DNA of 34,099 nt, from contig SKSF01000103.1 in assembly GCA_007118095.1 (NCBI GenBank), positions 1-34,099 of the forward strand. Direction: 5' to 3'. The notes under the pieces were generated by a model. The model did no database searches, was not told the origin of the DNA, and saw nothing but the letters and a program-made list of their open reading frames with translations. The position numbers and the translations under genes were made by a program. Shown in pieces: positions 1-34,099 of the stretch; the first letter of the stretch is position 1, and each line of letters opens with the position of its first letter. The stretch comes from Dehalococcoidia bacterium (lineage in GTDB: Bacteria > Chloroflexota > Dehalococcoidia > Tepidiformales > Tepidiformaceae).

Positions 1-375
1 GCGCGTGGCGCCACGAGAGGAGGCCGAAGCGATGCCCCGAACGAATCTCATCGCGATCTGGAAGCCCTGCCCGGGAGAGGGGCACGGGCCGGTCCTCCGC
101 CGGACACTGGCGGAGGAAGGCGACGTCGCGCTCACTGCCAGTGGCGTCCTGGAGAACCTTGCTGCCCACCGCAACGCGGGGCGGGCGCAGGGCAAGGGCG
201 CCGCGCCACCGAGAGGAGGCCATTTTGCAACCCGGTCATAGACCCCAATCGAACGAACCGGTGGTTGCACCCGTGCGCGGCAGCGCGGAGGGTTCCGCAC
301 CAGCCTGAGCAGCGCGTGCCACTCCATTGCGGCGCGCGGGGGCAACCACCAGCAGCGCCGCAATGGAGGATGAGA
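1..375 (+). other. Long untranslated leader upstream of mgtE
   Basis: No convincing gene is seen in these 375 bases; short open frames lack a good start and family resemblance. The stretch is rich in potential RNA structure. A 9-bp stem pairs 93-101 with 109-117 around a 7-nt loop. An 18-19 nt block, gcgccac(c)gagaggaggcc, occurs twice, at 8-25 and 203-221. The 3' half holds the pairings described in the next entry. Known mgtE genes are often controlled by the M-box (ykoK) Mg2+ riboswitch. I looked for its conserved core and did not find a clear match, so the class is unknown. The transcription start may lie left of the window. Confidence 0.6.
226..369 (+). promoter_or_regulatory. Candidate cis-regulatory RNA hiding the mgtE Shine-Dalgarno
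   Basis: Bases 322-335 (ctccattgcggcgc) are a perfect 14-bp inverted repeat of 355-368, with a 19-nt loop. The right arm contains GGAG of the GGAGG ribosome-binding site (365-369), so the hairpin would block translation. Upstream, 226-236 can pair with 257-269 (11 bp with a 2-nt bulge). The segment 260-268 (ggtggttgc) is also perfectly complementary, over 9 bases, to 342-350, which lies in the loop of the SD hairpin. The first two pairings of 257-269 exclude each other, as in a switch. The complementarities are seen directly; the regulatory role and any Mg2+ sensing are inference. Confidence 0.6.
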
Positions 376-1752
376 ATGCTCGAAACGATCCGCGAATACC
401 TGGAGGACCGCAGGCACGAAGCTGCGAAAACGCTGCTGGAGCAGCACGAGCCGTGGGAGATTGCCGAGCTGCTCAGTGACCCGGAGCTGAGCGATACAGA
501 CCAGGGGGTCCTGTTCCGGTTGCTGTCCAAGGACGTGGCGATCGAGGTCTTCGAATCGCTTACGGGTGAGCAGCAGGTTGAACTTATCGAGGGGCTGAGC
601 CGCTCGGAGAGTGTGAGCATCCTCGAGGAGCTCGACCCGGACGACCGTGCGCGGCTGCTCGACGAAATGCCGGCAAAGGTGGCGAAGCGGCTGATCGGAG
701 CGCTGGCCCCAGGGAGCCGCGAGGTTGTGACGCGGCTGCTGAATTTCCCCGAGGGCGCCGTTGGCCGAATCATCAGCCCGAACTACGTCGCGGTCCGCGA
801 CACGGGGACCGCGGCGGACGCGACATCCGCAGTCCGCCGGTCGCAGCTCGACCATGAGCACCTGACGACGGTTTTCGTAGTGGACGCGACGCGGCGTTAC
901 CGCGGACTGGTCCACCTGGCGGAGCTCGTGAAGGCTGCGCCGGAAACGCCCATCACCGAGCTGGTGGAGGATGCTGATATCCGCGTCTACGGGACAGACC
1001 CGCAGGATGAAGCCGTGCGGTTGCTCCAGCGCCGCGACCTCGCATCGCTGCCGGTCGTCGACCGCGAAGAGCGGCTTGTCGGCGCGGTGACGGTCGACGA
1101 CGCGATGGACATTGTTGAGCGTGAGACGTCGGAGAGCGAATACCGGATGGCGGGCATTGGCGACCCGGTGGTGTCAACCGATGCGGTGCGCAGCCAGCGG
1201 CTCACCGGGGGCAGCATCCTCTACCCGGTGCGCGTGCGGATGGGCTTCCTGGCGATCACGCTCGTGGGTGGCGTGCTCGTCGGCGGCCTGATCGATCAGT
1301 TCGAGTCGACGCTGGAAGCAGTGACCGCGCTGGCTATCTTCATCCCCATGATCATGGACATGGGCGGGAACGTTGGCACGCAGTCGACGACGATCTTCGC
1401 CCGGGCGCTGGCGCTGGGGCACATCGAAGAGGGCCGGATTGTGCGGCACATCTTTCGCGAGATGCGGGTTGGCGCGACGATTGGCCTGCTGCTCGGTACG
1501 GCCGCCGGGCTTGTCGCGTGGGTATGGCAGGGCATGCCGAACAACGTCCCCGAGCTCGGGCTCGCCGTCGGCATTGCGCTTTTTGTGACGATCACGCTGG
1601 CGTCCTTCCTGGGCTTTTTCCTGCCGTGGCTGCTGGTGAAGCTGGGGCTGGACCATGCGCCGGGTTCGAACCCGCTGCTGACGACGATCAAGGACTTCAC
1701 CGGCCTGTTCGTGTACTTCTCCCTGGCGACGTGGATCCTGGACCTGACGTGA
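376..1752 (+). CDS. mgtE: Magnesium transporter MgtE
   Basis: This 458-residue protein has the full MgtE plan: an N-terminal helical domain (about residues 1-125), a CBS pair (about 130-250), a plug helix and five C-terminal membrane helices (about 310-455). The pore helix shows the family signature PMIMDMGGNVGTQS. MgtE is a homodimeric Mg2+ channel of the inner membrane whose cytosolic domains close it when Mg2+ is plentiful. The start at 376 is 6 nt after GGAGG at 365-369; ATG 370 is in frame but touches the SD. The ribosome site lies inside a strong hairpin, which suggests translational control. The length is normal for the family. Confidence 0.95.
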   Translation: MLETIREYLEDRRHEAAKTLLEQHEPWEIAELLSDPELSDTDQGVLFRLLSKDVAIEVFESLTGEQQVELIEGLSRSESVSILEELDPDDRARLLDEMPAKVAKRLIGALAPGSREVVTRLLNFPEGAVGRIISPNYVAVRDTGTAADATSAVRRSQLDHEHLTTVFVVDATRRYRGLVHLAELVKAAPETPITELVEDADIRVYGTDPQDEAVRLLQRRDLASLPVVDREERLVGAVTVDDAMDIVERETSESEYRMAGIGDPVVSTDAVRSQRLTGGSILYPVRVRMGFLAITLVGGVLVGGLIDQFESTLEAVTALAIFIPMIMDMGGNVGTQSTTIFARALALGHIEEGRIVRHIFREMRVGATIGLLLGTAAGLVAWVWQGMPNNVPELGLAVGIALFVTITLASFLGFFLPWLLVKLGLDHAPGSNPLLTTIKDFTGLFVYFSLATWILDLT

Positions 1753-1919
1753 TGATGCCGGGGCGTGGTCGTTGTGATGTTCTGCATTATCCTGTGATAG
1801 CGTAATTGGCAACATTCCCCCGCCCCGGTCATCGTGCGTATCTGCGCCTGCCAGGATGGCCAGCGTAAGCACTGTACGCGCCGGGGCGGGTGGTGCAGAA
1901 CAACGAAGCGAAAAAGTAA

Positions 1920-2930
<1,011 letters not shown>

Positions 2931-2956
2931 GCAGCAGTCTTCTATCGAGCTCATGC

Positions 2957-2990
2957 GGGCCCCGCACCCCCGGTGCGGGGCCCTTTCTTT
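2957..2990 (+). terminator. Rho-independent terminator after the flavin oxidoreductase
   Basis: A perfect 12-bp stem (gggccccgcacc, 2957-2968, with 2972-2983) with a CCC loop is followed by a T-rich tract (tttcttt, 2984-2990). It lies 26 nt after the stop codon and is the clearest intrinsic terminator in the window. Confidence 0.93.
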
Positions 2991-3002
2991 GTGCGGCGCA
3001 AG

Positions 3003-3070
3003 TTGACACACCGCGTGGGGGCCGCGAGACTTGAACATTGTTGAGTAAGGTGACTGATTTACTCGACAAT
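3003..3070 (+). promoter_or_regulatory. Promoter and palindromic operator of the TauE/SafE gene
   Basis: A consensus -35 TTGACA (3003-3008) is spaced 17 bp from GAGACT (3026-3031), a weak -10. Where transcription would begin (about 3038) there is an inverted repeat: attgttgagtaa (3037-3048) and ttactcgacaat (3059-3070), with one mismatch in 12 and a 10-bp spacer. The half-site centres are 22 bp apart, about two helical turns, which suits a dimeric repressor. No regulator gene is adjacent, so the protein is unknown. Confidence 0.6.
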
Positions 3071-3090
3071 TCGACCGCCCGGGGCGCTTC

Positions 3091-3981
3091 GTGGAGCTTC
3101 TACAGATAGTCCTGGTGGCAGTGATGGCCCAGCTTGTGAACGGGTCCATGGGCATGGGATACGGCACGATCACGACGACGATGCTGCTCGGGCTCGGCGT
3201 GCCACCCGCGCAGGCGTCTGCGACGGTGAACATCGCCCAGATCGGGACGACGGCGGCCTCGGGCGCGGCGCACTGGCGGTTTGGAAACATCGACCGGAAG
3301 TTCCTGGTGGCGCTGGCGCTTCCCGGCGCGGCGGGTGGATTTGCGGGCGCTGTGCTCATTTCGGTGGTCTCGGCCGATATCGCGCGGCCGTTTGTGACCA
3401 TGTTCCTCTTCGTGCTGGGAGCGGTGATCCTGTTGCGCTTTGCCGGGACGCAGGCGCGGGTGCCAGCGGTGGGGATGCTGGCTCGCAGGACGGCGCACCC
3501 GGTCGGCCTGGTCGCGGGCTTCTTCAATGCCTCGGGTGGTGGCGGCTGGGGGCCGATCAACATGTCGGTGTGGATGGCGAAGCTCCCGGTTGAGCCCCGG
3601 AAGGTGGTGGGATGTGTCAACGCGGGCGAGGCGCCGGCGACGCTCGCGGCCACAGCCGGGTTCATGATTGCGCTGGGCCTTTCGGGGATTACGTGGTCGT
3701 GGGTTGCGGCGCTCATGGTAAGTGGGATGGCGGTGGCGCCCGCAGGGGCGTGGTTTGCGCGGCACATTCCGCCGCACCTGCTCGGCGTGCTGGTGGGGGC
3801 GACCATCCTCGTGACGAACACGCGGACGTTCGCGATGTCGCTGGGGGCGTCGACGTCAACGATGCTGCTGGCCGCGGCGGGTGTCGGGCTGTTTGCGGGG
3901 CTGGTGGTGTTGTGGGTGGCGCTGCGGCGCCGGGCATCGTCGCAGGGACTGGAAGCGGCGCGGCAGCGGGGCGCGAGCTAA
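3091..3981 (+). CDS. TauE/SafE-family sulfite exporter-like permease
   Basis: This is a 296-residue polytopic membrane protein with about eight hydrophobic segments and the two-repeat layout of TauE/SafE (formerly DUF81) permeases. Glycine-rich segments in the two halves (residues about 9-25 and 135-155) match the family. Members export sulfite, sulfoacetate or related small anions; the substrate here is unknown. The chosen start is a GTG with only a weak purine run upstream. Its promoter carries a palindromic operator, so it is probably a single regulated gene. The 3' end overlaps the converging cupredoxin gene by 4 bp. Confidence 0.85.
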   Translation: MELLQIVLVAVMAQLVNGSMGMGYGTITTTMLLGLGVPPAQASATVNIAQIGTTAASGAAHWRFGNIDRKFLVALALPGAAGGFAGAVLISVVSADIARPFVTMFLFVLGAVILLRFAGTQARVPAVGMLARRTAHPVGLVAGFFNASGGGGWGPINMSVWMAKLPVEPRKVVGCVNAGEAPATLAATAGFMIALGLSGITWSWVAALMVSGMAVAPAGAWFARHIPPHLLGVLVGATILVTNTRTFAMSLGASTSTMLLAAAGVGLFAGLVVLWVALRRRASSQGLEAARQRGAS

Positions 3982-4529
3982 CGGACGAGCAGCTCGTAGT
4001 ACATCCCTTCTTCGTAGTGGCCGGGGACATTGCAGAGGATCACATAGCTGCCGCTGTCGAGCGGGATCGCGTCGGTGGCGGCGCTGTCGCCGGGCGGGAG
4101 TGGTTCGATTTCGCCGATGACGTCTCCTGCGGTCGTGAGGTCGACCCGGTGGCCACGGACAGGCAGGTCCGCCGGGTCGCGTTCGGTGCGGACGAGGACC
4201 AGGTCGTGCGGTTCGGCGTTGGCGTTGGAGAGTTCGAACCGGAAGCTGCCGGAATCGACGGGCGGGATCGGCTGGCCGCCGCCACTGTTGGTGCGCCATT
4301 CGGGGATGTGCCAGTCGTTCCCGCTGTCGTCGATGACGCGGAGGCTGGCGTAGCGATCGCCGTGATGGTGGAGTCCTGCGACGCCAACGACAGCGGCGAT
4401 GGCGAGCGCGACCACACCGGTCTTGAGGCGGCGGGGGGTGAAGAGGGCGCGCAGCGAGAAGGGCTCACGGCGGCGCGGTGCGCCGGCGTGCCGGTGGTGG
4501 CGCACGAGCAGGCGTCGGCGGCTGCGCAT
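3978..4529 (-). CDS. Membrane-anchored cupredoxin-like protein
   Basis: This 183-residue protein has a basic N-terminus, one membrane helix (about residues 37-53) and a C-terminal beta-rich domain facing outside. His108 in EPHDLVLV, then Cys166, His171 and Met176 in the C-terminal loop (C-X4-H-X4-M), fit the four ligands of a type 1 copper site as in plastocyanin and amicyanin. It would be an electron carrier or copper-binding protein on the outer face of the membrane. The ATG at 4529 is preferred over GTG 4553 because a TACACT -10 box ends 8 nt upstream. The copper site is inferred from motif order. Confidence 0.75.
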   Translation of the reverse strand: MRSRRRLLVRHHRHAGAPRRREPFSLRALFTPRRLKTGVVALAIAAVVGVAGLHHHGDRYASLRVIDDSGNDWHIPEWRTNSGGGQPIPPVDSGSFRFELSNANAEPHDLVLVRTERDPADLPVRGHRVDLTTAGDVIGEIEPLPPGDSAATDAIPLDSGSYVILCNVPGHYEEGMYYELLVR

Positions 4530-4537
4530 TGTCTTTG

Positions 4538-4543
4538 AGTGTA
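4538..4543 (-). promoter_or_regulatory. -10 box of the cupredoxin gene (near-leaderless)
   Basis: TACACT on the minus strand ends 8 nt before ATG 4529. Transcription would start only one or two bases before the start codon, and no Shine-Dalgarno sequence is present. No good -35 is seen. Confidence 0.45.
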
Positions 4544-4570
4544 GCGCAGGCACGGCTGCGGAGGATGCGT

Positions 4571-4771
4571 TTAGCCGCGGAGGGTTGCCCCGGCGTTTTC
4601 TTCCCAGAGACCGCAGTCGGTCTCGTGGTCATCCAGGAAGGGCCCCACGCAGCGCATGCCGTCGCGGACGATGTGCTGGCAGAGGTTGACGATGCTTTCT
4701 TCGGGCGAGTTGCCCATGGTCATGCGGAGGTAGCGGCAGCGGGCGGCGAGCCGCGGCTGGTCTGAAGGCAT
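4571..4771 (-). CDS. Small Cys-containing protein of unknown function
   Basis: This 66-residue soluble protein has four cysteines in the pattern C-X18-C-X9-C-X11-C, the last in DCGLWEE. The spacing may suit metal binding or disulfides, but I do not recognise a family. Support for a real gene is a TACAAT box ending exactly 6 nt before the ATG, non-random composition, and a gap in other coding here. It lies upstream of and in the same direction as the cupredoxin gene, 41 nt away, but each has its own -10 box. Confidence 0.6.
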   Translation of the reverse strand: MPSDQPRLAARCRYLRMTMGNSPEESIVNLCQHIVRDGMRCVGPFLDDHETDCGLWEENAGATLRG

Positions 4772-4777
4772 GAGGCG

Positions 4778-4783
4778 ATTGTA
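4778..4783 (-). promoter_or_regulatory. -10 box of the 66-residue gene (leaderless)
   Basis: TACAAT, one mismatch from the TATAAT consensus, ends 6 nt before the ATG at 4771. That spacing places the transcription start on the start codon itself. There is no Shine-Dalgarno sequence. Confidence 0.55.
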
Positions 4784-4892
4784 GGGGCCATGCGCCGTGT
4801 GTTCGCACCCGCTGGATGGCCGGGAGGTGTGCCGGGCGGTACGGTCGTGGCGAAGCGGGCAATTCCTTCAAACGTCCGATAAGCGGGGATGC

Positions 4893-6263
4893 GTGGGCAA
4901 ACGTGAGCCAGAGGCGTCATCGGAGCTGCTGAGCCGCATCGGCGAGGCGGCGGTGCGCCCGCGGCCGGTGTGGAGTTCGGGCCGCGCGTACCTTATTTCG
5001 GCTGTCGCCGGCGTGGTGGGGCTGGGGGCCATCTGGCGGTTCCCCTACCTGGTGGGTGAATACGGCGGGGGCTCGTTCATCCTCGCGTACCTGGTCTGCA
5101 TCGTCCTGGTGGCCATCCCCTTCGCGACGCTGGAGTCGAGCACCGGCTACCTTCTGCGATCGTCATCAGTGGGGTTGTTCCGGTACGTCGCGGGGCGCGG
5201 TGGGGCGATGCTGGGGTGGGGCATCGCGGGCGTGACCGTGGTGCTGATGAGCTATTACTTCGTGATCTCGGGCTGGACGCTGGGCTATGCGGCTGACGCC
5301 CTGCGGCAGGAGGTACGGGCGTTCCCCGAGTTCACCGCTGGGATGGCTTCGCTGTGGCTGCTGCTGGTCACCGGGCTTGTCGTGTTCCTGGTGCTGCTGC
5401 GTGGTGTGGGGGCGGTGGAGTCGGCAAGCCGGGTGCTGGTGCCGCTGCTGGGGGTCTCCGTCATCGCGCTGGCTGTGTATGCGCAGACGCTCGATGGGGC
5501 CGGCGAGTCGGCCCGGTTCTATTTTGGCCTGGATGCCGGGCACCTGTTCGATGGTGCGACGTGGCGCGCTGCGGCAGGCCAAGCATTCTACCAGATGGGC
5601 ATCGGGCAGGGCTTTCTCATCGCGTACGGCAGTTACAGTCCCGCCGGGTTGAACATGCTGCGGTCTTCGGCGGCGCTCGCGGGGGCGAACGTGGGGGTGT
5701 CGCTTGTCGCGGGCCTGATGATCTTCCCCATCGTGTTCACTTTCGGCATCGCGCCGGATGCGGGCGCCGAGCTGGCCTTCACGGCGTTCCCCGAGATCCT
5801 GGGCGACATGCCGGGCGGTGCGGTGGTGGGGATTGTGTTCTTCGTGCTGCTTTTCGTGGCGGCGTTCACTTCGTGCATCGGTGGTGCGGCGGTGGCGGGG
5901 GCCGCCGTGCGGGACGAGTTCCATTTCAACCCGCGGCTCGCCGCGGCGGTGGTTGTCGGGCTGATCGTGCTGCTGGGTGTGCCGTCCGCGTTGAGCTATA
6001 CGGCGGCCGGGCTGTCGGTCGATGGCGAACCGTTCCTCGAGGTGGTCGACCGGCTGATGGGTTCAGGCGTTGTCGTGGCCGTGGGGCTGCTGGGGTCGGC
6101 CCTGATTGCCTGGCGAATGCCGGCGCCACGGCTGGTGCGCTCCATGCGTTCGGGCCGGCGACGCATCGGGCCGTTTGTGGTGCACGGCGCCTGGATCATC
6201 TACCTCGGCCGGGTGATTCCGCCCCTGGGGCTGGTGGCAATCGGGGTCTCCCTGGTCGTGTGA
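4893..6263 (+). CDS. Sodium-dependent transporter, SNF/NSS (LeuT-like) family
   Basis: This 456-residue polytopic protein belongs to the neurotransmitter:sodium symporter family. The first helix holds the hallmark GLGAIWRFPYLVGEYGGGSF, which builds the Na+ and substrate sites, and about 11-12 helices follow. Bacterial members take up amino acids or related solutes with Na+. The GTG start at 4893 follows GCGGGGA by a few bases and gives the usual short cytosolic N-terminus; GTG 4797 would add 32 residues of unlikely sequence. The substrate cannot be told. It is followed 43 nt later by an unrelated membrane-anchored protein. Confidence 0.88.
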   Translation: MGKREPEASSELLSRIGEAAVRPRPVWSSGRAYLISAVAGVVGLGAIWRFPYLVGEYGGGSFILAYLVCIVLVAIPFATLESSTGYLLRSSSVGLFRYVAGRGGAMLGWGIAGVTVVLMSYYFVISGWTLGYAADALRQEVRAFPEFTAGMASLWLLLVTGLVVFLVLLRGVGAVESASRVLVPLLGVSVIALAVYAQTLDGAGESARFYFGLDAGHLFDGATWRAAAGQAFYQMGIGQGFLIAYGSYSPAGLNMLRSSAALAGANVGVSLVAGLMIFPIVFTFGIAPDAGAELAFTAFPEILGDMPGGAVVGIVFFVLLFVAAFTSCIGGAAVAGAAVRDEFHFNPRLAAAVVVGLIVLLGVPSALSYTAAGLSVDGEPFLEVVDRLMGSGVVVAVGLLGSALIAWRMPAPRLVRSMRSGRRRIGPFVVHGAWIIYLGRVIPPLGLVAIGVSLVV

Positions 6264-6306
6264 GCGGGGGCGTGCGCGTAGGATGCGAACCGGGAAGGAG
6301 TGGCCG

Positions 6307-6798
6307 ATGGAGCCGAGCAAGCGTGTGCAGGAGCTGTTGCAGCGTCGCGGCCGGTCGTGGGATGGCCACCGGCGGCTGCTGCTTGGCTCGGCGGCGCTGG
6401 GGATAACGGTCGCGGCGACGCTCGGAGGGCTCCTGTGGCGTACGCTTTCGGGTCCGAAAGACCAGGTTGCGGCGGCGGACCTTGCGGCACTGACCGCGGA
6501 ATCGGTGATGAACGCGGCGCAGGCGCACGTGATCGACGTGGTGGAGAACGGGAATGCGCCGGGCGGGGAACTGATCGCGGCAGCCTCGCGCGACGGGGTG
6601 CGCGAGGCTGCCGCGGCGGGCGCGGACGTGACGGCCGCTGCGGTAGGGGTGGTGCGCGGTGCGCGGGCGGTGCACGGGGTGGCGGGCCTGGGCGCGGAGG
6701 CAGCAGCCGAAGCTGCGCGACGGGGCGCGCTGGAGGTTGCGTCGGAGATTGGCCCTGTGGCGGAACGCCGGGTGAGTGACGCGGTTGGGCAGGCGTAG
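6307..6798 (+). CDS. Ala-rich membrane-anchored hypothetical protein
   Basis: This 163-residue protein has one membrane helix near residues 24-45 and a very Ala/Val/Glu-rich remainder, probably helical and able to self-associate. No family is recognised. ATG 6307 is chosen because GGAAGGAG (6293-6300) sits 6 nt upstream, and a TAGGAT -10-like box lies at 6279-6284. The in-frame ATG 6283 would overlap that box. The 3' end carries the promoter of the next gene. Function is unknown. Confidence 0.65.
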   Translation: MEPSKRVQELLQRRGRSWDGHRRLLLGSAALGITVAATLGGLLWRTLSGPKDQVAAADLAALTAESVMNAAQAHVIDVVENGNAPGGELIAAASRDGVREAAAAGADVTAAAVGVVRGARAVHGVAGLGAEAAAEAARRGALEVASEIGPVAERRVSDAVGQA

Positions 6799-6813
6799 GC
6801 GGCGGGGTAGGAT
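6785..6813 (+). promoter_or_regulatory. Promoter of mrr, leaderless arrangement
   Basis: TTGGGC (6785-6790) is followed by a 17-bp spacer and TAGGAT (6808-6813). Only 8 nt separate the -10 box from the ATG at 6822, so the transcript would start within about two bases of the start codon. No Shine-Dalgarno is present. The -35 lies inside the end of the upstream gene. Confidence 0.65.
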
Positions 6814-6821
6814 CTGGGCCG

Positions 6822-7754
6822 ATGGCTATTCCGGACTATGAATCGCTGATGTTGCCGTTGCTGGAAGAAGTGCGTGATGGCGGCGACTACCGTATCCGCG
6901 ATGTGCGGGAGCGGCTTGTCGGCCGGTTCGACCTCTCCGAGGAGGACCTGGCTGCGTTGCTGCCCTCCGGCCGGACACCGGTGTTCAACAGCCGCGTCCA
7001 CTGGGCGAAGACGTACCTTGAAAAGGCCGGGGCGGTGCGTGCACCGGCGCGCGGTGTTGTCCAGATCACGGACCGGGGGACGACGCTGCTGAACGAGGGG
7101 CATGGGCGCATCGATAATGCCGTCCTAACCCGCTTCCCCGAGTTCGTTGAGTGGAAGCAGCGGAGTCAGCCATCGCGACGGCGGAAGCGCGAGGTTGCTG
7201 CCGGGCCGGCTGCGCTGGAGACCAGCGGCGACCACCGAACGCCTGAGGAGACGCTGGAAGAAGGCTACGAGGCACTGCGCGAAGCACTGGAAGACGAGTT
7301 GCTGGCGAAGGTCCACGACGCAACCCCGGCGTTCTTCGAGCGGCTGGTGATAGATTTCTTGCGACGGTTGGGCTACGGGGGCGCAAGTGGCTTTGGGGAA
7401 CAGCTTGGGCGCGCCAGGGACGGCGGCGTGGACGGGGTGATCTGGGAGGACAAGCTCGGGCTCGACTACATCTACGTCCAGGCAAAGCGGTGGCAGGGCT
7501 CGGTTGGGCGGCCCGATGTCCAGGCCTTCGCGGGCAGCCTGGAGGGCTTCCGGGCGAGGAAGGGCGTCATGATCACCACGTCGACGTTCACCGACGATGC
7601 ACGGGACTACGTCGAGCGAATCGAGAAGCGGATCGTGCTTATCGACGGGAGGCAGCTTGCGCGCATGATGTTCGATGCGGGGCTCGGCGTGGCGACACAG
7701 CGGAGCTACGAGGTGAAGGCCCTCGACAGCGACTACTTTGACGAGGACGTTTAG
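6822..7754 (+). CDS. mrr: Mrr-type type IV restriction endonuclease
   Basis: The 310-residue protein has an N-terminal winged-helix Mrr_N domain (about residues 5-95), a charged linker (about 112-160) and a C-terminal Mrr catalytic domain (about 165-285). The nuclease core shows Glu173, Asp204 (DGGVDGVI) and Gln220-Ala-Lys222 (YVQAKRW), the D...QxK pattern of Mrr PD-(D/E)xK enzymes. Mrr cuts methylated foreign DNA and has no partner methylase. None is seen nearby, which fits type IV. Expression looks leaderless. The last 4 bp overlap the converging tmk gene. All key residues are present, so it is probably active. Confidence 0.9.
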   Translation: MAIPDYESLMLPLLEEVRDGGDYRIRDVRERLVGRFDLSEEDLAALLPSGRTPVFNSRVHWAKTYLEKAGAVRAPARGVVQITDRGTTLLNEGHGRIDNAVLTRFPEFVEWKQRSQPSRRRKREVAAGPAALETSGDHRTPEETLEEGYEALREALEDELLAKVHDATPAFFERLVIDFLRRLGYGGASGFGEQLGRARDGGVDGVIWEDKLGLDYIYVQAKRWQGSVGRPDVQAFAGSLEGFRARKGVMITTSTFTDDARDYVERIEKRIVLIDGRQLARMMFDAGLGVATQRSYEVKALDSDYFDEDV

Positions 7755-8365
7755 CCGCCCAGCGCCTCCCAGGCGGCGGTGGCGACGGATTCGGGGGCTT
7801 GGGTGGCGTCGAGGCGATGCCAGCGGCCGGGGGGTGCGTCTTCCATGAGGAACAGGTAGCCGGCGCGGACGCGTTCGTGGAACGCGAGCTCTTCCTGGCC
7901 GGTGCGGAGCGCGTCGGCTTCGCCGTGCTTGCGTTCGAGGCCGGTTGCGGGCGGGAGGTCCAGGTAGAGGACGCTGTCGGGTTCGAGGCCGCCGGTGGCG
8001 AGGCGGTTCACGCGCTCCAGTTCGTCGAAGTCGAGCCCGCGTCCCCAGCCCTGGTAGGCGTAGGTGCTGGCTTCGTAGCGGTCGCAGATGACGATGTCGC
8101 CGCGTTCGAGCGCGGGCCGGATAACGGTAGTGACGAGCTGTGCGCGGGAGACGAGGAAGGCGAAGACCTCGCTCCAGGGCGAAAGCTCGAGGTGGAGGAG
8201 TTCGCGCACCTTCTCTCCAGCGACGGTGTCGCCCGGTTCGCGGGTGAGGACGGTTTCGCGGCCGGTTTCGCGGAAGCGTTCGGCGAGGGAGCGGGCGAGG
8301 GTTGTCTTCCCGGCGCCCTCGCCGCCTTCGAGGACGATGAAGTGGCCGCGGTAGCGTTCGCTCAC
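7751..8365 (-). CDS. tmk: Thymidylate kinase
   Basis: This 204-residue enzyme phosphorylates dTMP to dTDP with ATP in dTTP synthesis. It shows the P-loop GGEGAGKT (residues 14-21), the TREPG substrate loop (41-45) and the DRY motif (95-97) of the family, at the usual length. It is the last gene of a leftward operon; its ATG overlaps the stop of the R3H/AAA ATPase gene (ATGA type, 4 bp), implying translational coupling. The 3' end overlaps mrr by 4 bp. Confidence 0.95.
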   Translation of the reverse strand: MSERYRGHFIVLEGGEGAGKTTLARSLAERFRETGRETVLTREPGDTVAGEKVRELLHLELSPWSEVFAFLVSRAQLVTTVIRPALERGDIVICDRYEASTYAYQGWGRGLDFDELERVNRLATGGLEPDSVLYLDLPPATGLERKHGEADALRTGQEELAFHERVRAGYLFLMEDAPPGRWHRLDATQAPESVATAAWEALGG

Positions 8366-9969
8366 CGTCGCGCCCCGGGTCCAGCGGGTGTGGGCATGAT
8401 GCGTACCCGCCGCATGGGCTCTTTGCCCTGGCTCCGGCTTTCCAGGTTGTAGCGCCCGGCTATCTGGTGCTGGACACGGCGGACGTAGCTGTTGGCCGGT
8501 TCGAGCTCGACCGGGCGGCCTTCGTCCAGGACGCGTGCGATGGCGTCCTCGGTTGCGCGGAAGACGTCGGACATGGGGTCGCGCCGCGGGCCGTTGGGTT
8601 TGCCGCCGTTTTTCACATCGGGACGGAACTGGAGGAGCACCTGTTCCATTTGGAAGCTGGTGTTGCTCTTGATGACGTAGACGGGGAGGTTGCGCTGCTC
8701 GGCGTCGCGGAGCGCCTGTGGCTTGCGGCGCAGGTAGGAACGCAGGGTCACCACCGCTTCCGCCTGGCGTATATCGTCGACGAGCCGGACATCGAGCCCG
8801 AGCCCCTTCGCGGCGTGGTCGAGCTTCTGGCGCGAGATGCCGAAGGGGTAGAGGTGGATGGGGCCGGGCTCGCGCGGCTGCATGACCGAGGTTTCTTCCT
8901 GGCCGTCGTCGCGGCTGCGCTCGAATGCGGTTTCGGCCATCTCCCCGGACATGGTCTGCACGGCGCCGCTTTCGTCCAGGTAGCGGAGTTCGGGCGGTGC
9001 GGGCCAGCCGCGCAGTGTGTTGTCGACCGTCTCGGCGACATCGGGGTGCACGGCTACCTGCTGCCAGCTCTGGATCTCGACGACGACGTCGAAAGTGGGT
9101 GGCGCCTTCCGTTCAAGGATGGACTTCTGGGTGCCGCGGCGCCGCGCCTCTTCGTCGCCGAGGGTGACGGACTGGATGCCGCCGATGAGGTCGGCGAGCG
9201 TGGGGTTTTGCATCAGGTTGTTGAGCTCGGTGCCGTGGGCTGTACCGACGAGCTGGACGCCGCGCTCGGCGATGGTGCGGGCGGCCTGTGCTTCGAGCTC
9301 GGTCCCGATCTCGTCGATGACGATGACCTCGGGCATGTGGTTTTCGACGGCTTCGATCATGACCGCGTGCTGGAGTGCCGGTGTCGCGACCTGCATCCGG
9401 CGGGCGCCGCCAATGGCGGGGTGGGGGATGTCGCCGTCGCCGCCGATCTCGTTCGAGGTGTCGACGATGACCACGCGCTTGTTCGCGTCGTCGGCGAGGA
9501 CGCGGGCGACCTCGCGGAGCATGGTGGTCTTGCCGACGCCGGGGCGGCCCAGGAGCAGGATGGACTTGCCGCCCATCACCAGGTCGTTGATGACGCTGAT
9601 GGTGCCGTACACGGCGCGGCCGACGCGGCAGGTGAGGCCGATGATGCGGCCACGCCGGTTGCGGATGCAGGAGATGCGGTGGAGGGTGCGCTCGATGCCG
9701 GCGCGGTTGTCCTGGCCGAACTCACCGATGTGATCGATGACATAATCAAGGTCTTCATCAGTGACCTCGCTGTGGCTGAGCATGACTTCGCGTCCGGGGT
9801 AGCGTGCTTCGGGCAGCCTGCCCAGGTCGAGCACGACTTCGAGCAGGGACTCCCGCCGCTCGGCTGTCTGAAGCTGCTCCTGGATACGCGGGGGGAGCGC
9901 TTCGAGCATGAGGTCGAGGTCATCGGTGACGATCTGCTGGTTTGGTCCAGAGCTGAAGAGATCGGTCAT
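8362..9969 (-). CDS. R3H-domain AAA ATPase (SpoIIIAA/Ycf45-like)
   Basis: This 535-residue protein contains a SpoIIIAA-like ATPase core with Walker A GRPGVGKT (residues 141-148) and Walker B EVIVIDE (214-220). A variable linker follows and then a C-terminal R3H single-stranded nucleic-acid-binding domain (about 465-530). Homologues are the cyanobacterial and plastid Ycf45 proteins; the role is not settled, and nucleic-acid remodelling is likely. It sits between the GNAT-like gene (9 nt upstream) and tmk (4-bp overlap). The ATG at 9969 has no strong SD, so translation may be coupled to the upstream gene. Confidence 0.9.
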   Translation of the reverse strand: MTDLFSSGPNQQIVTDDLDLMLEALPPRIQEQLQTAERRESLLEVVLDLGRLPEARYPGREVMLSHSEVTDEDLDYVIDHIGEFGQDNRAGIERTLHRISCIRNRRGRIIGLTCRVGRAVYGTISVINDLVMGGKSILLLGRPGVGKTTMLREVARVLADDANKRVVIVDTSNEIGGDGDIPHPAIGGARRMQVATPALQHAVMIEAVENHMPEVIVIDEIGTELEAQAARTIAERGVQLVGTAHGTELNNLMQNPTLADLIGGIQSVTLGDEEARRRGTQKSILERKAPPTFDVVVEIQSWQQVAVHPDVAETVDNTLRGWPAPPELRYLDESGAVQTMSGEMAETAFERSRDDGQEETSVMQPREPGPIHLYPFGISRQKLDHAAKGLGLDVRLVDDIRQAEAVVTLRSYLRRKPQALRDAEQRNLPVYVIKSNTSFQMEQVLLQFRPDVKNGGKPNGPRRDPMSDVFRATEDAIARVLDEGRPVELEPANSYVRRVQHQIAGRYNLESRSQGKEPMRRVRIMPTPAGPGARR

Positions 9970-9978
9970 GTTGGTCTA

Positions 9979-10902
9979 CTAATTGGGCACCCGGGGGGTG
10001 GCCGGGACCGCCAGTGCCTCCTTGAGCGGGTTGAGCGCGGCGAGACGCCGTGCTGCGAGGACGCGGATACCGAGGGGTGCGAAGCCTGCCTCGGATGCAA
10101 TATGGAGGGCAGACTCCTGATGTTCGCACACTACCAGCGTGCCTGATGCGGGCAGGATTGCGCGAACGAGGTCCACTGCCGACCGGGCCGAGCCTGGCCC
10201 GAGCACCATCAGATGTGCTTCGCTTTCTCCCGCGCCGACCCAGCCGTCGAGGCCATCGACCTCGTTGTCGAGCACGTATTCGCTCGTGCAGCCGCGGAGG
10301 TCGAGGACGGCGCGGAACTCCTGCTGGGTGATGGCTTCGTTGCGGCGGATGACTTCGGGCATGGCGTGGCAATAGAGCCGGAAAACGCCGGGGCGGTCGG
10401 CGCGGCCTGCGGGGCGGAACGGTGTGCCCGGGGCGGCTTCGTCTTCCTCATCCTGTGGCGGGGCGAAGAGCTGCTCGCGCGCGTAAGCGATGAGGCCTGC
10501 CTTGCGGAACGTGTCCTCGTAGGGGATGCCGTCGGCGTAGCGGACGAACAGCGTGCGCCCCCCTCGTTCAGCGGCGGCGCCGGCCGCGGCCTGGAGGAGC
10601 GCTTCAACGGTTTCGTCGTCTTTGTCGCGCTGGATGCGCAGGGAAACCGCTTCCCAGGCGGCGCCGCCCGCGAGCTGACGGCAGACCACGATGCCGTGGT
10701 AGGTGAGCCCGTCGCGCAGGCCGATGACCGTGGTGCGGGGCATGAGCGGGAGGTTGCCGACGCCTGTCGCGGCGAGGCCGGCGCGGAGGTGCAGCGGGTC
10801 CGTTGGGCGGGTGGCGATGACTTCCGTGGACAGGCGGCGCAGTTGCGGCCAGAGTGCGGCGACATTGAGCGGGGAGAGGACTTCGGTGTGCTGACCGGTC
10901 AT
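9979..10902 (-). CDS. GNAT-like (possibly tandem GNAT) hypothetical protein
   Basis: This 307-residue protein has two similar halves, each with alternating strands and helices ending in a G-F/L-x-x-L/Y-type segment (AGLIAYAREQLF near residue 145; AGFAPLGIRVLAARRL near 285). This resembles two acetyltransferase folds in tandem, but the acetyl-CoA loop is not clear, so activity is uncertain. The ATG at 10902 overlaps the pdxT stop as ATGA, the strongest start evidence; longer in-frame starts would run far into pdxT. Its place between PdxT and an R3H ATPase suggests co-expression rather than a known pathway. Confidence 0.6.
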   Translation of the reverse strand: MTGQHTEVLSPLNVAALWPQLRRLSTEVIATRPTDPLHLRAGLAATGVGNLPLMPRTTVIGLRDGLTYHGIVVCRQLAGGAAWEAVSLRIQRDKDDETVEALLQAAAGAAAERGGRTLFVRYADGIPYEDTFRKAGLIAYAREQLFAPPQDEEDEAAPGTPFRPAGRADRPGVFRLYCHAMPEVIRRNEAITQQEFRAVLDLRGCTSEYVLDNEVDGLDGWVGAGESEAHLMVLGPGSARSAVDLVRAILPASGTLVVCEHQESALHIASEAGFAPLGIRVLAARRLAALNPLKEALAVPATPRVPN

Positions 10903-11843
10903 CGTTGCAGCTCCCCCGGCGGGACGCCGGATTTGCTGGCAGTGTCGCTTCCCGGGCGCCAGTAGGCGCGGCCGTCGGACTGGCGCTCCAGGTACCCCCA
11001 ATCGTAGAGCAGACGGCGCAGCAGTGCGGGGTCGCGGAAGGTGTGGTGGGCCGCGAGGAGGTCGTTGACCTCAGGTTCGGTATAGCTCCGCCCGGGTTCG
11101 AAGGCGCCGGCGAGGTGTTCGATGAACGCGCGCTGGAGCGATTGCTTCACGGGCCACTGCGCCAGCCGGCCGTTCCCGTCCAGGAATGGGTCGAGTTCGC
11201 GCGGGAGCCCGTCGCCGTTTTCGACGCGGAGGGTCTTCTTGCCCGGGCCCCGGCCGATGGTGAGGAAGTATGCGTGCAGGCGGCTATCGCCCGTGATCTC
11301 CGGGTGAAACGAAGTCGCGAGCAGGTTGTCCTGCCGCGCGGCGACGATGGTGCCGTCTTCCAGGGTGGCGATGGCGCCAGCCGGCGGCAGGGTCTCTTCA
11401 ATGAGCGGCGCACGGATGAAGACGGCGTGGAAGGGCGCCCCCTCGACACCTTTGATGTCGAGGTCGGCTTCGAAGCTGTTGACCTGGCGTCCGAAGGCGT
11501 TGCGGCGCACGCGGATATCCATCGTTTCGATGCCGGGCCGGTCGAGATTGTCGACGTGCTTTGCCATGAGGATGGCGCCGGCACAGGTGCCCCAGGTGGG
11601 CCGCCCGCTCGCACAGAAGTCGCGAAGGGGTTCGAGGAAGCCGTTGCCCTCGATGAGGCGGGCGATGGTCGTGCTTTCGCCGCCCGGGATGATGAGGGCA
11701 TCCAGGTCGCGCAACTGGTCGGGCCTGCGGATTTCGTATGCGTGATGACCCATGCGGCCGAGCATTTCGCAGTGCTCGCGGAAGTCGCCCTGCAGTGCGA
11801 GGACGCCGACGGTTTGTGGCGCGGGGCGCTGGCCGGTGTTCAT
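10899..11843 (-). CDS. pdxT: PdxT glutaminase fused to a DUF2087 domain
   Basis: The first 200 of 314 residues form the glutaminase subunit of pyridoxal 5'-phosphate synthase, which feeds ammonia to PdxS. GGES is at 54-57, the nucleophile Cys87 is in TWGTCAGA, and His180-Pro-Glu182 complete the triad. Residues about 215-297 match DUF2087 (YTEPEVNDLL, LLRRLLYDWGYLER, AYWRP), a small winged-helix-like domain usually found alone or with ArsR-type regulators. Normal PdxT is about 190 residues, so the fusion is unusual. pdxS is not in the window. ATG 11843 is chosen because it starts just before the PdxT fold; it heads a four-gene leftward operon. Confidence 0.88.
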   Translation of the reverse strand: MNTGQRPAPQTVGVLALQGDFREHCEMLGRMGHHAYEIRRPDQLRDLDALIIPGGESTTIARLIEGNGFLEPLRDFCASGRPTWGTCAGAILMAKHVDNLDRPGIETMDIRVRRNAFGRQVNSFEADLDIKGVEGAPFHAVFIRAPLIEETLPPAGAIATLEDGTIVAARQDNLLATSFHPEITGDSRLHAYFLTIGRGPGKKTLRVENGDGLPRELDPFLDGNGRLAQWPVKQSLQRAFIEHLAGAFEPGRSYTEPEVNDLLAAHHTFRDPALLRRLLYDWGYLERQSDGRAYWRPGSDTASKSGVPPGELQR

Positions 11844-12000
11844 GCAGGCACTACCATTGCGCGGCGGGGCCCGCAGCCAGCGGAGACAACAATCCGGAAG
11901 TCTGTAGTCGACGAGATAGGCAATCGCCACCGCATCCGTGGAGTATCTCTTTCAGTTTACTGGATGCGTGCAAGGCTGCGGGGCGGTTGGTCACGAGGGC

Positions 12001-12023
12001 CGCGGGGGCTGGTGGTCCCCGCG
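12001..12023 (-). other. Stem-loop just downstream of vapC
   Basis: CGCGGGG (12001-12007) pairs with CCCCGCG (12017-12023) around a 9-nt loop, 4 nt after the vapC stop on the minus strand. There is no T tract, so it may stabilise the mRNA end or work with Rho rather than act as an intrinsic terminator. Confidence 0.35.
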
Positions 12024-12026
12024 CGG

Positions 12027-12461
12027 TCAGACAGTGCTGCCAGGTTCGCGGCGCGTGATGCCGGGCACCTCGTCAAACACGCGGTTGTAGCTGGAGACGC
12101 CCTCGATCCCACGCTTCCGGGAGCGGGCTGCGGCGATGCAGTCGGCGAAGGAGAGGGGTGTCTGGCCGTAGAGTACGAGCGCTTCGGCGACGCGCTTGCG
12201 CCCGCCGACGCGCAGGCCTTCGAGCCCGAGGATGGACGTGACAATCGTCGCCGCCTCGTCCCGGCTCTTTCCGCCGGCGTCGGGCGACTGCAGGGCGTCG
12301 AGTAACTCGCCGAGCACCGCTTCGGATGTCTTGAGCTGCACCTTGTCGTGTTCGGCCGCCTCGAAGAGGTGCAGGATGTCATCCGCTCGTGGTGAGTCGG
12401 GCTGGGTCAGATAGGTCAAGAACACGTCCGTGGTAACGAACCATGTTGGTGCTTGCTTCAT
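12027..12461 (-). CDS. vapC: PIN-domain ribonuclease toxin (VapC-like)
   Basis: This 144-residue PIN-fold protein has the expected acidic residues: Asp in TTDVFLTYL near residue 12, Glu in SEAVLGELLDAL, Asp in SFADCIAAA and Asp in SYNRVFDEV. These chelate Mg2+/Mn2+ in VapC RNases that cleave tRNA or rRNA. The ATG overlaps the stop of the AbrB-type antitoxin by 4 bp, the usual vapBC order. All catalytic residues are visible, so the toxin looks intact. Confidence 0.85.
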   Translation of the reverse strand: MKQAPTWFVTTDVFLTYLTQPDSPRADDILHLFEAAEHDKVQLKTSEAVLGELLDALQSPDAGGKSRDEAATIVTSILGLEGLRVGGRKRVAEALVLYGQTPLSFADCIAAARSRKRGIEGVSSYNRVFDEVPGITRREPGSTV

Positions 12462-12682
12462 GTTTCCTCCGTGTTAGCTGGTCGCGTTGTGCCCTGCGTA
12501 TTCGTTTCCGCGGCGGCGCCGCGGAGTTCGTGGAGGGAAAGGAGCGAACGTTTGCTGAGGGCGAGCCGGTCGCCTTCCTGGCCGATTTCGACCCGGTCAC
12601 CGGGGCCGATGCCGAGCGAAGCAAGGAGGTCGCCCGGGATGCGAACCTTGCCGGTGCGGGAAACCGTGACGGTGTGTCGCAT
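12458..12682 (-). CDS. vapB: AbrB/SpoVT-type antitoxin (VapB-like)
   Basis: This 74-residue protein opens with a swapped-hairpin AbrB DNA-binding domain (TVSRTGKVRIPGDLLASLGI, then GDRVEIGQEGDRLAL). The C-terminal tail, rich in Thr, Asn and Glu, would wrap the toxin. The start is set by GGAGGAA 7 nt upstream of ATG 12682. It is cotranscribed and translationally coupled with the PIN toxin, and such antitoxins repress their own promoter. No clear operator was found in the 176 nt before the divergent glucosidase. Confidence 0.85.
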   Translation of the reverse strand: MRHTVTVSRTGKVRIPGDLLASLGIGPGDRVEIGQEGDRLALSKRSLLSLHELRGAAAETNTQGTTRPANTEET

Positions 12683-12858
12683 TGGTGTTCCTCCGCAGTT
12701 CCAGTGACGGTGTCCTGCTTGCCTGCCAGGCGGTACCGGCGGGCGCAGGCGCGCGCTGCGGCCCGCTACCGGGGCCATACTATCGCAGGGGGGTGGCTGG
12801 GGACATGCTGCGGGGACGATTGCGTATCATGACGCGCCAACGCGGGCAGGAGGTGCGC

Positions 12859-14202
12859 ATGGCGAGTATGCAGTTTCCTGAAGGCTTCCTCTGGGGTGCG
12901 GCCACGGCTGCGTATCAGATCGAAGGAGCGGCGAACGAAGGCGGCCGCGGACAGTCCATCTGGGATACATTCTGCCGCCAGCCGGGGCGGGTCCGCGACG
13001 GCGCCACGGGCGAGGTCGCGTGTGACCACTACCACCGGGTGGACCAAGATATCGCGCTCATGCGGGACCTGGGGCTGCAGGCGTACCGGTTCTCGGTCGC
13101 ATGGCCGCGCGTCTACCCCTTCGGGGGCGGGCCGCTCAACGAGGAAGGGCTTGCGTTCTATGACCGGCTGGTCGATGGCCTGCTTGACGCCGGCATCGAC
13201 CCGATGATGACGCTCTACCACTGGGACCTGCCGCAGGCGCTGCAGGACCGAGGGGGCTGGGCCAATCGCGACATCGTCGAACATTTCGAAACCTACGCGC
13301 GCACCCTCTTCGAGCGGTTCCGGGGCCGGGTGCACCGGTGGGTCACGCTCAACGAGCCGCTCATCGTCTCGCAGCTCGGACACCTTGCCGGGGTGCTGGC
13401 GCCGGGCATCCGCAGCCACGAGGTGAACGCGCGGGTCATTCACCACCTGTTGCTGGCGCACGGCAAGGCGGTGGAGATGTTCCGCGAGCTCGATATGCCC
13501 GGCGAGATTGGTATCACCAACGCCAACACTGCTTACGAGCCGTACGACGAGAGCTCCGAGCACCTGGCGGCGTGTGAGCTGGCGCGGGACTTCGACTCGC
13601 GGCTCTTCCACGACCCGATCTATGGCCGCGGATACCCGGCGTCCGTGCACAAGTTCTATGCGGAGCGCGGTGCGCCGTTCCCGATCGAACCGGGGGATCT
13701 GCCCACCATCGCAACCCCGACGGACTTCCTGGGCGTGAACAACTATTCGCGGCGGGTGGTGATGGCGGACCGGCGGCCCATCGGCTTCCGCTTCGCCGAG
13801 CCAACGCTCCCGGTGCAACCGATGGGCTACGAGGAAGCCCCGGATTCGCTTGGGGATTTCGTGCGGTGGGTTTCGAAGGAATACGACAGCCCGCCCATCT
13901 ACATCACCGAGAACGGTCGCGGGGATGAGGACGGCACCGAGGCGGCCATGCTGAACGACCAGAAGCGGATCGAGCTGATGCGCGGGTTCCTCGCCGGGCT
14001 GCACGACGCGATCGAGTCGGGCTGCGATGTGCGCGGCTACTATGCGTGGTCGCTCATGGACAACTTCGAGTGGGCCTTTGGTTATAGCAAGCGGTTTGGG
14101 CTGGTGTACACGGACTACGAGACGCTGGAGCGAAAACCGAAGGCGAGCGCGCGGTTCTATGCGGACGTCATCCGGGACAACGGGCTCACGGGCGCGACGT
14201 GA
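12859..14202 (+). CDS. Family GH1 beta-glucosidase
   Basis: This 447-residue TIM-barrel hydrolase has the N-terminal GH1 signature FLWGAATAAYQIEGA. The acid/base is Glu166 (TLNEP) and the nucleophile Glu351 (YITENG). It hydrolyses terminal beta-D-glucosides or galactosides with retention of configuration. There is no signal peptide, so it acts in the cytosol on imported or internal glycosides. ATG 12859 follows AGGAGGT (12849-12854) by 4 nt; a TATCAT -10-like box lies at 12825-12830. No sugar transporter is adjacent. The length is typical. Confidence 0.95.
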   Translation: MASMQFPEGFLWGAATAAYQIEGAANEGGRGQSIWDTFCRQPGRVRDGATGEVACDHYHRVDQDIALMRDLGLQAYRFSVAWPRVYPFGGGPLNEEGLAFYDRLVDGLLDAGIDPMMTLYHWDLPQALQDRGGWANRDIVEHFETYARTLFERFRGRVHRWVTLNEPLIVSQLGHLAGVLAPGIRSHEVNARVIHHLLLAHGKAVEMFRELDMPGEIGITNANTAYEPYDESSEHLAACELARDFDSRLFHDPIYGRGYPASVHKFYAERGAPFPIEPGDLPTIATPTDFLGVNNYSRRVVMADRRPIGFRFAEPTLPVQPMGYEEAPDSLGDFVRWVSKEYDSPPIYITENGRGDEDGTEAAMLNDQKRIELMRGFLAGLHDAIESGCDVRGYYAWSLMDNFEWAFGYSKRFGLVYTDYETLERKPKASARFYADVIRDNGLTGAT

Positions 14203-14227
14203 CCGGCAAATCGGCTTTGTGCGCGGT

Positions 14228-14233
14228 TAGAAT
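14228..14233 (+). promoter_or_regulatory. -10 box of the 129-residue membrane protein (leaderless)
   Basis: TAGAAT ends 6 nt before ATG 14240, which has no Shine-Dalgarno. This favours ATG 14240 over the in-frame ATG 14279. Confidence 0.5.
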
Positions 14234-14239
14234 AGCGAT

Positions 14240-14629
14240 ATGACTTCGTGCCGCCCAATCATTGAAGACGCCGGGTCGATGAGCACGGGCCCGGTCCTGA
14301 TGTTGCTCGCAGGCCCGGCGTTGATCATTGCCGGTGCGGCCTTCGGACCAGTCGGAGTGAGGGCTGCTCTTGCGGCGGGCATCGCGATCATCGGCATCAA
14401 GCTGGTGGTGCGCTGGCGTGGTGGCACGGCGCGGACGTGGGGCGCGATCGGCGTTGCCGGCGTGGTGGTCCTTGCACTGGGCGCGCTCCTGGGGAATATC
14501 GCCGGGATAGGGGCTGTTGCCTGGGCGCCGGCGGGCATCGCGATGGTAGTCCCGGGCGTGCTCGGGCTGGTTGCGCGCCTTGGCGGTGATGAGGTGGTCG
14601 CGGCTGCCGGCCGGCAAGCCGGGCGCTGA
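14240..14629 (+). CDS. Small membrane protein of unknown function
   Basis: This 129-residue protein has three to four hydrophobic segments (about residues 18-36, 38-56, 68-86 and 92-112) rich in Ala, Gly, Ile and Val, separated by short basic turns. No family is recognised. The start rests on a TAGAAT box 6 nt upstream. The next gene begins 57 nt later with its own -10-like TATGAT (14651-14656). Function is unknown. Confidence 0.6.
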   Translation: MTSCRPIIEDAGSMSTGPVLMLLAGPALIIAGAAFGPVGVRAALAAGIAIIGIKLVVRWRGGTARTWGAIGVAGVVVLALGALLGNIAGIGAVAWAPAGIAMVVPGVLGLVARLGGDEVVAAAGRQAGR

Positions 14630-14686
14630 GCCACGGCTCGACGTGTCTCGTATGATGAGGAAAGCTTTCCGTCGCGAGGTTTGGGT

Positions 14687-15784
14687 ATGCCCCTTGAGCT
14701 CATCGGCATGATCGGCGTGAAGCCCGACGGCGCTCCGGGCGCGTCTGTGCACGTGATTGGCGGAGGTATCGCACCCGACTTCCTGGTCGACTTTGCCCGC
14801 GCACACGAGGAATCGGGGTTCGACCAGGTGCTCGTGGGGTATTCGTCGACCTCGGCGGACGGGTTCCAGGTGGCGCAGTATGCCGCGATGCACACGGAGC
14901 GGCTGAAGTTCCTCATCGCCCACCGGCCCGGCTTCGTTGCGCCGACGCTTGCCGCGCGCAAGGCGGCGACCTTTGACTGCTTCACGGACGGGCGGTTGTC
15001 GCTGCACATCATCACGGGTGGCAGCGACGCCGAGCAGCGCCGGGACGGCGACTTCCTGGACCACGATTCGCGCTACCGGCGCACGGATGAATACCTGGAG
15101 ATCCTGCGGAAAGCCTGGGAGAGCGAGGAAGCTTTTGACTATGACGGCGAGTTTTACCAGCTCGAGCGGGCACGTTCGGACGTGCAGCCGGTGCAGCAGC
15201 CGTCCATCCCGTTGTACTTCGGCGGGATGTCCCCGGCCGCGTTGCCCGTGGGCGCGAAACATTGCGACTGCTTCGCGCTCTGGGGCGAACCGTTGGCGGC
15301 GGTGAAGGAGAAGATGGTGGAGGTGCGTGCAGAGGCGGCGAAGCATGGCCGTAGCCCGAGCTTCAGCGTCTCGTTGCGACCGATCATTGCGCCGACGGAA
15401 TCGGAAGCGTGGGACCGTGCGCACCACATCCTGGAGGCGGTCGAAGCCTCTGGCGGCGGCAGCCCGCTCGCCGGGGATTCGGCGCGGCCGGAGGCGGAAG
15501 GGTCGCGGCGGCTGCTGCGCTTCGCCCAGGAGTCCGAAATCCACGACAAGCGGCTGTGGATGCCCATCGCGAAGGCGACCGGCGCGCCGGGGAACACGAC
15601 CGCGTTGGTCGGTACGCCGGAGCAGGTCGCCGAGGCGCTGCTGGACTACTACGACATCGGCGTGACGACGCTGCTCATCCGCGGGTTCGACCCGCTGAAC
15701 GACGCGCGCGAGTACGGCAAGGAGCTCATCCCGCTGGTCCGCGAGGGCGTTGCCAAGCGCGACCGCCAGGCGGTGACCGCATAG
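14687..15784 (+). CDS. LLM-class flavin monooxygenase, alkanesulfonate-monooxygenase-like
   Basis: This 365-residue luciferase-like TIM-barrel protein is close to SsuD-type FMNH2-dependent monooxygenases. Visible family features are AHRPGFVAPTLAARKAATFD (residues about 83-102), the GRLSLHIITGG strand, RYRRTDEYLEILRKAW, and IPLYFGGMSPAA near the middle. SsuD enzymes desulfonate alkanesulfonates to aldehyde and sulfite; the substrate here is unproven. ATG 14687 is 6 nt after GAGGT (14676-14680), better than TTG 14681. It is 5 nt upstream of the Sua5 gene, implying an operon. No flavin reductase (SsuE) is adjacent. Confidence 0.88.
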   Translation: MPLELIGMIGVKPDGAPGASVHVIGGGIAPDFLVDFARAHEESGFDQVLVGYSSTSADGFQVAQYAAMHTERLKFLIAHRPGFVAPTLAARKAATFDCFTDGRLSLHIITGGSDAEQRRDGDFLDHDSRYRRTDEYLEILRKAWESEEAFDYDGEFYQLERARSDVQPVQQPSIPLYFGGMSPAALPVGAKHCDCFALWGEPLAAVKEKMVEVRAEAAKHGRSPSFSVSLRPIIAPTESEAWDRAHHILEAVEASGGGSPLAGDSARPEAEGSRRLLRFAQESEIHDKRLWMPIAKATGAPGNTTALVGTPEQVAEALLDYYDIGVTTLLIRGFDPLNDAREYGKELIPLVREGVAKRDRQAVTA

Positions 15785-15789
15785 CGCCG

Positions 15790-16827
15790 ATGTCCGCGCA
15801 TCCCCACATCGAGACGCGCGTGGTGGAGGTCGACGCGGCCGCGCTGGACCCCGCCGTGATCGAGGATGCCGCGGTGCTTCTGCGCGCCGGGGGGCTGGTG
15901 GCCTTTCCAACCGAAACGGTCTATGGGCTGGGGGCGAACGCGCTTGATGACGCGGCGGTGCAACGGATCTTCGCGGCGAAGGAGCGCGACCCCGACGACC
16001 CGCTCATCGTGCACATTGCCGATGCGGACGCCGTGGGAACGGTGGCGCGTGACGTGCCGCCGCTCGCGCGGCAGCTTACCGATGCGTTTTGGCCGGGCGG
16101 GCTGACGCTGGTATTGCCGCGCGCCGAGGGTGTCGCCCCGGCGGTCTCCGCGGGGCGCGACACGGTGGCGGTGCGCATGCCATCGCACCCGGTCGCGCTG
16201 GAGCTGATTGCCACGGCCGGCGTTCCTGTGGCGGCGCCCAGCGCGAACCGCTTCATGCGCACGTCGGCGACGACGGCTGCTCACGTGCTGGACGACCTGG
16301 GCGGGCGCATCGACATGGTGCTGGACGCCGGGCCGGCGACGGCGGGCATTGAATCAACCGTGGTCGCCGTCGAAGGCGAGGCGGTGACGTTGCTGCGGCC
16401 GGGCGCGGTTACCGTGGAGCGGCTGGAGGAGGTGCTGGGACGGCCGGTCGCGCGCCGTGAACGCGAATCCTCCGGGCCTTCGTCCCCCGGGATGCTCGAA
16501 CGGCACTATGCGCCGCGCGCACGGCTGGTCTACGGCCCGGATGCGACGGTCGAGGAGCTGGTGACAATGGCACGCGAGGCGGCGGCCAGTGGCGCCCGGT
16601 TGGGGATGCTGCTGGCCGAGGGAGATGCGCCGGGCATCGAGGATGAAGGGATCGTGGTCGAACGCCCGGGCCCGCAGGGGGACCTGGAGCAGGTGGCGCG
16701 GGGGCTGTTTGCGGCGCTGCGGTCGCTGGACGCTGCGGGGGTGGAGGTCATCTATGCGCGCGGCTTCTCACGTGAGGGCGCCGGGCTGGCGATCGACGAC
16801 CGGCTGCGGCGTGCTTCGGCGGGGTGA
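15790..16827 (+). CDS. L-threonylcarbamoyladenylate synthase (Sua5 type)
   Basis: This 345-residue enzyme makes L-threonylcarbamoyl-AMP from threonine, bicarbonate and ATP for t6A modification of ANN-decoding tRNAs. The YrdC domain covers about residues 20-205, with FPTETVYGLGA and the KERDPDDPLIVHI segment. The linker SPGMLERHYAPRARL and a C-terminal Sua5 domain (about 240-340) mark it as the long form. It follows the LLM gene by 5 nt without a strong SD, so translation may be coupled. It converges on hicB, 23 nt away. Confidence 0.92.
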   Translation: MSAHPHIETRVVEVDAAALDPAVIEDAAVLLRAGGLVAFPTETVYGLGANALDDAAVQRIFAAKERDPDDPLIVHIADADAVGTVARDVPPLARQLTDAFWPGGLTLVLPRAEGVAPAVSAGRDTVAVRMPSHPVALELIATAGVPVAAPSANRFMRTSATTAAHVLDDLGGRIDMVLDAGPATAGIESTVVAVEGEAVTLLRPGAVTVERLEEVLGRPVARRERESSGPSSPGMLERHYAPRARLVYGPDATVEELVTMAREAAASGARLGMLLAEGDAPGIEDEGIVVERPGPQGDLEQVARGLFAALRSLDAAGVEVIYARGFSREGAGLAIDDRLRRASAG

Positions 16828-16850
16828 TGGGGAGCTTGCCGCCGTACTCG

Positions 16851-17240
16851 TCACATCGATGGCTGGCCGTATCCGACGGCGCCGGCAAGGACAGCCGTTA
16901 CGTACTGGTTGAGGCTCACCCCTTCGCGCTCGGCCGCTTCGGCGACCTGCTGGTGGAGCGACTTCGGGAGACGGGCGTTGAACTTCCCACTGTAGGCGGG
17001 AGGGTATGAGGGCAGAGGGATGACGTCCCCATCTTCGTAGGCCGATTCGATCCAGGCGCGGCGCGCGTCCTCGGCCATGTCCGCGAGCTCGTCCATGCTG
17101 TCGGCCTGCGTCATGCATCCGGGGAGATCCGGAAAGGTAACGACCCAGCCGCCGTCTTTATCGGCGGCGGCTTCGAAGGGGTAGGCAAGCGAGAGGTAGT
17201 ACTCGAGGGGCGTCTGCCCTGTCTCAGCCGCTGTTGTCAT
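16851..17240 (-). CDS. hicB: HicB-family antitoxin
   Basis: This 129-residue protein has an N-terminal partial RNase H-like HicB fold (GGWVVTFPDLPGCMTQADSMDELADMAEDA, about residues 30-60). A C-terminal ribbon-helix-helix follows (KFNARLPKSLHQQVAEAAER...NQYVTA, about 86-118). It binds and masks HicA and represses the operon. The start at 17240 overlaps hicA by 17 bp; an in-frame ATG at 17258 is possible. The gene order hicA-hicB and the overlap are typical. Confidence 0.88.
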   Translation of the reverse strand: MTTAAETGQTPLEYYLSLAYPFEAAADKDGGWVVTFPDLPGCMTQADSMDELADMAEDARRAWIESAYEDGDVIPLPSYPPAYSGKFNARLPKSLHQQVAEAAEREGVSLNQYVTAVLAGAVGYGQPSM

Positions 17241-17478
17241 TGTTTTCCTCCAGCCCAAGGCGGCGGATGATCTCTTCGAGGTAGCGGCGTTTCACCCGCC
17301 GTCCCTGCACAAGCGGGACCGTGATGCGGTGTTCCCCGCGTCGCCGGAAGACAACGTGGCTCCCAGACTGGCGCGCCTGCTCGTAGCCGAATTCTTCCAG
17401 GAGCGCACGGACGTCTGAAGAGAGCGCTTCCGGTGGCCTCGCCAGGATCCGGGCGACGATCTTTTCGCGCCTGGTCAC
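17224..17478 (-). CDS. hicA: HicA-family mRNA interferase toxin
   Basis: This 84-residue dsRBD-like protein carries GSH (His41, the catalytic histidine) and VKRRYLEEIIRRLGL, as in HicA toxins that cleave mRNA. It starts at GTG 17478 with a weak SD. It precedes and overlaps hicB. A palindrome 21 bp upstream (17499-17522) is the likely HicB operator. The protein is at the long end for HicA, with about 15 extra N-terminal residues. Confidence 0.85.
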   Translation of the reverse strand: MTRREKIVARILARPPEALSSDVRALLEEFGYEQARQSGSHVVFRRRGEHRITVPLVQGRRVKRRYLEEIIRRLGLEENNDNSG

Positions 17479-17498
17479 TGCCAGCTACGCTCACGGGT

Positions 17499-17522
17499 GA
17501 TAGTACCATATGCGGTACCATC
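17499..17522 (-). promoter_or_regulatory. Operator/promoter of hicAB
   Basis: The inverted repeat GATAGTACC (17499-17507) and GGTACCATC (17514-17522) matches at 8 of 9 positions with a 6-bp spacer. On the minus strand TACTAT, a -10-like box, lies inside the left arm. Binding of the HicB ribbon-helix-helix here would block transcription. The palindrome is observed; HicB binding is inferred. Confidence 0.6.
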
Positions 17523-17575
17523 GTTTCTCGTCGGCATCACTTCCTCCTTCTCCCGGCGGTCCTCACCCTCATCCA

Positions 17576-18010
17576 CTACGTGAAGAACGCGATGCCGAAG
17601 TGGAGCAGGACGGCGACGAGGACGCCGTAGAAGATGATGCTCACGAGCGATGACACGAGCAGGACGGCGTGGTTCATCCCGGCGATGCGCGCCATGACGG
17701 CGACGATCCAGATGCCGACCATCGGGGTTGCGAGGACGACAAACCATGGCCCGTAACGGTTGAGCCGTTCCTGGTTCTTTTCGGAGTAACGCCGGTCGAT
17801 GAGGTTGCTCAGCCAGGAGATGCGCCGGATCTGCGCGAAAAAAGTGAGCACGATGGGGACGGCGGTGAAGTTGCCGATGACCGCCCAGAGCACGGCGGAG
17901 AAGTAGTCCATCCCCATGGCGATGCCGGCGGGGACAGCGATATAGACTTCGAACTGGGGTGCGAAGCCGATGAACCAGGTGACGGCGGCCTTCCAGATGT
18001 AGTCGAGCAT
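17576..18010 (-). CDS. Small multidrug-export-family membrane protein
   Basis: This 144-residue protein matches the small multi-drug export protein family (PF06695 type). It has an N-terminal FAPQFEVYIAVPAGIAMGMD segment, four hydrophobic helices, a basic loop in the middle (RRISWLSNLIDRRYSEKNQERLNRYG) and a C-terminal helix. The family name comes from weak early evidence; the real substrate is unknown. A 20-bp perfect palindrome (18014-18033) lies 3 nt before the ATG where an SD is expected. Confidence 0.75.
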   Translation of the reverse strand: MLDYIWKAAVTWFIGFAPQFEVYIAVPAGIAMGMDYFSAVLWAVIGNFTAVPIVLTFFAQIRRISWLSNLIDRRYSEKNQERLNRYGPWFVVLATPMVGIWIVAVMARIAGMNHAVLLVSSLVSIIFYGVLVAVLLHFGIAFFT

Positions 18011-18013
18011 AGG

Positions 18014-18033
18014 CGGGCCCGCGGGCCCGCCTC
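18014..18033. repeat. Perfect 20-bp GC palindrome
   Basis: GGCGGGCCCGCGGGCCCGCC is fully self-complementary and sits between the DinB gene stop (18072) and the ATG of the small exporter gene (18010). It could end transcription of the DinB gene or occlude ribosome entry on the exporter gene. There is no T tract. A second short hairpin (ccgtgc-tacg-gcacgg on the minus strand) lies at about 18045-18062. Confidence 0.5.
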
Positions 18034-18071
18034 CAGCTTAGCCGCCGTGCCGTAGCACGGTAGGAGGCGCG

Positions 18072-18605
18072 CTATCCCCCGCGGTTTGGCATCACCGGCG
18101 GGTAGTCCATCATCCCGCGCAGGAGATTGATTTCGCCGCGGTGCCCGTTCAGGTGGGTGACGAGGTGGAGGTTGATGGACTCACCGAGCTGTTCGGTGCG
18201 GTCGCCCAGCTTCACTTCGCGTTCGAGCTGGTCGTCGGTGAGGGTATCGAAGAAGGCTTCGGCCTGTTTGATGACGGTTTCGCGGTAGGTGTTGAAGGCT
18301 TCGAGGTCCTGGATTTCGATCTCGGCTGCTTCTTCCGTGGACTGGCCGGTGCCGAAGCCTTTGTCGGGGAGGCCGGTCTTTTGGGCCCAGTTCCCGGCGG
18401 CCCATTCTTCCTGCTGTCCCTGGAAGATGCGGTTGATGAACAAGTCTTCGATGCGTGCTGCGTGCCACATGACCCATGCGACGGAGTGCGTCTGGCCGAT
18501 GGGGATGAAGTGGAGCTCGCCTTCGCCGAGGCCTTCGGGCGCCTGCCGGAAGCCGCGGTGGAGGAAGTCGAGGTTGTCACGGATGTAGTCGACGGCGGTT
18601 GGCAT
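18072..18605 (-). CDS. DinB-family protein (putative metal-dependent transferase)
   Basis: This 177-residue four-helix protein is of the DinB/YfiT superfamily. The metal triad is likely His48 (MWHAARIEDLF), His151 and His155 (HLNGHRGEINLL). Members include thiol transferases such as bacillithiol S-transferases and mycothiol-dependent isomerases, plus many of unknown role. ATG 18605 follows GGAGGAA. It points away from the gene pair beginning at 18697, leaving 91 nt for divergent promoters. Confidence 0.82.
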   Translation of the reverse strand: MPTAVDYIRDNLDFLHRGFRQAPEGLGEGELHFIPIGQTHSVAWVMWHAARIEDLFINRIFQGQQEEWAAGNWAQKTGLPDKGFGTGQSTEEAAEIEIQDLEAFNTYRETVIKQAEAFFDTLTDDQLEREVKLGDRTEQLGESINLHLVTHLNGHRGEINLLRGMMDYPPVMPNRGG

Positions 18606-18696
18606 GGGGTTCCTCCGGAGGTGGGTGGGTGGCTGTCGTGTCTTGTGGCGATTGTACATGTAGCGGAACACCGGCTTCTGGTAGGCTACCGAGCCC

Positions 18697-19170
18697 GTGG
18701 ACGTGCTTTCTCTCGCGATTGCTGTCACGGGCACGACTGCCAGTGTTGGTGGGCTCCTGTTTGCTGGCTGGCAGGCACGAAAGGCCCGGCATGCGGCTGT
18801 GGCTGCCCGGACGGCGTCGGAGGAAGCGCGGGAGGCGGTCTTCGGACGTGAGACCGCGATCGATCTTGCCTCTGTGATGGCTGGACTCTCACAGGTGCGC
18901 GAGGCTGCGCGCACGGATCAGCCGGCGTTGTGTCTTGTCCGCATTGAACAGGCAAGCGAAGTTGCGGCGCGACTAAAAGCACGCGACGCCATGCTGGCGA
19001 ATGAGCGGGCCCACACCACGCTCCAGGATCTGCTCGGAGTGCTCAACGAGTTCGAGCAACAGATCGAGACCGCCCTTCTCCAGGGCGACGAGCTACGTCT
19101 TGAAGGCATGCTGCCGGTGCTGGGTTCATTTCGCTCCGAACTCGCGACACTTGATGAGGCGCTAAGATAG
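18697..19170 (+). CDS. Membrane-anchored coiled-coil protein, unknown function
   Basis: This 157-residue protein has an N-terminal membrane helix (about residues 3-24) followed by a long Ala/Glu/Arg-rich helix (about 25-75) and more helices, so a cytosolic coiled coil is likely. No family is recognised. GTG 18697 lies 9 nt after TAGGCT (18682-18687), a near-leaderless layout. The next gene follows after 8 nt with a perfect SD. The pair looks like a two-gene unit. Confidence 0.65.
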   Translation: MDVLSLAIAVTGTTASVGGLLFAGWQARKARHAAVAARTASEEAREAVFGRETAIDLASVMAGLSQVREAARTDQPALCLVRIEQASEVAARLKARDAMLANERAHTTLQDLLGVLNEFEQQIETALLQGDELRLEGMLPVLGSFRSELATLDEALR

Positions 19171-19178
19171 GAGGTGCT

Positions 19179-19535
19179 ATGACAACCGCATTCGCGCTCC
19201 AGGCCGATGACGTACTCCGGAAGCTCCTTGATCGTTCCCGCGAGGGGAAGGTCACCTGGCGAAGGCTTGATTCATTGCTCTGTGATTCGCCGCCGGGCTT
19301 TGCGCAGTACGTGGCCTCGTTGCCGAATTGGTCGGTGATCGTGCGCGAACTCCCATCCGGCGAGGCATCGGCCGCAGTCATCAACACCTTTGGTGAGCGG
19401 ATCGGCGACCTCACCCCTGACGCCGGAGACGTGACCGCTGAACTGCTGCGGAACCTGCTTTCAGAGGCGCAGGGTCGGTCCAGCCGGTTCGGAGGTGCAC
19501 TTGAGCAGCTCTCCTCGGACCTGGACGAGCTGTAG
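19179..19535 (+). CDS. Small soluble protein paired with the preceding membrane protein
   Basis: This 118-residue protein of mixed helix and strand has no recognised family. AGGAGGT lies 5 nt upstream of the ATG, so it may be made in larger amounts than the first gene product. The C-terminus (about residues 85-118) is helical and acidic. It is separated from the converging hydrolase gene by 6 nt. Partnership with the upstream membrane protein is inferred from the 8-nt spacing only. Confidence 0.65.
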   Translation: MTTAFALQADDVLRKLLDRSREGKVTWRRLDSLLCDSPPGFAQYVASLPNWSVIVRELPSGEASAAVINTFGERIGDLTPDAGDVTAELLRNLLSEAQGRSSRFGGALEQLSSDLDEL

Positions 19536-19541
19536 CGCCCC

Positions 19542-20786
19542 CTACCGCACCCAATCTCCTGTTTCGTTGCCGCTGTAGCCGAGTGCGAGGTAGGTGGCGT
19601 CGACGAGGGACTGGCCGCGTTCGTTCAGCAGGATGCCGGGGCCCATGCGGTTCATGGCGTAGCCGAAGCTGAGGGCTTCGGACGGGTCGGCGAATCCGAT
19701 GCTGCCGCCGGCGCCGACATGGCCGAAGGCGTGTTCACCGAGGATGGCGCTGTCCTTTGCGCCGTTCGGGCGGCGACGGTTGTCCATGGAGCGCATGAAG
19801 CCGAGCCCCCAGCGGGTGGGCAGGAGCAGCGTGGCGTCAGAGTTTGTCGCCGTTGAAACGCGGGCCATGCGGGCGAGCGTGCGCCGGTCGACGAACTCGC
19901 GGCCGTTGAGTGTGCCGCCCGCGGCGAAGGGCGAGTAGATGGTCGCGAGTGAGCGGCCGTTGCCGATGCCGCCACCGCCCCCGACTTCCGCGGCCTGGCA
20001 TTCGGGATCGTTGGGGTTGAAGCCGCCCTGGTTGAACAGCGCGAGGGACTGGAGCGATTGCCGGTCGGCGAGGATGGCGGCGCCGAATTCGGCAGGCTCT
20101 TCGTCCTTTGGCGGGATGAACTGGATGACCGGCGCCACGCGTTCGCGGACGTCCGCCGGTGCGCCTATCCAGAAGTCCGCGCCCAGGGGTTCGCCGATCT
20201 CTTCGCGGAAGAAGGTCCCGAGGGACTTGCCAGAGACGCGCCGGACCAGCTCGCCAACGGTCCAGCCGAAGCTGATCATGTGGTAGCCGTTGCGCGTGCC
20301 CGGTTCCCACCAGGGCGCCTCCGCGGCAAGGCGGCCGGTCATGTAGTCCCAGTCGGTGCAGCCCTTGTCTTTGAGCGGCTCGCGCCAGGTGGGGACGCCG
20401 ACGGAGTGGTCGAGGATCATGCGGACGGTGGCGCGCTCTTTGCCGTTCGTGGCGAATTCAGGCCAGTAGTCGGCGACGGGAGCATCCAGGTCGAGCTGTC
20501 CCCGGCTGGCCAGGATGTGTGCGCACATGGCCGTCGAGCCCTTGGTCGCAGAGAAGACGGTGCAGACGGTGTCGCGGTCCCACGGGACCGGTTCGGTGCG
20601 CTTCGCGAGCCCGCCCCAGAGGTCGACAACGGTTTCGCCGCCAAGCTGAATGCAGAGGGAGGCGCCGACTTCGTCCCGTTCGCGGAAGTTCCGCTCGAAT
20701 TCCTTTGCCACGGCTGCAAACCGCGGGTCGAAGCGCCCTTCGATACGGCCGCGGCCGCCTTCGAGTTCGACGTGCAATTCTTCCAT
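19542..20786 (-). CDS. Serine hydrolase, class C beta-lactamase/esterase VIII family
   Basis: This 414-residue protein has the SxxK motif Ser79-Ala-Thr-Lys82, a tyrosine motif Tyr168-His-Met and HVGAGGS near the C-terminus in place of the KTG box. This pattern fits family VIII carboxylesterases and LACTB-type enzymes rather than a resistance beta-lactamase. No signal peptide is seen, so it is probably cytosolic. ATG 20786 follows GGAAGAAG. It lies 74 nt downstream of fabF on the same strand, perhaps co-transcribed. Confidence 0.88.
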   Translation of the reverse strand: MEELHVELEGGRGRIEGRFDPRFAAVAKEFERNFRERDEVGASLCIQLGGETVVDLWGGLAKRTEPVPWDRDTVCTVFSATKGSTAMCAHILASRGQLDLDAPVADYWPEFATNGKERATVRMILDHSVGVPTWREPLKDKGCTDWDYMTGRLAAEAPWWEPGTRNGYHMISFGWTVGELVRRVSGKSLGTFFREEIGEPLGADFWIGAPADVRERVAPVIQFIPPKDEEPAEFGAAILADRQSLQSLALFNQGGFNPNDPECQAAEVGGGGGIGNGRSLATIYSPFAAGGTLNGREFVDRRTLARMARVSTATNSDATLLLPTRWGLGFMRSMDNRRRPNGAKDSAILGEHAFGHVGAGGSIGFADPSEALSFGYAMNRMGPGILLNERGQSLVDATYLALGYSGNETGDWVR

Positions 20787-20860
20787 GTTTGCTTCTTCCT
20801 GTGGGGCTGCCCGCACGGCGAAGCTCCCGAGAGTGCCGCCGGGAAACGAATGGCTTTGGC

Positions 20861-22111
20861 CTAGGGCTCGTACTTTCGGTACACCAGGCAGCTATTCTGT
20901 CCGCCGAACCCAAAGCTGTTCTTGAGGGCGACGTTCACCTCGGCCTGGCGGCCCTTGTTCGGTACGTAGTCGAGGTCACAGGCGGGGTCGGGCTCGTCCT
21001 GGTTGGCGGTGGGATGAACCCAGCCGGTCTCGATGGATTTCACGGCGGCGACGGACTCCATCGCGCCGCTGGCGCCAAGCCCGTGGCCGATGAGGCTCTT
21101 GGTCGCGCTGACCGGGATGGAATAGGCGCCTTCGCCGAACACGTGCTTGATGGCGTTTGTCTCGGCGATGTCCCCCAGCGGCGTGCTGGTCGCGTGCGCG
21201 TTGATGTAGCTCACTTCGGTGGGTTCCACCTGTGCGTCGTTGAGCGCTTCGATCATGGCCCGGGCGGCGCCGTCGCCGTCTTCCGGCGGTGCGACGATGT
21301 GATAGGCATCGCTGGTGCAGCCGAACCCGGCGAGCTCGGCATAGATGCGGGCGCCGCGTTCGAGCGCGCGGTCTTCGCGTTCGAGCAAGAGAGCGCCGGC
21401 GCCTTCGCAGGGGACGAAGCCATCGCGGCGCGCATCGAAGGGGCGGCTCGCGGTCTTCGGGTTCGGGTCGCCGGTGAGGGCGCGCATCACAGAGAAGGCG
21501 GCGAGGCCGAGTTCGGTGATGCCAGCTTCACAGCCCCCGGCGAGCACGGCGTCGGCGCGGCCGGAGCGAACCAGGTGCATGGCTTCGCCCAGCGCCTGTG
21601 TCCCGGCGGCACAGGCGGTCACAAGTGTGCCGTTGTAGCCACGGAGGTCGTACTGGAGGGCGACCTGCGCCCCGGCCATGTTCCCGAGGGTCTTGGGCAG
21701 GTAGAGCGGGTCAAGCTTCATGCCGCCGCGATTGAAGAGCGTCTCGGCGCCCTCCTGGATGTCGCGATAGCCGCCACCGCCGTTGCCAATCAGCACGCCG
21801 AAGCGGTTGCGGTCGTAGTAGTCGAGGTCCAGGGAGGCGTCTTCGAAGGCCTGGCCGGCAGCGGCGACCATGAACTGTGAGAAGCGCGCCATGCGGCGCG
21901 CGGTCTTGCGATCCATGTGCTTCGTGGCGTCCCAGTCGCTGACCTCACCCGCCACAGTGCAGGGGAAATTTTCGGAGGAACACTGGGTGATGTATCCGAT
22001 GCCCGACTCGCCCTTCACCAGGTTGTCCCAGAAGGTCGTCACATCGGTTCCGAGTGGAGTGACGGCACCCATCCCGGTGATGACGACCCGCGTACGAGAC
22101 GAGCTATCCAT
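20861..22111 (-). CDS. fabF: Beta-ketoacyl-ACP synthase II
   Basis: This 416-residue thiolase-fold condensing enzyme has the full KAS II triad: Cys167 (VTACAAGTQA), His306 (NAHATSTPLGD) and His343 (IGHGLGASGA), with Lys338 (ATKS). It extends acyl-ACP with malonyl-ACP in fatty acid synthesis. ATG 22111 follows GGAGGGG by 4 nt. A small hairpin (gtgggc/gcccac, 22126-22141) lies just upstream in the leader. No ACP or other fab gene is adjacent, so it may serve a special lipid or a dispersed pathway. Confidence 0.94.
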   Translation of the reverse strand: MDSSSRTRVVITGMGAVTPLGTDVTTFWDNLVKGESGIGYITQCSSENFPCTVAGEVSDWDATKHMDRKTARRMARFSQFMVAAAGQAFEDASLDLDYYDRNRFGVLIGNGGGGYRDIQEGAETLFNRGGMKLDPLYLPKTLGNMAGAQVALQYDLRGYNGTLVTACAAGTQALGEAMHLVRSGRADAVLAGGCEAGITELGLAAFSVMRALTGDPNPKTASRPFDARRDGFVPCEGAGALLLEREDRALERGARIYAELAGFGCTSDAYHIVAPPEDGDGAARAMIEALNDAQVEPTEVSYINAHATSTPLGDIAETNAIKHVFGEGAYSIPVSATKSLIGHGLGASGAMESVAAVKSIETGWVHPTANQDEPDPACDLDYVPNKGRQAEVNVALKNSFGFGGQNSCLVYRKYEP

Positions 22112-22244
22112 GATTCCCCTCCCGTGTGGGCAGCGGCCCACGCTCACTCTACCAGCATGTTTCGCTTGATTCGCACGGTTTCGGGCGAGAGTTCTTCCTG
22201 TGACCTGAATGACTCGCGGCCGCTCTACCTTTCGTGCACGAAGG

Positions 22245-22664
22245 TCACCGCCCGGCGAGGCGGCGGTGTTCGACCATGGCGCAGCGGTCCTGGGTGGCGG
22301 CGATGCCGGCTTCGTGGGCCCGGGCAATGCCGGCGTCGTTGGTAATGCCAGACTGGAGCCAGACGCCGCTGGCACCGGCAGCGATGGCATCGTCGATCAC
22401 GTCATCGGTCTCGTTCCCACGGACGAAGACATCGACCAGGTCCACCGGGACGGGGATGTCCTGCACGCGCTCATAGGCCTGTTCGCCGAACACTTCATCC
22501 GCCCATTTCTGTTTTGGGACGGGGATGATGCGGTATCCGCTGGAGCGGAGGTAGCTGGCAATGCGGTAGGCGGGACGTTCGGGGCGGTCGTCGAGCCCGA
22601 CGACAGCGATCGTGCGGGCGGTGAGGAGGGCCTGTTCGGCGGCCCGTTCGTGTTCTGTGGGCAC
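22245..22664 (-). CDS. CoA-binding (Rossmann) domain protein, YccU type
   Basis: This 139-residue single-domain protein is of the CoA_binding_2 family. It has a nucleotide-binding start (TIAVVGLDDRPERPAYRIASYLRSSG), IIPVPKQ, and ASGVWLQSGI further on. Members bind CoA or related nucleotides; their role is poorly defined. GTG 22664 is preferred over TTG 22676 because GGAG (22671-22674) is 6 nt upstream. It lies 133 nt upstream of fabF on the same strand. Confidence 0.85.
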   Translation of the reverse strand: MPTEHERAAEQALLTARTIAVVGLDDRPERPAYRIASYLRSSGYRIIPVPKQKWADEVFGEQAYERVQDIPVPVDLVDVFVRGNETDDVIDDAIAAGASGVWLQSGITNDAGIARAHEAGIAATQDRCAMVEHRRLAGR

Positions 22665-22748
22665 ACGGTTCTCCAACGGTTTTCTTCAGGATGCCGCGCG
22701 GCGCGCATGGTGTCACGGGGTGGACGTACCGGGGTGGCATGCGGCCGC

Positions 22749-22754
22749 TACACT
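22749..22754 (+). promoter_or_regulatory. -10 box of the 92-residue gene (leaderless)
   Basis: TACACT ends 6 nt before ATG 22761. No Shine-Dalgarno is present. Confidence 0.45.
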
Positions 22755-22760
22755 GTGAGC

Positions 22761-23039
22761 ATGGATATTGCGGTGCGACACGAAGGTGGAAACGAATACG
22801 AGGTCCGGCTTTCCGATAATGGGACCGAGCGGACGAGCCACCGGGTGACGGTCACGCCGGATCGGCTGGAGCAGTATGCTGCGGGCGCCTCGGCCGAAAC
22901 GCTGGTCCGCGAGTCATTCGCGTTCCTGCTCGAACGCGAGCCCCCTGAAAGCATCCTCGGCAGCTTCCCTATCGAAACCATCGAGCGGTATTTCCCTGAG
23001 TACCCGGCAGAGATCGGGAAGCGGCTGGCGCCGGGCTAG
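22761..23039 (+). CDS. Conserved-looking 92-residue hypothetical protein
   Basis: This small soluble protein has an N-terminal beta-rich part and a C-terminal part with LVRESFAFLLEREPPESIL and FPIETIERYFPEYPAEI. I do not recognise a named family, though the C-terminal block looks conserved in character. The ATG follows a TACACT box by 6 nt. It is followed after 9 nt by a membrane protein gene, so the two may be one unit. Confidence 0.65.
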   Translation: MDIAVRHEGGNEYEVRLSDNGTERTSHRVTVTPDRLEQYAAGASAETLVRESFAFLLEREPPESILGSFPIETIERYFPEYPAEIGKRLAPG

Positions 23040-23048
23040 GCGCACCGG

Positions 23049-23426
23049 GTGCGGGCGCGCGGCCTGGCGGCGATCACGGTGGCCCAGGGGGTGCTCATCC
23101 TGGGCACCTGGGGCGCGTTCGTCGCGCGCGGCGTGTTCGGCCAGGGCATCCGGACAGTCGAGAACAACCAGTACCTGGCATTCCACGTCGCGGCCGAGGT
23201 GGCGATGGGCCTTGCGCTGTTGGTTGGTGGCGCCGGGCTTGCGCTGCGCCACGGGTGGGGGACCGCGGTTGCGGTCGCCGCGTGGGGCGCGGTGGTCTAC
23301 AGCGCGGTGAATGCGCTCGCGCATGCCGCGCGGAAGGAACAACGACTCACGCCGGTGCTGGCGGGCTCTGCGGCACTTGGGGTTGCGATGGTGGGGTTGC
23401 TGGGGCGCAAGCGCAATGGGCGCTAA
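23049..23426 (+). CDS. Four-helix small membrane protein
   Basis: This 125-residue protein has four hydrophobic segments (about residues 7-28, 45-66, 70-88 and 100-118) and a basic C-terminus RKRNGR. It resembles generic DoxX-sized membrane proteins but has no firm family match. It starts at GTG 23049, 9 nt after the preceding stop. The last 4 bp overlap the converging yggT gene. Confidence 0.6.
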   Translation: MRARGLAAITVAQGVLILGTWGAFVARGVFGQGIRTVENNQYLAFHVAAEVAMGLALLVGGAGLALRHGWGTAVAVAAWGAVVYSAVNALAHAARKEQRLTPVLAGSAALGVAMVGLLGRKRNGR

Positions 23427-23662
23427 CTGGCCTCGAGATTGATGACGACCTGCATCATCACGATGAGCATGAGGATGGTGAAGAGGGGGCTGAGGTCGAT
23501 CATGCCCATCTGCGGCATCACACGGCGCACCGGCTCGATGATGGGCTCCGTGAGGCCGTGAATCACCTGGTAAAGCTTGCTGCCCTGGTCCACGGGGAAA
23601 AAGCTCATGAATGCACGAGCAATGATCGTCCAGAGCATGAGCTGCAGGAACGTGACCGTCAT
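23423..23662 (-). CDS. yggT: YggT family membrane protein
   Basis: This 79-residue single-repeat YggT protein has two helices flanking the conserved LTEPIIEPVRRVMPQMGMIDLSPLFTIL. YggT proteins are linked to cell division or osmotic resistance in other bacteria, but the mechanism is unknown. It is separated from the upstream heliorhodopsin gene by 158 nt that contain a strong stem-loop. A -10-like TAGAGT lies about 50 nt upstream, so it probably has its own promoter. Confidence 0.88.
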   Translation of the reverse strand: MTVTFLQLMLWTIIARAFMSFFPVDQGSKLYQVIHGLTEPIIEPVRRVMPQMGMIDLSPLFTILMLIVMMQVVINLEAS

Positions 23663-23783
23663 GGAGACAACGTCGGGGTGAATTTCCGGGCCTCGCTTGG
23701 TAGGTGCTCACTCTAACGGTAGAGAGGCAGGTGGTTCCCCGGCAAGTGGGTAGCCCACACAGCTGCCGGGGCTCGCTCGCATT

Positions 23784-23808
23784 GCCCGGGAGCGGGACGC
23801 TCCCGGGC
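23784..23808. terminator. Strong stem-loop downstream of the heliorhodopsin gene
   Basis: A perfect 11-bp stem (gcccgggagcg 23784-23794 with 23798-23808) has a 3-nt loop. It lies 12 nt after the heliorhodopsin stop. The minus side lacks a T tract; the plus side has a looser CTTTCC...CTTTT run. It is probably a transcript end, possibly Rho-assisted. Confidence 0.55.
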
Positions 23809-23820
23809 CTTTCCCGGCTT

Positions 23821-24594
23821 TTAGTCTGCGAGCGTCCCGCTGAATACCTGCCACGCCAGCGCGGACTTGGCGGTGAGGCTGAGGAGGATATAGACGGATT
23901 CGCCGAAGAGGTAGTCCTTCCAGGGGCCGATGCGGAGGTACTGGAGCAGCATGTTGACGGCGAAGATGTTGAAGAAGATGAAGAGCGACACAAAGATCGC
24001 GTAGACGAACGTGGGCGCGGTGGCATCCGTCGTGGGCCCCCAGAGGTAAAGCCCGATGGCGAGCCAGGGGATGATGCCGGCGAGACAGCCAAAGATGAAG
24101 CTCAGCCAGTTGGCATTGCCCGGCTCTTCGTAATGCTCCATGAGCAGCCCGAACAGGATCATCGCGGCATTTATCGAGAAGAGGCCGATGAGCGCCACGG
24201 CGTCGCCGATGCCGGTGAGCATGGCGATGAGCACGATCATGATGGAGGCGCTGACGGAGTATTCGATCCAGCGAGCGTAGTTGCGGTTGCGGAGGAGGTT
24301 CGCCCGGTACCACCCGAAGATGCCGGGCGTGATGATGAGCAGGTGGGCCAGTGCCGACAGGAACAGGAAGGCGGCCACGCCCCACGCGATGCGGACATCG
24401 AAGAGGGTTTCGAGCTCGCTTTCAGTGCCTGGCGGGCCCTCCAGGAAGGTGGCGGTGACGGGGAGGGTGAAGTCGTTCGCCAGGACGAGGACGAGGATCC
24501 CCTGGATGGCGTGGAGCACGCCCATGGCCAGATTGTAGGCGCGGAGCCTGGAAAACGTCCGTTCGCTGGCTGCGGGCGCAGCCGTCGCTGTCAT
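23821..24594 (-). CDS. Heliorhodopsin
   Basis: This 257-residue seven-helix protein closely follows the heliorhodopsin pattern. TM1 holds NLAMGVLHAIQG, TM3 opens with RWIEYSVSASIM containing the counterion Glu111, and TM7 contains SLTAKSALAWQVF with the retinal Schiff-base Lys243. These positions are close to Glu107 and Lys241 in the first described member, 48C12. Heliorhodopsins bind all-trans retinal, have an inverted topology (N-terminus inside), show slow photocycles and do not generally pump ions; a sensory or enzyme-regulating role is suspected. A TACGCT box ends 6 nt before the ATG. No retinal synthesis gene is nearby, so retinal must come from elsewhere. Confidence 0.93.
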   Translation of the reverse strand: MTATAAPAASERTFSRLRAYNLAMGVLHAIQGILVLVLANDFTLPVTATFLEGPPGTESELETLFDVRIAWGVAAFLFLSALAHLLIITPGIFGWYRANLLRNRNYARWIEYSVSASIMIVLIAMLTGIGDAVALIGLFSINAAMILFGLLMEHYEEPGNANWLSFIFGCLAGIIPWLAIGLYLWGPTTDATAPTFVYAIFVSLFIFFNIFAVNMLLQYLRIGPWKDYLFGESVYILLSLTAKSALAWQVFSGTLAD

Positions 24595-24600
24595 CCGTAC

Positions 24601-24606
24601 AGCGTA
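24601..24606 (-). promoter_or_regulatory. -10 box of the heliorhodopsin gene (leaderless)
   Basis: TACGCT on the minus strand fits the TANNNT pattern and ends 6 nt before the ATG at 24594. No SD and no good -35 are present. Confidence 0.4.
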
Positions 24607-24644
24607 CGCGATGGCGTGGTGGCCGCGCTTGTCTGTGCGGCGAG

Positions 24645-25325
24645 CTAGTGTTCGGCGGGGCTGATTTCCTCGCCCGTATCAGTGTCGATTTCGACCAGCT
24701 CCCAGCCTTCGGGCAGGTGTACCTCGGCGCCGGTAAGTGCGGTGACGGCGTTGGCGAGCGCGAGGGTGCGGTCCATGCCGTCGTACTGGTCGCTTGCCGC
24801 GACGGGGACCTGCGATAGCTTGAGGCGCTTTCCGCTCTTCTTCACGAGCCAGAGGGCGAACTGGCGGAGGTCGTCGGTGTGGTCGTGCCAGCGGATGGGC
24901 TCGTCGCCTTCGATCGTGACTTCAAGGTAGGCGATCTTCTGGAAGGGCACGAGCTCGCGGGTGCCGATGCCCATACCCAGGTACCCCTGCTGCCAGGTGG
25001 CCGAGTTCTTGTTCTTGTCGATGATGACGTCGGCGCCGATAAAAGCGCTGATCAATGACATAATGGCGACCGGGAAGGCGATCAGGCAATAAAACAGGAT
25101 GATGGCCAGCGCCCATACGGGCAGGATCTGCCATCCCTGGGCCATGAGGCCTGCGCCAACGAGGACGGTACCCAGGATGATGATGGGGATGATGACGGTG
25201 CCCCGCGCCGCTTTGATCTCGATCTTGTCGTCGCTGATGACGGCCATCGAGCGGTGGAGCAGCACCGCGACGCGGCCATCGCGCCGGGGGATCGCGACGT
25301 GGGAGGGGACGGGCACTTCGGCCAT
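24645..25325 (-). CDS. Two-helix membrane protein of unknown function
   Basis: This 226-residue protein has a cytosolic start, two membrane helices (about residues 43-63 and 68-95) and a C-terminal cytosolic domain of mixed strands and helices with RWHDHTDDLRQFALWLVKK. The layout resembles bacterial PH-like or YdbT-type membrane proteins, but the match is not firm. TACCCT ends 9 nt before the ATG. It lies 50 nt upstream of the heliorhodopsin gene on the same strand, so a link with that gene is possible. Confidence 0.65.
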   Translation of the reverse strand: MAEVPVPSHVAIPRRDGRVAVLLHRSMAVISDDKIEIKAARGTVIIPIIILGTVLVGAGLMAQGWQILPVWALAIILFYCLIAFPVAIMSLISAFIGADVIIDKNKNSATWQQGYLGMGIGTRELVPFQKIAYLEVTIEGDEPIRWHDHTDDLRQFALWLVKKSGKRLKLSQVPVAASDQYDGMDRTLALANAVTALTGAEVHLPEGWELVEIDTDTGEEISPAEH

Positions 25326-25409
25326 GGCATTCTCAGGGTAGCGCCGTCATGCCACTTCGTGGTAGTTCAGCGGGGCCGCTGGTTTCCCTGGCGTAAGGAG
25401 ATATGAACA

Positions 25410-25616
25410 ATGGCCGATTCCGCGGTCGAAGCCCTTTTCCTGGCGCTCGTCGCCCTGGTCCTGGTGGTGGTGCCGTTCATTACGCTCTACGTGGTGGCGC
25501 GCTCGCGCGGGCGGTCGCCGGTGTTCGTCGCGCTTGGCGCGTTGAGCTGGTTTGGCGTCATCATTGGGCTCGCCTGGATGGCGTTCACCCGGCCCGGCGG
25601 TGATGGCGCCCCGTGA
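25410..25616 (+). CDS. Small two-helix membrane protein
   Basis: This 68-residue protein has two hydrophobic helices (about residues 8-29 and 39-58) joined by VARSRGRSP. AAGGAG (25395-25400) is 9 nt before ATG 25410; ATG 25403 in another frame is nearer but gives a non-membrane, Arg-rich peptide. No family is recognised. Confidence 0.55.
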   Translation: MADSAVEALFLALVALVLVVVPFITLYVVARSRGRSPVFVALGALSWFGVIIGLAWMAFTRPGGDGAP

Positions 25617-25674
25617 TGCGCTGCGCGTAGGATGCCGGTACGTCGGAAGCCGATCGCGGCCGGGGGTGAGGACC

Positions 25675-26523
25675 ATGAGCGAGTTGCAGACGATACTTGA
25701 GGGGCTGGCGTTTCCCGAAGGGCCCCGCTGGCATGAAGGGCGGCTGTGGTTTTCGGACATGCACGCGCACGAGGTGGTCGCCGTCGATACCGAAGGCCAG
25801 CGCGAGACCATCTGCGAGGTGCACAACCGGCCCTCAGGCCTGGGGTGGCTGCCGGACGGGCGGCTGCTGATCGTCTCAATGGTCGACCGGAAGCTTCTCC
25901 GGATGGAGCACGACGGCACGCTGTCCGAACACGCCGACCTGTCTGCCGTGGCGGGCGGGAACTGCAACGACATGGTGGTGGACGCGCAGGGCCGGGCCTA
26001 CGTGGGCAACTTCGGTTTTGATATGGAAGGCGGCGACGAACCACGCCCGGCCGCGCTCGCGGTGGTCACCCCGGATGGCTCGGTGCAGGTGGTGGCGGAG
26101 GACCTGGCGTTTCCCAACGGGACGGTGATCACACCCGACGGCGGCACGCTGATCATCGGCGAGACCCGCGCCCGGCAACTCACGGCGTTCGATATCGCGC
26201 CGGATGGTTCGCTGAGCAACCGCCGGGTCTTCGCCGACGTGTCGCCGTCGCTCCCGGACGGGATCGCGCTCGACGAGGAAGGTGGCGTCTGGGTGGCGTC
26301 GCCGCGGACGAACGAGGTGCTGCGCGCGTTGCCGGACGGCAGCGTGGGCGAACGGATTTCGACCGGCGACCGGGGGGCGTTCGCGTGCATGCTGGGCGGC
26401 GCCGACCGGAAGACGCTCTTTGTGCTGGTCTCCGGGTCTTCCGACCCCGTGGAGTGTGCGCGCGAACGGACCGGGGCAATCCTCGCGACCGAAGTGCGGG
26501 CACCTGGAGCGGGCTTGCCGTGA
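25675..26523 (+). CDS. SMP-30/gluconolactonase-family protein
   Basis: This 282-residue six-bladed propeller protein has the metal-site residues of the SMP-30 family: Glu15 (FPEGPRW), Asn148 (FPNGT) and Asp195 (LPDGIALD), plus NCNDMVVD near 96-103. Members hydrolyse sugar lactones or other lactones with a divalent metal. There is no signal peptide. The ATG follows GGTGAGG. A TAGGAT -10-like box lies at 25628-25633, in the gap after the small membrane protein. Confidence 0.9.
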   Translation: MSELQTILEGLAFPEGPRWHEGRLWFSDMHAHEVVAVDTEGQRETICEVHNRPSGLGWLPDGRLLIVSMVDRKLLRMEHDGTLSEHADLSAVAGGNCNDMVVDAQGRAYVGNFGFDMEGGDEPRPAALAVVTPDGSVQVVAEDLAFPNGTVITPDGGTLIIGETRARQLTAFDIAPDGSLSNRRVFADVSPSLPDGIALDEEGGVWVASPRTNEVLRALPDGSVGERISTGDRGAFACMLGGADRKTLFVLVSGSSDPVECARERTGAILATEVRAPGAGLP

Positions 26524-26625
26524 GTGTTTGGTGTCACGCGCGAACCGGGAAGGTAGACTGGCGATGCTTTCCCCGTGCCGCCAACGGGGCCGGGCTGCGA
26601 CAACGGGTGACGAGGTGACGACGAG

Positions 26626-26880
26626 GTGAAGTGGTTCCTGGGAATGATGATCATGAACCTGTTGATGGGCCGGGGGCGGCGTGGCATGGGCGGTATGAGC
26701 CGGCGCGGGGGTGTTGGTATGGGCGGCATGGGTATGGGCCGCCGCGGGATGGGTGGTATGGGGATGGGTCGAAGGCGTGGGATGGGCTATGGCGGTGGCC
26801 GGCGCGGGTCATCGATGGGAATGCTGGTGGTGGTGGGGATCGTGATCGTGGGGTTCCTGGTCTTCAGCAACGCGCTCTGA
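26626..26880 (+). CDS. MKW-type micro membrane protein, copy 1 (Gly/Met-rich)
   Basis: This 84-residue protein has a short hydrophobic N-terminus (MKWFLGMMIMNLLMGR), a middle of repeated GMGGMGMGRR units (about residues 19-60) and a C-terminal membrane helix ending in SNAL. It is the first of three adjacent genes with the same three-part plan. It starts at GTG 26626, next to GACGAGG. A TAGACT -10-like box is at 26554-26559. The Met-rich linker might bind metal such as copper; this is only a suggestion. No known family. Confidence 0.7.
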   Translation: MKWFLGMMIMNLLMGRGRRGMGGMSRRGGVGMGGMGMGRRGMGGMGMGRRRGMGYGGGRRGSSMGMLVVVGIVIVGFLVFSNAL

Positions 26881-27002
26881 TACCAGGGTGTCCCCCGCTG
26901 TTCACCAATTCGATCGGTATCTCTTCGGCGGAGCTTCCTGGCGCCTGCGTACGATGACTGCCATGCCAGCAGGGCACAGTGCACCGGCGAGGTGAGCCGC
27001 GG

Positions 27003-27212
27003 ATGAAATGGATGATCGGGAACCTGATCGCGAACCTTATCCTGGGTGGCCGGGACGGCCCCCTGGAGCGCGCGGGGCGCGGTGGCATGGACGACCGGCA
27101 CGACCGGTATAGCCGGCCCGCCGGCGCTTACCGGACGAGCACGCCGCTGCGGTTCGTGATGATGGTGGCGCTGGCGGTCGTCGTGATCATCGCGATGGGC
27201 AATATGTTCTGA
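27003..27212 (+). CDS. MKW-type micro membrane protein, copy 2
   Basis: This 69-residue protein has the same plan: MKWMIGNLIANLILGGR, a charged linker (RDGPLERAGRGGMDDRHDRYSRP) and a C-terminal helix LRFVMMVALAVVVIIAMGNMF. The linker is polar rather than Met-rich. GAGGTGA lies upstream of ATG 27003, and a TACGAT -10-like box is at 26950-26955, giving it its own probable promoter in the 122-nt gap. Confidence 0.7.
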   Translation: MKWMIGNLIANLILGGRDGPLERAGRGGMDDRHDRYSRPAGAYRTSTPLRFVMMVALAVVVIIAMGNMF

Positions 27213-27318
27213 GGCTTGCACGCGCCCGGGTTGCCGGTGCGGCGGATGCGCCGGGGGCTCGCGTATGATGGGCGTGACGCTAGCAGACTGCGAAGCAGCG
27301 TGGTGAGGTGTGCTGCCG

Positions 27319-27531
27319 ATGTTGAAGTGGGTGGCCGGGGCAATGATCCTGCAGCAGCTCCTTGGCGGCCGCGTGGGGCGCCAGGGACGGGACGGCATGG
27401 GCGGTCCGGGCACCGGGCGGGGCCGTCACCGCCGGCGCCCTGGCGCGAACCCGGGCATGTCGCCCCTGCGGGTGGCGATGCTCGTGGGCGTGGGAGCCGT
27501 GGTGTTGCTGGCGCTTGGGAATGCACTGTGA
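27319..27531 (+). CDS. MKW-type micro membrane protein, copy 3
   Basis: This 70-residue protein (73 if GTG 27310 is used) begins MLKWVAGAMILQQLLGGR. It has an Arg/Gly-rich linker and ends with LRVAMLVGVGAVVLLALGNAL, very like copy 2. GAGGTG (27305-27310) lies 8 nt before ATG 27319. A TATGAT box is at 27264-27269. The three copies share both ends but not the linker. Confidence 0.7.
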   Translation: MLKWVAGAMILQQLLGGRVGRQGRDGMGGPGTGRGRHRRRPGANPGMSPLRVAMLVGVGAVVLLALGNAL

Positions 27532-27784
27532 GGCGACAGCCACGCTCACTCATTCGGGTCGGCAGTGTGGATGCGGATGCCGCAAGGGTCATTACTGCCT
27601 GGCCCGAGGGTGACCTGGCGTGAGAGGCGGTAGAGCGCGAAATCCGCGAACACATCCGGGATCTTTCGCAGCACAGGGAGTCGGCATAGGCGCCAGCGGC
27701 TGACGGCACGACGCCATGTGGCGCTCGGGCGTAGGGGCAGTGGCCGGTTTGCTGGTGGCACAGCCTGCTGAAGAGGTGCCGCCT
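27532..27784. other. Gap between the micro membrane proteins and the portal gene
   Basis: This 253-nt stretch has no clear gene. On the minus strand 27546-27761 is open for 71 codons, and its second half (RKIPDVFADFALYRLSRQ) reads like a real protein with high GC at third positions. It lacks an SD and a known family, so it may be a degraded fragment. GAAGAGGTG before 27785 serves the portal gene. Confidence 0.35.
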
Positions 27785-29115
27785 ATGTCCGAAACCCGGT
27801 CGCTTCCCGTGCTTGTCGCACAGCTCGACCCCGCACGCCGCCGTCACTACCGCGAAAACCTGGCCTTCTACCGGGGCGAGCAATGGCACGGCCGGCCACG
27901 CCGGGGCGAGCGGCGGCTCACGATGAACTACGCCCGAGCCTTCGTCGACAAGGTCACGAGTTACCTGTTGAACGGCGCGGCGGTCCATATCGAAGCGGCG
28001 GACCCGGGCGACGCAGCGGCCCGTGCAAGGGCACGGGAGGCCGACCATGCCCTGCGCTCGGTCGAAGCCGCGAACGGGCTCGGGCAGCTCGACTACGAGA
28101 CAGAGGTCGATTGCGCGGTCCTGGGCGACGGCGCCTACAAGGTGACCTGGGACACCGATGAGCGGCAGGTGCGGGTGAGCGCGCCGGACGTGCAGGGCAT
28201 CTTCGCATGGCGGCTGCCGGACGACCCCGCGCGGGTGCTGGCGGTGGCGTCGCAATATGACCTGCGACCGGGCGGCCCGCGCGACGAGCAGCCGCCGGTC
28301 ACGGTGACGGAATACTGGACCTCCGCGCGCTTCGAACGGTGGGAGGGCGATGCGATGGTTGAGGCGTCGCCAAACCCGTACGGGTTCCTGCCCTTCGTGC
28401 TGTTCCCGAACGTGCGCGAACCGAAGCAGCACTGGGGCAGCAGCGACCTGCCGCCCATCATGGAGCCGGTGCGGGAGCTCAACCGTGCGTACAGCCAGCT
28501 CAGCCAGATCCTCGAGCTCTCCGGGAACCCCGTTGCCGTGCTCGAAGGGGTGAACGAATCGCGCGACATCGCCGTGGAGCCGGGCGCCGTGTGGGAGATG
28601 CCGGAAAGCTCGCGCGCCTATTTGCTCGACCTGCTGCAGGGCGGGGCGTGGCGCTGCACCGCGACTATATCGACCTGGTGTACCGGACCCTGCATGACCT
28701 GGGGGAATCGCCGCGGACAGCGTTCGGGCACAACCCGCAGGGGCTCAGCGGTGTGGCCCTGAACACCGAGCTCGACCCCATCGTGCGGAAGGTGGAGCGG
28801 AAGCGGCTCATCCGGACGACAGTGTACGAACGCCGCGCGATGCTGATCCTGCGCCTGCTGGCGCGGTACCGCGGGCTCGATATCGAGGGCGTCCGGCCGG
28901 TGATGCGCTGGGGACCGGTGCTGCCGCTCGACCGGGCGCGGGAAGTGGCCGACCAGCGGGCCCTCGTGGAGGCGGGTATCCGGTCGCGCCGGAGCGCCGC
29001 CGCCGATCTCGGCGCTGATGACCCCGACGGCGAGTGGAGCCGCGTGCTTGTCGAGCGACGCGCCCTGGGGCCGGGGGCGACCGGGGACGAGCCACGCACA
29101 TCGGTTACGGGTTGA
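27785..29115 (+). pseudogene. Phage portal protein, frameshifted and orphan
   Basis: Residues 1 to about 285 match an SPP1/gp6-like phage portal protein: Arg-rich start, YRGEQWHGRPRRGERRLTMNYARAFVDKVTSYLLNG, and an N-terminal wing and stem. Near 28640, in the G-rich run ggcggggcgtgg, the frame is lost; the protein resumes in the -1 frame as VALHRDYIDLVYRTLHDLGESPRTAFG and continues to 29115. Restoring one G rejoins both parts into about 443 residues, close to normal portal length. Either the gene is dead or the homopolymer was misread. No terminase, capsid or tail gene is adjacent, so it is a phage remnant or a captured gene. Confidence 0.8.
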
Positions 29116-29138
29116 ACGGGAATCGTTTGGGCCGATAG

Positions 29139-29180
29139 AGTCCCCCGCACGAGCGTTCGGGCTGTACCCGTGCGGGGACT
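29139..29180 (+). other. Bulged 12-bp stem-loop between the portal and DUF3237-like genes
   Basis: agtcccccgcacg (29139-29151) pairs with cgtgcggggact (29169-29180) with one bulged C and a 17-nt loop. It lies 23 nt after the portal stop and 45 nt before the next ATG. No T tract follows, so an attenuator or RNA-processing role is as likely as termination. Confidence 0.45.
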
Positions 29181-29225
29181 TCGAGCTGTGACACCGGGCG
29201 CCGCCCGTCACGGGAAGGAGGACAC

Positions 29226-29675
29226 ATGAGCCAGTCAATCGCAGCGGGGGAACAACTCTGCGAACTCTCGCTCCAAATCACCAGCATCACCGACTTTGGG
29301 ATGACCCTGCAGGACCTGAATGAAGGGAAAGCCCCACCGCCGGCTGGCATCCGGCTCGACGCGGCGGCCTCCGGGCCGTGTACGGGGAAGCTGAACGGGC
29401 AACTCGATGCCATCGATTACCTGTACGTGCGGGCCGATGGCCGGTTCGAGTTGCACATCCACGCTGTGCTGACACTGGACGATGGTGCGCGGCTTGCCCT
29501 AACCGGGACCGGGGCGGGGTCCCCAACTGCTGATGGCACGATCCGCCTGCTTGAGTACGTGGGTTTTCTCACGGCTGTGCCCGGATACGAGTGGCTCAAT
29601 ACGCTCTCTGTCCGCGGCGAGGGGACGGTGAACCCGGCGAGCCGGGAGATCTCGCTCCGCTGGTATGTGGCGTAG
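29226..29675 (+). CDS. DUF3237-like beta-barrel protein
   Basis: This 149-residue protein has the features of the DUF3237 family: GKLNGQLDAIDYLYVRADGRFELHIHAVLTLDDGARLALTGTGAG in the middle and GYEWLNTLSVRGEGTV near the end. Members are small beta-barrels of unknown function, often near oxidoreductases. AAGGAGG precedes the ATG by 5-6 nt. It lies just upstream of an LLM oxidoreductase, which fits that association. Confidence 0.65.
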   Translation: MSQSIAAGEQLCELSLQITSITDFGMTLQDLNEGKAPPPAGIRLDAAASGPCTGKLNGQLDAIDYLYVRADGRFELHIHAVLTLDDGARLALTGTGAGSPTADGTIRLLEYVGFLTAVPGYEWLNTLSVRGEGTVNPASREISLRWYVA

Positions 29676-29777
29676 TCCCCTGGCCGGTGTGTGGGCCGGT
29701 TCGTGTGCGTACGCGAATGGTTCGTGCCATGCTCGAAGGTATTGGGCATTTCCCAGGGCAACGAAAGGGCTGGACGA

Positions 29778-30770
29778 TTGACCATTTCGCTTTCTCTTCT
29801 CGACCTCGCATCGGTTGGCCAGGACGAAACCGTCGGCGAAAGTCTGCACGGCAGCGTGCTCCTTGCGCGCAAAGCCGAGGAGCTGGGCTACCGCCGCGTG
29901 TGGTACGCGGAGCACCACAACATCCCGACCATCGCGTCGTCGGCGACGTCGGTGCTCATGGCGCATGTAGCGGCGCACACGGAGCGCATCCGGCTGGGCT
30001 CGGGCGGCGTGATGCTGCCGAACCACGCGCCGCTGCTCATCGCCGAGCAGTTCGGGACGCTCGCGTCGTTGCACCCGGGGCGAATCGACCTCGGGCTCGG
30101 GCGCGCGCCGGGGACCGACCAGAACACGCTACGCGCGCTGCGCCGCAGCCCGGCATCAGCGGATACGTTCCCGCAGGACGTCCAGGAGTTGCAGGCGTTC
30201 CTGGGCGATGAAAGCCGCATCCCGGATGTCCGCGCGATCCCGGGAGAGGGGACGCACGTGCCGCTCTACATACTCGGGTCGTCGCTGTTCGGCGCGAAGC
30301 TGGCGGCGGCGCTGGGGTTGCCCTACGGGTTCGCGTCGCACTTCGCGCCGCAGGCGATGGAGGATGCGATTGCGATCTACCGGCGCCAGTTCCAGCCGTC
30401 GGAGCAGTGCCCCGAAGCGCACGTGATCGCGGGGGTGAACGTGATCGCTGCGGAAACGGACGAGGCAGCGCAGCAGCAATTGCACCGCACCCAGCGGCAG
30501 CGGGTGAAGCTGCTCCTGGGCCGCCAGGACCGCCAAATCTCGGACGAACAGGCCGAGGAGATCCTGGCGTCGCCGCAGGGTGAGCAAATCAAGCAGATGT
30601 CGAAATACACCGGCGCCGGCACCCCGGACAAGGTGCGTGACTACCTGGACTGGTTCGCCGGGCACGCTGACGCCGATGAGCTGATGGTGGTGCACATAGG
30701 CGGCTCGGTGGAGGGCCGCCTGCGCTCGATGGATCTGCTTGGCGAGGTGGGGAGCCCGGTCGCGACGTAG
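29778..30770 (+). CDS. LLM-class flavin oxidoreductase (MsnO8-like)
   Basis: This 330-residue luciferase-like monooxygenase resembles the MsnO8 group. It shows SLLDLASVG at the start, [44 protein letters not shown] (residues about 41-84), [15 protein letters not shown] and [31 protein letters not shown]. It uses reduced flavin and O2; the substrate is unknown. TTG 29778 is chosen because it gives the usual family N-terminus; a longer form from GTG 29691 is less likely. It converges on the methyltransferase gene, 21 nt away. Confidence 0.87.
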
Positions 30771-30791
30771 CAGCGCCGCGATCGGCGCGTC

Positions 30792-31586
30792 TTACTTCCG
30801 GGCGGTGAAGATGTGGGCGTGGAACGGCAGGACCACCTCGTTGCCCTGCGTGACCTCCGCGAGGGGTCCCTGCATTTCGGCGCTGATGGATTCGACGACG
30901 CGCTTCCGCTCCTCGTCGCTGAGCTGCTGCATTGATGGGATGGCGGCGGTATCGACGTCGATTTCCCCGGCGAGGAAGGCTTCCGGTTCCGGGAAGCGGT
31001 TCTCCATCGAAGGAGACTGGAGTTCAACCTCGCGAAGCCCGGCGCCTTCAATGAGGCGGCGGACCTCGTTCTCGTCGCCCAGGCAGAAGATTTCCTTGAC
31101 CCCGGACATCCCGAGGCGCTCTTCGATGGTGCTGTTGAGCGTGTTGTAGAAGGGATGGCGCTCGATGGGTTGCCAGGTACTCACTGCGAGCCGTCCGCCG
31201 TCGGCCAGGACACGGCGCATCTCGGCGAGCGCGGCCGCGCGGTCGGCAAAGAACATGAGCGCGTACTGGCTCGTTACGAGGTCGAAGCTTCCATCCGGGA
31301 AGGGGAGTGACTCCGCCTGCCCCTCGTGCCAGTTGATGGACAGGCCCTCGTGCTCGCTGGTTTCTTCCGCCACCTCCAGCATGCCGGGGCTCAGGTCGAC
31401 TCCGGTCACCTTGCCGCCGGGTTCCACGCGGGACGCGATACCGCGGGCGACGACGCCCGTCCCGCAGCCAACGTCGAGGACACGGTCGCCGGGCTGCGGC
31501 GCCGCGGCCGCGATGAGCTGATCCGCCCAGGGGCCGAACAGGGTTGGGACCATGTAGGACTCGTACATCTTGGCTGGATTGCTCAT
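30792..31586 (-). CDS. Class I SAM-dependent methyltransferase
   Basis: This 264-residue protein has motif I VLDVGCGTG (residues 36-44), an acidic residue after the second strand (VDLSPGMLEVAEE), and a post-motif FDLVTSQYALMFFADRAAALAEMRRVLADGGRL typical of UbiE/Methyltransf_11 enzymes. The methyl acceptor is unknown. ATG 31586 follows AAAGGAGG. It is divergent from the TPR-LuxR regulator, with a palindrome between them. Confidence 0.9.
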   Translation of the reverse strand: MSNPAKMYESYMVPTLFGPWADQLIAAAAPQPGDRVLDVGCGTGVVARGIASRVEPGGKVTGVDLSPGMLEVAEETSEHEGLSINWHEGQAESLPFPDGSFDLVTSQYALMFFADRAAALAEMRRVLADGGRLAVSTWQPIERHPFYNTLNSTIEERLGMSGVKEIFCLGDENEVRRLIEGAGLREVELQSPSMENRFPEPEAFLAGEIDVDTAAIPSMQQLSDEERKRVVESISAEMQGPLAEVTQGNEVVLPFHAHIFTARK

Positions 31587-31647
31587 GGCTGGCCTCCTTT
31601 AAGTGGCTTGCTGGCTGTTCAGTATGCGCTTCCCGGGCAGGCGAAAC

Positions 31648-31665
31648 ATGGGGCAGGTGCCCCAT
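31648..31665. promoter_or_regulatory. Perfect palindromic operator between the methyltransferase and LuxR genes
   Basis: ATGGGGCA (31648-31655) and TGCCCCAT (31658-31665) are perfectly inverted around GG. With the flanking A and T runs the match extends to 11 of 12 per arm. It lies about 36 bp upstream of the CATAAT box of the regulator gene and about 60 bp from the methyltransferase start, so it can control either gene. Autoregulation by the LuxR-type protein is an inference. Confidence 0.6.
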
Positions 31666-31701
31666 TTTGCAGGGGGAGGTACAGCCGGGCCCGTGACGCG
31701 G

Positions 31702-31707
31702 CATAAT
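31702..31707 (+). promoter_or_regulatory. -10 box of the LuxR-type regulator (leaderless)
   Basis: CATAAT ends 6 nt before GTG 31714. Transcription would start at the first base of the start codon. No SD is present, and no clear -35. Confidence 0.5.
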
Positions 31708-31713
31708 CGTCGC

Positions 31714-33339
31714 GTGACGATCGGAAGCTGGCTCGCGGAAGGTGACCGGGCGCTCGCGGCCGGGAAATGGGACGAGGCGCGGGAGGCGTTCGAGCGTGCG
31801 CTCGATGACGGCGCCCCGGGCGCTGCGCTGATGGGCCTTGGCGATGCGCTCTGGTGGCTGGGCAGGACCGAGGAGAGCCTCGAGCGGCTCGAGGAGGCGT
31901 TTCTTGCGTACCGGCGTGAGGCCGACCTGGCGGGGGCGGCGAACGCGGCGATCCTGCTCAGCATGGTGAATAAGGCGAACTACGGGAATGTGGCCGTAGC
32001 GCAGGGGTGGGTGCGGCGTGCCCGCCGTCTCGTGGAGGAAGCCGGGGTGGATAGCGCGATCGGGTGGGTGCATGCAATCGAAGGCTATGTCAGTGGTGAC
32101 GTGAAGGCGGCGGTCGGCTGCTATGAACAGGCGCTTGTGGCGGCCCGTGACCGTGGCGACCTGGACCTGGAGCTGTGTGCGTTGAGTGGCAAGGGCCGGG
32201 CACTGGTGTCGCAGGGCTATGTGGCCGAAGGGCTTGCCCTGATCGACGAGGCTATGGCGGGGACGTCCGGCGGCGAGTGGCAGCGCTTCGGCACCGTGGC
32301 GTTCACGGGGTGCGACATGCTGGTTGCGTGCGAGCGGGTCAACGACCTCGATCGCGCCATCCAGTGGTGCGATGGGCTGCGCCGCATCATCGCCAACCAC
32401 GGGAGCCCGTTCCATTACGTCCAGTGCCGGATGATCTACGGGAGCCTGCTGTTTCGACAGGGTGACTGGGCGTCGGCGGAGCAGGAGCTCCGCGCTGCGG
32501 CCGAAGCTGGCGCCGCGGCGCCAGCGCTCCACGGCTACGCGCTGGCGCGGCTCGCGGAAATCGAAGCGCGCCGTGGCCGGTTCAGCGAGGCGATCGCCCT
32601 GGTGGAGAGTTGCGGGGACCTGGAGGCAGCCCTCCCACGTGCGTTGACTGCCCTGGCAGAGGGGAACCCGGAGCGGGCAGTGGCCTTGCTCGAACGGCGT
32701 CGGGGGAAGATTGAGGACGCGGGCGCGGTCCAGGTACCGGTGCTGCTGGTGGAGGCGAACCTGGCAAGGGCCGACCGGGATGGCGCCGCGCGCGCGGCCA
32801 GCGAGCTGGCGGAACTGGCGCAAGTGAGCGGCGAAACATGGGTGCGCGGCGCTGCGGACCTCGCGAAGGGACGGCTCGCGCTCGCTGGGGGCGATGATGT
32901 GGGCGCCGTGCGGTGGTTGGAAGCGGCGTGCGAGGCGTTTGTCCAGGCGCGCTCGCCCTTTGAGGAGGCGCAGGCGCGGCGGTGGCTCGCGGAAGCGCTT
33001 GGCGAACGCCAGGGAGCCATGGCGGCGGAGGAGGCGCGCACCGCGTTGCTGGCGTTCGAGCGACTGGGCGCAGCGCCCGAAGCGGATGCCACTGCCCGGC
33101 TCCTCCGCCGCCTGGGCGGGGGTGGCCGGCCCGTGCCCCGTGTCGACGGTGCGCTGACGGAGCGCGAGCGTGAGGTGCTCCGGCTCATCCGCGAGGGTCT
33201 TTCGAACCCGGAGATCGCCCGGCGGCTGTATATCAGCAGGAAGACGGCGTCTCGCCATGTGAGCAACGTGCTCGCCAAGCTCGACCTGCCAAACAGGGCG
33301 GCTGCCGCGGCGCATGCGGCTCGCCTCTTCGGCGATTGA
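31714..33339 (+). CDS. TPR-containing LuxR-family transcription regulator
   Basis: This 541-residue regulator has about 470 residues of TPR-like helical repeats (WLAEGDRALAAGKWDEAREAFERAL and similar) and a C-terminal LuxR helix-turn-helix (about residues 480-535: LTEREREVLRLIREGLSNPEIARRLYISRKTASRHVSNVLAKL). No ATPase, receiver or autoinducer domain is seen, so it may sense a protein or small ligand through the repeats. It starts at a leaderless GTG. The divergent methyltransferase is a likely target, through the palindrome at 31648-31665. Confidence 0.88.
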   Translation: MTIGSWLAEGDRALAAGKWDEAREAFERALDDGAPGAALMGLGDALWWLGRTEESLERLEEAFLAYRREADLAGAANAAILLSMVNKANYGNVAVAQGWVRRARRLVEEAGVDSAIGWVHAIEGYVSGDVKAAVGCYEQALVAARDRGDLDLELCALSGKGRALVSQGYVAEGLALIDEAMAGTSGGEWQRFGTVAFTGCDMLVACERVNDLDRAIQWCDGLRRIIANHGSPFHYVQCRMIYGSLLFRQGDWASAEQELRAAAEAGAAAPALHGYALARLAEIEARRGRFSEAIALVESCGDLEAALPRALTALAEGNPERAVALLERRRGKIEDAGAVQVPVLLVEANLARADRDGAARAASELAELAQVSGETWVRGAADLAKGRLALAGGDDVGAVRWLEAACEAFVQARSPFEEAQARRWLAEALGERQGAMAAEEARTALLAFERLGAAPEADATARLLRRLGGGGRPVPRVDGALTEREREVLRLIREGLSNPEIARRLYISRKTASRHVSNVLAKLDLPNRAAAAAHAARLFGD

Positions 33340-33452
33340 GCCGAGCAGTGCCGCCGTAATCATGGTGCCAGCGACAACAGCTGAACCGCCTCGCGCCGTG
33401 CGCGTGTAGGATGTTGGGCCACGAGCAATTCCCGGCATGGAGGTTTCGCGAC

Positions 33453-34099
33453 ATGAGCAATGTGCACTTCGGGGTGACCATCCCCCAGATCAAGCGGACG
33501 TGGGAGGAAAGCAAATCGGCGGCGCAAGCGTTCGAATCGATGGGCTACGACTCGCTCTGGGTGTGTGACCACCTGTACGGGCCGCAGTCGCCGACCATCC
33601 CCATCCTCGAAGCATGGTCGCTGCTGTCGGCGGTCTCGGCGATCACCGAGCGCGTGGAGATGGGCACGCTGGTGACCCCGGCGGGGATGCGCAACCCGGT
33701 GCAGCTCGGCAAGACCATCGCAAGCATCGACAACATCGCGGGCGGGCGCATCATTCCCGGGCTTGGCGCGGGTTGGATGCAGCGCGAGTTCACCGACTTC
33801 GGCGTGCCGTTCCCGGCCACGGGCAAGCGGCTCAAGCAGCTTCGCGAAACCGTGGAGCTCTACAAGAAGATGTGGGACCCGGACGAGGGCGAAGTGAGCT
33901 ACGAGGGCGAGTTCGTGAAGGCGGAGAACGTGGTGTGCGAACCGAAGCCGCCGCGTAAGCCGCCCATGCTCATCGGTGGCGCGGGCGAAAAGGTGACGCT
34001 GAAGCTGGCGGCGCAGCACGCGGACATCTGGAACAACCTGGCGGCGCACCACCACGCGCTCGAACACAAGATCGACGTGCTGAAGCAGCACATGTCGGA
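33453..34099 (+). CDS. LLM-class (F420-dependent-like) oxidoreductase, cut by the window end
   Basis: 215 residues are visible and no stop is reached. It opens with HFGVTIPQIKRTWEESKSAAQAFESMGYDSLWVCDHLYG, then GTLVTPAGMRNPVQLGKTIASIDNIAGGRIIPGLGAGWMQREFTDFGVPFP and PPMLIGGAGEKVTLKLAAQHADIWNN. These are typical of F420-dependent LLM enzymes; the cofactor is inferred from the family. ATG 33453 follows GGAGG by about 10 nt. A TAGGAT -10-like box lies at 33407-33412. It is the third LLM gene in the window. Confidence 0.9.
   Translation, partial: MSNVHFGVTIPQIKRTWEESKSAAQAFESMGYDSLWVCDHLYGPQSPTIPILEAWSLLSAVSAITERVEMGTLVTPAGMRNPVQLGKTIASIDNIAGGRIIPGLGAGWMQREFTDFGVPFPATGKRLKQLRETVELYKKMWDPDEGEVSYEGEFVKAENVVCEPKPPRKPPMLIGGAGEKVTLKLAAQHADIWNNLAAHHHALEHKIDVLKQHMS

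Follow-up and report, generated by a model that had tools for sequence, protein, structure and literature searches.

An intact heliorhodopsin in a Dehalococcoidia genome: gene neighbourhood, descent and retinal supply

The heliorhodopsin gene and its surroundings

This study examined a 34,099-nt stretch of DNA (here called the window) that forms contig 38 of a 3.2-Mb, 227-contig genome assembly, 98% complete and 1.5% contaminated. The first-pass annotation had placed it in a probable Chloroflexota genome, which agrees with the class of the host, Dehalococcoidia. Contamination of the bin was ruled out by family-specific synteny on both flanks of the locus. The window carries a gene for a heliorhodopsin, a type-3 rhodopsin, and its closest neighbours encode a membrane protein of 226 aa, a YggT-family protein, a CoA-binding protein and FabF (Table 1).

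Table 1. Positions in the window of the genes and signals discussed in the text
Feature	Positions	Strand	Description	Basis
CoA-binding protein gene	22245..22676	-	PF13380; conserved neighbour of the 226-aa gene in 19/19 relatives
Probable inserted segment	22677..24644	.	1,968 bp; heliorhodopsin, YggT and two small plus-strand ORFs	Synteny
YggT-family gene	23423..23662	-	79 aa; downstream of heliorhodopsin, in the same segment	PF02325
Stem-loop	23774..23798	-	GC-rich, 11-bp stem, core CCCGGGAGCG-TCC-CGCTCCCGGG; after the heliorhodopsin stop
Heliorhodopsin gene	23821..24594	-	257 aa; Schiff-base Lys243, counterion Glu111, SxxxK at 239-243	Profiles, PDB matches, alignment, model
Candidate leaderless promoter	24601..24606	-	TACGCT, -10-like box; starts 12 nt before the heliorhodopsin ATG
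226-aa gene	24645..25325	-	Two-helix membrane protein; family without a name	Distribution and synteny
SMP-30/gluconolactonase-like gene	25672..26523	+
Small-protein gene 1	26626..26880	+	First of three in tandem, 73-84 aa
Small-protein gene 2	26979..27212	+	Second of three in tandem
Small-protein gene 3	27310..27531	+	Third of three in tandem
Phage portal-like gene	27716..28762	+	348 aa	phrog_64 (1.1e-13), PF05133 (2.8e-9)

The gene is intact and encodes a true heliorhodopsin of ordinary type. Its reading frame is complete, running from an ATG to a TAA without an internal stop. Profile searches returned heliorhodopsin models and not another seven-helix family: Pfam PF18761 matched over its full length with 340.4 bits (cut-off 26.7, E = 6.5e-102) and the NCBIfam equivalog NF038020, 'heliorhodopsin HeR', with 331.8 bits (cut-off 100), while the type-1 rhodopsin profile PF01036 gave no match. 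Sequence matches in the PDB were to heliorhodopsins only. In an alignment with 32 other heliorhodopsins, the protein retained all 46 invariant columns, among which are Glu111, Ser239 and Lys243; its counterion sits in helix 3, and helix 7 carries the SxxxK motif that has been used as a criterion for bona fide heliorhodopsins (PMC8612252). An AlphaFold2 model (mean pLDDT 88.7) had seven helices and a beta-hairpin in the A-B loop; in a fold search it scored TM 0.87-0.92 against the crystal structures of the heliorhodopsins 48C12 and TaHeR, and TM 0.49-0.67, at 12-18% identity, against type-1 rhodopsins. The completeness of the gene, the seven helices, and the retention of the Schiff-base lysine and its counterion, all claimed in the first-pass annotation, were thus confirmed.

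The start codon is preceded by a -10-like box but by no Shine-Dalgarno sequence. Among the 157 first-ATG starts in about 270 kb of the same genome, 9 had the pattern TANNNT at exactly -12, whereas other positions had about one each; between -16 and -9, many starts in this DNA show a motif resembling a Shine-Dalgarno sequence. Because of the position of the box, the lack of a Shine-Dalgarno sequence and the enrichment of TANNNT at -12 in this genome, the gene likely has its own leaderless promoter, so that the earlier remark that it seems leaderless is plausible. The box is not shared by relatives. Before heliorhodopsins generally it was found in 14 of 107 cases against a mean of 11.2 in shuffled sequences, which rules out a leaderless start as a conserved trait of the family. 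The strong stem-loop at which the gene had been said to end is real (the 91-nt region 23740-23830 folds with -48.3 kcal/mol, z = -3.63), and its core occurs once in the 270 kb; since it lacks a T-run, however, it does not qualify as a canonical intrinsic terminator.

Several neighbouring genes merit a brief description. The 226-aa protein matched no family in Pfam, PHROGs or NCBIfam, and a single-sequence fold model of it was unusable (pLDDT 45). Its family is conserved, found in 105 of the 294 Dehalococcoidia genomes sampled, and deserves a profile model of its own. On the opposite strand lies one of about five SMP-30/gluconolactonase-like matches in the genome. It is followed by three tandem genes for small proteins that share a 'KW..G..I' start, a Gly/Arg-rich middle and a single hydrophobic C-terminal helix; these are 30-51% identical to the first of them and matched nothing in Pfam or PHROGs. 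The adjoining gene matches phage portal proteins, and as no other phage genes were recognised alongside, it reads as a stranded or domesticated phage gene.

Distribution, descent and insertion site

Heliorhodopsins of SAR202 and other Chloroflexi have been published previously (PMC10444878, PMC6946804, PMC8612252), and Chloroflexi are listed among the carriers, which were found to be monoderm (PMC8612252). The window gene is a further, intact member of a family already common in Dehalococcoidia, where it was present in 61 of the 294 genomes. Within the host's own taxonomic family the distribution is patchy, with a trace of the gene in 12 of 38 genomes, one of them a fragment. A few database records deserve caution. 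Heliorhodopsin contigs L087, L091 and L053 come from records whose titles name Bifidobacterium breve and Dehalococcoides mccartyi, and these species names look doubtful because L087 and L091 group in the tree with sequences from other Actinomycetota MAGs, and L053 belongs to the class of the window but to a different family. One further heliorhodopsin (G115:C239:920-1662) lies in two overlapping pieces with one internal TAG, and is probably a broken copy or an assembly error.

In a tree of 110 heliorhodopsins, the window copy clustered with three copies from marine SAR202/Dehalococcoidia (support 92), while four other copies from the host's family formed a separate group with another family (support 99). 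Constraining the window copy to join these four cost 34 log-likelihood units, yet the constraint was not rejected by the AU test (p 0.203). Transfer from a SAR202-like donor is therefore favoured by the tree but not established, and horizontal transfer of the gene is best described as suggested, not shown.

In all 19 relatives compared, the CoA-binding gene follows the 226-aa gene on the same strand; the two abut or overlap in 17 of these and are separated by 0.5-0.9 kb in the other two. In the window they stand 1,968 bp apart, and the intervening segment contains the heliorhodopsin. The segment probably arrived by insertion between the two genes in this lineage, but it could also have been retained here and lost from the relatives. 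Since the flanking genes abut in relatives, the apparent pairing of heliorhodopsin and 226-aa gene would be a product of either insertion or retention. An empty site was not seen at the genus level, where the nearest genome (81% complete) had no 226-aa gene and gave a weak match to the CoA-binding gene (26% identity).

Retinal supply and proposed function

According to the first-pass annotation, the window is free of genes for retinal synthesis, which is true and holds for the whole genome: profile searches of the 98%-complete assembly detected no phytoene/squalene synthase (SQS_PSY), no beta-carotene dioxygenase (BCD, or Blh) and no RPE65-type carotenoid oxygenase. The BCD model did match in a control actinobacterial genome, as did SQS_PSY and RPE65 in standard controls. 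Across the class, BCD was present in none of the 294 genomes. SQS_PSY was found in 101 of them, but in just 11 of the 61 with heliorhodopsin (50 were without it; Fisher p 0.002, uncorrected for kinship), and RPE65 in ten, mostly of the host's own family, and not tracking heliorhodopsin. Judged by its gene content, the host is apparently unable to make its own retinal by known genes. Since these genes are absent, dependence on retinal from outside is the simplest reading, by analogy with the retinal auxotrophy argued to be common among rhodopsin carriers (PMC12422013).

Taken together, the locus probably specifies a sensory heliorhodopsin that is charged with outside retinal, is transcribed alone and leaderless, and acts on a target encoded elsewhere. 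In the seven-helix opsin, retinal is predicted to attach to Lys243 and Glu111 to serve as the counterion. By homology the protein would have the inverted topology of heliorhodopsins, its N-terminus lying in the cytoplasm. Transcribed from its own promoter, the apo-opsin would be loaded with retinal scavenged from surrounding organisms, or with retinal made from a carotenoid obtained in the same way. Light would then drive a slow photocycle and a conformational change passed on at the cytoplasmic side, giving the protein the role of a light sensor or regulator rather than of an ion pump. No target or partner could be identified among the genes of the window, and the receiver of the signal would be a protein encoded elsewhere in the genome. 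Sensory or regulatory roles of heliorhodopsins have published support (PMC8612252, PMC9529153, PMC11109279), the precedents being heliorhodopsins that regulate glutamine synthetase (PMC9529153) or an ABC transporter (PMC11109279), and published analyses of gene context connect heliorhodopsins with light stress and with two-component systems (PMC8612252).

Some heliorhodopsins have been argued, from published work on flanking genes, to act through their neighbours, and candidates of this kind were weighed here. The 226-aa gene does lie 50 nt upstream on the same strand, as noted at first, and was proposed to encode a signalling partner, which would make the two genes a light-signalling operon. 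This is now very improbable, as the gene is near-universal in the host's family whether or not a heliorhodopsin is present: it occurs in 24 of the 25 family genomes of the class sample, 8 with heliorhodopsin and 16 without. Where both genes are present in other family genomes they are unlinked, lying about 105-109 kb apart in two of them (G060 and G141) and on different contigs in the remainder, and no relative of the 226-aa protein was found within about 6 kb of some 100 other heliorhodopsins, as far as their contigs reach. Nor is there a class-wide association (17 of 61 genomes with heliorhodopsin against 88 of 233 others, Fisher p 0.18). What does stay beside the 226-aa gene is the CoA-binding gene, its conserved partner, and the separate -10-like box before the heliorhodopsin also speaks against joint transcription. 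From these distributions the 226-aa gene looks like a bystander unrelated to heliorhodopsin. Thus the earlier reading was right about the family and phylum, the key residues, the completeness of the gene and the gap in retinal synthesis, but not about the signalling partner, which synteny exposes as a bystander. A local partner in the form of the YggT copy or the SMP-30-like gene is hardly more credible. The YggT gene is an extra, third copy in the genome (the family norm being a tandem pair, here on contig 81) and sits inside the heliorhodopsin segment, but YggT was beside no other heliorhodopsin examined. In L035 and L037, too, heliorhodopsin has an SMP-30-like gene 1-3 kb away, and in freshwater Actinobacteria it shares a transcript with the gene for a dehydrogenase that forms gluconolactone (PMC8612252); the L035 and L037 SMP-30 copies, though, are only 26-28% identical to that of the window, the heliorhodopsins of these two are close and probably represent one event, and the window gene is on the opposite strand, beyond the 226-aa gene. 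Heliorhodopsin loci of the family showed no consistently abutting neighbour, with local collinearity only between the same-genus genomes G060 and G141.

The remaining alternatives concern the protein itself. That the opsin acts without retinal, or that its light function has been lost and the gene is drifting, would fit a genome lacking the three retinal-related genes and the patchy occurrence of heliorhodopsin in the family. We consider this unlikely, as the catalytic residues and every invariant column are intact in an uninterrupted frame, and carriers that depend on external retinal are common. Less likely still is a light-driven ion transporter like V2HeR3 of a giant virus. Transport exists in at least one viral heliorhodopsin (PMC9448325), but the window protein is of the 48C12/TaHeR type, with 48-51% identity over the structure, and a paper of 2021 states that heliorhodopsins had until then not been shown to pump ions (PMC8612252). 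A variant of the favoured sensory role, to which we give little weight, is a stand-alone sensor in a cell without a carotenoid or retinal pathway, the state of which would report retinal scavenged from phototrophic neighbours as much as light. If true, this would be common to most Dehalococcoidia heliorhodopsins, given how few of their genomes carry phytoene synthase and that none carries BCD. Because the established final step in making retinal is missing throughout the class, functional tests of heliorhodopsins from these organisms must supply retinal.

Relationship to known heliorhodopsins

The nearest relatives of the window protein in the tree are the copies from marine SAR202/Dehalococcoidia MAGs (L032, L043 and L045), which belong to the same class and share at most 67% identity with it. 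Two heliorhodopsin copies are also known from the cultivated, light-inhibited SAR202 strain JH545 (PMC10444878); by the published description these lie one gene downstream of a photolyase, whereas the window copy has no photolyase neighbour. TaHeR, from a Thermoplasmatales archaeon (PDB 6is6, 7u55), is similar in fold (TM 0.87-0.89) and sequence (50-51% identity), but is archaeal and differs by short indels in the A-B, B-C and E-F loops. The likeness to 48C12 (PDB 6su3/6su4, 6uh3, 9ljj) is of the same order, with a TM-score of about 0.9, 48-50% identity, a similar length and the A-B loop hairpin in common, and E107 and K241 of 48C12 align with Glu111 and Lys243. A difference is seen at Trp163 of 48C12, a position reported as spectrum-shifting (PMC10444878), which in the alignment is replaced by Ile167 in the window protein, so that its absorption maximum may differ from that of 48C12.
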